Notes under the pieces: generated by a model
What the model saw: only the letters and a program-made list of their open reading frames with translations
The model's database searches: none
What the model was told of the DNA's origin: nothing
Translations under genes and position numbers: made by a program
Part shown: one piece after another, positions 1 to 64,000 of the stretch
Layout of the letters: each line of letters opens with the position of its first letter
Position numbering within the stretch: the first letter of the stretch is position 1
Origin: Actinomycetes bacterium
Lineage (GTDB): Bacteria; Actinomycetota; Acidimicrobiia; Acidimicrobiales; RAAP-2
Length of the DNA stretch: 64,000 bases
Reading direction: 5' to 3'
Assembly (NCBI GenBank): GCA_021845725.1
Contig: JAJZVL010000006.1
Span: forward strand, 1-64,000

Positions 1-120
1 ACTTCCCGCTGGCGTGGGATCAGGGGGCGCGATCCGGCCCTCATGTTCCCACCGCCGCAAGGTGTCGGGATGGACTCCCATCTCACGGGCAGCCACCCCA
101 ATCGGTACGAGCGTCGGCAT
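1..120 (-). CDS. IS607-type transposase/resolvase N-terminus (partial)
   Basis: Forty codons are visible from an ATG at 120 reading off the left edge. They encode a MerR-like winged-helix start: a VAAREMGVHPDTLRRWEHEG segment followed by the beginning of the RTPGGHRRY-type wing. This domain heads IS607-family serine recombinases (TnpA), and also excisionase-like proteins. A dyad, GTTAT-N7-ATAAC, sits just upstream at 127-143 and could be a subterminal recombinase site or an operator. The catalytic serine domain and any tnpB lie outside the window, so the family call rests on the DNA-binding domain and on the broken gene next door. Confidence 0.6.
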   Translation of the reverse strand, partial: MPTLVPIGVAAREMGVHPDTLRRWEHEGRIAPPDPTPAGS

Positions 121-126
121 CTCCGT

Positions 127-143
127 GTTATACCACTGATAAC
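127..143. promoter_or_regulatory. Inverted repeat at the insertion-element end
   Basis: Five-base arms GTTAT and ATAAC are separated by seven bases, immediately upstream of the transposase start. The stretch is A+T-rich compared with its surroundings. It lies between the transposase start and the broken epimerase gene, so it may be part of the element's left end. Confidence 0.4.
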
Positions 144-178
144 CCATGTTTACACAGGTTGGGTGGAGCAGTTCTTAG

Positions 179-250
179 CCCACTGCCGAGCAGGTGCTCC
201 GTTAGAGCACGTCCGACGAAACCGGAAGCCCCGGCGATGGCAATGATCAT
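179..250 (-). pseudogene. Truncated NAD(P)-dependent epimerase/reductase, N-terminus only
   Basis: A minus-strand ATG at 250, preceded by an AAAGGG ribosome-binding site, encodes MIIAIAGASGFVGRALTEHL and then LGSG. This is the first beta-strand and glycine-rich dinucleotide-binding loop (GASGFVG) of an extended short-chain dehydrogenase/NAD-epimerase. Homology ends at codon 24, at a GGG. The next codons read into the putative IS607 end and reach a stop near 128. IS607-type elements insert at GG dinucleotides, which fits the breakpoint. The rest of the gene would lie beyond the element, outside the window. Confidence 0.65.
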
Positions 251-958
251 CGGGACCCTTTCCCAAGCGAGGGATCGAGTATCGCAGGTCAGCAGCCAGG
301 CCATGCCTCCGGCGCAGGTCGACGAGTGGCCCGGTCCGACCAGTCTGGCCTTGTCCCGACGAGTGGCCCGGTCCGACCAGTCGGGCATTGTCAAGGATGG
401 CGATGAACGTCGGCCACCGCTGGTGAGCCTCCTGCAGCGCTGCCAGGTGCTGGGTGAGCCCGTCTTGGAGGTGCGCGACCGCTGGACTCGGCGATCCCAT
501 CCGGTGATCCAAGGCCTGCCGTGGGGGACGAGTCGACCGTCTGGCCGACCGCCCCCACGATCGATCTGGCCCGCATCGCCGAAGGCAGACCTCACGGCGA
601 ACCGTCACGCGCTGGGCGGTCAGGCTGATGGTGGCCCTTGCGCCACACGAGGGGTGGTTCGCGCTGTAAGAGGCCGGTGCCACCCAGCCGAGCACCTGGG
701 CGACGGCTCCAGGACTCTGTCGCCCCCTGTTCGCGCGCGAACCAAGCCGCGAACCCTCTCTGGGATGGGCAGACGATGTCAAATGCGTCGCGCGCCGAGG
801 CCGCGCTAGGTTCGCGAAGTGGGCCTGCTCGAAGCGGGGCGCTTCGACTCTGCTGTCGTGGCGGTTGAGCGCTCGCCCGCTGCTCTTCGCTTGGATCATC
901 TCGCCTCGCCGGTGTGGGACCGGCTGACAGCCGACGGCGCGGTCGGGAGAAGGGCAGC
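251..958. other. Region without a convincing gene
   Basis: No reading frame here has a recognisable domain, a good ribosome-binding site and a plausible composition together. A minus-strand stretch around 400-520 reads like coding sequence for a few dozen residues (HLQDGLTQHLAALQEAHQRW) but has no proper start and soon loses sense. With the truncated epimerase on its left, this looks like decayed or rearranged DNA. A 37-bp direct repeat lies at 320-393. The last 50 bases carry the upstream region of the peptidase gene. Confidence 0.5.
320..393. repeat. 37-bp direct tandem repeat, two copies
   Basis: The copies are 320-356 and 357-393. The first 26 bases (starting CGACGAGTGGCCCGGTCC) are identical; the last 11 differ at four positions. 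The repeat lies in the gene-free stretch beside the insertion element, so it may be a duplicated element end or simple slippage. Confidence 0.8.
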
Positions 959-2419
959 ATGAAGGCGCGTGGCGCCGCCCTGTTGAGCCTGTTCGTGGCT
1001 GTCGCACTCGCAGCCGGATTGACCCTCGGGACGGCCCTCGGGCCGCCGGAGCACGCAGGCGGGCTTCCTCCCCGCCAGCTCCAGGATCGTCGTTCGCCGG
1101 GGACGAGCCTCCTGACCGAGGCACAATGCCTCGCTGCACCTTCGATCCGCATGCCCTGTTACGACCCTGCCCAGATCGAGACCGCGTACGACGAGCTGCC
1201 GCTGCTCGCCAAGGGCATCGATGGACGCGGTCAGACGATCGCGATCGTGGACTCGTTCGGCTCCCCGACCATCCGAACCGACCTCGCCGTGTTCGACGCC
1301 CGGTTCCACCTGCCTGCCCCTCCGAGCCTGGACGTCATCCAGCCGGCAGGTCCTGTCCCGCGTTACAACTCCGCCACAACAACAATGGTCGGCTGGGCCG
1401 GGGAGACCACCCTCGATGTGGAGTGGGCCCACGCGGTGGCACCAGGGGCGAGCCTTCTTCTCGTCGAGACCCCGGTCTCGGAGACCGAGGGAGCAACCGG
1501 GTTCCCTCAGATCGTGGCTGCGGAGAACTACGTCATCGACCATCACCTGGGCGACGTCATCAGCCAGAGCTTCGGAGCCAACGAGAAGACCTTCACTTCT
1601 GTGGGCACGATCCAGTCACTGCGCAGCGCGTTCGTCGCGGCCGCAGCCGCAGGCGTGACCGTGGTCGCGTCGACGGGTGACACAGGCGTCAGTGATTATT
1701 CGACAGCGACAGGCAAGAGCTTCTCGACGGAGCCGACCGTCACATGGCCGGCGAGCGACCCGCTCGTCACCGCAGTTGGGGGCACTCAGCTCAGCTTGAA
1801 TGCGGCGGGGCAGCGAACCGCTCCCGATCAGGTCTGGAACGACTCGTATGATCCCGCCGCGAACCGCTTCGTGTTCGGCACAGCGAAGCCCCATCCTGAC
1901 GCGAGTGGCGGCGGGCTCTCGTCGGTCTTCTCGCGTCCGTCGTACCAAGCGGGCGTCGCGCAGGTCGTTGGCGATCATCGCGGGATCCCAGACATCTCGA
2001 TGAGTGCCGCGTGCTCGGGTCTTGTGGACACCTACCAGAGCTTCCCGGGGCCGACACCGCCGGGTTGGTACTACGTGTGTGGCACGAGCGAGTCGGCACC
2101 GCTGTTCGCAGGGATCGTCGCGCTCGCGGACCAAGAAGCCCATCATGGTCTCGGCCTGATCAACCCGGCGCTGTACGCGATGAAGCGAATGCACGATCCT
2201 GGGATCGTGCCGGTGACGAGGGGGGACACCACGGTGTCGTTCGAGCAGGACGGCACCGAGCACACGGTGAGCGGTTACCGCGCATCGGCGGGTTACAACC
2301 TCGCGTCCGGGCTGGGCACCGTGGATGCTGCACTGTTCGTCCCCGAACTGGTGCGAGCCGTCGCACGGGTCGGCACGTCGGCCAGCTACGGCTTTCTGCC
2401 TTCGAGCGGCGTGGGCTGA
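959..2419 (+). CDS. Secreted sedolisin-type (S53) peptidase
   Basis: Encodes a 486-residue serine-carboxyl peptidase with a subtilisin fold, a family that usually acts in acid outside the cell. The ATG at 959 follows AGAAGGG and opens a signal peptide: MKARG, then a hydrophobic run to about residue 27. Catalytic Glu149 and Asp153 lie in GETTLD, the oxyanion Asp241 in TGDTG, and the nucleophile Ser377 in GTSESAP. A YNLASGLGTVD segment near the C-terminus fits the calcium-site region. The large activation prodomain found in most family members is absent: only about 45 residues separate the signal peptide from the catalytic core. A start at 914 is possible but would bury the signal peptide. The stop lies inside the first unit of a 14-bp tandem repeat. 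Confidence 0.9.
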   Translation: MKARGAALLSLFVAVALAAGLTLGTALGPPEHAGGLPPRQLQDRRSPGTSLLTEAQCLAAPSIRMPCYDPAQIETAYDELPLLAKGIDGRGQTIAIVDSFGSPTIRTDLAVFDARFHLPAPPSLDVIQPAGPVPRYNSATTTMVGWAGETTLDVEWAHAVAPGASLLLVETPVSETEGATGFPQIVAAENYVIDHHLGDVISQSFGANEKTFTSVGTIQSLRSAFVAAAAAGVTVVASTGDTGVSDYSTATGKSFSTEPTVTWPASDPLVTAVGGTQLSLNAAGQRTAPDQVWNDSYDPAANRFVFGTAKPHPDASGGGLSSVFSRPSYQAGVAQVVGDHRGIPDISMSAACSGLVDTYQSFPGPTPPGWYYVCGTSESAPLFAGIVALADQEAHHGLGLINPALYAMKRMHDPGIVPVTRGDTTVSFEQDGTEHTVSGYRASAGYNLASGLGTVDAALFVPELVRAVARVGTSASYGFLPSSGVG

Positions 2420-2487
2420 GCGGCGTGGGCTGAGCGGCGTGGGCTGAGCGGCGTGGGCTGAGCGGCGTGGGCTGAGCGGCGTGGGCT
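2404..2487. repeat. Six perfect copies of a 14-bp tandem repeat
   Basis: The unit GAGCGGCGTGGGCT occurs six times without a mismatch. Each unit-to-unit junction creates TGA. The peptidase stop codon is the first of these, at 2417-2419. Because 14 is not a multiple of three, successive TGAs fall in all three forward frames. A second six-copy 14-bp array with the same property lies at 13624-13707. Confidence 0.95.
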
Positions 2488-2527
2488 GAGCACCCTGAGG
2501 ACGACGACCAGGGGCGAAGAACGGAGC

Positions 2528-4183
2528 TCAGCCCTCCGCCGATCCGGTCTCCCTGCCGCAGCCCTTCCTGCGGACGGCTTCCCCCGGGCGGTCTCCTCGG
2601 AGGCCGAGCTGCTCGCCGATCCGATCGGGATCGGTCTCCCAGTGCCAATTCCCCGATGGGATCGCCTCATCGAGAGGGGTGTCGGGACCCAGCAGTTCGC
2701 GCACGGCTGTCTCGAGCTCTCGAGGCGTCGACGCCCCGATCGCCTGCACCGTGCCGTCGATATCGACGAAGACGTTGGTGGGCACTCCACGGATCCCCAG
2801 CTTCTCGACGAGCGTGCCTCGTTCGTCGACAAGAACGGTGCCCTTTACGCCCCAGAGCTCACAGAATGTCCGGGCCTCAGTGAACGCGTTCGTCCCCTCC
2901 CACACGTCGACGAGGATGATCTCCAGGCCAGACCGGCCTGCACGGCGACGCAGGTCTTCGATGACCGGCGCTTCCGCATTGCACGGGCCTCACCAGCTGG
3001 CGAACACGTTGACGACGTACTTGCGCCCAGCCCACTCGCCCAGGTCGCGCAGCTCCCTCGTCCAGAGGTCCGGCAGAAAGAGGCGTGGCATCTTGCTGCC
3101 CACCATCGGGTGCTCCCCGCGTGCGACAGGCACGACCGGGGGTCCGGCGAGCAAATCGTCAGCAACCGTGAGGGTCCCGGACCCAGCGTTCGCGACGAGG
3201 ATGCGGCCGGGGTGCAACGGATCCTCCCAGACACCTCCGGGGGCGGCGCCGACAGGGATCCTTGACCACTCGGTTCCGTCGAGCCCCATCACGCTCACGG
3301 TGCCGTCGCCGCGATTGCCGACGTAGAGGCGGTCATCGCGCGATCCGACGGTGAGCCCGACAGGAGCGTTCGGCACCGCCATCTCGGCGATCTTCTCGAT
3401 GCTGCGGCCGTCGACGCGGGTGATCGTGCTAGTGAGCGAGTCGGCGATGAAGACGTCGCCGCTCGTCTGGTGCAGACCAATGGCGCACGGTCCGGCCGGC
3501 AGGCCCAGGCGTGCAGTGACCTCGAGCGTCTGCGCGTCGACGACGCTCAAGGAAGAGGCGACGAAGTTCACGCAGTAGACCCGCCCTGCGCCAGGATCCA
3601 CCGCGACGGCACCTGCACCCAGCTCCGCCTCGACGACGCCGATCCGCTCGAGACGGTCGACGTCGACGACGCTCATCGTCGAGCCCGCGGCGTCCCCGCA
3701 GTAGATGCGTCGCCCCTCGGTGTCGATGCACAGCCCCGCGGGGTAGGAGCCCACCGTGATGGTGGTCACGACCTGCCCCGCCGCCGCGTCGATCACCGAG
3801 ATCTGGTCGGAGCGCGCGTCAGCGCTGAAAACTCTGCCCGTCTGGTCGTCGACCACGATGTCGATGGGCTCGCCTCCGACGGGGATCATCGCGATGACGC
3901 GTAGCTCCTCGGGGTCGACGACGGCGACGGCGTTGGACCGCGAGCACGCGACGTAGATGCGACCGGTCGCCCGGTGGACGGCGACCCCTTCGGGGTCGAG
4001 GCCGACCTCCACCTCACCCACGAGCCGGTACGCTCGTCCTTCGCCGGCGAGGTCGATCTGGCAGCTGGGCCCGCCGTCGAGGACCGCCGGCAGCACCGGC
4101 GAGTCCGTGTCGATGCTGCCACCTTGCGCGTGGGGCTCCACGCGCGGCTCGTCCTTGCGCGGCTCGTTCAGCGGGGAGGGCAT
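2528..4183 (-). CDS. Putative selenoprotein: beta-propeller fused to thioredoxin-like domain with in-frame UGA
   Basis: Read through one TGA, this encodes 551 residues. The ATG at 4183 follows AAGGAG seven bases upstream. Residues about 50-350 are YncE/NHL-like propeller blades with repeated VAVDP..GRVY and SVVD motifs. Residues about 360-515 are a TlpA/thioredoxin-like fold: KYVVNVFASW, then TGA at codon 398, then GPCNAEAPVIEDL, and a cis-proline loop GVPTNVFVD. The TGA takes the place of the first cysteine of WCGPC, giving a Sec398-x-x-Cys401 pair. The frame stays open and domain-like for 154 codons after the TGA. No signal peptide is visible, so a cytoplasmic location is inferred. The divergent neighbour is the selenocysteine tRNA. 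The alternative is a nonsense mutation making a propeller-only product with a dead tail, or a sequencing error. A separate short start at 2905 is unlikely because it would lack the redox motif. Confidence 0.8.
2924..2989 (-). promoter_or_regulatory. Candidate SECIS hairpins downstream of the UGA
   Basis: Two hairpins can be drawn in the mRNA after the UGA. The near one pairs GGUC with GACC around the loop AUCGAA, starting 24 bases after the UGA, which is the usual distance for bacterial SECIS elements. Its stem is short and the loop lacks G in its first two positions. The far one (2924-2940) pairs CAGGCC with GGCCUG around a GGUCU loop, the apical sequence of the E. coli fdhF element as I recall it. 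Its loop begins about 55 bases from the UGA, beyond the usual range. Neither is conclusive. Confidence 0.35.
2990..2992 (-). other. In-frame UGA, probable selenocysteine codon
   Basis: The codon order is TTC GCC AGC TGG TGA GGC CCG TGC, giving F-A-S-W-(UGA)-G-P-C. The expected residue at this point in TlpA-like thioredoxins is cysteine (TGC/TGT). UxxC motifs in thioredoxin folds are an established selenoprotein signature. Confidence 0.75.
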
Positions 4184-4318
4184 CCGGTTCTCCTTCGTGA
4201 GGGGCACTCGTCATGCCCAGGCGGTTGCAGTGTGGAACCGTCATCGGCTGGGGCGCGGCCGCTCATCGAGCCAAACCATGGCAATCCCGGCCCCCGTCGC
4301 GCAAGGCGGCCGGTGCAG

Positions 4319-4373
4319 GCTCGGCGACCTGCTCGGCGACCTGCTCGGCGACGTGCTCGGCGACGTGCTCGGG
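4319..4373. repeat. 12-bp tandem repeat upstream of selC
   Basis: Four copies of GCTCGGCGACST (two with CT, two with GT at the end) plus a partial fifth lie between the divergent selenoprotein gene and the selenocysteine tRNA. No gene covers them. They occupy the region where promoters for both genes should lie. Confidence 0.85.
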
Positions 4374-4420
4374 CCAAACAGGCGAGCGCAGAGGTATCCG
4401 GTGCCTCTACGCTCCGTTGC

Positions 4421-4513
4421 GGAGGTGTCCAGGCGCCTGGTGGGCCTCCCCGCCTTCAAAGCGGGTGGGACGGGTGATCCCCGTCCGGCGGGTTCGATTC
4501 CCGTCCACCTCCG
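4421..4513 (+). tRNA. selC: tRNA-Sec (anticodon TCA)
   Basis: The acceptor arms GGAGGTG and CACCTCC pair, and a further position (T4428/C4505) suggests the long acceptor arm of tRNA-Sec with one mismatch. The D-stem is long (AGGCGC with one mismatch) and closes a CTGGT loop. The anticodon stem CCCGC/GCGGG holds the loop CTTCAAA, giving TCA at 4456-4458. A long variable arm pairs GGACGGG with CCCGTCC. The T-arm is CGGG-TTCGATT-CCCG. The discriminator is G4513 and CCA is not encoded. UCA anticodon, long extra arm and enlarged D-stem together distinguish it from tRNA-Ser and from suppressors. It lies 238 bases from the candidate selenoprotein start. No selA, selB or selD is in the window. Confidence 0.92.
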
Positions 4514-4739
4514 CGAGAGCGATGTGACCGACGGCGGGCGTCCGCGAGGGAGCTGCCGCCATGACGCAGCCTGACGAAGAGCCGCTGCTCCCGGCCGCGA
4601 GGTTGGTTGCGTGCGGCCTTGGGCTCGGGCGCCAGCTCCTTGCGGCACGCACGTATAGTTGTGACCCCACGCGTGCTCGGGCCGGCGGCACGTTGCCAGC
4701 TACGCGCATGGATCAGCGCGAAGGGATACGAGGAGCCAC

Positions 4740-4898
4740 ATGTCCTTCCAGTCAGGGTCGGAATCACCCACCATCTGGCGGTGCGCGGGATGTGGGGCGC
4801 TCGTGCACCCCGCGGACGAGGACGCTCCGGCTGCCTGGTGCCTGCGTTGCCGCCGGATGGTCCAAGCCGTTCGCGATGGCGAGCAGCGCCCCGCCTGA
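4740..4898 (+). CDS. Small zinc-ribbon protein, 52 residues
   Basis: The ATG at 4740 follows GAGGAG, and the frame ends with TGA at 4896-4898. The product starts MSFQSGSESPTIWRCAGCGA and carries two CxxC knuckles, CAGC and CLRC, 19 residues apart, which should bind one zinc ion. I do not recognise a named family. It is the first gene downstream of selC on the same strand and precedes the AhpD-like gene. Its function is unknown; a nucleic-acid or protein adaptor role is usual for such ribbons. Confidence 0.65.
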   Translation: MSFQSGSESPTIWRCAGCGALVHPADEDAPAAWCLRCRRMVQAVRDGEQRPA

Positions 4899-5080
4899 CG
4901 TTCTGCCCCTCGGACGAGGGCTTCGTCGCTGCCGTGTCCCGCCATGTGTGGAGGTCACGGACGTGGTGGCCCCAGGCCTGCACGCCTTCGCGCGCGCCCG
5001 ATCTGGATAGGCATGTGCTGCCGTGCGTAGGGTGGCCTTTGCCGGCTTGATCTCGGCCGGATCTGCGAAGGGAGCATCGG

Positions 5081-5446
5081 GTGGGCCACTACCACGACGT
5101 ACAGGATGAGCTGCGGGACCAGTACGCGAGGCTTCGGGAGGTCGTGCCCGACGTCGTGTCCGGCTACGCCACCCTGCACCGCAGCGCGATGGCCGAGGGA
5201 GCGGTGTCGGCGAAGACCAAGGAGCTGATCGCGCTCGCCATCGCGGTCACCCGGGAGTGCGACGGGTGCATTGCCTCCCATGCCCGCGGTGCGGCCCGGA
5301 GAGGTGCGACGGTGCAGGAAGTCGCCGAGATCATCGGCGTCTGCATCCTGATGAACGGAGGTCCGGGCACCGTGTTTGGACCGAGAGCGTTCGCTGCCTT
5401 CGAGGAGTACGCCGCGGCACAGGCGCCGAGGCCGTCGCAGGCCTGA
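5081..5446 (+). CDS. AhpD-like / carboxymuconolactone decarboxylase family protein
   Basis: Encodes 121 residues of the AhpD-like helical fold. The core motif ECDGCIASHARGA places the CxxC pair at Cys60 and Cys63 and the proton-relay His67, the arrangement of AhpD-type thiol peroxidases rather than of true lactone decarboxylases. The GTG start at 5081 follows GAAGGGAG. The stop is inside a small direct repeat (GCCTGAGCC twice). The neighbourhood (thioredoxin-like selenoprotein, selC, zinc ribbon) suggests a thiol-redox or peroxide-defence role, but this is inference. The substrate is unknown. Confidence 0.85.
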   Translation: MGHYHDVQDELRDQYARLREVVPDVVSGYATLHRSAMAEGAVSAKTKELIALAIAVTRECDGCIASHARGAARRGATVQEVAEIIGVCILMNGGPGTVFGPRAFAAFEEYAAAQAPRPSQA

Positions 5447-5480
5447 GCCGCCTGAGCCGTTGTTCGCCAGCCCGGCTCGA

Positions 5481-5486
5481 TAAGGT
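5481..5486 (+). promoter_or_regulatory. -10 box of a probable leaderless transcript
   Basis: TAAGGT is followed by six bases and the GTG start at 5493. This spacing puts the transcription start at or next to the start codon. No ribosome-binding site precedes the GTG. Confidence 0.5.
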
Positions 5487-5492
5487 CCGGGC

Positions 5493-6407
5493 GTGCGCCT
5501 TGCGACCTTCCTCGTTCCCGACGAGACGCCAGCCGGTCCCTCGACACGCCAGCACACGGGGGTGGTCGACGGTGGCGATCTCGTGGACCTGACCGATCCC
5601 GTGATCGGTCTGCCCGGCGACATGACCGCACTCCTCGGCCTGGGCGACGAGGCGTGGGAGCGGGCCATGTCGGCTCCAGCGACGTCGGCGCGACGGTGGA
5701 GGCTTGAGCAGGTCCAGCTGCTCGCCCCGGTCACGTCGCCCCCGAAGATCCTCGCGATCGGCTCGAACTATCGCAAGCACGTCGAGGAGATGGGACGTGA
5801 GCTCCCCGAGTACCAGTACTGGTTCAACAAGCAGCGGACGTCGGTGACCGGGCCTTCTGCCGACATCGTGCTCCCGGCGGTGTCCGAGCAGCTCGACTAC
5901 GAAGGGGAGCTCGGGGTGGTGATCCGGCGACGGGCGAAGTCGATCCCCGCGGCGCGCTGGCTGGAGGTGGTCGCGGGCTTCACCGTGGCGAACGACGTGA
6001 GCGTGCGCGACTGGCAGGCACATTCGCCGACCTTCACCATGGGCAAGTCCTTCGACACGCACTGCCCGATCGGTCCGTGGATCGTGACGCCCGACGAAGT
6101 GGGCGACGTCCGGAGCCTCTCACTGCGGACGTGGGTGAACGGCGAGCTCCGCCAGGACACGACGACGGGCGACATGATCTTCGGGCCCGACGAGATGATC
6201 GAGTACCTGACGACGGTCTTCCCGCTCGAACCGGGCGACGTGCTGTTGACGGGCACTCCGTCAGGCGTGGGCGCAGGATTGAAGCCGCCGCGCTGGCTGA
6301 AGGCGGGAGACGTAGTGCGGATCGAGATCGACCGCGTCGGCGTGCTCGAGAACCGGATCGTCAGCGGACCCCCGGTCGCGCCGGCCCCATCTCCGGTTGT
6401 GCGGTGA
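5493..6407 (+). CDS. Fumarylacetoacetate hydrolase (FAH) family protein
   Basis: Encodes 304 residues. A short N-terminal domain precedes the FAH beta-roll, which begins at PKILAIGSNYRKHVEEMG. Metal ligands are expected in YEGELGVVI and in the FTVANDVSVRDWQ segment; GKSFDTHCPIGPW and LLTGTPSGVG are hallmark FAH motifs. Members hydrolyse or isomerise 2-oxo acids in aromatic catabolism (acylpyruvase, HpcE-type isomerase/decarboxylase) or decarboxylate oxaloacetate. The sequence does not decide among these. No catabolic genes surround it, so a housekeeping acylpyruvase or oxaloacetate decarboxylase role is plausible. The GTG start is preceded by a -10-like box at leaderless spacing. Confidence 0.9.
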   Translation: MRLATFLVPDETPAGPSTRQHTGVVDGGDLVDLTDPVIGLPGDMTALLGLGDEAWERAMSAPATSARRWRLEQVQLLAPVTSPPKILAIGSNYRKHVEEMGRELPEYQYWFNKQRTSVTGPSADIVLPAVSEQLDYEGELGVVIRRRAKSIPAARWLEVVAGFTVANDVSVRDWQAHSPTFTMGKSFDTHCPIGPWIVTPDEVGDVRSLSLRTWVNGELRQDTTTGDMIFGPDEMIEYLTTVFPLEPGDVLLTGTPSGVGAGLKPPRWLKAGDVVRIEIDRVGVLENRIVSGPPVAPAPSPVVR

Positions 6408-6466
6408 GCCGTGCCTGGGGCCAGGGTGGTGCACGACGCCTACGGATCCCACGGCAGAATGGCACC

Positions 6467-6877
6467 GTGGAAGCGCACACCGAGCACACCGCGCAAACCG
6501 TGCACATCGAGCGTGCCGAGCACGTGGACGGCGAGGGCCATGAGGTTCCCCCGAGCGGGGCGCTCACCGACGCGGAGCGCGCTGATCGGCTCTCGAAGCT
6601 GCGGGGTCTGGTCGACCTCATGCGGCCGGCGGTCCAAGCCGACGGGGGGGACCTCGTCCTAGTCTCGGCCGACGTCGAGTCCGGAGTCGTCGAAGTCCAG
6701 CTCCAGGGGGCGTGCAGCTCGTGCGCGATCAGCTCGGCCACCCTGCAAGGTGGCGTGGAGCGAATCCTGAAGGACCGTCTGCCGTGGGTCACCGAGGTGA
6801 CCGGCGGCCTCACAGAGGCGATCGACCCGTTCGAGAGCGCCGCCCTCGGCCATGGCGGCTACGTGCCGCGCTTCTAG
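6467..6877 (+). CDS. NifU C-terminal domain Fe-S scaffold protein
   Basis: Encodes 136 residues. The C-terminal two thirds are a NifU/NfuA-type domain: MRPAVQADGGDLVLVSADVE, and a CSSC motif at residues 83-86 that would hold a bridging iron-sulfur cluster between two subunits. About 35 residues of His- and Glu-rich N-terminal sequence precede it. The GTG start at 6467 is the best in-frame choice, with only a weak ribosome-binding site. No suf or isc genes are adjacent. The stop lies 80 bases before the next gene. The role is delivery or assembly of Fe-S clusters in the cytoplasm, and clients may include the Fe-S proteins encoded at 20-25 kb. Confidence 0.85.
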   Translation: MEAHTEHTAQTVHIERAEHVDGEGHEVPPSGALTDAERADRLSKLRGLVDLMRPAVQADGGDLVLVSADVESGVVEVQLQGACSSCAISSATLQGGVERILKDRLPWVTEVTGGLTEAIDPFESAALGHGGYVPRF

Positions 6878-6943
6878 CCTCCCCATCCAGCTCTACAGCG
6901 ACGGAGGCCGTGAAGGCTGTCGCAGGTGCGTCGGTCGCCGCGC

Positions 6944-6949
6944 TACGGT
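6944..6949 (+). promoter_or_regulatory. -10 box of a probable leaderless transcript
   Basis: TACGGT is followed by seven bases and the GTG start at 6957, with no ribosome-binding site between. Confidence 0.5.
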
Positions 6950-6956
6950 TCCGGCG

Positions 6957-8231
6957 GTGACCGCGACCGACCCGGCCGTGCGCATCGTCCACTTCTCGAA
7001 CGTCGTGCGACGTCCGCTGGTCGACCCGACCCGCGAGCGCATCGGAAGAGTGGAGGACCTCGTCGTCCACCTCGGCCCTTCCCATCCGCCGGTGGTGGGT
7101 GCCGTCGTGCGCATCGGCGGACGCGACCTCTTCGTCCCGGTGCGGAACATCGCCGGCCTCGGAGAGCACGAGCTCCGGTTCACCGGAAGCCGAGTGGATC
7201 TCCGTCGCTTCGAGCGCCGGCCGGGGGAGATGCTCCTCGGGCGCGATCTCCTCGCCAGGCACCTCATCAACGTCGCCGGTGGCCGGCTCATCCGCGCGAA
7301 CGAGATCGAGCTGGCCGACGTGAAGGGGACCTGGGAGGTCATCGGTGTCGACCCATCTCGCAAGAACCTGCTCCGGCGGCTCCTGCGAGGCCACCTGGTG
7401 TCGGCAGGGCCTCCGTCCAGGGTCGTCGACTGGGCGAGCATCGAGCCGTTCGTCTCGCACGTGCCGACCGCCCGCCTGCGGATCCCGTACCGCAAGCTCG
7501 CCCGCCTGCATCCCGCGCAGATCGCGGACCTCGTCGAAGCAGCGTCTCACGAAGAAGGCGAGGAGATCATCGAGGCCGTCGGCGCCGACCGGGAGCTCGA
7601 GGCGGACGTCTTCGAAGAGCTCGATCCGGAGCACCAGATGGAGTTCCTCGAGTCGCGCTCCGACCATGACGCGGCACGCCTTCTCGCGTCGATGGCCCCC
7701 GACGATGCTGCCGACCTCATCATGGAGGCCGACCAGGATCGCCGCCTTCGGCTCCTCGAAGCCCTGCCGCAGCCGCAGCGCCGCAAGGTCCGCTTGCTCT
7801 TGAACTACAACCCCGAGACGGCGGGCGGTCTCATGAGCCCGGACTTCCTCGCGCTGCCCGAGTCCTCGTCGGTGCAAGACGCCCTCTCGGCGGTGCGCCA
7901 CAGCACCGCGCCCCCCGAGTCGCTGCAGGTCGTCTTCGCGCTCCACGAGGACGGCACGGTCGCCGGATCGGCTTCGGTCGTGACGCTGCTTCGAGCTCAG
8001 CCGGGTGCGACGCTCGCCTCTGTCGTCCGCCCGATCGCGGCACATCTGCACCCCGATTGGGACCTCGGCGCGACGGTCCGCAAGATGTCGGACTTCAATC
8101 TGATGGTCGCTCCCGTGCTCGACTCCGAGCACGGGCACATCCTGGGTATCGTGACGGTGGACGACGTGCTGGAGCTCATGCTGCCCACCGGGTGGCGCCG
8201 CGACTTCGGGACGACGTCGCCCGAGGACTGA
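6957..8231 (+). CDS. Soluble MgtE_N/CBS protein with PRC-barrel-like N-terminus
   Basis: Encodes 424 residues without membrane segments. Residues about 10-160 resemble PRC-barrel modules (RERIGRVEDLVVHLG, WEVIGVD). Residues about 185-290 are an MgtE_N superhelix with the repeated LHPAQIADLVE and APDDAADLI motifs. The rest is a CBS-domain pair ending in GIVTVDDVLELM. In MgtE channels the same N and CBS domains sense cytoplasmic magnesium and gate the pore. Here the pore is missing and an NRAMP-like transporter gene follows, so the protein probably regulates that transporter by sensing a divalent cation; this is inference. The GTG at 6957 is chosen because a -10 box lies seven bases upstream. 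Confidence 0.85.
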   Translation: MTATDPAVRIVHFSNVVRRPLVDPTRERIGRVEDLVVHLGPSHPPVVGAVVRIGGRDLFVPVRNIAGLGEHELRFTGSRVDLRRFERRPGEMLLGRDLLARHLINVAGGRLIRANEIELADVKGTWEVIGVDPSRKNLLRRLLRGHLVSAGPPSRVVDWASIEPFVSHVPTARLRIPYRKLARLHPAQIADLVEAASHEEGEEIIEAVGADRELEADVFEELDPEHQMEFLESRSDHDAARLLASMAPDDAADLIMEADQDRRLRLLEALPQPQRRKVRLLLNYNPETAGGLMSPDFLALPESSSVQDALSAVRHSTAPPESLQVVFALHEDGTVAGSASVVTLLRAQPGATLASVVRPIAAHLHPDWDLGATVRKMSDFNLMVAPVLDSEHGHILGIVTVDDVLELMLPTGWRRDFGTTSPED

Positions 8232-8292
8232 CCCAACGTGCACAGATCGATGGAACCCCCACATACCGGGTGTCCGGGGCGGGCAACCCCCC

Positions 8293-8432
8293 TTGACATC
8301 CTCGAGAGGACCGACAGGCCGCCGCAACGGCGGCCTGCGCGCTCGCCTCTGGAAGCGGCGCGGGCTCACGCTCCGCGCTGAGCCCGGTGGCGTGCGCGCA
8401 CGCCACCGTGACCCAGCGAAAGGAGGTGAGCA
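8293..8432 (+). promoter_or_regulatory. Hairpin-rich leader of the NRAMP-like gene
   Basis: A TTGACA box at 8293-8298 is followed by three hairpins: 8316-8336 (nine-base arms starting AGGCCGCCG, loop CAA), 8361-8386 (arms CGGGCTCA and TGAGCCCG), and 8386-8407 (an 11-base perfect palindrome starting GGTGGCGTGCG). A strong AAAGGAGG site precedes the ATG at 8433. The array could be an attenuator or metal-sensing RNA. It does not match the yybP-ykoY or M-box consensus as far as I can see. Confidence 0.5.
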
Positions 8433-10127
8433 ATGGCAGACACCGGGACGGGGGCCCACCGCCCGGAGCTCCAGGGGCCCGCAGCCCGCGGCGGCACCGG
8501 CGGCGAGGGGCACGGTGGTCACGAGTCCGCGGTGCTCGACGAGGCGCACCTCGGCGACATCCAAGGAGCGTTCGGCACCATCAGTGAGCTCGACGCCGAC
8601 TCACGGCGATCGTGGAAGCGGAGGCTCCTCACCCTTCTTGCGATCCTCGGTCCGGGGATCATCGTCATGGTGGGGGACAACGACGCTGGCGGGGTCTCGA
8701 CGTACGCCCAGGCCGCACAGAACTACGGGCTCACGCTCCTTTGGACCTTGCCCCTGCTCGTCCCGGTGCTCATCGTCAACCAGGAGATGGTCGTCCGTCT
8801 GGGCGCGGTCACCGGCGTCGGGCACGCTCGGCTGATCAACGAGCGCTTCGGGAAGTTCTGGGGCGCCTTCTCCGTGGGGGACCTGTTCGTACTGAACTTC
8901 CTCACGATCACGACCGAGTTCATCGGCGTCAACCTCGCGCTCGCCTACTTCGGGGTGAGCGCGTACATCTCCGTCCCGATCGCCGCGGCCGCGCTGGTGG
9001 CGATGACCGCGACCGGCAGCTTCCGGCGGTGGGAACGGTTCATGTTCGTCTTCATCGCGGCAAACTTCCTCGTGATCCCGCTCGCGGTCTTCAGCCACCC
9101 GCGAGCGTCGGCGTTCTTCCACGGCTTCGTCGTGCCGGGGGTGCACGGCGGGTTCACCTCGACCTCGATGCTCCTCGTCATCGCCATCGTCGGCACCACC
9201 GTGGCCCCTTGGCAGCTCTTCTTCCAGCAGTCCAACGTCGTGGACAAGCGGATCACGCCACGATGGATCTCCTACGAGAGAGCGGACACCGTGATCGGGT
9301 CGCTCGTGACGGTGTTCGCGGCATCGTTGATCATGGCTGTCGTCGCCGCGGCGTTCTCGAACCACCCGCTGTTCGGGCACTACACGAACGCAGAGGCCGT
9401 CGCCCGTGGCCTGTCGCGCTACGTCGGCCATGCCTCCGGGGCGATCTTCTCGGTGATCCTCCTGAACGCGTCGCTCATCGGAGCCGCGTCGGTCACGCTC
9501 GCCACCTCCTACGCCTTCGGCGACGTCTTCGGGATGCGCCACTCGCTCCACCGCCCCTGGCGAGAGGCGAAGTTCTTCTACACGTCGTTCACGCTGATGG
9601 TCATGGCGGCGGCCGCCATCGTCCTCGTGGCCACAGGGCGCCTGCTCGGGCTCATCACCACGGGGGTCCAGGCGCTTGCCGGCGTGCTGCTCCCCAGTGC
9701 GACGGTCTTCCTCCTCCTGCTGTGCAACGACAAGGAGGTGCTCGGACCCTGGGTCAACAGGCCGTGGCTGAACGTGATCGGCTTCGGGATCGTGTCGATC
9801 CTCCTCGTCCTGTCGCTCGTCCTGATGGTGACGACGGTCTTCCCGCACCTCGACGTCCGAGAGCTCGCGCTCGGGATGGGCGCAGCGCTCGTCCTCGTGT
9901 ACGCAGTGGGTGGCGCCGGCTACTGGCGGGCGCTCCGCAAGCGCCCACCCGAGCCTCCGATGCCGAGAAGTCGGCGGGACCACTGGAGGATGCCGCCCTT
10001 GTACCGCCTGCAGCGCCCTGTGTGGTCGAGAGGGCGCCTCGTCGCCATGTACGCGCTGCGCGGCTACCTGGTGCTCGCGGTCGCGCTGCTCGTCGTCAAG
10101 GCGTTCCAGCTAGGCCTGCACAAGTGA
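8433..10127 (+). CDS. NRAMP-like divalent metal transporter
   Basis: Encodes 564 residues with about eleven hydrophobic segments, after a charged and glycine-rich cytoplasmic head of about 65 residues. The first segment reads LGPGIIVMVGDNDAGGVST, the position of the NRAMP metal-binding DPGN motif. The sixth-helix motif, canonically MPHxxxLHS, appears as VAPWQLFFQQS. Both metal-contact sites therefore differ from manganese/iron NRAMPs, notably in losing the soft-metal methionine. Loss of that methionine is known in NRAMP-related magnesium and aluminium transporters, so Mg2+ or another hard cation is possible. The upstream MgtE_N/CBS gene supports this. ATG with strong AAAGGAGG site. Confidence 0.88.
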   Translation: MADTGTGAHRPELQGPAARGGTGGEGHGGHESAVLDEAHLGDIQGAFGTISELDADSRRSWKRRLLTLLAILGPGIIVMVGDNDAGGVSTYAQAAQNYGLTLLWTLPLLVPVLIVNQEMVVRLGAVTGVGHARLINERFGKFWGAFSVGDLFVLNFLTITTEFIGVNLALAYFGVSAYISVPIAAAALVAMTATGSFRRWERFMFVFIAANFLVIPLAVFSHPRASAFFHGFVVPGVHGGFTSTSMLLVIAIVGTTVAPWQLFFQQSNVVDKRITPRWISYERADTVIGSLVTVFAASLIMAVVAAAFSNHPLFGHYTNAEAVARGLSRYVGHASGAIFSVILLNASLIGAASVTLATSYAFGDVFGMRHSLHRPWREAKFFYTSFTLMVMAAAAIVLVATGRLLGLITTGVQALAGVLLPSATVFLLLLCNDKEVLGPWVNRPWLNVIGFGIVSILLVLSLVLMVTTVFPHLDVRELALGMGAALVLVYAVGGAGYWRALRKRPPEPPMPRSRRDHWRMPPLYRLQRPVWSRGRLVAMYALRGYLVLAVALLVVKAFQLGLHK

Positions 10128-10249
10128 CGTTCGTCTCGACGATCGGTCGTGCGACCACGCGCGGGCCCGCAGACGGCTTGCACCTCGGGTACACGTCAGG
10201 GAAGGCTGTCGGACCGTGACGTCACGAGGGAACGCCGGCGGTCAGGCCG

Positions 10250-11689
10250 TTGCCTGACGGCCTGCGCCGATCGTGGCGGGACGTGCAGGAGTCCTGGGAG
10301 CGGTCCCGGGGCATCGTCGTCCCCGCATCGGTCGCGGCGGCCGACGCGGCTGCCGGCGGCCTGCGGGTCGCCTTCCTCGTGTACCGAGGGAACCCGCAGT
10401 GCGGGGGCCAGGGCGTCTACACGCGCCACCTCACCCGTGAGCTGGTCGCCCTCGGGCACTCGGTGACGGTCTTCTCGGGACAGCCGTGGCCCCTGCTCGA
10501 CGAGGGGGTGGGGTTCGTCCCCGTTCCCGGCCTCGACCTCTATCGTGACCCCGACCCGTTCCGCCTGCCCCATCCCCGAGAGCTCCGCGACCTCGCGGCG
10601 GTGGCGGAGCTGGGTGTGATGCTCACGGGCGGCTTCGGGGAGCCGTTCGCCTTCTCATTGCGTGCCAGGCGCGCGCTACGAGCCAGACGTGGGGCGTTCG
10701 ACCTCGTCCACGACAACCAGTGCCTCGGGACCGGGATGCTCGGCATCCTCGCCGACGGGTGGCCGCTGCTCACCACCTTGCACCATCCCATCACGGTGGA
10801 CCGCCAGCTCGCGCTCAGTCACGCGCCCGGACCCTGGCAGCGTTACACGACGCGACGGTGGTTCGGCTTCTTGGGGATGCAGATGCGCGTTGCCAGGCAA
10901 CTGCCTCGAATCGTCACCGTCTCGCATTCCTCGCGTGCGGACATCGCCGCGCAGATGGGGGTCGAGGCGCACCGTATGACGGTTGTCCCCGTCGGCGTCG
11001 ACCACGACGTGTTCCGGCCGCGTGCCGACGTGGTGCCCGTTCCCGGCCGCATCATGGTCACCTCGTCGAGCGACGTGCCGATGAAGGGCCTCGTACCGCT
11101 GCTCGAGGCGGTCGCACGGCTGCGCGCCTCGCGCGACGTCGAGCTCGTCGTCGTCGGCCGGCCGCGCAAGGGGGGACGCGTAGACCGTGCGCTCGACCGG
11201 CTGGGGCTCCGCGCCGTCGTGCGCTGCATCAGCGGGATCACCGACGAGGAGCTCGCTCGCTGCTACGCAGAGGCCGAGATCGCCGTCGTTCCCTCCCTCT
11301 ACGAGGGGTTCTCGCTGCCGGCGGTCGAGGCCATGGCTTGCGGCGTGCCGGTCGTGACGACGACGGGGGGAGCGCTTCCCGAAGTCGTCGGTCGCGACGG
11401 CGAGACCGCGGTGCTCGTCCCGCCCGACGACCCCGGAGCCCTTGCCGCGGCGATCGGCGCGCTGCTCGACGACCCGGCCGCCCGTGCGCGGCTCGGCGCC
11501 GCGGGGAGGGAACGGGTGCTCCGGCGCTTCACGTGGCGGGTGACCGCCGAGGGCACGGCGGAGTGCTATCGCGCCCTGCTCGAGGAGCGAGGCCCCGGCG
11601 CGCGAGGGCGGGTCGGAGGAGGCGATCCGGCACGTGGAGCATCCCCGACGCTTGACGCGTCGCCGCTCACCGGGGCGGCCGCGTGCTGA
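10250..11689 (+). CDS. Glycosyltransferase family 4
   Basis: Encodes 479 residues with two Rossmann-like halves. The N-terminal half begins LRVAFLVYRGNPQCGGQGVY, the acceptor-side glycine loop. The C-terminal half carries the nucleotide-sugar EX7E signature in YEGFSLPAVEAMACG. It should be a retaining, cytoplasmic or membrane-peripheral sugar transferase. It overlaps the next methyltransferase gene by seven bases, and that gene in turn overlaps a toroid-fold gene, so the three form one operon. The start is uncertain: TTG at 10250 gives the longest frame, and a GTG at 10283 is possible. The last 30 residues are Gly/Arg-rich and likely disordered. Confidence 0.9.
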   Translation: MPDGLRRSWRDVQESWERSRGIVVPASVAAADAAAGGLRVAFLVYRGNPQCGGQGVYTRHLTRELVALGHSVTVFSGQPWPLLDEGVGFVPVPGLDLYRDPDPFRLPHPRELRDLAAVAELGVMLTGGFGEPFAFSLRARRALRARRGAFDLVHDNQCLGTGMLGILADGWPLLTTLHHPITVDRQLALSHAPGPWQRYTTRRWFGFLGMQMRVARQLPRIVTVSHSSRADIAAQMGVEAHRMTVVPVGVDHDVFRPRADVVPVPGRIMVTSSSDVPMKGLVPLLEAVARLRASRDVELVVVGRPRKGGRVDRALDRLGLRAVVRCISGITDEELARCYAEAEIAVVPSLYEGFSLPAVEAMACGVPVVTTTGGALPEVVGRDGETAVLVPPDDPGALAAAIGALLDDPAARARLGAAGRERVLRRFTWRVTAEGTAECYRALLEERGPGARGRVGGGDPARGASPTLDASPLTGAAAC

Positions 11690-12453
11690 CGGTCGACTAC
11701 GACCGCCTCGGCCTGCGACGCGGGGAGCGGGTGCTCGATCTCGGGTGCGGAGCGGGACGCCACGCGTTCGAGGCCGCACGGCGGGGAGCGAGGGTGGTGG
11801 CGCTCGACGCAGGGGAAGCGGAGCTGAGGGGGGTCCGGGCGACGTTCGCCGCGATGCTCGCGGCGGGCGAGCTCGACCCCGAGCGCTCCAGCGAAGGCGC
11901 CGTGCGTGGGGATGCGCGTCGCCTGCCCTTCGGGGACGGGGCGTTCGACCGGGTGATCGCTGCCGAGGTGCTCGAGCACATCCCCGAGGACACGGTGGCG
12001 ATGGCAGAGCTCGCCAGGGTCGTGCGGCCGGGTGGCACGATGGCCATCACCGTTCCGCGCTGTGGGCCCGAGGTGGTCAATTGGCTGTTGTCCGACGCCT
12101 ACCACGACGTGCCGGGCGGGCACGTGCGCATCTACCGGCGTTCGACCCTGGTCGAGCGGCTGGCGGCGAGCGGGCTCGTGCCCATGGGACACCACTACGC
12201 CCATGGGCTGCACACGCCGTACTGGTGGCTGCGGTGCCTGGTCGGGCCCGATGACGACGCGAACCCCGTGGTCGCCGCGTACCACCGCCTGCTGGTCTGG
12301 GAGATCGTGAAGCGGCCGCGGGTGACGCGTGCAGCGGCACGGGTGCTCGACCCGTTGATCGGCAAGAGCTTCGTCGCGTACTTCTCGAAGCCCGCCGTGC
12401 CGACGCGGCTCGTCCACTCGGCGCCCGTCTGCCGGGCGGAGGCGGCGGCATGA
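11683..12453 (+). CDS. Class I SAM-dependent methyltransferase
   Basis: Encodes 256 residues of the Methyltransf_11 type. The SAM loop is VLDLGCGAGRHAFEAARRG; acidic residue D follows in VVALDAG, then GDARRLPFGDGAFD and the post-motif AEVLEHIPED. Similar enzymes methylate quinones, lipids or sugars. The GTG start at 11683 overlaps the preceding glycosyltransferase stop, and its own stop overlaps the next start (ATGA at 12450). Translational coupling suggests a shared pathway with both neighbours. Substrate unknown. Confidence 0.88.
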   Translation: MLTVDYDRLGLRRGERVLDLGCGAGRHAFEAARRGARVVALDAGEAELRGVRATFAAMLAAGELDPERSSEGAVRGDARRLPFGDGAFDRVIAAEVLEHIPEDTVAMAELARVVRPGGTMAITVPRCGPEVVNWLLSDAYHDVPGGHVRIYRRSTLVERLAASGLVPMGHHYAHGLHTPYWWLRCLVGPDDDANPVVAAYHRLLVWEIVKRPRVTRAAARVLDPLIGKSFVAYFSKPAVPTRLVHSAPVCRAEAAA

Positions 12454-13610
12454 GCGTGGGCGCGCGTCTTGGCTCCGCCGCACTCGTTCCTGAGGTGCCC
12501 GGCGTGCTGAGTGCCGCCCAGGTGCACCGCAGCGGTCGTGCGATCGCTGCCGTGCAGTGCCGGGACGGGATGATCCCGTGGTTCCCCGAGGGCCACTGCG
12601 ATCCGTGGAACCACGTCGAGGCGACCATGGCCCTCACCCTGTGCGGCCTCGCCGGCGAGGCGGAGGCGGCCTTCGGGTGGCTCGCGGCGCGCCAGCTTCC
12701 CGACGGGAGCTGGTTCAACTACTACCGGACGAGCGGCGTCGAGGACTCGAGGATCGACACGAACGTGTGCGCCTACGTCGCGACCGGGCTGTGGCACCAC
12801 GCGCTGGTCACCGGCAGCTCGGACCTCCTTGTTCGGCATTGGCGGATGCTCGAGCGCGCCATCGACTTCGTGCTGCGCTGGCAGCGCCCCGACGGTTCGG
12901 TGCACTGGTCGATCGATCCAAGCGGGCGCTCGGAGCACGGCGCGCTGCTCACCGGGTCGTCATCGGTCTTCCACAGCGTCCGCTGCGCTGTGGCGGCAGC
13001 CGAGGCGCTCGACCGACCCCGCCCAGACTGGGAGCTTGCGGCCGGTCGGCTCGGTCACGCGGTCGTCCACCATCGCCGAGCCTTCGATCCGAAGGAGGAG
13101 TTCGCGATGGACTGGTACTACCCGGCGCTGTCGGGGGCACTGACCGGCGAGGCGGCACGGCGCCGGCTCGAGGCGACATGGACAACCTTCGTCATCGAGG
13201 GTGCCGGCGTGCGGTGCGTGTCAGGGAGTGACTGGGTCACTGCCGCCGAGACCGCCGAGTGCGCGATGGCGTGCGCTGGCGCCGGCATGGAGCAGCGGGC
13301 GCTCGAGCTGCTCGCTTGGGGCCAGGGGCTCCGTCTTCCCGACGGCGCCTACTGGACTGGGATCGCGCTCCCGCAGGGCACGACGTTTCCCGGAGGCGAG
13401 CGCACGACGTACACGGCTGCCGCGATGGTCTTGGCCGCGGACGCGCTCTGTGGGGCATCGGGAGCGTCGGGCCTGTTCGTCGGCGAAACCTTGCCCGCCG
13501 TGGTCGAGCTCTCCGAGCCGTTCTGCACCGGTGATCCTGGTCACACCGGTGGCCTCGGGTGCGTCGCCTTGCCGGACCCGCTCGGCCCCGACGACGTGCG
13601 CCGGCGCTGA
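12450..13610 (+). CDS. Alpha/alpha-toroid (prenyltransferase/squalene-cyclase-like) protein
   Basis: Encodes 386 residues with repeated helix pairs typical of the six-hairpin toroid. It has QW-like motifs such as ARQLPDGSWFNYY and QRPDGSVHWS, and WxxxxA..A elements. The DxDD motif of true squalene-hopene cyclases is not seen, so it may bind or process an isoprenoid or sugar rather than cyclise a triterpene. It is translationally coupled (ATGA) to the methyltransferase and glycosyltransferase before it. The trio may modify a lipid-linked glycan. The downstream minus-strand methyltransferase converges on it through a 14-bp repeat array. Confidence 0.7.
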   Translation: MSVGARLGSAALVPEVPGVLSAAQVHRSGRAIAAVQCRDGMIPWFPEGHCDPWNHVEATMALTLCGLAGEAEAAFGWLAARQLPDGSWFNYYRTSGVEDSRIDTNVCAYVATGLWHHALVTGSSDLLVRHWRMLERAIDFVLRWQRPDGSVHWSIDPSGRSEHGALLTGSSSVFHSVRCAVAAAEALDRPRPDWELAAGRLGHAVVHHRRAFDPKEEFAMDWYYPALSGALTGEAARRRLEATWTTFVIEGAGVRCVSGSDWVTAAETAECAMACAGAGMEQRALELLAWGQGLRLPDGAYWTGIALPQGTTFPGGERTTYTAAAMVLAADALCGASGASGLFVGETLPAVVELSEPFCTGDPGHTGGLGCVALPDPLGPDDVRRR

Positions 13611-13623
13611 TCTCGGCGCAGCC

Positions 13624-13707
13624 GTCAGCCGCGGGCCGTCAGCCGCGGGCGGTCAGCCGCGGGCGGTCAGCCGCGGGCCGTCAGCCGCGGGCCGTCAGCC
13701 GCGGGCC
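13624..13707. repeat. Six copies of a 14-bp tandem repeat
   Basis: The unit GTCAGCCGCGGGCS (S is C or G) repeats six times. On the minus strand each unit contains TGA, and the stop codon of the minus-strand methyltransferase at 13667-13669 is one of them. The copy number, unit length and stop-codon overlap match the array at 2404-2487, although the unit sequence is different. Confidence 0.95.
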
Positions 13708-14365
13708 GTATGCGGCGAAGGACCCGGAGGCTCCCGCACGACGCGTCCTCGACCCACTCCCCGGACCCCATGGCGTGGCACCAGAGCTCATATGGCGGGC
13801 GGCCACCGTCTGCGGGGTCCGGGAACACGTCGTGGATCGCGAGCAGACCCCCCTGCCTGACGAGGGGCGCCCAACCGCGATAGTCGGCCCACGCCGGCTC
13901 CTCGCCGTGTCCGCCGTCGATGAAGCAGAAGTCGAGTGGCGTGGTCCAGCAGGACGCAACGGTCGAAGAGCTCCCGACGACGCCGACCACGATGTCGTCG
14001 AGCCGCGCGGCGGCGATGGAGCGCCGCCAGTGCGGCAGCGTGTCGATCCGCCCGTCGACGGGGTCGACGAGGTCGGGCTCGTGGTACGCCCACCCTGGCT
14101 GGTTCTCCTCGGAGCCGCGGTGGTGGTCGACGCTGAAGAGGACGGAACCGGCCGCCTCGGCCGCCGCGCCGAGGTAGACGGTCGATTTCCCGCACCAAGC
14201 GCCGATCTCCACGAACACGGGAGGCCTTCGGTCGTGACGGTGCTCGCCCGACGCAGCCTCTCCCGCGCGGCGGGCAGCGGCGTAGAGCGCTTCCCCCTCG
14301 TCGTCGGGCATGAAGCCGCGGATCTCCCGTGCGAGCGCGAGCAGGGTGTCGGATCGGTCCGTCAC
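13667..14365 (-). CDS. Class I methyltransferase of the Methyltransf_24 / macrocin-O-methyltransferase type
   Basis: Encodes 232 residues. The SAM site is FVEIGAWCGKSTVYLGAAAE, followed by SVDHHRGSEENQPGW and the metal-site-like DFCFIDGGHGEE. These match sugar O-methyltransferases of the macrocin-O-methyltransferase group. The GTG at 14365 overlaps the stop of the GDT1-type gene by four bases (GTGA), so the two are translationally coupled. The last eight residues (GPRLTARG) are encoded by the 14-bp repeat array, so repeat expansion has replaced or extended the original C-terminus. It may act with the convergent glycosyltransferase cluster. Confidence 0.85.
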   Translation of the reverse strand: MTDRSDTLLALAREIRGFMPDDEGEALYAAARRAGEAASGEHRHDRRPPVFVEIGAWCGKSTVYLGAAAEAAGSVLFSVDHHRGSEENQPGWAYHEPDLVDPVDGRIDTLPHWRRSIAAARLDDIVVGVVGSSSTVASCWTTPLDFCFIDGGHGEEPAWADYRGWAPLVRQGGLLAIHDVFPDPADGGRPPYELWCHAMGSGEWVEDASCGSLRVLRRIRPAADGPRLTARG

Positions 14366-14958
14366 GCGACGAGAGCGTAGATACCGTAGGCGGCGAACCC
14401 GAGCAGAGCGAGCCCACCTGCCCGCCGGATCCAGTCGAGTGGCAGCACGCGCAGCAGGGCGCGGCCACCGAAGGCTCCGGCCGCGGAAGCGGCCAGGAGG
14501 CCCGCGTACGCACCGACGAAGACGGCCCACGGTTCGTGGTAGCGGCCCTCGAGGTTCACGATGAGCAGCTCGGTGAGATCGCCGAGCTCGCCGACGAGCA
14601 CCACCCCGAAGGCCGCGGAGACCACCTTCCACGGTTTGGTCGTGACCGGGTCCAGCTCGTCAGCTTCCTTCTCGCCGCGGGCCTTCGCGCGGCGCTCGGG
14701 CACCACCAAGAGGAGCACGGCACCGGCGAAGAAGAGCGAGGTCACCACGATCTCGAGTGCCTCGTGGGGAAGGAGCCCGATGGCGCGTCCCGCGGCCACC
14801 GCCAGCGCGACGTGGATGAGGAAGGCGCCGGCTGCGCCGAGCCAGACGAGGACCGGTCGGCTCCGGCTGCCCATGACGACCGTGGCGATCATCGTCTTGT
14901 CGGGCAGCTCTGCCGCCGCGACGAGGGCGAAGACCGTGACGACGACGCCCGCGCTCAA
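14362..14958 (-). CDS. GDT1/TMEM165 (UPF0016) family cation exporter
   Basis: Encodes 198 residues with six membrane segments in two related halves. Each half carries the family signature E-x-G-D-(K/R)-(T/S): AAELPDKTMIA near residue 16 and VGELGDLTELL in the second half. Here the first has P for G and the second has L for K/R. Characterised relatives export Mn2+ or Ca2+ in exchange for protons. Its start lies 31 bases from the aminopeptidase stop in the same direction. With the NRAMP-like and MgtE_N genes nearby, the window has several divalent-cation functions. Confidence 0.88.
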   Translation of the reverse strand: MSAGVVVTVFALVAAAELPDKTMIATVVMGSRSRPVLVWLGAAGAFLIHVALAVAAGRAIGLLPHEALEIVVTSLFFAGAVLLLVVPERRAKARGEKEADELDPVTTKPWKVVSAAFGVVLVGELGDLTELLIVNLEGRYHEPWAVFVGAYAGLLAASAAGAFGGRALLRVLPLDWIRRAGGLALLGFAAYGIYALVA

Positions 14959-14989
14959 CGACGCCCGGTCCCGGTCGCCATGACGCGGG

Positions 14990-17608
14990 TCAGTCTGCCG
15001 TGGCTTTCTCGAGCGCGTCGCCGAGCCGCCCCTCGACGCGCATGCGCTCGCCGAAGCGCACGTGCACCGCGAGCTGCTCGAGCGTCTGGACCACGCTCCG
15101 CTGGCCGACGACGAGCGGATGGTCGGTGAGGAAGCGAGTGACGTCGTCGGCGAGTGCGGGGTCCGCGCAGAGGGTGCGCACCGCCGCGAGCATGGAGTGG
15201 TGGGTGACGTCGGGGAAGCGGTCGAGAAGGGGCTGCCAGTCGCCCTTCACCCGCTCCCAGATCGCGGGGCCGCCCACGCGATTGGCGAGGAGGGTTCGCA
15301 CGAGGAACGGGCCGTCCTGGCGCCGCACCTCGCTCATCGCGAGGTCGAACGTGCGGGAGCAGAGGTCGACGTCGGCGAAGGACCCGAGCGCGAGGAGGTG
15401 CCGCCGCTCGTCCTGCGGGTTGGCAGGGTGCCGGTAGCGCTCCAGCACGGCGTCGTAGTCGCCCGCGCGCGCCTGGTCGGCGACGACGGCGAGGACCGCT
15501 GACGCGATGTCCGCGTCGATCGTCCCCCCATCTGCGTGCCAGGCGTCGAAGCGGCGCGCGGCTTCCGCACGCACCTCTGCTGTCCTGGCGATGGTCCCGA
15601 GTGCCTCGACGAGGAGCGCCCGGAGGGTCGGGACTCGCTCGCCTTCGTTCGCTCGGGGGTCCCATCCGAGGGCCGCCGAGCGGGGTCCGAGCAGCGTCTT
15701 GGCGGCGTCCTGCACCGCGGGTCGGCCCGCGTCCCCCGCCACGCGGTCGCACAGGGAGAGCGCGGACGCGACGACCTGATAGTTCTCCGGGCCTTCTTCG
15801 TCGCCGAGCCTGGTTGCCAGTCGGACGAGCTCGCCGAGCCCAGCTCGCCCGGCGAGGACGAGCGCCCAGGTGTCCGAGACGAGGTCGAAGCGCTCGAGCG
15901 CCGTGAGCGACCCCAGCACTTCGCCGAGCCTCGTCCGCTGCGCTTCCTGGTAGCCCACGCGGTAGACGCCCCATCCGCCCGCGTTCACGACGACACGCTG
16001 TCCTGCCGACCCAGGAAGCGGGGCGGTTTCCTCGGCGAGGAGCACGCGTGAGACCTCGTTCCCGGGGTCCTCGGCGTTGTCGAGTCTGCGCACGAGAACC
16101 GGCACGAGCCAGCGCCTTCCGATGGAAGATGAGCCGTCTGGCGGCTCGGGGAGATAGGCGAAGGGCTCCTGGGTGAGGGTGGTGTCGCCCACGCGCACGA
16201 GCGGGTGGCCTCCTTGGAGGATCCAGCTCTCCGCGATCGCACGGATGGGCTCGCCGCTCGCCTCTTCCAGCGCGTCCCACAGGTCGGCGGTCGCCGTGTT
16301 GGCGTAGGCGTGGGCGGCGATGTAGCGGCGGACCCCGTCGCGGAAGACATCGGCTCCGAGGTACTGCTCGAGCATGCGCAGCACGCTCCCGCCCTTCTCG
16401 TAGGTGAGCGTGTCGAACATCCCGTCCGCCTCCGACGGGCTGCGCACCGGGTACTCGATGGGCCGCGTGGAGTGGAGCCCGTCGACGGACATGGCACTGT
16501 CGCGTTCCACTCCGAACGTCGTCCAACGCTCCCACTCGGGATGGAAGTGGTCCGTCGCGAGGATCTCCATGAACGTGGCGAAGGCCTCGTTCAGCCAGAT
16601 GCCCTCCCACCAGCTCATCGTGACGAGGTCGCCGAACCACATGTGCGCGATCTCGTGATGGATGACGTCGGCGACGCGCTCGAGCTCGACACGGGACGCG
16701 TGACGCGGGTCGACGAGCAACGCGGTCTCGCGGAACGTGACGCAGCCGAGGTTCTCCATGGCGCCGTAGGCGAAGTCGGGGATCGCGACGAGGTCGAGCT
16801 TTTGACCGGGGTAGGGGATCCCGAAGTACTCGGGGAAGAACTCGAGAGCATGCCGGGCGACCTCGAGCGCGAACGCGGTGAGGTGCTCCTTGCCCGGCAC
16901 GTGCACCACGCGCACTGGAACGCCACCGGCGTCGAGGGGCTCGGTCGCCACGAGGGGGCCGACGACGAACGCCACGAGGTAGGAGGACATCTTCATCGTG
17001 GGTGCAAAGCGCACCAACCGCTTCCTCACGCCGTCGATGACCACCGGCTGCTCGTGGACGACGGGGGAGTTGGAAAAGGCGGCCAGGTCCTCGTCGACGA
17101 CCAACGTCACTTCGAAGGTCGCTTTGCGGTCGGGTTCGTCCCAGCACGGGAAGGCTCGCCGTGCGTCGGTGGACTCCATCTGGGTGGTCGCGATGGTGCG
17201 CGTGCGCCCCTTCGTATCGGTGAAGGTCGAGCGGTAGAAGCCGCGGAGCTTGTCGTTGAGCGAGCCCGAGAAGGAGATCCGCACCGTCGCTTCGCCCTCT
17301 TCGAGCCGTGCCGGCAGCGAGAGCACCAGTCGCTCCGAGGCCTCGTCGAGGGTCGTGCGCACCTCGAGCACGTCGCCGGCGGGCCGGACGATCGAGGCGG
17401 CGGAGATCTCGAGCTCGGCGGCGTTGAGCACGATGCGGTCGGTCTGCTCGTGCACCTCTACGTCGATCTCCACGGAGCCGGAGAACCGTGCCTGGCCGAG
17501 ATCGGGGGAGAGCTCGATGCGGTAGCAGGTCGGTTCGACCCACCGGGGGAGGCGGTACGGGTCGACGCGTTCGAGCGAGCTCTCGAGCGGGCCGGGGTCA
17601 GATCGCAT
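14990..17608 (-). CDS. pepN: Aminopeptidase N (M1 family)
   Basis: Encodes 872 residues of the actinobacterial PepN type: an N-terminal beta domain, a thermolysin-like catalytic domain and the ERAP1-like helical C-domain. The substrate motif GAMEN lies at 282-286. Zinc ligands are His318 and His322 in HEIAH and Glu341 in NEAF. It removes N-terminal residues from peptides in the cytoplasm. The ATG at 17608 lies eight bases from a TAGCGT box on the minus strand, implying a leaderless mRNA. Divergent to the PfkB-family kinase, with the two -10 boxes overlapping. An upstream extension to 17647 is possible but would overlap the divergent gene. Confidence 0.93.
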   Translation of the reverse strand: MRSDPGPLESSLERVDPYRLPRWVEPTCYRIELSPDLGQARFSGSVEIDVEVHEQTDRIVLNAAELEISAASIVRPAGDVLEVRTTLDEASERLVLSLPARLEEGEATVRISFSGSLNDKLRGFYRSTFTDTKGRTRTIATTQMESTDARRAFPCWDEPDRKATFEVTLVVDEDLAAFSNSPVVHEQPVVIDGVRKRLVRFAPTMKMSSYLVAFVVGPLVATEPLDAGGVPVRVVHVPGKEHLTAFALEVARHALEFFPEYFGIPYPGQKLDLVAIPDFAYGAMENLGCVTFRETALLVDPRHASRVELERVADVIHHEIAHMWFGDLVTMSWWEGIWLNEAFATFMEILATDHFHPEWERWTTFGVERDSAMSVDGLHSTRPIEYPVRSPSEADGMFDTLTYEKGGSVLRMLEQYLGADVFRDGVRRYIAAHAYANTATADLWDALEEASGEPIRAIAESWILQGGHPLVRVGDTTLTQEPFAYLPEPPDGSSSIGRRWLVPVLVRRLDNAEDPGNEVSRVLLAEETAPLPGSAGQRVVVNAGGWGVYRVGYQEAQRTRLGEVLGSLTALERFDLVSDTWALVLAGRAGLGELVRLATRLGDEEGPENYQVVASALSLCDRVAGDAGRPAVQDAAKTLLGPRSAALGWDPRANEGERVPTLRALLVEALGTIARTAEVRAEAARRFDAWHADGGTIDADIASAVLAVVADQARAGDYDAVLERYRHPANPQDERRHLLALGSFADVDLCSRTFDLAMSEVRRQDGPFLVRTLLANRVGGPAIWERVKGDWQPLLDRFPDVTHHSMLAAVRTLCADPALADDVTRFLTDHPLVVGQRSVVQTLEQLAVHVRFGERMRVEGRLGDALEKATAD

Positions 17609-17616
17609 GAGCAAGG

Positions 17617-17626
17617 ACGCTACCGT
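17617..17626. promoter_or_regulatory. Overlapping divergent -10 boxes
   Basis: On the minus strand TAGCGT (17622-17617) stands eight bases before the aminopeptidase ATG at 17608. On the plus strand TACCGT (17621-17626) stands seven bases before a GTG at 17634. The two boxes share the central TA. This would drive two leaderless mRNAs in opposite directions from one spot. Confidence 0.5.
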
Positions 17627-17633
17627 GGCCGCC

Positions 17634-18731
17634 GTGCCCGAGCCCACCCGTGCCCAGCAGAGACCCTCACGCGAGATGGAGGGGCCTCCGGCGCGTCACA
17701 CCCTGGCGGGCCCGGCAGAAGGGACCCGGGCGCTCGACGTGGTGGGGATGGGCAATGCCATCGTCGACGTGCTCGCCGAGGTGCCCGATCGCGTCCTCGC
17801 CGAGCTCGGCCTGGTGCGTGGATCGATGGAGCTCGTCGACCTGCGCAGGGCGGAGCAGATCTACTCGGCGCTCGGGCCCGCCGTCGAGGTCTCGGGAGGT
17901 TCGGCCGCGAACACGGTCGCGGGCGTGGCCGCGCTCGGCGGAACCTCCGGCTTCGTCGGCAAGGTCGCCGATGACGACCTGGGACGAGTGTTCGTCCACG
18001 ACATGCGGGCCTCTGGCGTGAATCTCCGCGTGGCAGTCGCCGACGCCGACGCGGGAGACGCGGAGGAGCGGGGCACCGGGCGCTCCCTCGTGCTCGTGAC
18101 CGGCGACGCGGAGCGCACCATGGCGACGCACCTCGGTGTCGCGGGCACGCTCAGCTCGGAGGACGTACCGGGCGACCTGGTCGAGCGGGGCAAGGTCCTC
18201 TACCTCGAGGGCTATCTGTGGGACCGCGAGAGCGCGAAGCAGGCAATGCGCCGAGCGGTCGAGATCGCCCACGACTGCGACCGGTCCGTGGCGCTGTCCC
18301 TGTCGGACTCCTTCTGCGTGGAGCGCCATCGCCGCGATCTTCTCGACCTCGTGGTCGGCGACGTCGACGTCCTCTTCGGCAACGAGCACGAGCTGGTGCG
18401 CCTCTTCGACACCGGCACCTTCGACGACGCGCTGTCGGCAGCTGCGGAGACGGGCGTGCTCGTGGCGGCGACCTGTGGGGCCCGGGGGTCGTTCGTGGTG
18501 GATGGCCACGGCGCGCTGGAGGTGCCCGCCGCGCCTGCCCCGAAGATCGTCGACAAGACGGGGGCCGGGGACATGTACGCGTCGGGGTTCCTCTTCGGCC
18601 TTACCCGAGGGCTCGAGCCTGTCGACTGCGCGCGGCTTGGATCGATGTGCGCGTCTGCGGTGCTCGGGCACCTCGGAGCCCGACCGAAGCACGATCTCGC
18701 CGCGCTTGCGCTCACGGAGGAGCTGGCGTAG
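17634..18731 (+). CDS. PfkB-family sugar kinase, adenosine-kinase-like
   Basis: Encodes 365 residues. The fold starts at LDVVGMGNAIVDVLAEV; the GGSAANTV segment contacts the sugar, and the catalytic anion-hole motif is KTGAGDMYASG. It should phosphorylate adenosine or a related ribosyl substrate with ATP. The GTG at 17634 is preferred to the ATG at 17607: the latter overlaps the divergent aminopeptidase start codon, while the former lies seven bases after a -10 box. The first 35 residues are not conserved-looking in either case. YchF begins directly after its stop. Adenosine deaminase at 28 kb acts on the same nucleoside. Confidence 0.85.
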   Translation: MPEPTRAQQRPSREMEGPPARHTLAGPAEGTRALDVVGMGNAIVDVLAEVPDRVLAELGLVRGSMELVDLRRAEQIYSALGPAVEVSGGSAANTVAGVAALGGTSGFVGKVADDDLGRVFVHDMRASGVNLRVAVADADAGDAEERGTGRSLVLVTGDAERTMATHLGVAGTLSSEDVPGDLVERGKVLYLEGYLWDRESAKQAMRRAVEIAHDCDRSVALSLSDSFCVERHRRDLLDLVVGDVDVLFGNEHELVRLFDTGTFDDALSAAAETGVLVAATCGARGSFVVDGHGALEVPAAPAPKIVDKTGAGDMYASGFLFGLTRGLEPVDCARLGSMCASAVLGHLGARPKHDLAALALTEELA

Positions 18732-19817
18732 GTGGCCCTCTCCGTCGGCATCGTCGGACTTCCCAACGTCGGCAAGTCGACGTTGTTCAACGCGCTCACC
18801 GACAACCGGGTGCTCGCGGCCAACTACCCGTTCGCCACGATCGAGGCGAACGTCGGCGTCGTCGCAGTCCCTGACCCTCGTCTGGAACGACTGGCGGCCC
18901 TTTACCACAGCGAACGAATCGTGCCCGCGACGGTGACCTTCGTCGACATCGCGGGGCTGGTGCGTGGCGCATCCGAGGGAGAGGGTCTCGGGAACCGGTT
19001 CCTCGCGGCGATCCGCGAGACCGACGCCGTGTGCCAGGTCGTCCGCGCGTTCGAGGACGACGACGTCGTTCACGTGGAGGGACGGGTCGACCCGGCGGCG
19101 GACATCGAGACGGTGAACACCGAGCTCGTCTTGGCCGACCTGCAGACCGTCGAGAACCGCCTCACGAGGCTCCGGCGCGAGGTTCGCATGCGTCCTGAGC
19201 TCGCAGCCCAGCTCGCGGCAACGGAGCGCGCTCGTGAGGTGCTGGATAGCGGTCGGCCGGTGTCGTCTGGCGCGGCAGCCGCGGAGCTGGACCTTTCGGC
19301 GCTGCGCGACCTTCATCTCCTCACGGCCAAGCCATTCGTCTACGTGTTCAACGTCGCGGAGGACCAGCTCGGCGACGTTGAGCTGAACGAGCGAGCGCGC
19401 GCGCTCGTCGCACCTGCGGAGTCGGTCGTCCTGTGTGCGGCGATCGAGGCAGAGGTGGCAGGGATGGACCGGACGGACGCGCGTGAGCTCCTCGCCGGGT
19501 ACGGGCAGGAGGAAGCTGGTCTGGAGACCCTGGTGCACGTGGCGTTCCGCACCCTGGGGCTGCACACGTTCCTCACTGCAGGACCGAAAGAGGCACGCGC
19601 GTGGACGATCGCCGTCGGGGCGACCGCACCACAGGCCGCGGGGGTCATCCACACGGACTTCCAGCGCGGGTTCGTGAAGGCGGAGGTCATCAGCTACGAA
19701 GACCTGATCGCCGCGGGGTCGGTCCCTGCCGCCCGGGCGGCAGGCAAGGCGCGCATCGAGGGAAAGGACTACGTCATGGCCGACGGTGACGTGGTCGAGT
19801 TCCGCTTCAACGTGTAG
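18732..19817 (+). CDS. ychF: YchF / OLA1-type ribosome-associated ATPase
   Basis: Encodes 361 residues, the family's normal length. The P-loop [15 protein letters not shown]2-G3 region [18 protein letters not shown] and a C-terminal TGS domain ([20 protein letters not shown]) identify it. The G4 motif is NVAED instead of NKxD, the known reason for ATP rather than GTP preference. It is implicated in translation and stress response. The GTG start follows the PfkB stop without a gap, so the two genes are co-transcribed. Confidence 0.96.
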
Positions 19818-19883
19818 CTGCGCCGCGCAAGGGGCGTGTTGCGCGCGCCCGATCCTTCGACCGAGGTGATGCTCGGTCGCCGC

Positions 19884-20849
19884 TCAGCCGGCGACCGCGG
19901 ACCGGCGCCGACCCGCGCGCTGGCGTGCCGGAGGGCAGCCCGGCCCCTCCTCGACCTCGCGGGCGACGCGGCGAAGGACCCCGCGAAGGACGCGACGCGC
20001 TCTGTCTTGGAGCTGCTCGGTGCTCGGTGGAGCGCCGGAGTCGACCTCCTGGTGCCAGGACCCGGACACCGCGAGCTCGCAGCGCTCGGCGTCGACGGGC
20101 TCGACCCGGAGCTCGCCCTCGAAGTGGCTTCGCCCGCCGGGCTCCGAGAGGCGCCACGCGAACAGGTAACCGCGGGGCGAGGCTGTTGCGCCTGTGGTGA
20201 GGGGGTCGATCGAGCAGTCGGCGACGAGCGGCGAGGGATGTGCGGTGTTGCCCGCGAGCTCGCCCACCTCGTGGACCGCTGCCCCGAGGGCGGCGCTCCA
20301 GTTGCGGCGTTCGCCCAGCACCTCGCCGACCGCCGGCGCAGCGAGCTCGACGTGGACCAGGTCGGACAGCTCGACGACGCGGGCATGTGAGCGGTGGGCG
20401 TCCGGTGGCACCTGGTAGCGGCCTTCGTCGATCGCAGCATCCCGGGCCGCCACCTCGGCGAGGCTGGTGCCTGACAGAAGCTCGGCGAGCTGGGAGGTTG
20501 CCTGCGTCCAGGTCTCGTGCAGGGGACAGACGTCCTCCCAGCGGCAGGGTCCCTCGCCGAGGGCGCAACGCTCGGCCCGCAGCGGCCCCTCGGCGGCCTC
20601 GACCACTTCCAGGACGTTGATCTCCTCCGGCGGGCGCGAGAGCCGGTAGCCCCCTTCGCGGCCCGCCCGGGACACCGCCAGCCCGCCGCGCACCAGGTCC
20701 GAAAGGATCTGGGACGCGAAGGTCCGTGGCACCTCGGTATCGGCGACGATCTCCCGGATCTTGCGGGGCTTCCCGCCTTGGTAGGCACGCGCGAGCGCGA
20801 TGGCCGAGCGCATCACGTAGTCGCCACGCTTGGAGAGCGTCATGTTCAT
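19884..20849 (-). CDS. Rrf2-family Fe-S regulator fused to a C-terminal SRPBCC-like domain
   Basis: Encodes 321 residues. Residues 1-140 are an Rrf2 winged helix: LSKRGDYVMRSAIALA, EGGYRLSRPPEEINVLEVVE. The cluster cysteines are Cys95, Cys102 and Cys108, as in iron-sulfur sensors of the IscR/NsrR group. Residues about 165-300 add a second domain with START/SRPBCC-like patterning (VHVELAAPAVGEVLG ... GYLFAWRLSEPGG), unusual for Rrf2 proteins. A shorter start at 20843 is possible. It is the last gene of the operon that includes the Fe-S flavoprotein and membrane ferredoxin, so it probably regulates that operon by cluster state. Confidence 0.85.
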   Translation of the reverse strand: MNMTLSKRGDYVMRSAIALARAYQGGKPRKIREIVADTEVPRTFASQILSDLVRGGLAVSRAGREGGYRLSRPPEEINVLEVVEAAEGPLRAERCALGEGPCRWEDVCPLHETWTQATSQLAELLSGTSLAEVAARDAAIDEGRYQVPPDAHRSHARVVELSDLVHVELAAPAVGEVLGERRNWSAALGAAVHEVGELAGNTAHPSPLVADCSIDPLTTGATASPRGYLFAWRLSEPGGRSHFEGELRVEPVDAERCELAVSGSWHQEVDSGAPPSTEQLQDRARRVLRGVLRRVAREVEEGPGCPPARQRAGRRRSAVAG

Positions 20850-20925
20850 GGCGGAACCTGCAGGTTAGCGTGCCCTGGACCGAGCGCGCCGGCAGCTGGC
20901 CGGGTCGCGGGCAGCTGGGGCGCGG

Positions 20926-23133
20926 TCACGACACGCCGACGGCGCCGGCCGTCGCCCCCTCGGCCTCCCTGGCGCCGGCCAGGGCCCGGCGGGCGAAGGC
21001 GACGGCGGCGACCTTGTTCCCGCCGTGGCGCAACGCGGAGGACGCCACGACTCGCGCGCCGCGCTGCTCGAAGCTCGTGGCCATCTCGGCGAGGGTGGAA
21101 CGCGGGTTCACGGCGAAGGTGCAGAAGAGCGCGACGGGCAAGCCGCCCAGCCGAGGAAGGCGATCCAGCCACGCACGGACCTCCGGTGGGGGCCCGACCT
21201 TGGCGACGACGAAGCCTTTCACCCATGAGCCCACCACGAGGACGTCGGCTGCCGCCAGCTCTCGGGGCCCCACCCGATCGATCGGCAGCACCCGGACACG
21301 CAGTCCCTTGTCGGCGAGCTCGTCCGCGACCGTCCGGGCAGCGTTGGCCGTGTGGCCGCCCTCACTTGCGTAGCACACGAGTGCCCGGCGGGAGCGCTCG
21401 AGCTCGCGCTTGCCCGGCCGCCCGGGGCGGGCCGCAAGGAGCGCAGCGGCGGCACGGCGCCCCTGGGACATGGCCTCGACCACGGTCGAGGGTCCCACCA
21501 GCGCGTCGCCGACCACCCACAGGCGGTCTCGCACAGGGAAGGCAGCCGCCTGCAGTCCGACCTCTCGGCCGAGCGCGAGCTTTCCGACGGGGTTGTGGAA
21601 GGCGAACGCCGACGCCGGGTTGGCGAGCACTCCCGAGGCGGCCCACTGGCGATCGGGCACACCATGAGCCTGCCGGCGAACGGGGGTGCCTGGAAGATGG
21701 GCGGCGAGCTCGGGATCGGGTCGGTAGCCCATCGCCATGACGACGAGGTCCACGTCGACGGTCTCGGGGGGCTGCCCGTCGAGCACCTTGGGCGGACGGT
21801 CGGCCTGCTCCTGGCGGGTGAGCGTCAACCGGGCGCTGCGCACCCTGCCCCCCTCGCCCTCGATCCGGCTGACGGTCCTGGCGAACCGGACGACGACGCC
21901 CTCCTCGCGCGCCTCTGCCAGCTCGTCGGGGCGGGCGAGCGAGAACCGTTCGTCCAGCCAGTCGACGCAGGTGGCAGACAGACCCAGGCGTCGGGCCGTC
22001 CTGGCCACGTCCATCGCCGTGTTGCCGGCGCCCAGCACGAGGACATGGGCCGCCTTTCCTGCCTCGTCGGCGGGGCGGAGGCCCATGGCGGCGAGCCACG
22101 CAGGCACCCCGTCGTCGCTCTCGAACGCGGCCTGCGCGGTCTTCAAGAACGTGGTCGCGTCGGTGACGCCGTCGAGATCGGCACCTGGGATCGGGAGGCG
22201 GACCGGAACGCTCGCACCGGTCGCCACCACGACGGCATCGTTCTCGGCCAGCAGCTGCTCGAGCGCTGCGGCGTCGATCTCCGTCCCGCAGCGCAATGTG
22301 ACACCGGCCTCCTCCAGCTGGCCCCATGGCCGAGAGACGACGGTCTGGGGCAGGGTGAAGTCGGGGATCCCCCATCCGAGGAGCCCTGCGGGCACCGGGT
22401 CCCGCTCGTAGACGGTGACGGCCGCGCCCGCTTCGACGAGCTCCCAGGCCGCGCCGATGCCCCCTGGACCTGCACCGACGATCGCCACCGACAGGTCGGC
22501 GTCGCGGCCGCGCCGGGGTGGCGGCACCGGGCGCTCCTGGGTCACGAAGCGCTCGAGCTGGCCGATGGCGACCGGCGTGTCCCCGGCCAGTGACCACGTG
22601 CACGCACCCTCGCACTGCGCGGACTGGTTGCACACGCGTGAGCAGATGTCGGGGAGCACGGAGGTCCGACGGAGGATCGCGTGCGCCTTGTCCAGGTCCC
22701 GCTCGGCGATGGCCGCGATGAACCCGGGGATGTCGTTGTGTGCCGGGCATCCCCGCACGCACGTGGGGTCCGGGCACGTGAGGCAGCGCTGTGCCTCGGC
22801 CAGCGCCTCGTCCCAGCCGCGCAGCCCCAGGCGGACCTCGCGCACGTCGGAGAGCAGCGGCTCGGGGTGCACCACCTCGGTCGTCACGCGGGTCCCTGCG
22901 AGCGCGGGACCCGTGACGACGATCGCGCTGAACGGGCACGTGCGCACGCACTGTCGGCAGCCGACGCACCGTTCGCCGTCGGCGATGGCGACCCAGCGCA
23001 CGGGGTCCATGTCGAGCGCACCGGCCGGGCAGCGGATGACGCATTCCTGGCATCCTGCGCAGCGGTCCACGAGGACGTGCACCTGGGGCCGGTCGGTTAC
23101 GGCGGTCGGATCATCGGTCATGGTGATGGCCAT
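20926..23133 (-). CDS. Ferredoxin-GltD-flavodoxin fusion oxidoreductase
   Basis: Encodes 735 residues in three blocks. Residues about 15-75 are a two-[4Fe-4S] ferredoxin (CAGCQECVIRCP, CVGCRQCVRTCP). Residues about 100-570 are the GltD/dihydropyrimidine-dehydrogenase-like module: cysteine cluster CLTCPDPTCVRGCP, FAD motif VAIVGAGPGGIGAA and the second nucleotide motif VLVLGAGNTAMDVA. From about 590 a flavodoxin-like domain starts (RRALVCYASEGGHTANAA). It should move electrons between NAD(P)H, flavins, Fe-S clusters and perhaps a flavodoxin-type acceptor. The membrane ferredoxin gene lies 30 bases upstream in the same operon. The physiological acceptor is unknown. Confidence 0.88.
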   Translation of the reverse strand: MAITMTDDPTAVTDRPQVHVLVDRCAGCQECVIRCPAGALDMDPVRWVAIADGERCVGCRQCVRTCPFSAIVVTGPALAGTRVTTEVVHPEPLLSDVREVRLGLRGWDEALAEAQRCLTCPDPTCVRGCPAHNDIPGFIAAIAERDLDKAHAILRRTSVLPDICSRVCNQSAQCEGACTWSLAGDTPVAIGQLERFVTQERPVPPPRRGRDADLSVAIVGAGPGGIGAAWELVEAGAAVTVYERDPVPAGLLGWGIPDFTLPQTVVSRPWGQLEEAGVTLRCGTEIDAAALEQLLAENDAVVVATGASVPVRLPIPGADLDGVTDATTFLKTAQAAFESDDGVPAWLAAMGLRPADEAGKAAHVLVLGAGNTAMDVARTARRLGLSATCVDWLDERFSLARPDELAEAREEGVVVRFARTVSRIEGEGGRVRSARLTLTRQEQADRPPKVLDGQPPETVDVDLVVMAMGYRPDPELAAHLPGTPVRRQAHGVPDRQWAASGVLANPASAFAFHNPVGKLALGREVGLQAAAFPVRDRLWVVGDALVGPSTVVEAMSQGRRAAAALLAARPGRPGKRELERSRRALVCYASEGGHTANAARTVADELADKGLRVRVLPIDRVGPRELAAADVLVVGSWVKGFVVAKVGPPPEVRAWLDRLPRLGGLPVALFCTFAVNPRSTLAEMATSFEQRGARVVASSALRHGGNKVAAVAFARRALAGAREAEGATAGAVGVS

Positions 23134-23163
23134 CGAGCTCCTCCTCTGGTGGTCCGGCGACCG

Positions 23164-24720
23164 TCAGCTCGCCGCGTGCATGAGGACGTACAGCACGCTC
23201 GCCGCCGCCCCACAGGCGAGGACGACGCTGAGCGTCGTCAGCCGGACGCCCAGGGCGTTCCGGCTGACCGGCACCAGCTCCCGGCCGGCGATGCGCCACG
23301 TGGCCCACGCCGCCGCCGCGGTGCCGGCGATGATCACGGCGACCTGGACCACCACGATCCAGCCGTTGGAGAGGATGTGGAACCCGTAGATGGGCGACGA
23401 GGCCGACATGAAGCCGGCGATGTGCGCGACCGCCGGCACCACCCGAGCCGAGTGCTTGAAGAATTTCGGCAGCTGGCGGGCGAAGTAGTCGGCACCCACC
23501 ACCGGGATGAGCCCGTAGGCCATGGGGACGAAGAACGCCCGGAACCGCGAGGTCCGGTCCACGAAGCTGTCGCGGTAGGTCTCGGGCAGGTCCCGGCGGC
23601 CGAGGCCCCGGGAGATCAGCCAGGCGACCCCGGCCAGGAGCAGCGCCCCCAGCGCGATGATGCCGATGTAGTCGACCGGGTTCGGGTAGTGGGGGATCGC
23701 CATGTGGCGGTTCAGCCAGTTGTCCAGCGAGGCGTAGACGTTGGTCGCGTTGAACTGCTGGAAGAGCACCAGGCCCCAGAGCGCCGCGATGCCCCAGGCC
23801 ACGTCCGCCCGGCGACGCCGCGGGGCGACCACCGACGTCAGGGGGCGCTGGAGGAACAGCCCCACGTTGCCCTCGGGGCACGACTTGTAGCACTCCGAGC
23901 ACAGGCCGCACGACAGGTTCGAGTCGGCGCTGCCGGGCCACGTGTACCACGGGCAGCCGTACCCCTTCTCGCTGCCGCGCATGCAGTCCTTCGTCTGGCA
24001 CGAGAGGCAGACCTCGCGGTCCTTGGTCCGGAAGCCCGCCACCGATCCCATCGACCCGACGGTGCCGATCAAGGTGGACAGCGGGCACACGTAGCGGCAG
24101 AAGGTCCTCCGCTCGAAGACCAAGAAGAAGATCAACGCCGACGACACGATGCCGACGACCATCCACGAGGTGTCCGCGGGGTTGCCCGGCCCGGCGATGT
24201 TGAAGAACTCCTCGATCCAGGTGAGCACGATGAAGCTGACCACCGGGATCATGAAGCCCAGACGGGCGAGCGGCTCGGGGAACTTGCGCCCGAGGCCGAG
24301 GGTCTTCTGCGTGCGACGCCAGAAGGTGCGTCGCTGGATCCACTCGGCGAATCCCCCGAAGGGGCACATGGCGCACCACGCCCGGCCGACCACCACCATC
24401 ATCACGAAGACGAGGCAGAACCACACGTACCAGGTGATCGCGGCGCCGAAGTTGAGCCCGGGGATGGCGGTCCCCGCGATGCCGACGAAGATGACCGTCC
24501 AGAAGATGACCTGGTTGGGCACGATGAGGAGGAACTGGAACTTCCGGTTGCGCACGAAGCGCGCGACGTGCGGGTTGCGCGTCAGCTCCAGGCCCGGCTT
24601 GGGGTCCGTCGGCGAGAACCGCTCCGCGAGCCCGGTCCTCCTCGTCGGCTGCAGGTGAACCGCCGTCGACACCGGGTCAGCAGGGGCGTCGCTCTCGCGG
24701 TCCTCCAGGTAGACGGCCAT
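23164..24720 (-). CDS. NapH/CcoG-like membrane-bound 4Fe-4S protein
   Basis: Encodes 518 residues with about eight membrane segments. Four cysteine groups face the cytoplasm: RAWCAMCPFGG, RTFCRYVCPLS, CLSCQTKDCMRG and the ferredoxin-like CGLCSECYKSCP. The first two resemble NapH/CcoG/RdxA proteins, which pass electrons at the membrane or reduce copper for oxidase assembly. The C-terminal half has additional helices not found in NapH. It begins the operon with the GltD-like flavoprotein and an Rrf2 regulator, and is divergent from a second Rrf2 gene. Together they suggest a regulated electron path between the cytoplasm and the membrane, possibly linked to nitrogen oxides or iron. Confidence 0.85.
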   Translation of the reverse strand: MAVYLEDRESDAPADPVSTAVHLQPTRRTGLAERFSPTDPKPGLELTRNPHVARFVRNRKFQFLLIVPNQVIFWTVIFVGIAGTAIPGLNFGAAITWYVWFCLVFVMMVVVGRAWCAMCPFGGFAEWIQRRTFWRRTQKTLGLGRKFPEPLARLGFMIPVVSFIVLTWIEEFFNIAGPGNPADTSWMVVGIVSSALIFFLVFERRTFCRYVCPLSTLIGTVGSMGSVAGFRTKDREVCLSCQTKDCMRGSEKGYGCPWYTWPGSADSNLSCGLCSECYKSCPEGNVGLFLQRPLTSVVAPRRRRADVAWGIAALWGLVLFQQFNATNVYASLDNWLNRHMAIPHYPNPVDYIGIIALGALLLAGVAWLISRGLGRRDLPETYRDSFVDRTSRFRAFFVPMAYGLIPVVGADYFARQLPKFFKHSARVVPAVAHIAGFMSASSPIYGFHILSNGWIVVVQVAVIIAGTAAAAWATWRIAGRELVPVSRNALGVRLTTLSVVLACGAAASVLYVLMHAAS

Positions 24721-24792
24721 CAGCCTCTCCTTGTCTCGGTGATCTGCCGTATCGCTCGAGGCTCCGATCGGCCCCGCTGCAGGCGCTGAACA

Positions 24793-24859
24793 TGTATAGT
24801 GAAATACTGAACTTTACCTTAGTTAGCTCTCGACACTACGTCAAGTGTGTGAGTAGACT
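24793..24859. promoter_or_regulatory. Divergent promoter region between the NapH-like and Rrf2 genes
   Basis: This is one of the most A+T-rich stretches of the window. Plus strand: TCGACA (24830-24835), 18 bases, TAGACT (24854-24859), six bases, then the ATG at 24866, implying a leaderless Rrf2 mRNA. A dyad ACACT-N6-AGTGT (24833-24848) sits across the -35 and spacer and is a candidate Rrf2 operator. Minus strand: TATACA (24798-24793) is a possible -10 for the operon. Confidence 0.6.
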
Positions 24860-24865
24860 TTTTTC

Positions 24866-25498
24866 ATGGATCTCGCGCTGTCGAGCCGAGGCAGGTACGC
24901 CCTCCGGGCGGCGGTCTTCCTCGCTGCGGAGTACGGCTCGGGGATCCTGCGGACCCAGCAGCAGGTCTCCGACGCGATGGGGGTGCCGCGTGGGTTCGTG
25001 CCCCAGGTCCTGAGCGACCTCGTCCGGTCAGGGCTCGTCGTGTCGGTGCATGGCGCGCACGGCGGCTACCGCCTCTCGCGCCCTCCCGGGCACATCCGCC
25101 TCCTGGAGGTCGTCGAGGCGGGCGAAGGGCTCTTGGACAGCACCGGTGGCGTTCCTCGTGGCCGCTCCGCCGAGCGGGCGGCCTCGTGCCTGCAGGTGCT
25201 CATGATCGAGGCGGGCACAAGGTTCCGCCACGTGCTCGCGGCCACGACCCTCGAGCACCTCGTCGGCCGAGCGGAGCCCGGCACCCGGCGCCCCGGCTCG
25301 CCCCCCTGCGGGGTGTCAGTTGCCTCCCGGCCCCCGAGCCCGTCCGTGCGTGACGCGGACCGCGTCGCCATCTACGAGGAGGTCCGCGAGGAACCGGTCG
25401 AGGGACGCTTGGATCGGGTCTGGGCGCCGGCGAGCCCGCAGCGTGGCCACGGCGACGACGCAGAAGATGGCACCGTAGACAAGGAGCGCGAGCAGTGA
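24866..25498 (+). CDS. Rrf2-family regulator without the cysteine cluster
   Basis: The frame gives 210 residues. Residues 1-130 are an Rrf2 winged helix: LSSRGRYALRAAVFLAAEYG, GAHGGYRLSRPPGHIRLLEV. The three-cysteine cluster seen in the other Rrf2 protein at 20.8 kb is absent, so it may sense through a partner or another ligand. The ATG is six bases after a -10 box. Residues after about 150 are Pro/Arg-rich and lie antisense to a more convincing small membrane-protein gene, so this C-terminal tail may be an artefact of an extended open frame or a recent loss of the original stop. Confidence 0.82.
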   Translation: MDLALSSRGRYALRAAVFLAAEYGSGILRTQQQVSDAMGVPRGFVPQVLSDLVRSGLVVSVHGAHGGYRLSRPPGHIRLLEVVEAGEGLLDSTGGVPRGRSAERAASCLQVLMIEAGTRFRHVLAATTLEHLVGRAEPGTRRPGSPPCGVSVASRPPSPSVRDADRVAIYEEVREEPVEGRLDRVWAPASPQRGHGDDAEDGTVDKEREQ

Positions 25499-25543
25499 GC
25501 CTGCGACCGCCACCGCGCACAGAAGAGGCAGGATCGTTCCCAC
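25316..25543 (-). CDS. Small single-span membrane protein, unknown family
   Basis: Encodes 75 residues: a hydrophobic helix (about residues 5-35) followed by basic ATLRARRRPDP and an amphipathic segment ending RFLADLLVDGD. This is a typical inside-facing tail. It overlaps the 3' end of the Rrf2 frame on the other strand for 183 bases, and one of the two ends may be non-coding. It is divergent from the response regulator gene. I do not recognise the family. Confidence 0.5.
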   Translation of the reverse strand: MGTILPLLCAVAVAGSLLALLVYGAIFCVVAVATLRARRRPDPIQASLDRFLADLLVDGDAVRVTHGRARGPGGN

Positions 25544-25611
25544 GCTCCTATCCTGGTATCGCCGAGGCGCGCCGGGAACCGAGGACGCCCCTACGTGATG
25601 TTGCGGGCCGG

Positions 25612-26343
25612 ATGGAGAGCGTCCGTGAACCTACGGAGGGGGATCGTGCGGATGCCCAGGTGCACGGGCGCACCGCGGTGCGGATCGTGATCGTCGAAGA
25701 TCACGCGCTCGTGCGCGAGGGAACCGCGCAGCTGCTGGAATCCACCCCCGACCTGCAGGTGGTGGGCCAGTGCGGAACGGCGGAGGAGGGAGCTGAGCTC
25801 GTCGAACGGCTCGCCCCCGACGTGGCGCTCGTCGACGTGAGCCTGCCGGGTGCCAGCGGGCTCGAGCTCGCGAGCGAGCTCGCCCGGCATCATCCCTCGA
25901 CCCGCGTGCTCGTCGTGAGCGCGTACGACGACCACGCCTACGTCGCAGAGGCGCTCGAGATCGGCGTCGGGGGATACCTTCTCAAGACCGCGTCCGGCCG
26001 AGAGCTCGTCGATGCGGTGCGGCTGGTCGCCGGGGGCGTGTTCGTCCTCGACGGCGCGGTGTCGTCGAGGCTCGGGCGCATGCGACGCGGGACGGCACCG
26101 GGGCACTTCGATCCGCGCGCGCTCACCCCGAGGGAGGCCGAGGTGCTCACGCTCGTCACTCAGGGACGCTCCAACAAGCAGATCGCGGCCGAGCTCTCGC
26201 TCGGCCTGCGCACGGTCGAGTCCCACGTCTCGAGCCTGCTCGCGAAGCTCGGCGCCACCTCGCGCACCGAGGCGGTGGCGCACGCGCTGCGTGGGGCCAG
26301 TGGACCGCGTGGCCGCGTCGATGACGAGATCCTGGGCTCCTGA
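25612..26343 (+). CDS. NarL/LuxR-type response regulator
   Basis: Encodes 243 residues from the ATG at 25612. The receiver has the acidic pair Glu29-Asp30 and the phospho-acceptor Asp75 in ALVDVSLPG. The output domain is a LuxR helix-turn-helix: LTPREAEVLTLVTQGRSNKQ, then IAAELSLGLRTVESH. A later GTG at 25678 would also spare the receiver. Its end overlaps the downstream histidine kinase by 23 bases, so the two form a coupled two-component system. The regulated genes are not evident. Confidence 0.9.
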   Translation: MESVREPTEGDRADAQVHGRTAVRIVIVEDHALVREGTAQLLESTPDLQVVGQCGTAEEGAELVERLAPDVALVDVSLPGASGLELASELARHHPSTRVLVVSAYDDHAYVAEALEIGVGGYLLKTASGRELVDAVRLVAGGVFVLDGAVSSRLGRMRRGTAPGHFDPRALTPREAEVLTLVTQGRSNKQIAAELSLGLRTVESHVSSLLAKLGATSRTEAVAHALRGASGPRGRVDDEILGS

Positions 26344-27784
26344 GGCAGCCCAGCCGGACCTCGACGCAGGCCCGGACAAGTTCGCCGACATCGCTCGGCG
26401 CGCCCTCCGGCCACCCCTTGGTGACCGGCGCTTCTGGATGGTCCAAGTGGTGGTGGTGTTCTTCGCAGCGCTGCACCTCCTGGTCGATTTGCACTCCTCT
26501 GGACAGACAGGCGCCTTCCCCGGTGGCATCCCGGTGGCCCTGCTCATCATCCCGGTCGGCTACGCAGCGGTCCGCTACGGCCTGACCGGTTCGGCGGCCA
26601 CCGCAGCCTGGGCAAGCCTGCTGTGGCTCCCCGACCTCCTTCTGCCCGGCGACCAAGGGCATGCACCCTCGGACCTCGTCAACCTGCTGCTCGTCGACGG
26701 CGTCGCGCTCTTCTTCGGCCAGCGGATCGAGGTGGAGCGAAGGGCGCACGCGCGCGTCGAGCGCGCGACCCTCGGGCGCCTGGCAGCCGAGGCGCGCTAT
26801 CACCAGCTGTTCGAAGCGAACCTCGCGCCGATCCTCGTTCTTGACGCGCGAGAGGTCGTACGCGCCGCCAACCCGGCGGCGACGGCACTGTTCGGCGATG
26901 GTGCGATTGGCACGCCGGCTACCGAGCTCATCGACGCCGGCCAGCTCGAGGAGCTCGACGGTCGGGTCGTCACCCTCGGTGACGGTCACGACTACCGGGT
27001 CGCCGTCGCCAAGCTGCCCGAGGGCGGCGACGACGCGGCGCAGCTCGTCTTCGAGGACGTGACGAAGGAGCGCAGCGAGACCCGGCGGGCGGCGAGGCAG
27101 CGCGCGCTCATGGTCGCGGCCGAAGAAGAGCAGCGCCGACGCCTCGCCCGCGAGCTGCACGACGAGCCATTGCAGCTTCTATTGCACCTGGCACGAAGGT
27201 TCGAGACGCTGGGAGAGTCGACGGGCGTTCCTGCCGCGGTGGCGTCGAGTCTCGAGGACGCGCGGCTCCGCGCGCTCGAGGCCGCGACCAGGCTGCGGAA
27301 CCTTGCTCGGGACCTGCGTCCGCCGGCCCTCGACCAGCTTGGCCTCGTCCCCGCACTGTCGAGCTTCCTCGCCGAAGCCGAGGACGACAGCGGGCTCCTC
27401 GTCGACTTCGAGGTTTCCGGCGAGAAGCGCCGCCTCCATCCCGACGTGGAGCTGGGTGCCTTTCGCATCGTCCAGGAGGCAGTTCGCAACGCCCTTCGTC
27501 ATGCCCGCGCCCGAGAGGTGCGCGTCCACCTGGCCTTCGACCCCGACCTCGTCCGCCTGGACGTCGCCGACGACGGCGTGGGCTTCGTCGTCGAGGGCGA
27601 GGGCCGTTCGGGCGAGCACTCCGGTCCCGGCCGCTCGGGCGAGCACCTCGGCCTGGTCGGCATGGCCGAGCGCGCGAGCCTGCTCGGCGGGCGGCTCGAG
27701 GTGCACAGCGTTCTCGGGCGCGGCACGGACGTGCGCGCCTGCCTCCCGAACGAACCCGGGGGCGGCCCGACCAGCGCTGAGTAG
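26321..27784 (+). CDS. NarL-type sensor histidine kinase with PAS-like domain
   Basis: Encodes 487 residues. An N-terminal block (about 40-130) has three to four membrane helices. A short PAS-like segment follows (YHQLFEANLAPILVLDAR, about 160-250). The HisKA_3 dimerisation helix carries the phospho-acceptor histidine in RRLARELHDEPLQLLL. The ATPase domain has the N-box QEAVRNALRHA and the G1 box VADDGVGF, and ends with GLVGMAERASLLGG. A nine-residue imperfect duplication (GRSGEHSGP/GRSGEHLGL) sits in the ATP lid. Its ATG lies inside the preceding regulator gene; in-frame GTGs at 26300 and 26309 are alternatives. Confidence 0.88.
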   Translation: MTRSWAPEAAQPDLDAGPDKFADIARRALRPPLGDRRFWMVQVVVVFFAALHLLVDLHSSGQTGAFPGGIPVALLIIPVGYAAVRYGLTGSAATAAWASLLWLPDLLLPGDQGHAPSDLVNLLLVDGVALFFGQRIEVERRAHARVERATLGRLAAEARYHQLFEANLAPILVLDAREVVRAANPAATALFGDGAIGTPATELIDAGQLEELDGRVVTLGDGHDYRVAVAKLPEGGDDAAQLVFEDVTKERSETRRAARQRALMVAAEEEQRRRLARELHDEPLQLLLHLARRFETLGESTGVPAAVASSLEDARLRALEAATRLRNLARDLRPPALDQLGLVPALSSFLAEAEDDSGLLVDFEVSGEKRRLHPDVELGAFRIVQEAVRNALRHARAREVRVHLAFDPDLVRLDVADDGVGFVVEGEGRSGEHSGPGRSGEHLGLVGMAERASLLGGRLEVHSVLGRGTDVRACLPNEPGGGPTSAE

Positions 27785-28075
27785 GGCTGGTAAGGCTGCA
27801 GCGTCATCCCCCCGCTGCCGCCAGCCGAGCCAGCACAGTCAGGCCTGCCACCTGGGCCGAGCGCTCGGACGCCGGGCGTGGTGCATCACTGCGTGACCGC
27901 GCGCCGGTTCGCTACCCTTGGGCTTGCAGACGGCGAATGAGAGACGACCGATGAGAAGGGCGAGAGGGGGAGGATCGTCGTTGAAAGGAGCTGGTGCGGT
28001 CGATCGGCCGGCGCTGCAGCCGGGATCGGGTTCGACGTCGGGACGCGCGCCGGGCTGCCCGGGGCCTCCCGGGCG
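27785..28075. other. Intergenic region before adenosine deaminase
   Basis: No conserved gene is visible. A short plus-strand frame starting at 27951 (about 42 codons, Gly/Pro/Arg-rich) and a GTG with a good AAAGGAG site near 27994 are both out of frame with the next gene and look accidental. The next gene's own frame is open upstream to about 27970 but offers no start codon. Confidence 0.4.
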
Positions 28076-29233
28076 GTGAGCGCGACCATGCTGGCTCGAT
28101 CCCAGCCGGCGAGCCTCGTGCCGACGCTCGCCGAGATCCGGCGCGTGCCGAAGGTGCTGCTCCACGACCACTTGGACGGAGGGCTTCGCCCTCAGACGGT
28201 CCTCGATCTCGCCGGCGACATCGGCTACGGCGCGCTGCCGACCTCCGATGTCGACGAGCTGTCGAAATGGTTCCGCGCCGGGGCGGCGCGCGGCGATCTC
28301 GGCCTTTACCTCGAGGGCTTCGTCCACACCGTCGCAGTCATGCAGACGCGCGACGCACTCGTGCGCGTCGCAGCCGAGTGCGCGCAGGACCTCGCCGACG
28401 ACGGCGTGGTGTATGCGGAGGTGCGGTTCGCCCCGGAGCTGCACACGGCCCAGGGCCTCAGCGAGCCCGAGGTCGTCGAAGCCGTGCTCGAAGGGTTCCG
28501 CCAGGGGAGCGAAGGCCGCGGGATACGGGTCTACGCGCTGCTGACGGCGATGCGAACGGCCGCGCGCTCGCTCCAGATCGCGCAGCTCGCGGTCCGTTAC
28601 CGCGACGATGGCGTGGTCGGGTTCGACATCGCCGGGGCGGAGAAGGGCAGTCCGCCGACCGAGCATCTCGCCGCGTTCCAGTACGTCCAGCGCGAGAACT
28701 TCCACATCACGATCCACGCAGGCGAGGGGTTCGGGCTGCCGTCGATCTGGGAGGCCCTGCAGATCTGCGGCGCCGACCGGCTGGGTCACGGCGTGCGCAT
28801 TCTCGACGACATCGAGCGACGCCCTGATGGGTCGGTCGCGTTGGGGCGTCTCGCGGGCTACGTGCGTGACCGACGGGTGCCGCTCGAGATGTGCCCCACC
28901 TCCAACGTGCAGACCGGTGCCGCAGCGACCCTGTCGGATCACCCGATCGGGCTGCTGCGTTCGCTGTACTTCCGGGTGACCGTGAACACCGACAATCGCC
29001 TGATGAGCGGCGTCACCTTGTCCTCCGAGCTGCGCGACGTGGCCGAGACGTTCGGCTACGGCTGGCATGATCTCGAGTGGCTCACGCTCAATGCGATGAA
29101 GAGCGCATTCGCGCACTTCGACGAGCGGCTACGCCTCATCAACGACGTGATCAAGCCTGGTTTCGCGGCGGCTCGGTTCGCTGCGGGCACACCTCGAGCG
29201 GCCCCGGCGACTGGAGGCCGCGACCCCCGGTGA
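28076..29233 (+). CDS. add: Adenosine deaminase
   Basis: Encodes 385 residues of the TIM-barrel amidohydrolase. Zinc ligands His30 and His32 lie in [24 protein letters not shown] holds the third histidine and catalytic Glu, [12 protein letters not shown] the base histidine, and [11 protein letters not shown] the metal aspartate. It converts adenosine or deoxyadenosine to inosine forms for purine salvage. The start is GTG at 28076; ATG at 28088 is a close alternative. It converges on the glycosyltransferase gene with an eight-base gap. The adenosine-kinase-like gene at 17.6 kb acts on the same substrate. Confidence 0.95.
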
Positions 29234-29241
29234 GCCACTGG

Positions 29242-30498
29242 TCACAGTGAGGTCCGCGGCAGCTGCGACGGGCGGCCAGGCTTCCTGCCCGGCGCAGGTC
29301 GGACCCCGCTCTCAGTCCGTCCGAGGTGATGAAGAGACGGCATGCGGCGTGCCGCAGCCCTCGCAGCGTGCGCAGGCACGAGCATCGGATCGTCTGGCCG
29401 AGCTCCGCGGGAGAGCTCCCGACCGTCGACCAGCGCTCGGTAGCAGGCTTCGTACCCTGCCACCATCCGGGCATTGTCGAAGAGCTCCGCGCGGGACCGG
29501 CAGCGTCGGCGATCGAGGGACCCGACGGCTGCGACTGCGTGGACGAGCTGGTCCAGGGAGTCGACGACGAACCCCGTCTCGCCGTGGACGACGATCTCGG
29601 GCACGCTCCCTCGGCGAAGCGCCACGACGGGCGTGCCGCACGCCATGGACTCCACCATGACGAGGCCGAACGGCTCCTCCCAGCAGACTGGGAAGAGGAG
29701 TGCTTCGGCAGCGCCCAGAAGCTCGCGCTTCGTGGCGGCGTCCGCCTCGCCCACGTATTCGATCCCTCGGCGGAGCCTCGGAGCGACAGCATCGAGGAAG
29801 TAGGCCTTCTCGGCGGCCTCGTTGACCTTTCCGGCCAGGACGAGACGCCGCCCGGTGGCTCGCGCGACATCGATGGCCAGGTGGGCGCCCTTGTCCGGAG
29901 TGAAGCGGCCGAGGAAGAGAAGGTACCCGCCGTCGCCCTTTCCCATGGGGAACGAGGCCACGTCGATCCCGTTGTGCACGGTGGTGAGCCAGTTGACCTC
30001 GGGACGGAGCCGGCGCTGGGCCCAGGAGATCGCGACGACGTCCACCGTGGGTCCGAGGGCGACCAAGTAGTCACCGGGCTCGCCGACGACCGGTCCGTGC
30101 GCGGTCACGACGGTGGGAACCGCCCTTCCCCTGGCGAGCAATGGTCCGGCGAGCGTGTGATCGTGGATGACGTCGAGATCGTCGCGCTCGAAGAGCGCAG
30201 CCGCCGCCGCGGCGTGGAGCACCTCGGGCATCGGTTCGCCAAGGCGTGACGACGGAGGCTCGGAGAAGACGGCGCAGAACCGCTGCGCGGCGGTCTTGTG
30301 CTCTCCCGCTCCGATCAAGGTCACCTGGTGGCCCCGTGCCACCAGGCCGTCGACCAGGCCGGCCACCATCGCCTCGATGCCCCCGTAGCCAGCAGGCGGG
30401 ATGGCGAACCACGGAGGTGCGAGCATGCCGATGCGCAGCGGCCGATCGGCCGATTCCTCCAGGTGCCCGTGGACATCACGCTTCGAAGGCTCCGCCAT
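29242..30498 (-). CDS. Glycosyltransferase family 4
   Basis: Encodes 418 residues. The N-terminal half begins LRIGMLAPPWFAIPPAGYGG, the C-terminal half LLFLGRFTPDKGAHLAI, and the EX7E signature is EEPFGLVMVE. The ATG at 30498 follows AGGAGGAG. The last 60 residues are Arg/Ala-rich and variable. It lies downstream of a MerR gene that is divergent from a glycogen-debranching-type glucosidase. GT4 enzymes are often found beside such glucosidases, where they build or prime alpha-glucans or compatible-solute glycosides. Exact sugar unknown. Confidence 0.9.
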   Translation of the reverse strand: MAEPSKRDVHGHLEESADRPLRIGMLAPPWFAIPPAGYGGIEAMVAGLVDGLVARGHQVTLIGAGEHKTAAQRFCAVFSEPPSSRLGEPMPEVLHAAAAAALFERDDLDVIHDHTLAGPLLARGRAVPTVVTAHGPVVGEPGDYLVALGPTVDVVAISWAQRRLRPEVNWLTTVHNGIDVASFPMGKGDGGYLLFLGRFTPDKGAHLAIDVARATGRRLVLAGKVNEAAEKAYFLDAVAPRLRRGIEYVGEADAATKRELLGAAEALLFPVCWEEPFGLVMVESMACGTPVVALRRGSVPEIVVHGETGFVVDSLDQLVHAVAAVGSLDRRRCRSRAELFDNARMVAGYEACYRALVDGRELSRGARPDDPMLVPAHAARAAARRMPSLHHLGRTESGVRPAPGRKPGRPSQLPRTSL

Positions 30499-30545
30499 GT
30501 CACTCCTCCTCGGATCTCCTCTCTGCTCCTTTTCCCTCGTTCGCT

Positions 30546-31091
30546 TCATCGCGTTCGTTGGTGTGCTTCCTCGCCGCACGAGCTTTCGGGGCTTCGAGCC
30601 GGCCGCCGTGCGCGATCACCGGTGTTCTTGATCTCGTGCGTTCGAGCCGTTCGCAGTGCGTCTTCCAGCTCGGCCACCCGGTCCTCCAGCTCGAAGACGT
30701 GACGGACCCCGGCCACGCTCACCCCGTCGTGCATGAGCGCCCGCGCGGCGAGGAGCCGCCGGATGTCGGCCCTGCTGTAGCGGCGATGGTCACCCTCGCT
30801 CCGTGTCGGGGTGACCACCCCCAGCGAGTCGAGGCGGCGCAGGAACCAGGGCGCCAATCCGACGAGCTGGGCGACCTGTCCGACGCTGAAGAGCGGAGCC
30901 GCGTCGTCATCCAGGGCACCTCCGTCCAGAGGGTGGTCGAGCGCCGCGCCGCCACGAGCCGCGCCGCCACGAGCCGCGCCGCCACGAGCCGCGCCGCCAC
31001 GAGCCGCGCCTGGCCCGCCGTGCTCGAGGCGGGGCGCGACCGGCGCGTCAGTGCTTCGCGTTCTTCGATGTCGCTCCGGTACCGCGTCCAC
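30546..31091 (-). CDS. MerR-family regulator with a GAARG repeat tail
   Basis: Encodes 181 residues from a GTG at 31091 that follows GGAGG. Residues about 15-55 are a low-complexity linker built from four to five copies of AARGG. The MerR helix-turn-helix follows: LFSVGQVAQLVGLAPWFLRR ... GDHRRYSRADIRRL, and then a coiled coil (VFELEDRVAELEDALRTA). No metal-binding cysteine cluster is present; this resembles HspR-like or multidrug-type MerR proteins. It is divergent from the debranching enzyme, with a dyad between them. The longer open frame to 31127 would start with a TTG directly at the dyad. Confidence 0.8.
   Translation of the reverse strand: MDAVPERHRRTRSTDAPVAPRLEHGGPGAARGGAARGGAARGGAARGGAALDHPLDGGALDDDAAPLFSVGQVAQLVGLAPWFLRRLDSLGVVTPTRSEGDHRRYSRADIRRLLAARALMHDGVSVAGVRHVFELEDRVAELEDALRTARTHEIKNTGDRARRPARSPESSCGEEAHQRTR
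30943..31010. repeat. 15-bp coding tandem repeat in the MerR gene
   Basis: Four perfect copies of GCCGCGCCGCCACGA plus a partial fifth. On the minus strand each copy encodes a pentapeptide of Gly-Ala-Ala-Arg-Gly type in the protein's N-terminal linker. The 15-base period keeps frame, unlike the 14-base arrays at gene ends. Confidence 0.9.
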
Positions 31092-31127
31092 GGTCGTCCT
31101 CCGCTGCGTTCCGAAGTTCAGAAGCAA

Positions 31128-31146
31128 ATGATAGCTATTCTGTCAT
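31128..31146. promoter_or_regulatory. Dyad and -10 box between the MerR and debranching-enzyme genes
   Basis: Arms ATGATAG and CTGTCAT (one mismatch) surround CTATT. Plus-strand TATTCT (31136-31141) stands six bases before the GTG at 31148, so the glucosidase mRNA is probably leaderless. The position fits binding by the divergent MerR protein. A minus-strand TATCAT lies in the left arm. Confidence 0.55.
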
Positions 31147-31147
31147 C

Positions 31148-33418
31148 GTGGTCTCAGAGAGCTCCGCGGACGAGGACGCGGACGCGGAGGCGGACGAGGA
31201 CGCGGACGAGGAAACCGCGTCTCGGTGGTGGCCAGCCACCACCGACGTGCGCCACGCGGCAGGTTCTGGCTTCGGCGCCGAGTCTGCTGAGCGGGGCGGC
31301 CGGATCCTCGTCGACGGGACCTCTTTCGCCGTGAGCGGCCCGGGCGGGGACATCGACGGCGCCACCCAGGGCCTCTTCGTCCGGGATGCCCGGATCATCT
31401 CGCGCTGGAACGTCCTCGTCGACGGTGCCCGTCTCGACCCGCTTGGCGGGTACACGGCGCAGCCGTTCGCCGGCGTCTTCGTCGCTCGCAGCCGGCTCCG
31501 GGATGGCCACGTCGAGGCGACCGTCCTGGTCGAGCGTCGCCGCTATGTGGCGAGCGGGATGCGCGAGGACCTTGCCCTCCACAATTACGGAAACGAGCCG
31601 GCTGGCCTGACCCTCACCTTGGAGGTCGCCGCCGACTTCGCCGACCTCTTCGCCGTGAAGGCGGGCCGGAAGGAGGAGCTGGCGCCGGTCGCCGTGCGTG
31701 TGAGCCCCGCGTCCGACGTGTGGTCGGCTGCGGCGCGCCACGGCCAGAGCGACCGAGGGGTGAAGATCGTCGCACCCGGCGCGGTGGTGGCGGCCGACTC
31801 CCTCACCTACAAGGTTGTCATCCCTGCTCACGGCGAGTGGACGACGTCGGTCGCGGTCGTGGCGGAGGTCGACGGCGAGGAGCTCCCCATGCGCTTCCCG
31901 CTCGGTGTCCCGGTCCAGCAGACGGCACCCGCACGAGAGATCGCCGAGTGGCACCGGACGAGCCCCACGTTGCATGCCGACTCGTTGCCCTTGACCGTGA
32001 CCGTGGCGCGCAGCGAGGAGGATCTCGCAGCGCTGCGGCTCTCGGACCCCGACGAGCCGGACCTCGACGTCGTCGCGGCAGGCGCGCCGTGGTTCATGGC
32101 GCTGTTCGGTCGGGACTCGCTCATCACGAGCTCGCTCACGCTGTCCCTCGACCTGAACCTTGCGCTCGGCACGCTGCGGGCCCTTGCCCGGCACCAGGGC
32201 CGCTCGGTCGACCCGCTGAGCGAGGAGGAGCCGGGCCGGATCCTCCACGAGCTCCGTTTCGGCGCAGACGTGTCGCTCGCCCTGGGCGGGGCCGAGCGCT
32301 ACTACGGCTCGGTCGACGCGACGCCACTCTTCGTCGTCGTGCTCGGCCAGCTCGCCCGATGGGGAGCCGATCCCGACGCGGTGGGCGAGCTGCTGCCGGC
32401 CGCGGACGCGGCGCTCGAGTGGATCGGCGACTACGGCGACAAGGACGGCGACGGCTACGTCGAGTACCTGCGCTCCACCGACCGAGGTCTGCGCAACCAA
32501 GGCTGGAAGGACTCGTCCGACGGGGTGAACTACGCGGACGGAACCGTCGCCAACCCCCCCGTGGCCCTCGTAGAGGTCCAGGCCTACGTCTACGCCGCCT
32601 ACGTCGCGCGCGCCGAGCTCGCGGCCCGACGCGGCGACACCGACACGGCTTCCCACTGGTCCGAGCGTGCGTCCACCCTGAAACGGCGCTTCAACGCGGA
32701 CTTCTGGCTCCCCGAGCGCGGCTGGTTCGCGGTCGGCCTCGATGCAGAGAAGAAGCCGATCGACGCTTTGGCCTCGAACATGGGCCACGCGCTCTGGGCC
32801 GGTGCGGTCGATGCCGACAAGGCGCCGTACGTGGCAGAGCGGCTCGTCTCCCCTGAGCTCTTCAGCGGTTACGGGATCCGAACGCTTGCCACCACGATGG
32901 GCGCCTACAACCCGGCGAGCTACCACAACGGCTCCGTGTGGCCGCACGACACGGCGCTGTGTGTCGCCGGGCTCGTGCGCTACGGGTTCACGGCTCACGC
33001 CCAGCGGGTGGCAGCAGGACTGATCGAGGCCGCCGCCTACTTCTCGGGGCGGCTCCCAGAGCTGTTCTGCGGGTTCGGCAAGGAGGAGGTCCCCGGCCCC
33101 GTGCCGTACCCGGCTGCCGGGTCCCCGCAGGCCTGGGCGTCGGCTGCGCCGATCGGCATCCTGGCGGCGCTACTCGGCATCGACCCTGACGTCCCAGGAG
33201 GCACCGTCGGGCTGTCGCCCGCTCTCCCGCCAGCCTGGGGAGCCGTCGAGCTCGAGGACGTCCCCGTAGGCGGCGAGCGCATGAACGTCGTCGTGCGCGC
33301 CGACGGCACGTTCTCGTGGACCGGGGTGCCCAGCCTCGGCGTGTGCGCGCGCACGTCCGGGGCGCCCTCGCCTCCCGGCCTCGGCGATCTCGATCGGCTC
33401 ATGCCCCAGCGTCGATGA
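31148..33418 (+). CDS. Glycogen-debranching-type amylo-alpha-1,6-glucosidase
   Basis: Encodes 756 residues. An acidic Glu/Asp repeat head (about 5-25) is followed by an N-terminal bacterial debranching-enzyme domain (about 50-250: RGGRILVDGTSFAVSGPGGD, FVRDARIISRW) and a six-hairpin (alpha/alpha)6 glucosidase barrel (about 300-700). Catalytic acids are expected in APWFMALFGRDSL and in GWKDSSDGVNY. It likely hydrolyses alpha-1,6 branches or related glucosides in glycogen or compatible-solute metabolism. The GTG is preceded at six bases by a -10 box. The divergent MerR and the GT4 gene form a likely functional group. Confidence 0.9.
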   Translation: MVSESSADEDADAEADEDADEETASRWWPATTDVRHAAGSGFGAESAERGGRILVDGTSFAVSGPGGDIDGATQGLFVRDARIISRWNVLVDGARLDPLGGYTAQPFAGVFVARSRLRDGHVEATVLVERRRYVASGMREDLALHNYGNEPAGLTLTLEVAADFADLFAVKAGRKEELAPVAVRVSPASDVWSAAARHGQSDRGVKIVAPGAVVAADSLTYKVVIPAHGEWTTSVAVVAEVDGEELPMRFPLGVPVQQTAPAREIAEWHRTSPTLHADSLPLTVTVARSEEDLAALRLSDPDEPDLDVVAAGAPWFMALFGRDSLITSSLTLSLDLNLALGTLRALARHQGRSVDPLSEEEPGRILHELRFGADVSLALGGAERYYGSVDATPLFVVVLGQLARWGADPDAVGELLPAADAALEWIGDYGDKDGDGYVEYLRSTDRGLRNQGWKDSSDGVNYADGTVANPPVALVEVQAYVYAAYVARAELAARRGDTDTASHWSERASTLKRRFNADFWLPERGWFAVGLDAEKKPIDALASNMGHALWAGAVDADKAPYVAERLVSPELFSGYGIRTLATTMGAYNPASYHNGSVWPHDTALCVAGLVRYGFTAHAQRVAAGLIEAAAYFSGRLPELFCGFGKEEVPGPVPYPAAGSPQAWASAAPIGILAALLGIDPDVPGGTVGLSPALPPAWGAVELEDVPVGGERMNVVVRADGTFSWTGVPSLGVCARTSGAPSPPGLGDLDRLMPQRR

Positions 33419-33454
33419 CGGTGGTCGCCAGGTCGGGCGCAGGCCGCCAAAGGG

Positions 33455-33979
33455 TCAGCGCCGGTGGATCCCTGTGCGTGTGACCCGGAACTGTGCCGTG
33501 ATCTGACGCCCTGTCGGCGCGATCACGTACCAGTAGCCGCCGACGTTGAGCAGCGCCTGTCCGGTGATCATGCCCGGGATCGTGTCGCCGATCCAGGTGT
33601 AGAGGGGATGGCCGCCGTAGGTGACCTGGAGCTGCCCGTCCGGCCGGCGGATCGTGCCGACGAGCGAGCCGTCGAGACCCTTGCCGACTGCCGGGGTCGT
33701 GGTCGTCGTGATCAGCGGCGGCCAGAGCTTGACGCAGAGCCGTGTGGTGCAGGCGCTCGATGTCGGCGTGTCGGGAGTGAAGTCGTAGAGCGTGCGGCCC
33801 GAGGGCGTCGCGAGGATGCGGCCCGCAGGTGACCGCTCGGACGACACTGTCACGCCTCTCGTCGTGGTCGGAGTGACGGTGAACGAGCTCGCTGTGATGC
33901 CGCTCGAGCACGCGGCCAGGACGAGGCCGCTCACCGCCAGTGCCGCCGCGCCGGCGAGGTGGCGCCGGATGCGGGTCAT
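33455..33979 (-). CDS. Secreted-repeat lipoprotein (PF03640-type)
   Basis: Encodes 174 residues. The signal peptide ends in lipobox LVLAAC (Cys24), so the protein should be anchored outside the membrane. The mature part has two copies of the LATPSGRTLYDF / VTYGGHPLYTWIGD motif found in COG4315 secreted repeats of unknown role. The start overlaps the preceding gene's stop by four bases (ATGA), so the two are translationally coupled. Confidence 0.85.
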   Translation of the reverse strand: MTRIRRHLAGAAALAVSGLVLAACSSGITASSFTVTPTTTRGVTVSSERSPAGRILATPSGRTLYDFTPDTPTSSACTTRLCVKLWPPLITTTTTPAVGKGLDGSLVGTIRRPDGQLQVTYGGHPLYTWIGDTIPGMITGQALLNVGGYWYVIAPTGRQITAQFRVTRTGIHRR

Positions 33980-34602
33980 GGAGCGTCGGCGGGGTCCGGG
34001 GGATGGTACGTGAGTGGGAGGTCAGCCAGGCGGACGAGCGTAGAGGAGACCCATCGGGTGAGAGCGTCGGCGATCGACGCGAGGGAATCGGGGTCCTCGA
34101 GCTGGACCTCGTCGAAGCGGACCGCTCCTTCGTAGCTTCCCTCGACCGCCCAGCGCACGGTCGGCTCGTCGGCGGGATCGCCGGCCTCGGAGTCGGCGCG
34201 CACCTCTTCGATGGTCGTGGCCGTCCGCACCAGCGGGTCCTGGCCGATCGGCGGGCTCACCGGCGACAGCACCGAGAGCACGCGGTCGGCAGAGGGCGGC
34301 TCGGCGAGGCGCTGGATGCGCATGGAGACCCCGAGGATGGCCTCGGGCATCTCGGTCGGCGCCTCGCCGTTCGACCAGCTGCGGTACGCGGTCTGGCTCC
34401 ACGTCGGCCAGTCGATGGAGATGTCGACGCGTACGCGCGGCGGCTGGCCTTCGCCTGGGAGGCTGTAGCTGGTCTCGAAGGACACGTCACCGAGGAACAC
34501 ATCGACCTGGAACCGCTCCTCGGCGGCCTGGCGTTCGAGGAGCGCCCGGTCCAGCGAGTCCTGCACGGCGGAGATGAGGTCGACGAGAAGGTGGTCGAGC
34601 AC
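33976..34602 (-). CDS. Conserved-looking protein of unknown function
   Basis: Encodes 208 residues from GTG at 34602, acidic and soluble, without signal peptide or membrane helix. It opens with a helix (LLVDLISAVQDSLDRALLER) and continues as mixed beta structure (VDVFLGDVSFETSY, VRVDISIDWPTW). I do not recognise a family. It is translationally coupled to the secreted-repeat lipoprotein gene and divergent from the phosphodiesterase gene. Its codon use matches its neighbours and the frame looks genuine. Confidence 0.6.
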   Translation of the reverse strand: MLDHLLVDLISAVQDSLDRALLERQAAEERFQVDVFLGDVSFETSYSLPGEGQPPRVRVDISIDWPTWSQTAYRSWSNGEAPTEMPEAILGVSMRIQRLAEPPSADRVLSVLSPVSPPIGQDPLVRTATTIEEVRADSEAGDPADEPTVRWAVEGSYEGAVRFDEVQLEDPDSLASIADALTRWVSSTLVRLADLPLTYHPPDPADAP

Positions 34603-34708
34603 GGCGTGCGCGAGGCTACCGGTGAGAGCGCCGCCGGGAGACGGGAGCAGGTGGCGAGCCGGAGTCCCGCGGTTGGACGGTGCCGATCGGCCGAGGCTCC
34701 GACCTGCG

Positions 34709-34714
34709 TATCCT
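34709..34714 (+). promoter_or_regulatory. -10 box of a probable leaderless transcript
   Basis: TATCCT is followed by seven bases and the ATG at 34722; no ribosome-binding site lies between. Confidence 0.5.
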
Positions 34715-34721
34715 CGACGCG

Positions 34722-35651
34722 ATGAAGAGCGGGCGGCCCGTTGCCCCAGCCGGTGGAGACGTGGCAGGCGTGACGTCCGCCGGCAACCCCTGGCTCGACC
34801 GGCGAGTCCTGGCGTACGCGCATCAAGGTGGGGCGTGGGAGGCGCCGGCGTCGACGCTGTACGCGATTCGCGCCGCTCTTGCTTCGGGCGCGACCGCAGT
34901 CGAGCTGGACGTCCATGCGACGGCGGACGGCGAGCTCGTCGTCTGCCACGACGCGACGGTCGACCGCACCACGGACGGCACGGGTGCCATCGCCGCGATG
35001 ACGCTCGCAGAGCTTCGCACGCTCGACAACGCGTACTGGTTCGTTCCAGGTGCCGACGTCATGGCCGGGCTCGAGCCCGGTGACTATCCGTTCCGAGGTC
35101 GCGCCCCCATGGATCCGGACTTTCGCATCCCGACGTTGCGCGAGGTGCTCGAGCAGTTCCCCGGGGTGTTGCTGAACCTCGACGTGAAGCAGACCGCCCC
35201 TGTGGTGAAGCCCTACGAGGAAGCCCTCGCCCGCCTTCTCGCAGAGTTCGAGCGGCGGGACGACGTGATCGTGGCGTCGTTCTTCGACGAGGCCACCGAG
35301 CGCTTCGCCACCTTCGCCCCGGACATCCCCACGTCTGCGGGGATGGCGACCACCGCCGAGTTCTGGAGATCCGTCCAGGCGGGCGGCCCCGCGGCACACG
35401 CCCTCGCGACGGCGTCGAGGCGGCCCGTGGCATTCCAGGTCCCCGAGGTGTACGGCGAGGTCACGGTGGTCGACCGGAGGTTCGTCGACGCTTCCCATGC
35501 CGCCGGCGTCGCCGTCCACGTCTGGACCGTCGACGACGAGGCGCGCATGCACGAGCTGGTCCGCTTGGGCGTCGACGGCATCATCACGGATGTCCCGACG
35601 GTGCTCAGCCGGGTGCTCGCCGAGCTCGGCGCGAGTTGGCGAGGGCGGTGA
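34722..35651 (+). CDS. Glycerophosphodiester phosphodiesterase
   Basis: Encodes 309 residues of the GDPD TIM barrel. It has the catalytic region YAHQGGAWEAPASTLYAI (AHRG in most family members), metal ligands in VELDVHATADGELVVCHD, and VWTVDDEARMHELVRLGVDG near the end. It hydrolyses glycerophosphodiesters to glycerol-3-phosphate and an alcohol. The first catalytic arginine position is glutamine (AHQG), a variant seen in some actinobacterial GDPDs. The ATG at 34722 is chosen because a -10 box lies seven bases upstream; an extension to 34680 has no support. No signal peptide, so likely intracellular. Confidence 0.9.
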   Translation: MKSGRPVAPAGGDVAGVTSAGNPWLDRRVLAYAHQGGAWEAPASTLYAIRAALASGATAVELDVHATADGELVVCHDATVDRTTDGTGAIAAMTLAELRTLDNAYWFVPGADVMAGLEPGDYPFRGRAPMDPDFRIPTLREVLEQFPGVLLNLDVKQTAPVVKPYEEALARLLAEFERRDDVIVASFFDEATERFATFAPDIPTSAGMATTAEFWRSVQAGGPAAHALATASRRPVAFQVPEVYGEVTVVDRRFVDASHAAGVAVHVWTVDDEARMHELVRLGVDGIITDVPTVLSRVLAELGASWRGR

Positions 35652-35704
35652 CGAGCGACACGCTCCCTTGCTGGTCGGCCGCGCTGGGGCCGGGCAAGAT
35701 GGGA

Positions 35705-35788
35705 TCAGCCGCGCCCGCAGTTCGGCTTCTTGCCGTGGTTGGCCTTCTTCTTCCGCCGCAGCTTGCGCTTCACCGTCCGTTTCGACAC
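35705..35788 (-). CDS. Ribosomal protein bL37 (27 residues)
   Basis: A GTG at 35788 opens 27 codons. The product is extremely basic and contains KRKLRRKKKANHGKKPN, matching the KxANHGKRPN core of the actinobacterial mini-protein bL37, known from mycobacterial ribosome structures. That protein is 24 residues, so length and motif agree. A short extra tail, CGRG, follows. It lies alone between the phosphodiesterase and DUF192 genes on the opposite strand. Confidence 0.85.
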   Translation of the reverse strand: MSKRTVKRKLRRKKKANHGKKPNCGRG

Positions 35789-35830
35789 GGCCGCAGACCA
35801 TAGCGCGGCCCAGAGGTAGTTTCGGCCGAC

Positions 35831-36172
35831 ATGCGGACCGTGTGGCTTCTTCGCGGCGGCGACGTGTTGGCCTCTGGCGAGGTTGCAGAGTCGTTCGCTG
35901 ACCGCGCCCGGGGCTTGCTGGGCCACGCGCACTACGACGGCGCGCTGCTGCTCCTGGGCACGCGGACGGTGCACACGGCAGGGATGCGGTTCCCCGTCGA
36001 CGTCGCCTTCCTCGACAAGGACCTGTACGTGCTGGCGACGACGACGCTGCGCACGTGGAGCGTCGCGCTTCCTCGGCGCCGAGGCGCCCACATCCTCGAG
36101 GCGCAGGCCGGCGCCTTCGAGCGGTGGCGGCTCGAGGCGGGCGACCAGATCGAGATCCGCGAGACGACGTGA
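35831..36172 (+). CDS. DUF192 family protein
   Basis: Encodes 113 residues of the DUF192 beta-barrel: ESFADRARGLLGHAHYDGAL, HTAGMRFPVDVAFLD and ILEAQAGAFERW are family landmarks. The ATG is preceded eight bases upstream by TAGTTT, a possible leaderless -10. It overlaps rsmI by four bases (GTGA) and starts the rsmI-metG-tatD-rsmA-ispE run. Biochemical role unknown. Most family members are secreted; this one shows no signal peptide. Confidence 0.85.
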   Translation: MRTVWLLRGGDVLASGEVAESFADRARGLLGHAHYDGALLLLGTRTVHTAGMRFPVDVAFLDKDLYVLATTTLRTWSVALPRRRGAHILEAQAGAFERWRLEAGDQIEIRETT

Positions 36173-37164
36173 GCGGGCGGGCCGGCAGCCTCGTGCTCGT
36201 CGCCACCCCGATCGGCAACCTGGGCGACCTGTCGCCGCGAGCCGTCGAGACGCTGCGGAGCGCTGACATGGTGTGCTGCGAGGACACGCGTCGCACCCGG
36301 GTGCTGCTGAGCGCCGCGGGCATCCCTGCCGGCGGCAGGCTCCGGTCCCTTCACGCGCACAACGAGTCCCAGCGGATCCCCGAGGTGCTCGCCGCCATGT
36401 CGGGAGGCCGGACGGTGGCGGTGGTGACGGACGCCGGGACGCCGGGGGTCTCGGACCCCGGCGCGCGCCTCGTGAAGGCCGCTGTTGACGCGGGTCTCGA
36501 GGTGAGCGCGGTGCCCGGTCCTTCGGCCGCTCTCGCCGCGCTCGTGGTGAGCGGTCTGTCCACCGACCGCTTCTGCGTCGAGGGTTTTCTCCCCCGCTCG
36601 GGCGCGGCGCGGCGGCGGCGGCTGGACGCGGTGGTGTCGGACCCGCGCACGGCGGTGATCTTCGAGTCCCCCCAGCGACTCGCCTCGACGCTCGCCGAGC
36701 TCGCCATGCGCGCCCCGAGGCGGGCCGTCGCAATCTGCAGGGAGCTCACGAAGGTCCATGAGGAGGTGTGGCGCGGCACCGCAACGGCGGCCGCCGACCT
36801 GTTCACCGGGCGTGCCCTGCGCGGCGAGGTGGTGATCGTCGTGGAGGGGGCGGCCGAGGCGATGGCGGGCGGCGAGCTCGGCCCTCTCGCTCGGGCGGAG
36901 CCCTCGGACGAGGAGCTCGCACGAGCGGTCTCGGCCCAGCTCGGCTCGGGGCGATCCGTCCGCGACACCGCAGACGCGGTCGCGGACGACCTCGGGGTCA
37001 GTCGTCGACGCGCCTATCGCGCGGCTCTCGACGCCGAGCGGCGGGAGCGGCGCTCGCACGAAGGAGCACGGGGCCCAATCGGCCGGGACGCTCGGGAGGG
37101 GACGGGAAGGGGCGGGAGGCACGGGGCAGAGGGCCGCCCCTCGGGGAGTGGTCGTGCCGATTGA
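36169..37164 (+). CDS. rsmI: 16S rRNA (cytidine-1402-2'-O)-methyltransferase
   Basis: Encodes 331 residues. It has the tetrapyrrole-methylase-like SAM fold with LVLVATPIGNLGDLSPRAVE at the start, VCCEDTRRTRVLL and VVTDAGTPGVSDPG. The GTG at 36169 overlaps the DUF192 stop. The 30-residue C-terminal tail is Gly/Arg-rich and variable. It methylates the ribose of C1402 in the decoding centre of the small subunit. Its neighbours include another 16S methyltransferase gene, rsmA. Confidence 0.95.
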   Translation: MSGRAGSLVLVATPIGNLGDLSPRAVETLRSADMVCCEDTRRTRVLLSAAGIPAGGRLRSLHAHNESQRIPEVLAAMSGGRTVAVVTDAGTPGVSDPGARLVKAAVDAGLEVSAVPGPSAALAALVVSGLSTDRFCVEGFLPRSGAARRRRLDAVVSDPRTAVIFESPQRLASTLAELAMRAPRRAVAICRELTKVHEEVWRGTATAAADLFTGRALRGEVVIVVEGAAEAMAGGELGPLARAEPSDEELARAVSAQLGSGRSVRDTADAVADDLGVSRRRAYRAALDAERRERRSHEGARGPIGRDAREGTGRGGRHGAEGRPSGSGRAD

Positions 37165-37170
37165 CCCCGG

Positions 37171-37176
37171 TACTCT
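37171..37176 (+). promoter_or_regulatory. -10 box of a probable leaderless metG transcript
   Basis: TACTCT is followed by seven bases and the GTG at 37184. A TTGACC at 37161 is too close to serve as its -35. Confidence 0.5.
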
Positions 37177-37183
37177 ACGGGCG

Positions 37184-38806
37184 GTGCCCCCCTTCTACGT
37201 CACGACCCCCATCTACTACGTGAACGACGCGCCGCACGTCGGACACGCCTATACCACCGTCAACGCAGACGCGCTGGCACGCTGGCACCGCCTGTGCGGC
37301 GACGAGGTGTTCTTCCTCACGGGCACCGACGAGCACGGCGCCAAAGTGGCCGAGGCTGCCGGCGAGCACGGCGTGTCGCCCAAGGAGTGGGCCGACACGG
37401 TCGTGCAGCGCTTCGTCGACGCGTGGAGAGACCTCGACATCTCGAACGACGACTTCATCCGCACGACCGAGCCCCGCCATCACCACGCCGTGCAGGCGTT
37501 CCTCCAGCGCATCTACGACAACGGCTACATCCGCCTGGACACCTACCGAGGCCTCTACTGCGTGTCGTGCGAGGACTACTACACCCCCGAGCAGCTCATC
37601 GACGGCAACTGCCCTGTCCACGGCCGCCCGGTCGTCGAGATGGAGGAGGAGAACTACTTCTTCGAGCTCTCGAGGTTCGAAGACCGCCTCTTGCAGTGGT
37701 ACGACGAGCATCCCGAGGCGGTCCGGCCGGCGACCAAGCGCAACGAGGCCCTGAGCTTCGTGAAGGGCGGTCTGAAGGACATCTCCATCACGCGCACCTC
37801 GATGCGTTGGGGCGTCCCGGTCCCCTGGGACGAGAGGCACGTCTTCTACGTCTGGTACGACGCGCTCGTCAACTACCTGACCGCCATCGGCTACGGCGAG
37901 GACGAACCGAGGTGGCGACACTGGTGGCCCGCCGTGCACCATCTCATCGGCAAGGAGATCATCCGGTTCCACTGCGTGTGGTGGCCGGCGATGTGCATGG
38001 CGGCCGGCGTCGATCCCCCGGCGCACGTCTTCGTGCACGGCTGGCTGCTCGTCGGCGGTCAGAAGCTGTCGAAGACGCTCGTGCGAGAGCACGCGCAGCT
38101 GGCCGCCGCTGGTGGCGGCGGCTTCGACGGCGCGGCGGGCCCCGACAAGCCCGACAAGGAGGCCGCCGACGCCGGCTCGCCGGCTCGCCCGCTCCGCCTG
38201 ACGGAGATCGCTCCGCAGTCGCTCACCGAGGACTTCGGCGTCGACGCCACGCGCTACCACCTCCTGCGGGACGTGCCGCTGGGCACCGACGGCGACTTCT
38301 CCTACGAAGGCCTGGTCTCCAGGTACAACGCGGATCTTGCCAACAACCTCGGGAACCTCGTGGCCCGTGTCGCGACGGTCGTGGGGACCAAGTGCGGAGG
38401 CATCGGTCCGGCCCCCGATCCACTGAGCGCGCTCGGGGCGGTCGCTCTCGAGGTCGTGTCGGACGCGACCGAGGCCTGGACGCGCTTCGCCCCTCACGAG
38501 GCGCTCGAGGCGACCTGGCGGCTCATCGGCGCAGCCAATGCCGCGTTGGAAGCGGCCGAGCCCTGGAAGGCCGAGCCGGGCCCCAGCGTCGACGCGGTGC
38601 TCGGCGACGCGCTCGAGGTGCTGCGGCTCGTGAGCGTGCTCGTGTGCCCTGTGATGCCCTCGGCGGCAGCCGAGATCTGGCGGCGGATCGGGCTCGATGG
38701 CGCGCCGCAGGACCGCCGTGTCCCTGCGGACGCGCGCTGGGGCGGGTACCCCGGCGGGGTGCCGGTGGTGAAGGGCACGCCGCTGTTCCCGCGCCGGAAG
38801 GTCTAG
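37184..38806 (+). CDS. metG: Methionyl-tRNA synthetase with an insertion after the KMSKS loop
   Basis: Encodes 540 residues. The HIGH motif is HVGH at 18-21, the zinc knuckle CVSC...CPVH is near 125-150, and the KMSKS motif reads KLSKT at 294-298. Normally the sequence continues GNVIDP...FGVDALRY within about 20 residues. Here about 40 extra residues (Gly/Ala, then Asp/Lys-rich) intervene before EDFGVDATRYHLLRD. The anticodon-binding domain follows and no C-terminal tRNA-binding domain is present. It charges initiator and elongator tRNA-Met. The GTG at 37184 is chosen by the -10 box and by the usual PFYVTTPIYYVN start. Confidence 0.95.
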   Translation: MPPFYVTTPIYYVNDAPHVGHAYTTVNADALARWHRLCGDEVFFLTGTDEHGAKVAEAAGEHGVSPKEWADTVVQRFVDAWRDLDISNDDFIRTTEPRHHHAVQAFLQRIYDNGYIRLDTYRGLYCVSCEDYYTPEQLIDGNCPVHGRPVVEMEEENYFFELSRFEDRLLQWYDEHPEAVRPATKRNEALSFVKGGLKDISITRTSMRWGVPVPWDERHVFYVWYDALVNYLTAIGYGEDEPRWRHWWPAVHHLIGKEIIRFHCVWWPAMCMAAGVDPPAHVFVHGWLLVGGQKLSKTLVREHAQLAAAGGGGFDGAAGPDKPDKEAADAGSPARPLRLTEIAPQSLTEDFGVDATRYHLLRDVPLGTDGDFSYEGLVSRYNADLANNLGNLVARVATVVGTKCGGIGPAPDPLSALGAVALEVVSDATEAWTRFAPHEALEATWRLIGAANAALEAAEPWKAEPGPSVDAVLGDALEVLRLVSVLVCPVMPSAAAEIWRRIGLDGAPQDRRVPADARWGGYPGGVPVVKGTPLFPRRKV

Positions 38807-38810
38807 CCCG

Positions 38811-39764
38811 ATGCCCGACGTCCCTCGTCCAGCTCACACGACCGGCGCGACATCCGGCCAGGCCGCGACAGGCCTCGAATGGGTCGACTCCCACTCGCAC
38901 CTCCAGGACACCTACCTCCTCGGCGAGCGCGGGCCCGACCCGGCGCGAGAGGGACGTGGCGATGGGGCTGGTGCGGGAGCGGAGGGACCCGGCACCGAGG
39001 CGCTGCTGGCCGGCGCGCTACGACGCGCCTCGGAAGCTGGGGTGCGGCGGATCGTGTGTGTGGGCACCGGGCCCGCTACTTCCAAGGACGCGCTCGCGCT
39101 CGCGCACCGGAGCGCTTCGGGCGAGCTCGGTGCCGGTGCCCCTGCGATCTGGGCGACCGCGGGGCTCCATCCTCACGACGCGTCTCGAGGCACCGAGGAG
39201 ACCATCGCGTTCCTCGAGCGCGCGGTGGCGAGCGGCGACTCCGCCTCGCAGGGCGGCCGACTGGTCGCGGTGGGGGAGTGCGGGCTCGACTACCACTACG
39301 ACCACTCGGCGCGCGACGTGCAGCGACATGCGTTCGCCGAGCAGGTCGTCGTAGCCCAGCGGCTGGGGCTCGCGCTCGTCATCCATGCCCGTGACGCGTG
39401 GGACGACCTCTTCGACGTGCTGCGAGCCGAGGGCGTCCCCGAGCGAACCGTGCTGCACTGCTTCACCGGCGGCCCCGAGGAGGCGAGGAGGTGCCTCGAT
39501 GCAGGGATGGTGCTCTCGTTCTCCGGCATCGTGACGTTCAAGAACGCCGCCGACGTGCGCGAGGCGGCCGCCCTCTGCCCGCTGGACCGGCTCCTCGTCG
39601 AGACGGACAGCCCGTTCCTCACCCCCGTGCCGCACCGGGGGAGGGCGAACGAGCCGTCGTACGTGCCCCTCGTCGGCGCGGCCGTTGCCCAGGCGAAGCG
39701 ACTGGCTCTCGCACAGGTCGCCGACGCGACCGGCGCGAATGCGATCCGCGTGCTCGGCCTGTGA
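38811..39764 (+). CDS. tatD: TatD-family metal-dependent hydrolase
   Basis: Encodes 317 residues: EWVDSHSHL (metal histidines), GLHPHD, GECGLDYHYDHS, LHCFTGG and LLVETDSPFL. The family comprises metal-dependent deoxyribonucleases and deacylases. A Gly/Ala-rich insertion of about 20 residues lies between the first strand and the next helix (around residues 40-60). Its stop overlaps the rsmA start by four bases, the common metG-tatD-rsmA order. Confidence 0.93.
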   Translation: MPDVPRPAHTTGATSGQAATGLEWVDSHSHLQDTYLLGERGPDPAREGRGDGAGAGAEGPGTEALLAGALRRASEAGVRRIVCVGTGPATSKDALALAHRSASGELGAGAPAIWATAGLHPHDASRGTEETIAFLERAVASGDSASQGGRLVAVGECGLDYHYDHSARDVQRHAFAEQVVVAQRLGLALVIHARDAWDDLFDVLRAEGVPERTVLHCFTGGPEEARRCLDAGMVLSFSGIVTFKNAADVREAAALCPLDRLLVETDSPFLTPVPHRGRANEPSYVPLVGAAVAQAKRLALAQVADATGANAIRVLGL

Positions 39765-40576
39765 GCCTCGAACGTGTCGACGTTCGCCGTCTCATGGGCG
39801 ACCACGAGCTGCGGCCGAGCAGGGCGCTGGGCCAGCACTTCGTCGCCGATCCGAACACGATCCGGCGGATCGTCAGGATGGCTCGCGTCGACGCCGCTTC
39901 CCACGTGGTCGAGATCGGTGCGGGGCTCGGGTCGCTCACCGTCGAGCTCGCACGGACCGGCGCGGAGGTCGTGGCGGTCGAGGTGGACCGGCACCTCATA
40001 CCCGTTCTGCACTCGGTCCTCGACGGCGTTTCGAACGTACGTGTCGTGCACGACGACGGCCTGCGCCTCGACTGGCAGCAGCTTCTCGGGAACAGCGGCC
40101 CGTGGAGCCTCGTGGCGAACCTTCCCTACAACGTCGCGACGCCCATGGTGCTGCGGGTTCTCGAAGTCGCGCCGCAGGTCGGCTCCATGCTGGTGATGGT
40201 CCAGCGCGAGGTGGGCGAGCGGCTCGCGGCAGGTCCGGGCGAGAGTGCGTACGGCGCGGTGTCGGTCAAGCTGCGCTACTGGGCGCGTGCGGCGGTCGTC
40301 GGCACGGTGCCGCCGACCGTGTTCGTTCCCCGCCCGTCGGTCGACTCCGCGCTCGTGCGGATCGACCGGCGTGACGCGCCGTGGGTCGCGCCGTCGGTCG
40401 TCTCCTACGAGCGCCTGCGTGCCGTGGTGGACGCGGGGTTCGGGCACCGCCGCAAGATGCTCCGGCGGTCCCTCGCAGGGGTCGTCGCGCCCGAGCGGTT
40501 CGCCGAGGCAGGCGTGCTCCCGACCGCACGTGCCGAGGAGCTCGACGTCGCGCAGTGGGGGGCGCTCGCGCGGTGA
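39761..40576 (+). CDS. rsmA: 16S rRNA (adenine-1518/1519-N6) dimethyltransferase
   Basis: Encodes 271 residues: LGQHFVADPNTIRRIV, SAM loop VVEIGAGLGSLT, catalytic NLPYNVATPM and the FVPRPSVDSALV segment. It dimethylates two adenines in helix 45 of 16S rRNA late in small-subunit assembly. GTG overlaps tatD; its stop overlaps the ispE start (GTGA at 40573). Confidence 0.96.
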   Translation: MSLERVDVRRLMGDHELRPSRALGQHFVADPNTIRRIVRMARVDAASHVVEIGAGLGSLTVELARTGAEVVAVEVDRHLIPVLHSVLDGVSNVRVVHDDGLRLDWQQLLGNSGPWSLVANLPYNVATPMVLRVLEVAPQVGSMLVMVQREVGERLAAGPGESAYGAVSVKLRYWARAAVVGTVPPTVFVPRPSVDSALVRIDRRDAPWVAPSVVSYERLRAVVDAGFGHRRKMLRRSLAGVVAPERFAEAGVLPTARAEELDVAQWGALAR

Positions 40577-41424
40577 CGCGCGCGACCTCCGGGCACCGCC
40601 TCACCGGCTCGGTGCTCGTCGCCCCGGCCAAGCTCACCGTCTCGTTGAAGGTGGTCGCCCGCCGAGTCGACGGGTACCACGACATCGACGCCGAGATGGT
40701 CACCCTGGACCTCTTCGACCGCTTGGTCGTCGACCCCGCCAGGAGCGGCGTGGAGGTCGTCGCGGTGCCAGGGGCGCGAGCCGAAGCGCTCACCTGCGGT
40801 CCGGACAACCTCGTCCCCCGTGCGCTGGCAGCCGCAGGTCGAACCGCCTGGGTGCGGGTGCACAAGCACATCCCGGTGGGCGGAGGGCTGGGGGGCGGGT
40901 CCGCCGACGCGGCTGCGATCCTGCGGTGGGCGGGGGTCGCCGATCTCTCCGTGGCGGCGGCGCTCGGGGGGGACGTGCCGTTCTGCACGATCGGCGGCCG
41001 TGCGCGCGTCCAGGGCATCGGCGAGCGCGTGACCCCGCTTGCCTACGAGCACAGGGAGTTCGTCCTCCTGGTCCCGCCCTTCGGGGTGGACACGGCGGCG
41101 GCCTACCGGCGCTGGGACGCGCTGGCAGCGGAAGGCGGCGGGCGCATCTGCGAGTCGGGCGAGGCCAACTCGCTCACCCAGGCCGCGCTGGCCGTCGAGC
41201 CGCGCCTTGCAGCGTGGCGCGACCTGCTCGGCGAGCGGACGGGGAAGACCCCCGTCCTCGCGGGGAGCGGCTCCACCTGGTTCGTCGAAGGCTCGGCCGA
41301 AGCGCTCGGCGTGGGCAACCGAGAGGTGCTCGCCTGCGGGCGCGAGCAAGGGCGCCTCATCCCGGTACGCACCGTCCCGGCAGGATGGACGGGTCCGGGG
41401 TCCGATGGAGCCCCTGAGGACTAG
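40573..41424 (+). CDS. ispE: 4-diphosphocytidyl-2-C-methyl-D-erythritol kinase
   Basis: Encodes 283 residues of the GHMP kinase family: VAPAKLTVSLKVV with RVDGYHDI, the phosphate-binding IPVGGGLGGGSADAAA, and a short C-terminal LAGSGSTWFV. It performs the fourth step of the methylerythritol phosphate route to isoprenoids. The first conserved segment normally reads PAKINLxLxV, and here LTVSL replaces INL, a small deviation. Coupled to rsmA. Confidence 0.93.
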   Translation: MTRATSGHRLTGSVLVAPAKLTVSLKVVARRVDGYHDIDAEMVTLDLFDRLVVDPARSGVEVVAVPGARAEALTCGPDNLVPRALAAAGRTAWVRVHKHIPVGGGLGGGSADAAAILRWAGVADLSVAAALGGDVPFCTIGGRARVQGIGERVTPLAYEHREFVLLVPPFGVDTAAAYRRWDALAAEGGGRICESGEANSLTQAALAVEPRLAAWRDLLGERTGKTPVLAGSGSTWFVEGSAEALGVGNREVLACGREQGRLIPVRTVPAGWTGPGSDGAPED

Positions 41425-41430
41425 CGCCGG

Positions 41431-41529
41431 CTACTTGCCGGCGCGTCGCTGCCAGCGCGTCGCCTTCAGCATCTTCTTGTGCTTCTTCTTCCGCATGCGC
41501 TTGCGGCGCTTCTTGATGAGGCTTCCCAT
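41431..41529 (-). CDS. Ribosomal protein bS22 / AURKAIP1-COX24 domain mini-protein (32 residues)
   Basis: The minus-strand ATG at 41529 opens MGSLIKKRRKRMRKKKHKKM and ends RRAGK. This matches the 33-residue actinobacterial bS22 protein seen in mycobacterial small subunits, which starts MGSxIKKRRKRM. It converges on ispE with only a six-base gap. Confidence 0.9.
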   Translation of the reverse strand: MGSLIKKRRKRMRKKKHKKMLKATRWQRRAGK

Positions 41530-41611
41530 GGCTCGGGGCAGGTTACAGGCCTGGCGCGCCGAGCGCCATGTCGGGACCGCCTCGGCGAGACCCGTGCAGG
41601 GTCAGCCGTCG

Positions 41612-41848
41612 CTACCGGCTGCGCCCCGGTGGTGTGGTGCGCACTGGGATCGGCAGGACCCCCGGGCGGGGTGCCGGCCACATGGCGCCGAGGATCTTGT
41701 CGAAGACGAAGGACGCGCCTGCGGCGGCTCCCTGCCATGCGTCGAGCACCCGCCGCTGCGCTGAGCGGCCGGGTCGCCCGCCTGCGGAGCGCCGGCTGCC
41801 GCCGTGCTCCCTGCGGTCTTGCCTTCCCGGTTCCCGATCCCTGGCCAT
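41612..41848 (-). CDS. Small basic protein of unknown function, 78 residues
   Basis: The ATG at 41848 is preceded by AAGGAGG, one of the best ribosome-binding sites of the window. The N-terminal half is Arg/Gly-rich (MARDREPGRQ...); the C-terminal half has an ordered-looking AWQGAAAGASFVFDKILGAM and a Pro-rich end. No family recognised. It lies between the mini ribosomal protein gene and the two-component kinase gene. A longer start at 41884 has no comparable site. Confidence 0.55.
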   Translation of the reverse strand: MARDREPGRQDRREHGGSRRSAGGRPGRSAQRRVLDAWQGAAAGASFVFDKILGAMWPAPRPGVLPIPVRTTPPGRSR

Positions 41849-41947
41849 GTCGATCGCCTCCTTCGGCCATCCTTCCCCGCCCACATAAGGGAAGGATCAC
41901 GGCCACGTGAATTCGGGATAAGAAGCGGACGATCGTACAGAGGTGCG

Positions 41948-43339
41948 CTATTCGTCATCTGGCTCCTCGACATCCCCGGTGAGAGGCTGCGGCACGGTCG
42001 GCAGCTGGAACCGGAAGATCGCGCCGCCGCCGGGGTCCCTCCCGGCCCACACCGACCCCCCCTCGGCCTGGGCGACCTGGGCGACGATCGCGAGGCCCAG
42101 CCCCGAGCCCGGCAGCGCGCGGGCGGCAGGCGCACGGTAGAAGCGGTCGAAGACGTGGGGGAGGTCCTCCTCGGCGATCCCAGGGCCATGGTCTCGAACG
42201 GTGATGACGCCGCCGTGGCACGTCACCTCCACGAGGCCGCCGGGAGGGCTCCACTTGAGCGCGTTGTCCAGCAGGTTGCCGATCGCTCTGTCGACCCGGT
42301 CACGTTGCGCACGCACCCACGTCGGGCTCGACGAGAGGCTGAACGTCACCTCGCGGGGGCGCCCGTGGGTGGTCGCCACCGCGATGGCGTCTTCGACGAG
42401 GCTGTCGAGCCGGAACACCCGAGGCGGCGTCGGCCGCTGCTCGCCCCGGGCGAGCTCGGACAAGTCACGCACGAGGGCCGTGAGCTCGTTCATCTGGGTG
42501 AGGAGGTCGTCGATGAGCACCTCGCGCTCTTCGGGGGACAACCGGTCGAGCCTGCGGACGACCTCGAGGTTCGTCCGCAGGCTGGTGAGTGGCGTGCGGA
42601 GCTCGTGCCCTGCGTCGAGCACCAGTTGACGCTGTGCGTCCTGCGAGCGCTGCAGCGCGCTCAGCAGGTGGTTGAACGCACGCCTGAGGCGGCCGAGCTC
42701 GTCAGCGCCGCCGGGGTCGAGGCGCTGGCTCACGTCGGTCGTCGCGGCCACCCGCTCCACCGCCGCCGTCAGCTCGTCGAGCGGGACGAGCGCGGTGCGG
42801 CTCACGAGCCACGCGAGCGCCAGCGCGAGCGCGACGCCCAGGACCGCCACGCCGAAGAGGATGAGCCGCAGATGCTGGAGCTGGCTGTCGACGCTCGAGA
42901 GCGGGAGGACCAGCTGCAGCGCGGCGCGGGTGGTGCCCGCGGGAAGTGGGCCTGTGAAGACGACGACCGTTCCTACGCTCACCACGAGCTCGCGGTAGTC
43001 CGCCCCTGCGATGGTCACGTCGGTGTAGAAGGGCGGCGCGTTGCCTTCCGCCACCCGCGTCACCGCTGCGGTCTGGGGGATCCCGCCACCCGTGATCACC
43101 GCGCCCGACGGCGTCACGAACTGGTAGTCCTGGTACCCAAGGCCCCCGGCGCGTCGCTGGAGCCGCCCTGTGTGCGCCTGGAGCGACTGGACCGTCGCTC
43201 GAGCGTCCGCACGCAGCGTGCCGTCGATCGAGCCCAGGAGGGAGTTGCGGGACGCGACGTAGCTCGCTGCCGCCGAGGCGAGCACCGCGACGACGACCGC
43301 CACCGCCGCGACGAGCACGAGCCTGCTACGCAGCGTCAC
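41948..43339 (-). CDS. Sensor histidine kinase, MprB/OmpR-class
   Basis: Encodes 463 residues: an N-terminal helix (about 5-30), an extracytoplasmic sensor region, a second helix near 165-190 and HAMP. Then come HisKA with phospho-acceptor His in [17 protein letters not shown]-box [10 protein letters not shown]1 DHGPGI and G2 GSGLGLAI. The GTG at 43339 overlaps the regulator's stop (GTGA), so the pair is one unit in which the regulator precedes the kinase. In actinobacteria such pairs commonly respond to envelope stress; the signal is not known here. Confidence 0.93.
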
Positions 43340-44007
43340 GGTTCGCGCAGCACGTACCCCACGCCGCGAACGGTGTGCAGGAGTCGGGGCTCGTTCCCCG
43401 CCTCGGTCTTGCGGCGCAGGTAGCCGACGTAGACGGCGAGGGAGTTCGTGCCCGAGTCGAACGTGTAGCCCCACACCCGGTCCAAGATCACCTCGCGCGT
43501 GAGCACCTGGCGCGGGTGGCGCATGAAGAGCTCCAAGAGGTCGAACTCGATGCGCGTCAGCGCGAACGCCCGCTCCCCGCGCCGCGCCTCGCGCGTGCCC
43601 AGGTCCAGAGCGAGGTCGGCGAACCGCAGGGACTCGCCGGCGTCGGCAGGCCGGCGGCGCAGCAGCGCGCGCAGGCGCGCTTCGAGCTCTGCGAGGGCGA
43701 ACGGCTTCACGAGGTAGTCGTCGGCGCCGGCGTCGAGCCCGAGGACTCGGTCGTGGACCGCATCTCGCGCGGTGAGGATGAGGACGGGCGTGTCGTCGCC
43801 TGCGCCGCGCATGCGCCTGCAGACGTCGAGCCCGTCCATGCCAGGAAGGCCGAGGTCGAGGACCATGGCGTCGGGCGGCGTGAGGGCGAGCGACTCGAGG
43901 GCGGCGTGACCGTCCGCGACGCAGGTCACCTCGTAGCCGTCGAGCCGGAGCGCTCGGTCGAGCGCGTTCCGGACGCCAGGGTCGTCATCGACGACGAGGA
44001 TCCGCAC
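43336..44007 (-). CDS. OmpR-type response regulator, MprA-like
   Basis: Encodes 223 residues: acidic VVDDDP, phospho-acceptor Asp51 in [11 protein letters not shown], the Lys switch in DYLVKPF, and a C-terminal winged helix ending [10 protein letters not shown] ... [13 protein letters not shown], close to MprA/TcrA regulators. The GTG start follows AAAGGAG. It is translationally coupled to its kinase. Confidence 0.95.
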
Positions 44008-44220
44008 CTGCGCCGTCTCCTTTCACGCCGCTGTCTTCACGACGCGGCCTTCGCCCCACTGCGGCAGCTCGGCCTCGCGGGGTCGTCGTTCGTAACGGCA
44101 ATGACCATATCGGCGTGCCGCAACGGCGGAAGTCCCAGGTCGGCACGTTCTTCCGAACTTCTTAGCGCGATCTTCTCAGCGCGATCGGCTCCCTCCAGGC
44201 CTGGTTGAATGTGCGAAGTC

Positions 44221-44293
44221 TCCGGGGTAGTTCAATCGGCAGAACGTCGGCCTTTGGAGCCGGATGTTGGAGGTTCGAGCCCTCCCCCCGGAA
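44221..44293 (+). tRNA. tRNA-Gln (anticodon TTG)
   Basis: Acceptor TCCGGGG pairs with CCCCGGA; D-stem GTTC/GAAC; anticodon loop CTTTGGA in stem TCGGC/GCCGG (one G-T pair); T-arm GGAGG-TTCGAGC-CCTCC; discriminator A. Anticodon positions 34-36 read TTG. The U1-A72 pair is typical of glutamine tRNAs. CCA is not encoded. Confidence 0.95.
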
Positions 44294-44353
44294 CGTCCTC
44301 GCGGTCACCTGCTGACGGACATCGCTCGGCCGGACGACGGATGGAAGGACTGG

Positions 44354-44359
44354 TAGCTT
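44354..44359 (+). promoter_or_regulatory. -10 box of a probable leaderless transcript
   Basis: TAGCTT is followed by seven bases and the ATG at 44367. Confidence 0.45.
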
Positions 44360-44366
44360 CGAGCCG

Positions 44367-45032
44367 ATGCGCACCAGATCGCTTGGAGCGGTTGCGCTCG
44401 TGAGCGGCTTGGCCCTCGTCTGCAGCGCCTGCGGCGGCGGGCAATCAGCGGCGCCGCACAGACAGCACAAGGTGCAGCCGCAGAAGGCCCACAGCCAAGA
44501 GCCCTCATCCACGACGACGACGTCGGCGCCGCCGCCGTCCACTACCACGACGACGGCGCCCGTGGCAGCGTCAGGGCCTCCGCGTTGCACGTTCGCGCAC
44601 CTCTCCGTCTCTGTCGGCCAGGTGGGGGCGGGACTCGGCCACGAGGGTGTGGCGATCCTCTTCGAGAACACCGGCACCTCCACGTGCTCGCTGTCTGGCT
44701 ATCCGGGTGTCGCGGCGCTGGACTCCGCGGGCCAGCAGGTCGCGCAGGCGCAGCGCACGCCGTCGGGCTACCTCGGTGGGATGCAGACAGGCTCCACGAC
44801 CCCTCCGGTCGTGCTCCTCGGGCCAGGAGCGGTGGCCTCGGCGCTGGTCGAGGGCACCGACGTGCCCGAGGGCGTCGCCTCGTCGTGCCCGACCTACCCG
44901 GCACTGCTCGTCACCCCGCCGACATCGACGTTGTCCGCACGGCTCACGGTGTCGCTGCCCGGATGCTCACCCATCGAGGTGCATCCCATCGTGAGCGGTT
45001 CGACGGGAACGACGAAGCCCGCCTCGGGCTAA
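44367..45032 (+). CDS. DUF4232-family lipoprotein
   Basis: Encodes 221 residues. The signal peptide ends in lipobox LVCSAC (Cys22), followed by a Ser/Thr/Pro-rich spacer (TTTTSAPPPSTTTTTAP). The globular part (about 70-200) is a DUF4232 beta domain: VAILFENTGTSTCSLSGYPG and VLLGPGAVASALVEGTDV. Exported and membrane-anchored in actinobacteria; role unknown. Its last 66 bases overlap the 3' end of the convergent GT-C gene, so both reading frames share these bases on opposite strands. Confidence 0.88.
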   Translation: MRTRSLGAVALVSGLALVCSACGGGQSAAPHRQHKVQPQKAHSQEPSSTTTTSAPPPSTTTTTAPVAASGPPRCTFAHLSVSVGQVGAGLGHEGVAILFENTGTSTCSLSGYPGVAALDSAGQQVAQAQRTPSGYLGGMQTGSTTPPVVLLGPGAVASALVEGTDVPEGVASSCPTYPALLVTPPTSTLSARLTVSLPGCSPIEVHPIVSGSTGTTKPASG

Positions 45033-46964
45033 CAGGCGCGGCACCGCGAACCACGCCGAGACGCCACCGGTCTCGACCGGTTTGCCCAGAGCGTCCGACA
45101 TGTAGCGAACCACCGTCTGGGGGTGGAGCCCGAAGTGCTCCACGAGGACCGTCGAGACGTGGTAGCGCGTGAGGAACGTGCGCAGAGCCGCGACCGTCCT
45201 CCGGTCGACCGGAGGTGTAGGCGTGCCGGGCGCTGTCTCGAGCTGAGCCTTCGCGAACGCCGGTGTGTACGCGTCGGCGAGCAGGTGCTCGACGACCGAC
45301 GGGGCGAGCGGCACGGGCGTCGAGACGCTGATGCCTCCCGGACCGTCGGGAACGAACGCGTCGGCGCCGAAGAGCCGGAACCGCATGCCGGCGACGGCCT
45401 GGAACGTGAGGTTCCACTCCGCCTCGGTGGGGAGCACGTAGGGGTACGTGAGCACCGGGGTGCCCGGCGGGATCCGTTCGATGGCCGCTGACGTGAAGAA
45501 CCTCGGCGTTGTCACGGCCCGTGCCGGGTACGCCGAGGCGGGGACGAGCGGGACGAGTGCCACGATCGCCACGATCGCCACGGCCGCCGGGGCGCCGAAA
45601 GCCGTGAGAAGGTGCCGCTCCCTTCGATGAGTTCCTCGCCGCCGCTTCGCCGCCGCCGACAACATCTCGTCGATCCCGATGGCGAGCGCGACCGCCGCAC
45701 AGAGCTGGAGGAAGAGGGAGAAGCGGACGTCGAGGATGTCCTCGAGGAACGGCAGGTGCTGGAATGCTGCAGCCGGGAGGGGGATGCCCGTCGCTCGGGT
45801 GTCGACCACGAGGCGCGGCCCGAGCGCAAGGAGGCCAGCGATCGCCGTCATCGCCACGAAGAAGACGAGCGCGCCCCTCCGGCGGTACGCCCACGCGAGC
45901 CAGACGAGGATCACTGCGAGCGGGAGGCCGAGGTACATCCCGTTCTCGTCCACGACGCCGCCGACGAGCTTGTCGCCGCGCGCCCTGAGGCCGAGGCCGA
46001 GGAGCTGGTTGGAGGTGGGCAGCACGGGCCCGAGCAGGTCGCCATGGAAGGCCGAGACGACGCTCAGCGGGTGGGGGGGGCCGACGATGTGCTGAGGGCC
46101 GTGCAGCGACATCCACACGGGGTAGGCGAGCACCGCCGCGCCGACGACGGCGCAGCAGCAGGCTGCGACCACGACGTGGGTCGCCCGGTCCCTCACGGTG
46201 TGCCAGTTGGCGATCGCGTACAGCACGACTCCGCAGACCGCCACGACGGCGGTCATGGCCAGCACCTCGGGCGAGATGTAGTACTCGAGCACGAGGAGCA
46301 CGCCGAGGAGGAGCCCGTCGCGGACTGCTCCGTGACGCTGTGCGACCACGATCTCGTCGAGGAGCACCATGACGATCGGCGGGATGAACATCGCGACCAG
46401 GAAGAGGTGGCCGCTTCCCTGGCCGATCATGTAGGGGGAGAAGCCGAAGAGGAGCCCGCCGCAGAACGCAGCGGCCCAGGAGCGGACCCATCGGCGCAGC
46501 GCCAAGCACATTGCCAGCGCGGACGCGGCGAACGCGACCACGAGCAGGACGTCGTAGGTGGCGACGGTCCCGATCGTGAGCTGGAGCGGTGCGGACGCGA
46601 GCCCGAGCAGCGGTGACGACGTGTTGACGGCGAGGTTGATCCCCTTCGGGTAGTTCATCCACGTCGAGAAGAACGGGTTCAGGCCGTGGCTGACCGCGTA
46701 GAGCGGCCAGCGCAGGAACCACACCTCCTGGGCCTGGTCGCCGCAATTGCACCCGGGCAGGCTGGCCGTCGGCGCGAACAGGACCCGGTGGTAGAGGAGG
46801 ATCGCCGCCGCCGAGTAGGCGACCGCGGCTCCAAGGCCAGGAGCGAGCGCGGTCACGACGGTTCTCGTTCGCCGGGACCCGTCGTCGCCACGGCGCCCTC
46901 GCGGCTGCGCCGTCGCGCCGTCGATCTCGGGCGCAGGGGAAGCTGGCGCGATCCCCCTGGTCAT
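44967..46964 (-). CDS. Multi-spanning GT-C-like membrane glycosyltransferase
   Basis: Encodes 665 residues with about eleven membrane helices and a long C-terminal extracellular domain. The first loop carries acidic and aromatic residues (CNCGDQAQEVWFLRWPLY, NPFFSTWMNYPKGINLAVN), as in GT-C enzymes that use polyprenyl-phosphate sugars. The exact GT-C family is not decidable by eye. The C-terminal end overlaps the convergent lipoprotein gene by 66 bases. Likely acts in cell-envelope glycan synthesis. Confidence 0.75.
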   Translation of the reverse strand: MTRGIAPASPAPEIDGATAQPRGRRGDDGSRRTRTVVTALAPGLGAAVAYSAAAILLYHRVLFAPTASLPGCNCGDQAQEVWFLRWPLYAVSHGLNPFFSTWMNYPKGINLAVNTSSPLLGLASAPLQLTIGTVATYDVLLVVAFAASALAMCLALRRWVRSWAAAFCGGLLFGFSPYMIGQGSGHLFLVAMFIPPIVMVLLDEIVVAQRHGAVRDGLLLGVLLVLEYYISPEVLAMTAVVAVCGVVLYAIANWHTVRDRATHVVVAACCCAVVGAAVLAYPVWMSLHGPQHIVGPPHPLSVVSAFHGDLLGPVLPTSNQLLGLGLRARGDKLVGGVVDENGMYLGLPLAVILVWLAWAYRRRGALVFFVAMTAIAGLLALGPRLVVDTRATGIPLPAAAFQHLPFLEDILDVRFSLFLQLCAAVALAIGIDEMLSAAAKRRRGTHRRERHLLTAFGAPAAVAIVAIVALVPLVPASAYPARAVTTPRFFTSAAIERIPPGTPVLTYPYVLPTEAEWNLTFQAVAGMRFRLFGADAFVPDGPGGISVSTPVPLAPSVVEHLLADAYTPAFAKAQLETAPGTPTPPVDRRTVAALRTFLTRYHVSTVLVEHFGLHPQTVVRYMSDALGKPVETGGVSAWFAVPRLLARGGLRRSRRTAHDGMHLDG

Positions 46965-47006
46965 CGCCAGAACCCTATCCGCGAAGGCCTTGCGCCTCCC
47001 GGGCCG

Positions 47007-47516
47007 TCACCACCGCTTCTGGCGCCCTGAGGTGTGCAGCTCGAGGAGGTAACGGTTGTACGCCGCGAGCTCCTCGTCCTCGTCCTCGGTGCCGACCGCG
47101 TCGCCGACCCCGTTGCCGACCTCGTCGCCGACCCCGTTGTCGCTCTCGTCACGGGCGACGGCGTGTGTGGGCGCCGGTGCGCCGTCGGCGGCTGGCCGAT
47201 CGGCAGGAGCGACCGGCGCCTTCTCGGGTTGGTCGTGCACGAGCTTCCACCACAGGTACACGGCGTAGCCGGTGAAGAACGGCCACTCGAAGACGTAGGC
47301 CCAGCTGAGCGTGTTTCCTTGACGCACACGCTGGACCTGCCACCAGAACAGCCCAAGGAACGTCGGGACCACGACGACGACCGTGATGTGAAGCCCGACT
47401 GCACGCTTCGTCCACCACATGCTGGAAGGACGGCCCGGCGCGGGCGCGGGCTCAGCCGAGGCGGCGGGGAGGACCGCGGCTGGGTCGGGTTCCGCAGCGA
47501 CGTCGGAGGTCGACAC
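47007..47516 (-). CDS. Actinobacterial membrane protein of unknown function
   Basis: Encodes 169 residues. Two hydrophobic helices (about 42-60 and 78-92) flank a WWQVQRVRQGNTLSWAYVFE loop with FEWPFF, a pattern conserved in uncharacterised actinobacterial membrane proteins. The C-terminal part has the acidic repeat DNGVGDEVGNGVGDAVG, encoded by 12-base tandem repeats, before a short helix. It is divergent from glmU. Confidence 0.75.
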   Translation of the reverse strand: MSTSDVAAEPDPAAVLPAASAEPAPAPGRPSSMWWTKRAVGLHITVVVVVPTFLGLFWWQVQRVRQGNTLSWAYVFEWPFFTGYAVYLWWKLVHDQPEKAPVAPADRPAADGAPAPTHAVARDESDNGVGDEVGNGVGDAVGTEDEDEELAAYNRYLLELHTSGRQKRW

Positions 47517-47584
47517 CAGGCCCGAGCCTACCCAGCTCCGGTCGGCGGAGGGATGCGTGTGCGCGGGCCGCCGAAGCGGGCAAG

Positions 47585-48754
47585 ATGAGCCCCGTGAGCG
47601 CCGGCCAGCTCTCCGCGATCGTCCTCGCCGCCGGGGAGGGCACCCGCATGCGCTCGCAGCGGCCGAAGCCGCTCCACAGGCTTTGCGGTCGCGCGATGGT
47701 GCTCCACGTCCTCGACGCGCTGGCAGAGCTCGACGTCGAGCGCGTCGTCGTGGTCGTCGGGCACCGTGCGGAATGGGTCGGACGCACGCTGATCGACGAC
47801 GCTCCGAAGCGGCTCTCCGTCGAGCTCGTCACCCAGGACGAGCAGCGCGGGACCGGGGACGCGACGGCCGTCGGGCTCACGGGTCTGCTCGACGAGACCG
47901 GGGTGGGCGACGACCAGGAGGGCGACGTGGTCGTGCTCCCGGGCGACACGCCGCTCGTCCGGCCCGCGACGATCGCCGCGTTGGTCCGGCACCACCGTGA
48001 GCATCAGGCTGGCGCGACGCTGCTCACGGCCGAGGTGGCCAACGCAGACGGCTACGGGCGTATCGTGCGCGGCAAGGACGGCAGCGTCGTGCGCGTGGTC
48101 GAAGAACGCGACGCGACCTTCGAGGAGCGACAGATCACCGAGGTCAACACGTCGATCTACTGCTTCCGGCGGAGCGTGCTCGCGCCGTCGCTGCGTCGAG
48201 TGCGCCCGGTCAACGAGCAAGGCGAGTATTACCTGACCGACGTCGTCGAGGTCTTGTCCGGGGCCGGCTACAAGGTGGAGGCGCTCGCGGTGGCAGATCC
48301 GATGGAGGCCGCCGGAGTCAACGACCGGGCGCAGCTGGCCGTCGCCGAGGCCGAGCTGCGTGACCGCATCAACGAACGGTGGATGCGCCGGGGCGTGACC
48401 ATGTGGGACCCCGAGCGCACCTATGTCGACGCGGAGGTGCGGCTCTCGGCGGATGTGACGCTCTTGCCCGGTGTGATCCTGCGGGGGGCGTGCACCGTCG
48501 GGGAGGGTGCGGAGATCGGCCCGGAGTCCACGCTTCTCGACACGCAGGTCGGGGAGCGGGCCGAGGTGTGCCACAGCGTCTGCATCGGCGCCGTCGTCGG
48601 AGCCGGAGCCCGTGTCGGGCCCTTCTCGACGCTCGGGCCCGGTGCTCGGGTGGGATCTGGCGAGTCGGTGCCGCCGTTCACCAGTCTCGGCGCGGAGCTG
48701 CACGGGCTCGACCCGGGCATCCGCGCTGGCGCGCGTCCCGGCGCGAGGCGGTAG
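47585..48754 (+). CDS. glmU: UDP-GlcNAc pyrophosphorylase / GlmU with truncated acetyltransferase domain
   Basis: Encodes 389 residues. The pyrophosphorylase half is complete: LSAIVLAAGEGTRMRSQRPK, then GTGDATAVG and EVNTSIYCF. The left-handed beta-helix starts at residue about 270 (TYVDAEVRLSADVTLLPGVI) but stops after about 100 residues. Full-length GlmU (about 455 residues) continues with the acetyl-CoA site and catalytic His/Asn, which are missing. The next gene starts 11 bases later, and no remnant is visible, so this is not a recent frameshift. It makes UDP-GlcNAc; acetylation of GlcN-1-P must be done elsewhere or otherwise. The start is ATG at 47585, or GTG at 47594. Confidence 0.9.
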   Translation: MSPVSAGQLSAIVLAAGEGTRMRSQRPKPLHRLCGRAMVLHVLDALAELDVERVVVVVGHRAEWVGRTLIDDAPKRLSVELVTQDEQRGTGDATAVGLTGLLDETGVGDDQEGDVVVLPGDTPLVRPATIAALVRHHREHQAGATLLTAEVANADGYGRIVRGKDGSVVRVVEERDATFEERQITEVNTSIYCFRRSVLAPSLRRVRPVNEQGEYYLTDVVEVLSGAGYKVEALAVADPMEAAGVNDRAQLAVAEAELRDRINERWMRRGVTMWDPERTYVDAEVRLSADVTLLPGVILRGACTVGEGAEIGPESTLLDTQVGERAEVCHSVCIGAVVGAGARVGPFSTLGPGARVGSGESVPPFTSLGAELHGLDPGIRAGARPGARR

Positions 48755-48757
48755 CGT
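48752..48757 (+). promoter_or_regulatory. -10 box of a probable leaderless prs transcript
   Basis: TAGCGT, overlapping the glmU stop, is followed by seven bases and the GTG at 48765. It would allow prs expression independent of glmU. Confidence 0.45.
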
Positions 48758-48764
48758 CGGCGCC

Positions 48765-49745
48765 GTGGAGTTCATCCCGCGGCGACGTCTCGTCCTTGTG
48801 TCGGGTCGTTCGCACCCGGTCCTCGCGCAGCAGATCGCACTGCACTTGGGCGTGGAGCTGAGTGAGGCCAATCTCCGAGAGTTCGCCAACGGGGAGATCC
48901 ACTGCCGCTACGACGCCTCGGTGCGCGGCTGCGACGTCTTCATCGTGCAGACGCACTGCGGGCCGGTGAACGACTCGTTGATGGAGCAGCTGATCATGAT
49001 CGACGCGGCCAAGCGGGCGTCGGCCAAGCGGATCACGGCGGTCTGCCCCTACTACGGCTACGCGCGCCAGGACCGCAAGTCGGCGGGCCGCGAGCCCATC
49101 ACGGCCAAGCTTGTCGCTGACATCCTCTCTGCAGCAGGCGCGGACCGGGTCGTCAGCGTGGACCTCCACTCGGGCCAGATCCAGGGGTTCTTCGACGTGC
49201 CCTTCGACCACCTGACGGCCACGCCCGTCCTGGAGGCCTACCTACGGGAGCACGTCGCCGATTGCACCGAGGACATCGTCGTGGTGGCGCCCGACGCGGG
49301 TCGAGTGAAGGTGGCCGAGCGCTACAGCCAGCACCTGGGCTCCGACCTGGCGCTCGTGCACAAGACGCGACCTCGAGGTACGGCCAACCAGGTCGAAGCG
49401 CGCCACGTCGTCGGCGACGTGGCCGGGCGCCGCTGCGTGATCATCGACGACATGATCGACACCGCTGGGACGGTGTGCGCTGCCGCCGAGTTGCTCACCG
49501 ACGCCGGCGCCTCCGACGTGTGGGCCATGGCGACCCACGGTGTCCTCTCCGACCCGGCCGCCGATCGCCTGAAGGCCGCTCCGATCTCGAAGGTCGTGGT
49601 GACGGACACGCTGCCGGTCCCAGAGGACCGCGTGTTCGACAAGCTCGAGGTGCTCTCCGTCGCCAAGGTGATCGCCGACGCGATCGACGCGGTCTTCGAG
49701 GACACGTCGGTGTCGGAGATCTTCGGCGGCGAGAACCTGGCCTGA
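48765..49745 (+). CDS. prs: Ribose-phosphate pyrophosphokinase
   Basis: Encodes 326 residues: NGEIHCRYDASVRGCDVFIV, the flexible-loop PYYGYARQDRKSAGREPITA, VDLHSGQIQGFF and the PRPP-binding VIIDDMIDTAGTV. It makes PRPP from ribose-5-phosphate and ATP for nucleotide, His and Trp synthesis. The GTG at 48765 fits the -10 box and the usual N-terminus. Directly after glmU, the common actinobacterial order. Confidence 0.97.
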   Translation: MEFIPRRRLVLVSGRSHPVLAQQIALHLGVELSEANLREFANGEIHCRYDASVRGCDVFIVQTHCGPVNDSLMEQLIMIDAAKRASAKRITAVCPYYGYARQDRKSAGREPITAKLVADILSAAGADRVVSVDLHSGQIQGFFDVPFDHLTATPVLEAYLREHVADCTEDIVVVAPDAGRVKVAERYSQHLGSDLALVHKTRPRGTANQVEARHVVGDVAGRRCVIIDDMIDTAGTVCAAAELLTDAGASDVWAMATHGVLSDPAADRLKAAPISKVVVTDTLPVPEDRVFDKLEVLSVAKVIADAIDAVFEDTSVSEIFGGENLA

Positions 49746-49773
49746 GCGGCCGGGCAGCCTGAGCGATCCGCCG

Positions 49774-50898
49774 ATGGCAGAGGTGCACGGGTTCTGCGAC
49801 GAGCGTTTCGCCGCCGTGCGGGAGGCCTTCGAGGAGCACCTCGACGACGGTATGGACATCGGAGCGTCGTGCGCGGTCTACGCCGACGGCGAAGCGGTGG
49901 TCGATCTCTGGGGGGGTTACCTCGACGAGGATCGTACGGCATCGTGGAGTGCAGAGACGATCGTGAACGTCTGGTCGATCACGAAGACGATGACGGCGCT
50001 CTGCGCGCTCATGCTGGCCGATGCCGGCGAGCTCGACCTCTCTGCTCGTGTGGCGCGGTACTGGCCGGAGTTCGCGGCGGCCGGAAAGCGCGAGGTCGAG
50101 GTGCGCCACCTGATGGGCCACACCTCGGGTCTCGCAGGCTGGACGGCACCGATGACGGTCGAGGACCTCTACGACTGGGAGAAGGCGACGGGGCTCCTCG
50201 CTGCGCAGGAACCCTGGTGGACCCCTGGCTCGGCCTCCGGCTACCACGCCCTCACCCAGGGCTACCTCGTCGGCGAGCTCGTCCGGCGGGTGACCGGCCA
50301 GAGCGTCGGCCGGTTCTTCGCCGAGCAGGTGGCCGGGCCGCTCGACGCCGACTTCTTCATCGGCACCCCCGCGTTGGCGGACTCCCGGGTGGCGCCGGTC
50401 GTCCCGCCCGAGCACCCCGCACGCATCAGCAAGGCTGACGCTCCGCTCGCGTCCCGGACGTTCCTGAACCCGCTGCTGCCCGCAGAGACGTCTCGGTCGA
50501 CCTCCTGGCGGCGTGCCGAGATCCCCGCAGCGAACGGTCACGGCAACGCGCGCTCGGTCGCCGCGGTCCACTCGGTCCTCGCGTGCGGGGGAGAGGCACG
50601 CGGCGTGCGGCTCCTCTCCGCCATGGGATGCGAGCGCGTCTTCGAGGAGCAGTCCGACGGCAAGGACCTGGTGCTCGGAGTCCCGCTGCGGTTCGGGATG
50701 GGCTTCGGGTTGGCGGGCGAGCTCTTCCCCGGTGGCCCGAGGACCTGCTTCTGGGGCGGATGGGGCGGGTCGATGGTGATGGCCGATCTCGACGCACGGG
50801 TGTGCATGGCCTACGTGATGAACAAGATGGGCTCGGGTATCGTCGGCGACGTCCGGGGCGCGTCGCTGGTGCAGGCCCTGCGTTCGGGGTCGGCGTGA
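49774..50898 (+). CDS. Serine hydrolase / class C beta-lactamase-like esterase (family VIII)
   Basis: Encodes 374 residues of the beta-lactamase/transpeptidase fold. The nucleophile lies in SxxK (VWSITKTM), the general-base tyrosine in SGYHALTQGY, and a terminal WGGSMVM replaces the KTG box. The pattern fits family VIII carboxylesterases. No signal peptide is seen, so it is cytoplasmic, unlike true beta-lactamases. The gene sits between prs and rplY; its substrate is unknown. Confidence 0.88.
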   Translation: MAEVHGFCDERFAAVREAFEEHLDDGMDIGASCAVYADGEAVVDLWGGYLDEDRTASWSAETIVNVWSITKTMTALCALMLADAGELDLSARVARYWPEFAAAGKREVEVRHLMGHTSGLAGWTAPMTVEDLYDWEKATGLLAAQEPWWTPGSASGYHALTQGYLVGELVRRVTGQSVGRFFAEQVAGPLDADFFIGTPALADSRVAPVVPPEHPARISKADAPLASRTFLNPLLPAETSRSTSWRRAEIPAANGHGNARSVAAVHSVLACGGEARGVRLLSAMGCERVFEEQSDGKDLVLGVPLRFGMGFGLAGELFPGGPRTCFWGGWGGSMVMADLDARVCMAYVMNKMGSGIVGDVRGASLVQALRSGSA

Positions 50899-51062
50899 CG
50901 GAGCGGCCCCCGCTTCGCGGTGCGGTGGAGCCCTTGGCCGCGCGCACGCTACGCTCGACGGCCGTTGTCCGGCGTGAGCCCGTCCTTCCCGGGGCGGCTC
51001 GCGCGGTGGCGGCGACATCGGCGACGGTGTGACGCGCCAGCTGGCCCCCGAAGGAGACCCCC

Positions 51063-51713
51063 ATGCCCGAGATCGTCCTGGAAGCCGAGGTCGGGAGGAC
51101 GCTCGGGTCGAGCGCGTCGCGACGCCTGCGTGCCGCGGGGAAGATCCCGGGCATCCTCTATGGCCATGGCGCAGAACCGGTGCCGGTGGCCGTTGAGGGG
51201 CGGGAGCTGCGTATCGCGCTCTCGGGGGAGGCGGGGACGAACGCGCTGCTGGCGCTCCGAGCAGAAGGGAAGACCTATCTGACCCTCGCGAGAGAGCTCC
51301 AGCGACACCCCGTGCGCGGCACGGTCACCCATGTCGACTTCCAGATCGTCGGCCGCGACGAGGTCATCGCTGCGGACGTCGCGGTCGTCCTCACTGGCGA
51401 GGCGACGGAGGTGCACCACGGCGACGGGCTCGTCGACCAGCAGCTCTTCACCCTCCCGGTGCACGCCAAGCCGGCAGACATCCCGACCCAGGTGGAGGTG
51501 GACGTCTCGGCGCTCACGATCGGCGGGGTGATCCGCGTGAGCGACCTCGACCTCCCAAGCGGCGTCTCGGCCGACCTGGACGACGAGGTCCCGGTCGTCA
51601 CCGGCGTCCCCCCGAGGGTGCAGACCGGCGCGGAGGGCGGTGCCGGGGGAGCCGAGGTGCCGGCAGCACGGGAAGGCGAGGCCGCGGCTTCCGCCGGGGC
51701 GCACGAGGGCTAG
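51063..51713 (+). CDS. rplY: 50S ribosomal protein bL25 (CTC/general-stress form)
   Basis: Encodes 216 residues: the bL25 beta-barrel (about 1-90: GKIPGILYGHG) plus the longer TL5/CTC-type C-terminal domain and an Ala/Glu-rich tail. It binds 5S rRNA. The ATG follows GAAGGAGA. Its stop TAG is in the same frame as pth, which has no ordinary start codon. Confidence 0.95.
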   Translation: MPEIVLEAEVGRTLGSSASRRLRAAGKIPGILYGHGAEPVPVAVEGRELRIALSGEAGTNALLALRAEGKTYLTLARELQRHPVRGTVTHVDFQIVGRDEVIAADVAVVLTGEATEVHHGDGLVDQQLFTLPVHAKPADIPTQVEVDVSALTIGGVIRVSDLDLPSGVSADLDDEVPVVTGVPPRVQTGAEGGAGGAEVPAAREGEAAASAGAHEG

Positions 51714-51716
51714 GCG

Positions 51717-52370
51717 CTGCTGTCGATCTTCGCAGGGCGCGGCCTGGGGTCTGGCCGCGGTCGAGAGCCCGGCCCTCGCCGTGGCACCCCGGCCGACCTG
51801 CTCGTCGTCGGCCTCTCCAATCCCGGTGCCGACTACGAAGGCACGAGGCACAATGTCGGCGCGGACGCGGTCCGCGTGCTCTCGAGGCGATGCGGGACCG
51901 GTAGCCTCCGGCCTGAGAAGGGCCAGCGGGCGGTCGTCGAGGAGGTCCGGATCGGGGACGCACGGGTCGTGCTTGCGGTGCCGAACACCTACATGAACGA
52001 GTCCGGCACAGCGGTTCGACCGCTCGTGCGCCGTTTCGGCATCGACGACCCGGCCCACCTCGTCGTGCTCCACGACGAGCTCGACCTCCCGCCGGGCCGG
52101 ATCCGCGTCAAGCTCGGGGGCGGGCTCGCAGGCCACAAGGGTCTCCAGTCCATCCGGGACCATCTCCACACTGCGGACTTCGTGCGGGTGCGGATCGGGA
52201 TCGGGAAGCCCCCCGGCAGGCAGAGCGGAGCCGACTACGTGCTCCGGCGTCCCGGGAAGGCCGAACGAGCGCTTCTCGACGGCGCGATCGAGGAGGCCGC
52301 CGACGCGGTCGTGATCATCGTGACCGAGGGCGTCGACGCTGCGATGAACCGGTGCAACGGTGACGTCTGA
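51717..52370 (+). CDS. pth: Peptidyl-tRNA hydrolase, apparently with a non-standard start
   Basis: Family homology begins at LLVVGLSNPGADYEGTRHNV (from 51798), with the substrate-binding asparagine in SNPG and the catalytic histidine in GTRHNVG. NTYMNESG and HDELDLPPGRIRVKLGGGLA follow. The enzyme releases peptides from stalled peptidyl-tRNA. Between the in-frame rplY TAG at 51711 and the homology there is no ATG, GTG or TTG; CTG occurs at 51717, 51720 and 51744. The first usable GTG (51876) would remove the catalytic residues. The start is therefore CTG (placed at 51717), another rare codon, or stop readthrough from rplY. A sequence error is the plain alternative. The end overlaps mfd. Confidence 0.85.
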   Translation: MLSIFAGRGLGSGRGREPGPRRGTPADLLVVGLSNPGADYEGTRHNVGADAVRVLSRRCGTGSLRPEKGQRAVVEEVRIGDARVVLAVPNTYMNESGTAVRPLVRRFGIDDPAHLVVLHDELDLPPGRIRVKLGGGLAGHKGLQSIRDHLHTADFVRVRIGIGKPPGRQSGADYVLRRPGKAERALLDGAIEEAADAVVIIVTEGVDAAMNRCNGDV

Positions 52371-55300
52371 AGCAGCGTTGCCTGAAGCCGATGTCCAGGC
52401 TCCGCTCGCGGCGCTGACCGGCGCGCTGCGCAACGAGCCTTCCCTCACGCAGGTGGTCGGCGTGCCCGACGCGACCGTCGCGGTCGCCGGGCCGGCGCAG
52501 GCGTTCACGGTCGCCGGGCTCGCGCGCCTGTCGGACCGGCGCCCGGTCCTGGTCGTGACGGCGACGGAGGCCGAGGCGGAGCGCTTCGCTGCCGATCTCG
52601 CGTGCTTCGTGGAGGCCGGCGACCGACGCGAACCGCGGATCGCGGGCGCCCTCGCCGATCCCGTGGTCCGGATGCCGGCTTGGGAGACGCTTCCCTTCGA
52701 GCGGGTCAGCCCGGACGTCGCCACGATGGGCCAGCGGCTTGCGGTGCTCTGGCACCTGGCAGGTGGCACCGGTGCGGTGCAGGCCGGTGAGGCGGGACGG
52801 GCCAGCGGGCCGACGATCGTGGTGGCCTCCGTGCGTGCGCTCCTCCAGCGGCTCGCTCCTTGGAGGCAGATCGCCTCTCCGGTCGTCGTACGGCGCGGGG
52901 CCCGCTTCGACGTGCACGAGGCGACGTCGCGCCTCGTGGCTGCGGGGTACCGGCGCGAGCCGCAGGTGGAGCACCGAGGGGAGCTCGCGGTGCGCGGCGG
53001 GATCGTCGACGTCTTCCCCTCGACGTCGGACACTCCGGTCCGCATCGACCTCTTCGGTGACGAGGTCGACCGTTTGACCGCGTTCGACGTGGCCGACCAG
53101 CGGTCGACCTCCGTGCTGGATGCCGCAGTCCTCTACGGTTGCCGGGAGCTGGTGCTGACCGACGCGGTCCGTGCTCGGGCCGCAGAGCTCGTCGAGCAGG
53201 CGCCCTGGGGCCGCCGGAACTGGGAGCGGCTGGCCAACGGCGAGGCCTTCGACGGCATGGAGTCGTGGCTGCCTTGGCTCCAGCCCGACGAAGAGCTGCT
53301 CACCGACCTGCTGGGTGAGCACGCGCAGGTCGTCGTGGTCGAGCCGCGCCGCGTGCGCGACCGTGCGCTCGAGGTCGTCTCGGAGGAGGCCGCGCTCGCG
53401 GGCACGTTGGCGGCGACCTGGGGAGCGGTGCCCCGTCCCGACGGCCGAGAGCGCGCGGAGCCTTCCGGGGCCGAGCCGGCGTTCGTCCCGGCGCCCGATG
53501 AGGAGGGGGCGGGATCGGTCTTCCCCCGGCTCCACCTCCCCTTCGAGCGGCTGCTCGCCCGCACGAAGGCGGCGGCCCTCGCGCTCGTCCCGGTGGCCGA
53601 CACCCCTGAGCAGGCAACGGTCACCGTGCGCGGGTTCGCGCACGTCGCCGGGGACGCCAGCCGGCTCGCCGACCAGGTGCGCGACCTCGTGGAGGACGGG
53701 TTCTCGGTGACGCTGTGCTCCACCACCGATCTCGGCAGGTCCCGGCTCTCGGAGGTGCTGGCCGGCGAGGGCATCGTCGCGCCGGCCGCCCGTCGTGCCG
53801 AGGCGGGTATCGGCGCACGCGTGGTGACCGCACCGCTGTCCGCCGGGTTCTCCCTTCCCCGAGCACGCGTCGCCGTGCTCTCGGAGACCGACGTCACCGG
53901 CCGCAGAGCGGCCCACCGACGCGCCCGGCCGCGTGCGCGTCCCACCGACGGCTTCTTCGACGACCTTGGCCCAGGCGGCTACGTCGTCCACCGCCAGCAC
54001 GGGGTCGCCCGGTATGCGGGCATGACCACTCGCACGGTTGCCGGCACGACGCGCGACTACCTCGTGCTCGAGTTCCGCGGGAGCGACCGGCTCTACCTCC
54101 CCGTGGACCAGATCGAAGCGGTGACCCCCTACAGCGGGGGAGAGTCGCCGACGCTTTCCAAGATGGGCGGCGCGGACTGGCAGCGCGCCCGTTCCAGGGC
54201 GCGAGCTGCTGCCGGAGAGGTGGCCCAGGAGCTCGTCGCGCTCTACCGGCGCCGGCTCGAGGTGCAGGGTCACGCGTTCGCGCCCGACTCTCCGTGGCAA
54301 CGCGAGCTCGAGTCCTCGTTCCCCTACGCCGAGACCGCGGACCAGCTGCGGGCGATCGCCGAGGTGAAGGCCGACATGGAGCTGCCGAGGCCGATGGATC
54401 GCCTCGTGTGCGGTGACGTCGGCTTCGGCAAGACCGAGGTCGCGGTGCGTGCGGTCTTCAAGGCCGTCCAGGACGGCAAGCAGGCTGCGATCCTGGTGCC
54501 GACGACGCTGCTCGCGAGCCAGCATCACCAGACGTTCTCGGACCGCTACGCCGGCTTCCCGGTCAGGGTCGAACTGCTCAGCCGCTTCCTGTCGCCGTCG
54601 CAGGTGACCAAGGTGGTGGAAGGCTTGGCCGACGGCTCGGTCGACGTCGTGGTCGGCACCCACCGGTTGCTCGCCCGAGACGTGCGCTTCAAGGACCTCG
54701 GGCTGCTCGTCGTCGACGAGGAGCAGCGCTTCGGGGTGACGCACAAGGAGGCGGTCAAGCGCATCGCCGAGGGCGTCGACGTGCTCACCCTCACCGCGAG
54801 CCCGATCCCGAGGACCCTCGAGATGGCGCTCACGGGGATCCGGGACCTCTCCCTCGTCAACACGCCGCCGGCCGACCGACGCCCGATCCTCACCTACGTG
54901 GGCGAGTACGACGACGCCGCGGTCTCCGAGGCGATCAGGCGCGAGCTCTTGCGCGAGGGTCAGGCCTTCTTCGTGCACAACCGCGTGTCGGACATCGACG
55001 CGGTGGCGGCCAGGCTGCGTGCGCTCGTGCCCGAAGCCAGGATCGCGGTCGCGCACGGCCAGATGGACGAGGGGAGCCTCGAGCAGGTGGTGCTCGACTT
55101 CTGGGAGCGCAAGTTCGACGTCCTCGTCTGCACGACCATCATCGAGTCGGGGATCGACATGCCGTCGGTGAACACGCTGGTGGTCGACCGCGCCGACATG
55201 CTCGGCCTGGGCCAGCTCCACCAGATCCGCGGCCGCGTGGGACGGAGCAACCAGCGCGCGTACGCCTACCTGTTCCACCCCGCAGATCGCATCCTGACCG

Positions 55301-56001
55301 AGCAGGCCTACGAGCGACTGCGCACGGTGGGTGAGCACACCGAGCTCGGAGCGGGCTTCAAGATCGCGATGCGCGACCTCGAGATCCGCGGCGCGGGGAA
55401 CCTGCTCGGGTCGACACAGTCGGGCCACATCGCGGCGGTTGGCTACGACCTGTACGTCCAGATGGTGGCCGAGGCGGTCGCCGAGGCGCGCGGGGAGCCC
55501 CGCCCTGCGCCCCCATCGGTCTCCCTCGACGTGCCCGGCGACGCGAACCTGCCGGCCGACTACGTGCCGCTCGAGGACGCACGTCTCGAGGCCTACCGGC
55601 GGCTGGCCGCGGCAACGACGCCCGGCGACGTCGACGACATCGCCGAGGAGTGGGCCGACCGCTACGGCCCACCGCCGGCAGCGGCGGCCGGGCTGCTCGC
55701 CCTCGCGCGCCTTCGGGCAGAGTGCCTGCGTACCGGGATCCAGGAGGTCGCCGTGGCTCCGGCCCGTGTGGGCGGCGCCCGCACCGCGGTCGCGAAGCTC
55801 TCACCGGTCAGCCTCCCGGCGAGCGCCCAGGTGCGTCTGCGCCGCCTGGTCGCCGGGGCGGACTACCGCGAGCAGCTCCACCAGCTGGTCGTCCCGCTCA
55901 CCGGGGACGCGCACCCGGCCGAAGCGCTCAGGTCCCTCCTGGCCGACCTGCTGGCGAGCCCCGGCGCCGACGCCGGCGCCGGTAGCATGCGCCCCGCATG
56001 A
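52360..56001 (+). CDS. mfd: Transcription-repair coupling factor
   Basis: Encodes 1213 residues. It has UvrB-like N-terminal domains (WETLPFERVSPD), the RNA-polymerase-interacting CarD-like domain (DYLVLEFRGSDRLYLPVDQI) and a RecG-like motor: Walker A GDVGFGKT at 685-692, DEEQ box at 786-789, and C-terminal SF2 motifs RVGRSNQRAYAYL. It displaces stalled RNA polymerase and recruits UvrA. The GTG start overlaps the pth stop by 11 bases. Confidence 0.97.
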   Translation: MTSEAALPEADVQAPLAALTGALRNEPSLTQVVGVPDATVAVAGPAQAFTVAGLARLSDRRPVLVVTATEAEAERFAADLACFVEAGDRREPRIAGALADPVVRMPAWETLPFERVSPDVATMGQRLAVLWHLAGGTGAVQAGEAGRASGPTIVVASVRALLQRLAPWRQIASPVVVRRGARFDVHEATSRLVAAGYRREPQVEHRGELAVRGGIVDVFPSTSDTPVRIDLFGDEVDRLTAFDVADQRSTSVLDAAVLYGCRELVLTDAVRARAAELVEQAPWGRRNWERLANGEAFDGMESWLPWLQPDEELLTDLLGEHAQVVVVEPRRVRDRALEVVSEEAALAGTLAATWGAVPRPDGRERAEPSGAEPAFVPAPDEEGAGSVFPRLHLPFERLLARTKAAALALVPVADTPEQATVTVRGFAHVAGDASRLADQVRDLVEDGFSVTLCSTTDLGRSRLSEVLAGEGIVAPAARRAEAGIGARVVTAPLSAGFSLPRARVAVLSETDVTGRRAAHRRARPRARPTDGFFDDLGPGGYVVHRQHGVARYAGMTTRTVAGTTRDYLVLEFRGSDRLYLPVDQIEAVTPYSGGESPTLSKMGGADWQRARSRARAAAGEVAQELVALYRRRLEVQGHAFAPDSPWQRELESSFPYAETADQLRAIAEVKADMELPRPMDRLVCGDVGFGKTEVAVRAVFKAVQDGKQAAILVPTTLLASQHHQTFSDRYAGFPVRVELLSRFLSPSQVTKVVEGLADGSVDVVVGTHRLLARDVRFKDLGLLVVDEEQRFGVTHKEAVKRIAEGVDVLTLTASPIPRTLEMALTGIRDLSLVNTPPADRRPILTYVGEYDDAAVSEAIRRELLREGQAFFVHNRVSDIDAVAARLRALVPEARIAVAHGQMDEGSLEQVVLDFWERKFDVLVCTTIIESGIDMPSVNTLVVDRADMLGLGQLHQIRGRVGRSNQRAYAYLFHPADRILTEQAYERLRTVGEHTELGAGFKIAMRDLEIRGAGNLLGSTQSGHIAAVGYDLYVQMVAEAVAEARGEPRPAPPSVSLDVPGDANLPADYVPLEDARLEAYRRLAAATTPGDVDDIAEEWADRYGPPPAAAAGLLALARLRAECLRTGIQEVAVAPARVGGARTAVAKLSPVSLPASAQVRLRRLVAGADYREQLHQLVVPLTGDAHPAEALRSLLADLLASPGADAGAGSMRPA

Positions 56002-56056
56002 GGAACGCCAGCTCTCGCCGGGCAGGTCCGTCCTGTGACCGTTCTTCCAGGCGCGG

Positions 56057-57675
56057 GTGGAGGGTGCAGCACGCGCCGTCGACGGCACGGCCGAGCTGCT
56101 GAGCCGGGCGCTCGGGGAACGCGCACGTCGAGGCTCGACTTCTTTGGCTCGACCGCGTATCACCGTGCTCGGCCTCGGCCCTGCGGGCGCGGACATGCTG
56201 CCGCCTGGGACCCGTGAGCGGCTCTTGTCGGCGACGACGGCGTTCCTGCGCACGGCGCGCCACCCAGCGGCGTCGGCGCTCCTCGACGCCGGTGGCGCGT
56301 CGGGCCGTCTCGCCACGTTCGACCACCACTACGACGAGGCCGCGACCTTTGACGAGGTCTACGAGCGGATCGTCGCGGATCTCGTGACGGCGGCTCAGGT
56401 CGTCTCCGTCGACGGCGGCGAGGTCGTCTATGCGGTGCCGGGCTCCCCGCTCGTCGCAGAGCGTACGGTCGAGTTGCTGCGTCAGGACCAGAGAGTGGAC
56501 GTGACGATCGTCCCGGCCATGTCCTTTCTCGATCTCGCGTGGGCGCGCCTCGGCGTCGACCCCGTCGCAGCAGGTGTCCGGCTCGTGGACGGGACGCACT
56601 TCGTCGTCGAGGCCGCGGGGGAGCGCGGCCCTCTGCTCGTCGCGCAGTGCTGGTCGGCGCAAGTGCTCTCCGAGGTGAAGCTTGCGGTCGGCGAGGACGA
56701 CCCGCCACCGCAGGTCACCGTGACGGTGCTGCACCACCTGGGTCTTCGTGACGAGGTGGTCGCCGTCGTCCCCTGGCACGAGCTCGACCGGGCGGTGGTC
56801 CCTGACCACCTCACGACGCTGTGGGTCCCGCGCCTTGCAGCGCCGGTCGCAGGTGAGCTCGCGGCGCTCGACGAGCTGACCCGGCGCCTCCGGCGCGACT
56901 GCCCCTGGGATCGCCAGCAGACCCACGCGTCGCTCGAGCGCCACCTCCTCGAGGAAACCTACGAGGTCCTCGAGGCGATCGACGCCCTCGACGCCCTCGA
57001 CGCGCTCGGCGGACCCGGGAACCAGGACGAGGCCAGTGCAGGGCCCGAGGCCGCCGCTGCGGCCGAGGCGGAGCGGCAAGCCGTGGTGCACCTCGAAGAG
57101 GAGCTCGGAGACTTGCTCTTCCAGGTGTTCCTGCACTCACGTCTCGCCGCGGAGGAAGGCAGGTTCACGATCGCAGACGTCGCGAGGAGCCTTCGCGACA
57201 AGCTCGTCTCGCGCCACCCCCACGTCTTTGGCGATGTCCAAGCGAGCGACGCCGCGACGGTGGTCGCGAACTGGGAGCACCTGAAAAAGCAGGAGAAGGG
57301 CCGGGCGAGCGTCACCGACGGCATCCCGGCGGCGCTGCCGGCGCTCGCACTCGCCGCGAAGCTGCAGCGCAAGGCCGATTCGGTTCCCGGGGCGGCTCCT
57401 CGGGACGTGGGCACGCTGCACGCACAGGCGCGCCAGCTCTTGGAAGAGGCGATCGCCTCGTCGTCCGTGGCATCGAGCGTGCCCGGTGCGCCCGGTGCGC
57501 CCGGTGTGCCCGGCGACGCGCGGGCGGTGGAGGACGCCGGTGATCTCCTCTGGGCTGTGGCAGACGTGGTGCGCCGGCTCGGCGTGGAGCCCGAGGATGC
57601 GCTCCGTGCCGCTGCGGGTCGTCACCGTGACGCGATCCGTGAAACGGAGCACGATGGCGCTCCTATGGGGACCTC

Positions 57676-57679
<4 letters not shown>
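56057..57679 (+). CDS. mazG: Tetrapyrrole-methylase/MazG fusion nucleotide pyrophosphohydrolase
   Basis: Encodes 540 residues. Residues about 35-250 are a SAM-dependent tetrapyrrole-methylase-like domain (PRITVLGLGPAGADMLPPGT, VVYAVPGSPLVAERTVELL). Residues about 265 to the end are MazG (CPWDRQQTHASLERHLLEET, EELGDLLFQVFLHSRLA). The YabN-like fusion is common in Gram-positive bacteria and likely clears non-canonical or excess NTPs. The MazG part contains a Pro/Gly linker with a nine-base repeat (GAPGAPGVPG). The GTG at 56057 is the first frame start; TTG at 56141 is possible. Confidence 0.9.
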
Positions 57680-61175
<3,496 letters not shown>

Positions 61176-61179
<4 letters not shown>

Positions 61180-61679
61180 CCGCCCGGGCGCGCGTGCGAT
61201 CTTCTCCGCGGGGCGGCGAGCTGGAGCAGGTGGCACGACTGCTGGGTCGGCCTCCCGCCGGGGACCTCCGCGTGGTGCTTCGCAGCCCGGACGGCTCTCC
61301 TTCGGTGATCGAGAACGCCCCGTTCCTGCGCGACGGCACGCCGATGCCCACGCGCTACTGGCTGGTCGATCCCGAGCTTCGCGCGGCGGTGTCCGCGCTC
61401 GAGTCGAGCGGTGGGGTCCGGGACGCTGAGGCGGAGGTCGATCCCGAGGCGCTCGCCCGCGCGCACGCTCGCTACGCGAGAGCGCGCGACGCAAGGATCC
61501 CCGCGGACCACGAGGGGCCACGGCCGTCGGGCGGCGTCGGCGGGACCCGCGCCGGCGTGAAGTGCCTTCACGCCCACCTCGCGTGGTGGCTCGTCGGAGG
61601 CGACGACCCGGTCGGCGGTTGGGTCGCCGGCCGCATCGGGCTCACCACACGGCGCTGCGGCTGGCGCCGTGACCGTTAG
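61176..61679 (+). CDS. DUF501 family protein
   Basis: Encodes 167 residues of DUF501: LEQVARLLGRPPAGDLRVVL, TRYWLVDPELRAAVSALES and GVKCLHAHLAWWLVGGDDPV. The KCLHAHLA motif, with cysteine and two histidines, looks like a metal or catalytic site. Function unknown. It overlaps ftsB by four bases (ATGA) and converges on the glycosyltransferase gene, whose stop overlaps its own by four bases. Confidence 0.93.
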
Positions 61680-63514
61680 CCGCGCGGCGGCGTCCTCACC
61701 CGGCGAGCGGCGCGCGCTGCGAGTCGGAGGCCCGCCGTGATTCTCCAGCTCGTGGAGCAGCGGATCTCCTCGAGCTGGCGAGTCGCCGATCCGAGCGCGT
61801 CGCGCGTCGCTTCGAGCGCCTGCTCTGCGACCTCGAGGCGAGCGCGGGCAGCATCGAGCTCCACCGCCGTGCGGTGGGCGTCCTGCTCGAGCCTCACGGC
61901 GTACTCCGCAGCGACATCGCCGTCGATGAGCCGAGCACGAAGCTGCGGGAACGCTCCGCGGTCGAGCAGGAGCGGCGTCGCGCCGTGCTTGTCGATGACC
62001 CGCTGGCGCGTCGCCTCCCACAGTGCCGGGGAGTGCTGGCTCTTCGAGTCCTCCCCGACTTCCCAGGAGCGCAGGAGCGCGGTGATCTGGGGCACGCCTG
62101 AGACCCCGCAGATCGAGGCCGACCACAAGAGGTGGTCCCAGTCCTCGAGCACGGGGAGCGACTCGTCCCACCTCAGGCCGAGCTCGGTCACCAACGAGCG
62201 AGGGAACGCATAGCCATTGTTGGGCGTCCGGTTGTCGAGGAGGTGGTCGACGTGATCGAAGTCCAAGGAGAAGACGAGCCGGGGCCGGTCGACGACTTCG
62301 TATCCGTCCTCGCCGTCCCATCTGCCCGGCCGAGCTTCGATCCGCTGGTTGGCGACCGCGGTGCGCACCACACGGCCTGGGGCGCGCCGGGCTGCATCGC
62401 GGAAGGTCTCCACCCAGTTGGCGAGCACGAGGTCGTCGTCATCGAGCATCGCCAGGTACTGCCCCCGGGCGAGGAGGGCTCCCTCGTTGAGCGGCCGGCA
62501 CCGTCCCCCTCCCGAGACGCTCACCACCCGCACGCGGCGGGCGAACGAGTCGTGGAACTCCTCGACCAGCCCGCGTACCGAGTCGACGCTGCGCTCGTCG
62601 CCGTCGTGGAGCAGGGTGAGGACCTCGAAGTCGTCACAGGTCTGCGCGGCGAGGCAGAGGAGGGACTCTTGCAGCGTGGCGGCGCGGCGTCCCTGGGTGC
62701 GGAGCAGCACCGAAAGGAAGAAGGGTGGTGCCGTGGTGCCCGGGGCGGATGACTCTGCGCCGGGCGTGCCCGAGCCGGGCGTGCCCGAGCCGGGCGCAGG
62801 AGCGTAGGCGCGCACGAAGCGATCGACGTGCGCGTCGCCCCGTGCCATCTCGCGGAGCCTGCGCACGAGCGCGCCAACGGGCGTGCCCGGCTCGAGCACC
62901 GCCACGTCGGAGGGGAAGTGCTGATCGGAGCGCGTGCGTGCGCGGTCCTCGGCGTCGAGCTCGGCGAAGCCGTGCGCCGCCATCGTCGAGCGGAGAGAGG
63001 CGGCGGAGAAGTGGCGGACGTAGGCAGCCGAGACCGTGCCCGACGTCGTGACGTCCCATCGGCCGATCACGAGCTTGGCGCCGACGTCGAGATGCGTGAC
63101 GTTGGGCGATGCGACGAGCACCGGCACGCCGCCGAGCTCGTCGCACAGCTCGTGGAGCCCGCCGAGATAGCCGTCGAGATCTTCCACCCGGTTGAGCGAG
63201 TCACCGATGGCGACCGCCGCGACCCGTCGTCCTCGAAGGGCGGGCGCGAGCGCGGCGGCGAGCGTCCCATGGGCAGGGGGCTCCCCTGAGCCGATTGGGG
63301 CGACCACGGAGCCGGGAGCCGGTTGCCGGGGTGGGGACGCAGGGCCTTCTGGGACACCGAGGTAGTGCAGCCCGAGCGCTTCGACGTCACCCGCAGCGAC
63401 GGTGCGACCCGGGGCCAGGTCGACGACGACGTCCCCCCTGGGCTCCCCGCCGCGTCCGAGCAGGCGCGACAGGAGGGAGGCGACGTGGTCTGCGAGGCGG
63501 TCGGGTGTGCTCAT
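61676..63514 (-). CDS. Glycosyltransferase family 2 with an N-terminal degenerate methyltransferase-like domain
   Basis: Encodes 612 residues. Residues about 25-225 resemble a class I methyltransferase without its glycine loop (NVTHLDVGAKLVIGRWDVTT). Residues about 250-480 are GT2: PPFFLSVLLRTQGRRAATLQ, DDFEVLTLLHDGD, and the metal-binding DxD in LAMLDDDDLVLANW. A C-terminal coiled coil (VAEQALEATRDALG) precedes a TSWRITAGLRLAA segment typical of polysaccharide GTs. The ATG at 63514 overlaps the upstream glycosyltransferase's stop. A Gly/Ser/Thr/Pro repeat (PGSGTPGSGTPG) links the domains. Probably a surface-polysaccharide enzyme. Confidence 0.85.
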   Translation of the reverse strand: MSTPDRLADHVASLLSRLLGRGGEPRGDVVVDLAPGRTVAAGDVEALGLHYLGVPEGPASPPRQPAPGSVVAPIGSGEPPAHGTLAAALAPALRGRRVAAVAIGDSLNRVEDLDGYLGGLHELCDELGGVPVLVASPNVTHLDVGAKLVIGRWDVTTSGTVSAAYVRHFSAASLRSTMAAHGFAELDAEDRARTRSDQHFPSDVAVLEPGTPVGALVRRLREMARGDAHVDRFVRAYAPAPGSGTPGSGTPGAESSAPGTTAPPFFLSVLLRTQGRRAATLQESLLCLAAQTCDDFEVLTLLHDGDERSVDSVRGLVEEFHDSFARRVRVVSVSGGGRCRPLNEGALLARGQYLAMLDDDDLVLANWVETFRDAARRAPGRVVRTAVANQRIEARPGRWDGEDGYEVVDRPRLVFSLDFDHVDHLLDNRTPNNGYAFPRSLVTELGLRWDESLPVLEDWDHLLWSASICGVSGVPQITALLRSWEVGEDSKSQHSPALWEATRQRVIDKHGATPLLLDRGAFPQLRARLIDGDVAAEYAVRLEQDAHRTAVELDAARARLEVAEQALEATRDALGSATRQLEEIRCSTSWRITAGLRLAARAARRVRTPPRG

Positions 63515-64000
63515 CGGTGGTTGGTCCGCCGGCGCACGCGGTCGACGAGCAACGCGGAGGTCTTCACGAGCCCGTGCCGCTGGACAGCGCCGACCCCGCG
63601 TCGCGCCAGCGTGCCGAGTCGCATGCGGGTGCCGGGGTCGGGCGCAGGTGGACGGCCAGGCTCGGGCTCGCCGTAGGGGTCGAGCGCGATCGGCTCGAAC
63701 GGCTCGTCGAGCAGCACCGGTTGCCACGTGCGCGCGTGAGGCCCTCGCAGCTCGGCCGAACCGAGGATCTCGAGGTAGCGCCTCCCCTGGGTCCAAGGGC
63801 CGAAGCCGAGGAGCGCATCGCGTCTGGCCCGCTGGCCGAGCCGTCGCCGGAGCGCGTCATCGCCCGACAGCGTCGTCAACGCTTGGGCCCACTCTTCGGG
63901 CACGTCGGCGAGCATGCCATTCACACCGTGCTCGATGACCTCTTGGAATGGGCGCGTCGGGCTCGCGATCGTGGGCGTCGCCGAGAGCCCGGCCTCGAGC
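63511..64000 (-). CDS. Glycosyltransferase, C-terminal part (runs off the right edge)
   Basis: The frame is open from the window edge. It opens LEAGLSATPTIASPTRPFQE and continues VIEHGVNGMLADVPEEWAQA, the nucleotide-sugar-binding end of a GT4/GT1-like glycosyltransferase. A final helix and a Pro/Arg-rich tail follow. Its stop overlaps the GT2 start (ATGA), so it is the upstream gene of a polysaccharide operon. The first half lies outside the window. Confidence 0.8.
   Translation of the reverse strand, partial: LEAGLSATPTIASPTRPFQEVIEHGVNGMLADVPEEWAQALTTLSGDDALRRRLGQRARRDALLGFGPWTQGRRYLEILGSAELRGPHARTWQPVLLDEPFEPIALDPYGEPEPGRPPAPDPGTRMRLGTLARRGVGAVQRHGLVKTSALLVDRVRRRTNHR

Follow-up and report, generated by a model that had tools for sequence, protein, structure and literature searches.

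An in-frame UGA at the redox site of a propeller-thioredoxin protein: a predicted selenoprotein family of the Actinomycetota

On the minus strand of the window, by which we mean the whole stretch of 64,000 nucleotides that was analysed (contig JAJZVL010000006.1 of an Acidimicrobiales genome), a long frame runs from a beta-propeller into a thioredoxin-like domain across a TGA. Does this codon end a propeller protein, or is it read as selenocysteine (Sec) in a longer enzyme? The comparative sequence evidence strongly supports decoding as Sec, and the gene very probably represents a real selenoprotein family, one which is not described under a propeller-thioredoxin architecture.

The gene and its predicted product

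The features of the gene are as follows.

2528..4183, minus strand: predicted selenoprotein gene, propeller plus C-terminal Redoxin/TlpA-type thioredoxin domain, 551 codons
3155..4030, minus strand: propeller region, residues ~52-343, 28 strands forming 7 blades, with invariant C80, C204 and C233
2690..3106, minus strand: Redoxin/thioredoxin-like domain, residues ~360-498, with U398-G-P-C401 and the cis-Pro loop GVPTN
complement(2990..2992), minus strand: predicted Sec codon TGA398, occupying the first redox position in W-U-G-P-C; TGA in 24/24 orthologues

The frame begins with ATG at 4183, preceded by a GGAG Shine-Dalgarno sequence, and closes with a terminal TGA (2528-2530, minus strand), TGA398 being the sole internal stop among the 551 codons. 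Its context is KYVVNVFASW-UGA-GPCNAEAPVIEDL, and it therefore occupies exactly the site of the first redox cysteine of thioredoxin-fold enzymes; C401 is the second redox cysteine. The initial annotation had described a beta-propeller frame entering a thioredoxin-like domain with TGA at the first redox cysteine as the only break, a description borne out by the ORF and Pfam analyses. It gave 154 codons after the TGA, where we count 153 sense codons.

Pfam identified the N-terminal part as a propeller of the YncE/NHL type, and two families of the thioredoxin fold span the TGA: Redoxin, PF08534 [1.2e-13, 51.5 bits against a cut-off of 26.6], and AhpC-TSA, PF00578 [3e-10, over its cut-off]. The YVTN repeat model TIGR02276 scored 116.5 bits (cut-off 27.85). 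The AlphaFold model built on the alignment (pLDDT 83.5, pTM 0.83) shows 28 propeller strands, that is, seven blades, followed by a thioredoxin fold, with low confidence for residues 1-48 and the tail. Foldseek placed the archaeal YVTN propeller 1l0q at the top of its matches and also returned E. coli YncE, while in a profile search the best solved relatives of the thioredoxin domain were ResA and other thioredoxin-family structures (4nmu, 2f9s, 1st9 and others). U398, C401 and the GVP loop are invariant, as are the three propeller cysteines (24/24). A strongly hydrophobic N-terminal stretch is absent from the window protein and from most members, and no signal peptide is present; on this ground the protein is probably cytosolic. 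Of the two high N-terminal hydrophobicity values, one (L070) comes from propeller sequence and the other (L114) from a gene whose start is uncertain.

Tail to tail with this gene lies one for a 501-aa subtilase-like protease (914-2416, plus strand; PF00082, E 9e-12), which keeps its place beside the selenoprotein gene in three relatives (L007-L009). A tandem repeat of about 15 bases, TGAGCGGCGTGGGC, fills 2405-2490, between the ends of the two genes, and a second short repeat, CTGCTCGGCGAC, is found at 4320-4370. ARAGORN also reported a tRNA-Thr(CGT) at 11321-11410 (plus strand) within a protein-coding region; it has no Rfam support and is probably spurious. A plasmid origin was considered and set aside, there being no match in the plasmid collection.

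Conservation of the codon, its RNA context and the selenocysteine machinery

It had been proposed at the outset to look for homologues with TGC or TGT, and for other genomes with TGA, at codon 398; TGA at random positions or several further frame breaks would have counted against a selenoprotein. Each of the 24 full-length orthologues (window counted in) has TGA at this same codon, an agreement far beyond chance, and none has Cys (0/24), Cys occurring in single-domain relatives; no other in-frame stop was found in their 12,498 codons. These orthologues share 43-94% pairwise identity and belong to two classes of one phylum. They include L007, L008 and L009 (92, 85 and 77% identity), nine further orthologues of 46-58% identity from 397 genomes of the same order, one from another class of the phylum (G954, found in the phylum search) and ten more from a search of the order to which G954 belongs.

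The genome samples numbered 397 (order), 395 (class), 396 (phylum) and 129 (second order) and partly overlap. In these samples no full-length Cys orthologue was found, and the usual full-length Sec/Cys pair is thus absent. Outside the phylum a pattern scan of contigs, whose reach is limited to close relatives, also returned no full-length Cys version. After the orthologues, the best matches in the order, class and phylum samples consisted of the propeller only. Cys at the Sec position is found in single-domain homologues among L010-L022, which form Sec/Cys pairs at the level of the domain only; TlpA-like single-domain proteins from Eremiobacterota and Actinobacteria read YVNFFASWCGPCNAEAPSIGKL and similar, with Cys opposite the UGA of the window.

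For the window against L007, L008 and L009, dN/dS after the TGA is 0.19, 0.20 and 0.19 versus 0.17, 0.17 and 0.14 in the propeller, which indicates that the segment after the TGA is translated and under selection; in the same comparisons constraint is weak over the last 43 codons. A pseudogene is excluded by these ratios, and a sequencing error or frameshift by the presence of the same TGA in 24 separate genome assemblies.

A stem-loop can be drawn shortly after the TGA.

2948..2971, minus strand: candidate SECIS stem-loop, +19 to +42 after TGA, GCGC C GGUC [AUCGAA] GACC U GCGU

The bSECIS model calls for a stem-loop located 16-37 nt downstream of the UGA, a G in positions 1-2 of its loop and an MFE of -7.5 kcal/mol or lower (PMC13188914). 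No strict match to this model was found, the candidate loop having no G in positions 1-2, and we therefore keep the element as a candidate, in which we place moderate confidence. According to the same 2026 review some bacterial elements also break the loop-G rule (PMC13188914). The RNA-folding check suggested in the initial annotation returned a stem-loop after the TGA, one whose loop departs from the standard rule.

In most orthologues GCGC-C-GGUC[loop of 6]GACC-U-GCGU, or a structure very like it, is possible, again from 19 nt after the TGA. Synonymous conservation peaks at codons +5 to +19, with an excess (0.240) that no other 15-codon stretch of the gene attains, the mean over such windows being 0.073 (sd 0.061); a propeller segment reaches 0.230. 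For codons +4 to +16, folding was better than that of synonymous recodings (p<0.05) in seven of ten sequences, the other windows of the three tried being weaker, and a 33-nt window at the site was the best-folding one of its gene in only one of five sequences scanned. For the named structure, 91.5% of cells are paired, which is only moderately above the 88.5% of shuffles (8 of the 500 reached as high a value), and pairing falls to 33-59% when the structure is slid along the alignment. RNA covariation, with two-sided change in only one pair, is not decisive.

The genes for Sec insertion are present as well. The initial annotation placed a selenocysteine tRNA beside the gene, and both ARAGORN and Rfam find it there.

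4421..4514, plus strand: selC, tRNA-Sec, anticodon TCA, divergent from the selenoprotein gene

This tRNA lies 237 bp upstream of the selenoprotein gene and scores 67.8 bits against RF01852 (gathering score 47). A genome lacking selA, selB and selD would have spoken against a selenoprotein; in the window genome all of them are present, in one selB-selD-selA cluster on contig C117. SelA scores 378 bits (cut-off 268) and SelD 321 bits (cut-off 125). SelB, at 221.5 bits, is slightly below its curated cut-off of 242; its gene sits beside selA and selD, and a match is also obtained for the C-terminal part of the protein. The genome encodes a second selenoprotein, a formate dehydrogenase alpha subunit (L101, G000:C120:2431-4293) with in-frame TGA in the classical motif N-R-T-U-H-A-P. 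SepSecS had no match in the window genome, which uses SelA, and Sec synthesis of the archaeal/eukaryotic type is excluded on this basis.

The linkage recurs in other carriers. In the window and in L007-L009 selC is adjacent and divergent; in G031 and G260 the five genes share a strand in the order selA-selB-selD-selC-selenoprotein gene; in G198 and G361 the selenoprotein gene has fdh genes, selA and selC within ~12 kb of it. In G198 the Sec TGA of fdhA was read, and the cluster also holds hemerythrin and NrfD genes. All 10 carriers of the order sample possess selA, compared with 234 of the 397 genomes overall; the chance of this is ~0.005 if the genomes are taken as independent, relatedness being ignored. 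G954, of the other class, has selA and a tRNA-Sec.

At L085:8701-15999 and in L086, genes for hemerythrin, fdhA, NrfD and selA adjoin the propeller-thioredoxin gene, the Sec TGA of fdhA having been read in L085; this neighbourhood suggests a selenium/formate island. Among the genomes listed from the order sample, none of the 17 others in the family of the window genome (f1) matched for selA or the selenoprotein, while the window genome (G000) has the whole Sec trait. This pattern suggests that the trait was lost in the relatives or gained by transfer, or that binning was at fault.

Proposed activity and rival readings

That UGA398 is a true stop, so that the product is a propeller protein only and the thioredoxin part a separate or decaying frame, is scarcely credible. 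UGA is a usual stop in the window genome and the selenoprotein gene itself ends with it, but a stop here would cut a thioredoxin domain mid-motif, and that domain continues in frame after the UGA with dN/dS of 0.19-0.20. The presence of TGA in 24/24 with no other stop, together with the linkage to sel genes, also argues against termination. Decoding by a suppressor or reassigned tRNA that inserts cysteine or tryptophan in place of Sec we consider very unlikely. Recoding of Sec UGA codons is known in some bacteria, which gives this reading some footing; against it, UGA terminates normal genes in the window genome, which has selA, selB, selD, selC and a Sec-type fdhA, and every carrier examined has selA.

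Our preferred reading, Sec-decoded UGA398 in a cytosolic propeller-U-G-P-C thioredoxin reductase, is as a whole highly probable. SelB and tRNA-Sec would read UGA398 as Sec, and in the product a seven-bladed YVTN propeller would be followed by a TlpA/ResA-like thioredoxin domain with U-G-P-C as its active site. The Sec selenolate would attack an oxidised substrate, a disulfide or similar; resolution by C401 would then yield a selenyl-sulfide, which a thiol system of the cell would reduce again. The propeller would most likely position a partner or client, possibly via its three invariant cysteines, which may relay electrons or bind metal or selenium species. A Sec-dependent thiol-disulfide reductase is most likely, its predicted chemistry following from the domain family; for the propeller we infer that it most likely holds the client.

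Variants of this activity may be envisaged. That the family is obligately selenium-dependent, with no Cys version of the full architecture, and, being encoded with selA-selB-selD-selC, serves selenium metabolism itself, with the cysteines holding selenium, metal or an oxidised client which Sec then reduces, for example to supply SelD with reduced selenium, we regard as distinctly doubtful. A dual product, in which selenium switches the gene between a 397-residue propeller and the full enzyme, both functional, would add to the preferred reading; it is on the whole unlikely. In the structural model the propeller alone is a complete fold that ends before the thioredoxin domain, and incomplete efficiency of UGA decoding would favour the idea, for we know of no bacterial system in which UGA is decoded as Sec with full efficiency. 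However, the sequence revealed nothing specific to a regulated switch. Lastly the selenoprotein might reduce peroxide or alkyl hydroperoxide instead of disulfides, as might be suspected from the scores of PF08534 and PF00578, both over their cut-offs. We see this as possible, if somewhat improbable, since W-U-G-P-C, the resolving C401 and the cis-Pro loop are of the thioredoxin/TlpA type, the nearest solved relatives are ResA and other thioredoxin-family proteins, and the peroxiredoxin motif PxxxTxxU (PMC13188914) is absent.

Significance and comparison with known systems

The Sec reading adds to the Actinomycetota a selenoprotein family whose combination of domains the current catalogue does not contain, and for this reason automatic annotation is likely to truncate such genes at the TGA, so that the catalytic half is lost. 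The family may also escape methods built on whole-protein Sec/Cys pairs, since the searches returned no Cys orthologue of full length; the deep-Sep authors state this limit for their own method (PMC12013277). With regard to physiological role, the tight selC linkage and the whole sel operon in two genomes give a tractable hint, and a propeller-held redox relay would be directly testable through the three invariant propeller cysteines.

A propeller-thioredoxin selenoprotein is absent from the 2026 catalogue of 119 selenoprotein families and subfamilies, the fullest that we found, in which the word propeller does not occur (PMC13188914). The same catalogue lists, as a predicted selenoprotein, a "Redoxin family protein" with PF08534 and UxxC (example HEU0032618.1), that is, with the same catalytic domain and the same motif as the protein of the window. 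That entry is described by its domain alone, the propeller being unmentioned, and the two are set apart by description only; MBA3499694.1 is another catalogued example of a UxxC redoxin. The initial annotation knew of no described selenoprotein of propeller-thioredoxin architecture, and this stands for the architecture, while the UxxC Redoxin kind was already listed; what is new is the fusion and the family rather than a redoxin with UxxC. A search of the literature for YVTN or Acidimicrobiia selenoproteins returned nothing, and among the curated NCBIfam models the window protein attains the cut-off of the YVTN repeat only, and of no selenoprotein model.

The protein resembles the ResA-like WAxxUGC selenoprotein (NF041054) and the UGC-containing TlpA disulfide reductase family in having a TlpA/ResA-like fold with a Sec active site, but the motif is UGPC rather than UGC, and NF041054 gives 54 bits against a cut-off of 300. 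The thiol-disulfide oxidoreductases ResA, TlpA and DsbE, which supply the nearest solved structures for the thioredoxin domain, use Cys and are extracytoplasmic; the window protein differs in its predicted Sec, its propeller fusion and the lack of a clear N-terminal hydrophobic segment, and scores 60 bits against the 170 of the curated ResA subfamily NF002854. With the seven-bladed YVTN/YncE propellers (1l0q, 3vgz, 3vh0), the top matches by sequence and structure, it shares the fold; these propellers have neither a thioredoxin domain nor Sec, and the score against the YncE equivalog NF052280 is 62 bits versus 400. Human NHLRC2 likewise carries a thioredoxin-like domain and a beta-propeller in a single chain, the thioredoxin active site facing the propeller (PMC6107167). 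Its domains are in the reverse order, with six NHL blades, an extra C-terminal domain and the motif CCINC without Sec (PMC6107167), whereas the window protein has seven predicted blades, no third domain and UGPC.

Follow-up and report, generated by a model that had tools for sequence, protein, structure and literature searches.

Why should a selenocysteine tRNA gene lie head to head with a gene that requires it? This question is raised by the stretch of DNA analysed here, which is 64,000 nucleotides long (hereafter the window; C106:1-64000 of the 150-contig draft genome of an uncultured actinobacterium, probably of the class Acidimicrobiia, its left edge being the contig end). The initial annotation had placed selC directly beside its client gene, divergently and starting 238 bases from the selenoprotein start codon. 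Coordinates, distance and orientation are correct, with 237 bases between the selenoprotein ATG and selC, and the client is a predicted selenoprotein gene with an in-frame UGA. From this arrangement a compact selenium locus had been proposed, possibly mobile or recently acquired, or else a co-regulated pair.

selC encodes a tRNA-Sec

selC (4421..4513, + strand) has the anticodon UCA, a long variable arm and a discriminator G at 4513 (G73), and its CCA end is not encoded. ARAGORN reports it as tRNA-SeC (anticodon tca, 4421-4514(+)), and the Rfam tRNA-Sec model RF01852 matches at 4421-4512(+) with 67.8 bits (E 1.1e-11) against a gathering cut-off of 47 bits, so that the covariance model, too, calls a tRNA-Sec, by a margin of 20 bits. 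It is the sole RF01852 match above the cut-off among the 150 contigs (3.05 Mb) of the draft genome. Bacterial tRNA-Sec usually adopts an 8/5 acceptor/T fold with 13 bp in total. The acceptor stem of selC comprises 7 pairs followed by U-C in the eighth position, and a sixth T-stem pair keeps the 13 bp, giving a 7/6 reading.

Several further observations concern tRNA genes more generally. In nearly all tRNA-Sec genes examined in the class, acceptor position 8 is U (or A) opposite C, and a 7/6 reading is possible there as well. Genome G087 possesses two tRNA-Sec matches above the cut-off (C12:193959 and C33:177505). Within the window ARAGORN additionally reports a tRNA-Thr (cgt) at 11321-11410. 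It falls within the reading frame of a glycosyltransferase, Rfam gave nothing above threshold for it, and the call is probably false.

The neighbour of selC is a predicted propeller-redoxin selenoprotein

The client gene (2528..4183, - strand; ATG at 4183, RBS GAAGGAG) is predicted from its sequence to encode a selenoprotein of 551 aa that joins a beta-propeller to a redoxin domain. Its in-frame UGA (2990..2992, -) would be read as Sec at residue 398 within the motif FASW-U-GPCN, and the true stop lies at 2530-2528 (-). All 24 homologues that extend to this position have UGA there, in a range that runs from this genus to Streptomyces and Actinoallomurus, and the coding sequence 3' of the UGA is conserved in the homologues. 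Because none of these 24 has cysteine in place of the Sec, Sec may be truly required by the family. Genome contigs were also searched with a Cys-for-Sec query, and beyond the three best loci this gave thioredoxin-domain matches only. Ordinary gene calling would shorten propeller-redoxin genes, since the UGA would be taken as a stop.

The propeller is of the YVTN/YncE type (residues ~60-345; 3149..4006, -) and is matched by Pfam YNCE and NHL and by NCBIfam TIGR02276. It is followed by a Redoxin/ResA-like thioredoxin domain that carries the Sec (residues ~361-486; 2726..3103, -), to which the Redoxin, AhpC and Thioredoxin families all match (Pfam Redoxin E 1.4e-13). A profile built from 22 homologues matched the S-layer propeller 1l0q with an E of 1.4e-49 and ResA structures with E of 1e-15 to 1e-16, and the NCBIfam search with the selenoprotein gave no equivalog at or above its cut-off. 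The UxxC site most likely carries out thiol/selenol redox chemistry, as judged from the domain matches, and would do so in the cytoplasm since no signal peptide is apparent by eye. Three propeller cysteines (Cys80, Cys204 and Cys233) are invariant in 22/22 aligned homologues and may serve in metal binding or disulfide formation. Two convergent genes enclose a 14-nt tandem repeat (GAGCGGCGTGGGCT; window 2404-2501) directly past the selenoprotein stop codon.

A hairpin that starts 18 nt past the UGA (2948..2971, -; GCGC-C-GGUC-(AUCGAA)-GACC-U-GCGU) is a candidate SECIS only. Its pairing follows the register, with 94.3% of cells paired in register versus 34-52% when slid. The folding z is -0.71 and the covariation is no higher than in shuffles; because both folding energy and covariation fall within what codon conservation can give, the hairpin stays a candidate. 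The Rfam search for a SECIS gave no match.

The selenocysteine machinery and a second client lie on other contigs

When selA, selB and selD were sought elsewhere in the genome all three were found, together and in the order selB-selD-selA on contig C117, apart from the selC contig C106. selA (378 bits) and selD (320 bits) both score over their curated cut-offs. selB, whose reading frame is full-length (650 aa) and shares an operon with those of selD and selA, scores 221.5 against a curated cut-off of 242.25; of the 16 genomes searched, 15 have a selB below that value. Contig C120 carries the gene for another selenoprotein, FdhA (NRT-U-H), and the neighbour of selC is therefore one of at least two clients. 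All compared genomes are drafts, and the contamination of this one is 4.83%. With these components, selC would supply the sole tRNA-Sec found, which SerRS would charge and SelA would convert using selenophosphate from SelD, and SelB would deliver the Sec-tRNA to two UGA codons, one in the gene next to selC and one in fdhA elsewhere.

We consider it exceedingly improbable that the tRNA is a non-working pseudo-tRNA, or that the UGA is a premature stop and no selenoprotein is made. The eighth acceptor pair, U-C against the usual 8/5 fold, and the weak SECIS evidence do lean that way, but they are opposed by the wide margin of selC over the Rfam cut-off, by the presence of selA, selB and selD in the genome, and by a UGA that is invariant in 24 homologues with conserved protein beyond it. 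The U-C acceptor feature is, moreover, common among the tRNA-Sec genes of the order.

The selC-client pair is conserved across the genus

A tRNA-Sec was found in 261 of 395 genomes of the class and in 15 of the 172 family genomes searched, 12 of these 15 belonging to this genus, where 12 of 13 genomes carry it (the thirteenth is 58% complete). The arrangement selenoprotein(-)|selC(+) is kept in 10 of the 12 selC-bearing genomes of the genus, mostly in the same gene neighbourhood. The pair is not accidental, since it is repeated in ten species whose selenoproteins are 73-93% identical. A putatively named sedolisin-like protease gene (914..2419, +) is a neighbour in all ten pair-type species. 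On the opposite side lie genes that we putatively name CMD/AhpD-like and FAH-like (5081..6407, +), the FAH-like gene being syntenic in 10/10 and CMD found in five, and the FAH-like gene is mostly accompanied by NifU-like and MgtE-like genes. Downstream of selC there is also a small zinc-ribbon-like reading frame (4740-4898, +; 52 aa, MSFQSGSESPTIWRCAGCGALVHP...CLRC...), and several species of the genus share its conserved start.

The remark in the initial annotation that selC and its clients often lie far apart is borne out in the order, where 33 of the 43 selC loci examined have no sel gene, selenoprotein homologue or FdhA relative within ~7 kb. The window neighbourhood was considered as the ancestral selC locus and rejected, as the genes beside selC in the window were not found near the 42 other selC loci of the order.

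These data also bear on the proposed mobility of the locus, which was not upheld. A mobile or recently acquired selenium cassette would be in keeping with the narrow distribution of tRNA-Sec in the family, confined as it is to those 15 genomes and mainly to this genus. It is nevertheless very unlikely given that ten species keep the pair in synteny, most with the sedolisin and CMD/FAH/NifU/MgtE flanks, that the selenoprotein phylogeny is coherent within the family, and that selC is widespread in the class. Nor was there an att-like repeat, no copy of the tRNA 3' end being present in the 64-kb window. Selenoprotein homologues were absent from the plasmid search and gave a single weak match in the phage search, to the propeller only, and the viral contig scan gave no match.

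The intergenic region fits two promoters

The region between the divergent genes (4184..4420) measures 196-269 bp in the ten species, and its conservation is limited to the two ends: ~70 bases by the selenoprotein ATG (4184..4253, -; containing the RBS and leader/promoter-like sequence) and ~40 bases by selC, which include a -10-like element, TACGCT (4408..4413, +), that is invariant in the ten species. The middle shows no conservation of sequence or of length, and a conserved central regulatory element sought across the ten species was not found. A promoter scan of the region gave no consensus sigma-70 promoter. Two end blocks with a non-conserved middle fit two promoters rather than one shared element.

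The suggestion of a co-regulated pair was accordingly not borne out. A shared regulatory region that couples tRNA-Sec supply to client expression would suit the head-to-head placement over this distance in ten species, and the conserved blocks do adjoin both genes. However, these blocks sit at opposite ends of a variable middle, and a second client, FdhA, requires the same tRNA from elsewhere in the genome, so that we see little chance of co-regulation as the explanation.

Relatives with an undivided locus suggest that the pair is a remnant

Three relatives, two of the same genus (G697 and G706) and one of another genus in the same family (G690), have the cluster-type arrangement selenoprotein(-)|selA-selB-selD-selC(+), the selenoproteins of G697 and G690 being cut by contig ends. 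Here the reading as a compact selenium locus finds its match; for this genome it is wrong, because selB-selD-selA reside on another contig. In the selenoprotein tree the pair type and G690, G697 and G706 are joined with support of 100/99, and the selenoprotein was therefore inherited within the family. The SelD proteins of the two types, on the other hand, are not orthologous (a single clade is rejected with AU p 4e-40) and differ in their motif, CGGCAAK versus GGGCSCK. The gene order likewise differs, being selB-selD-selA in the pair-type genomes where all three genes were recovered and selA-selB-selD in the cluster type. For SelA and SelB a single clade is compatible with the trees (AU p 0.375 and 0.473); replacement is thus supported for SelD only, and the trees provide no proof of a SelA or SelB replacement.

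On this evidence we regard the pair as the probable vestige of a selenium locus that once held everything in one place; its selABD genes would since have been lost, and the distant selBDA set would now stand in for them. The ancestral locus would have been selenoprotein(-)|selA-selB-selD-selC(+), as still seen in G690, G697 and G706. In the lineage leading to this genome the stretch selA-selB-selD would have dropped out of the space separating selC from the selenoprotein gene. A selB-selD-selA set at another site, its SelD not orthologous, would have taken over, leaving selC alone beside its client. Loss rather than insertion is the direction that we infer; the reverse, an insertion of selABD into a pair that already existed, would be the less parsimonious course, though a possible one. 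Loss of selABD is the simplest account, but the flanks differ between the two types as far as the contigs allow, so that simple excision in place is no more than one possible form of the event.

An alternative is that an unrelated rearrangement joined the two genes, which were then kept by chance or weak selection and are not an operon remnant. The flanks of the cluster-type loci (G690, G697 and G706) differ from the pair-type flanks within ~7 kb after selC, G233 carries its selenoprotein homologue far from selC, and across the order selC is mostly a solitary gene, all of which would be compatible with such an event. But in the nearest relatives, which include one from a different genus of the family, the divergent orientation recurs with selABD in between, and the selenoproteins of the cluster type and of this genome's type form one clade. 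We therefore judge a chance rearrangement unlikely and retain the remnant of an all-in-one locus as the preferred reading.

Other families display further arrangements. In G173 and G548, selA-selB-selD-selC is followed by the selenoprotein gene, all on one strand (L033 7647-13520 and L153). No FdhA with an in-frame TGA was found in either genome, and the selenoprotein may therefore be the only client there. G508, also of another family, has selenoprotein(-)|fdhAB-selA-selB-selD-selC, with a similar set in G631, and in G635 and G645 the sel genes, selC and fdhA occur together.

Comparison with known selenium loci

Relatives in both states illustrate how such a locus can break up: the client and the tRNA gene stay paired, and synthesis genes are found elsewhere, with a different SelD. 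Operons of selA-selB-selC with a neighbouring fdhA have been described in Pseudomonadales and other Proteobacteria (PMC1794560), and selABC operons are reported in PMC5330540 as well. As at the loci described here, the Sec machinery, selC and a client are clustered in the PMC1794560 operons, with the client gene next to the operon or at its flank. In contrast to them, the client here is a propeller-redoxin, selABD reside elsewhere, and the pair appears inherited rather than transferred. Streptomyces incarnatus possesses a selABCD cluster near Sec-FDH-O (PMC4498112). This is likewise an actinobacterial selenium cluster with a client in its vicinity, and its layout resembles that of G508, G631 and G635, but the client is FdhA and selC is not separated from selABD.

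With respect to the protein, the ResA/TlpA thiol-disulfide oxidoreductases (4nmu, 2f9s) also have a thioredoxin-type domain, and their active site coincides with the position of the Sec. The protein studied here differs in having Sec in place of the first Cys, an N-terminal propeller, and no apparent signal peptide or membrane anchor. A 2026 review (PMC13188914) lists a 'Redoxin family protein', a UxxC selenoprotein (PF08534), which is alike in its redoxin domain with UxxC; the main text of that review contains neither 'propeller' nor 'NHL', and the comparison with that family extends to this description alone. We suggest tentatively, and with somewhat less than even confidence, that the propeller-redoxins constitute a selenoprotein family of Actinomycetota that is undescribed, depends strictly on Sec and could sustain the Sec trait by itself. 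In PMC1794560 the trait is viewed as being maintained by FdhA or SelD selenoproteins, and a Sec trait sustained by a propeller-redoxin alone, as might apply in G173 and G548, would, if true, run counter to that view.

Clusters of selABC with a client are already known. The bare selC-client pair, which is kept in ten species and has a propeller-redoxin rather than FdhA as its client, thus represents a variation on a familiar arrangement.
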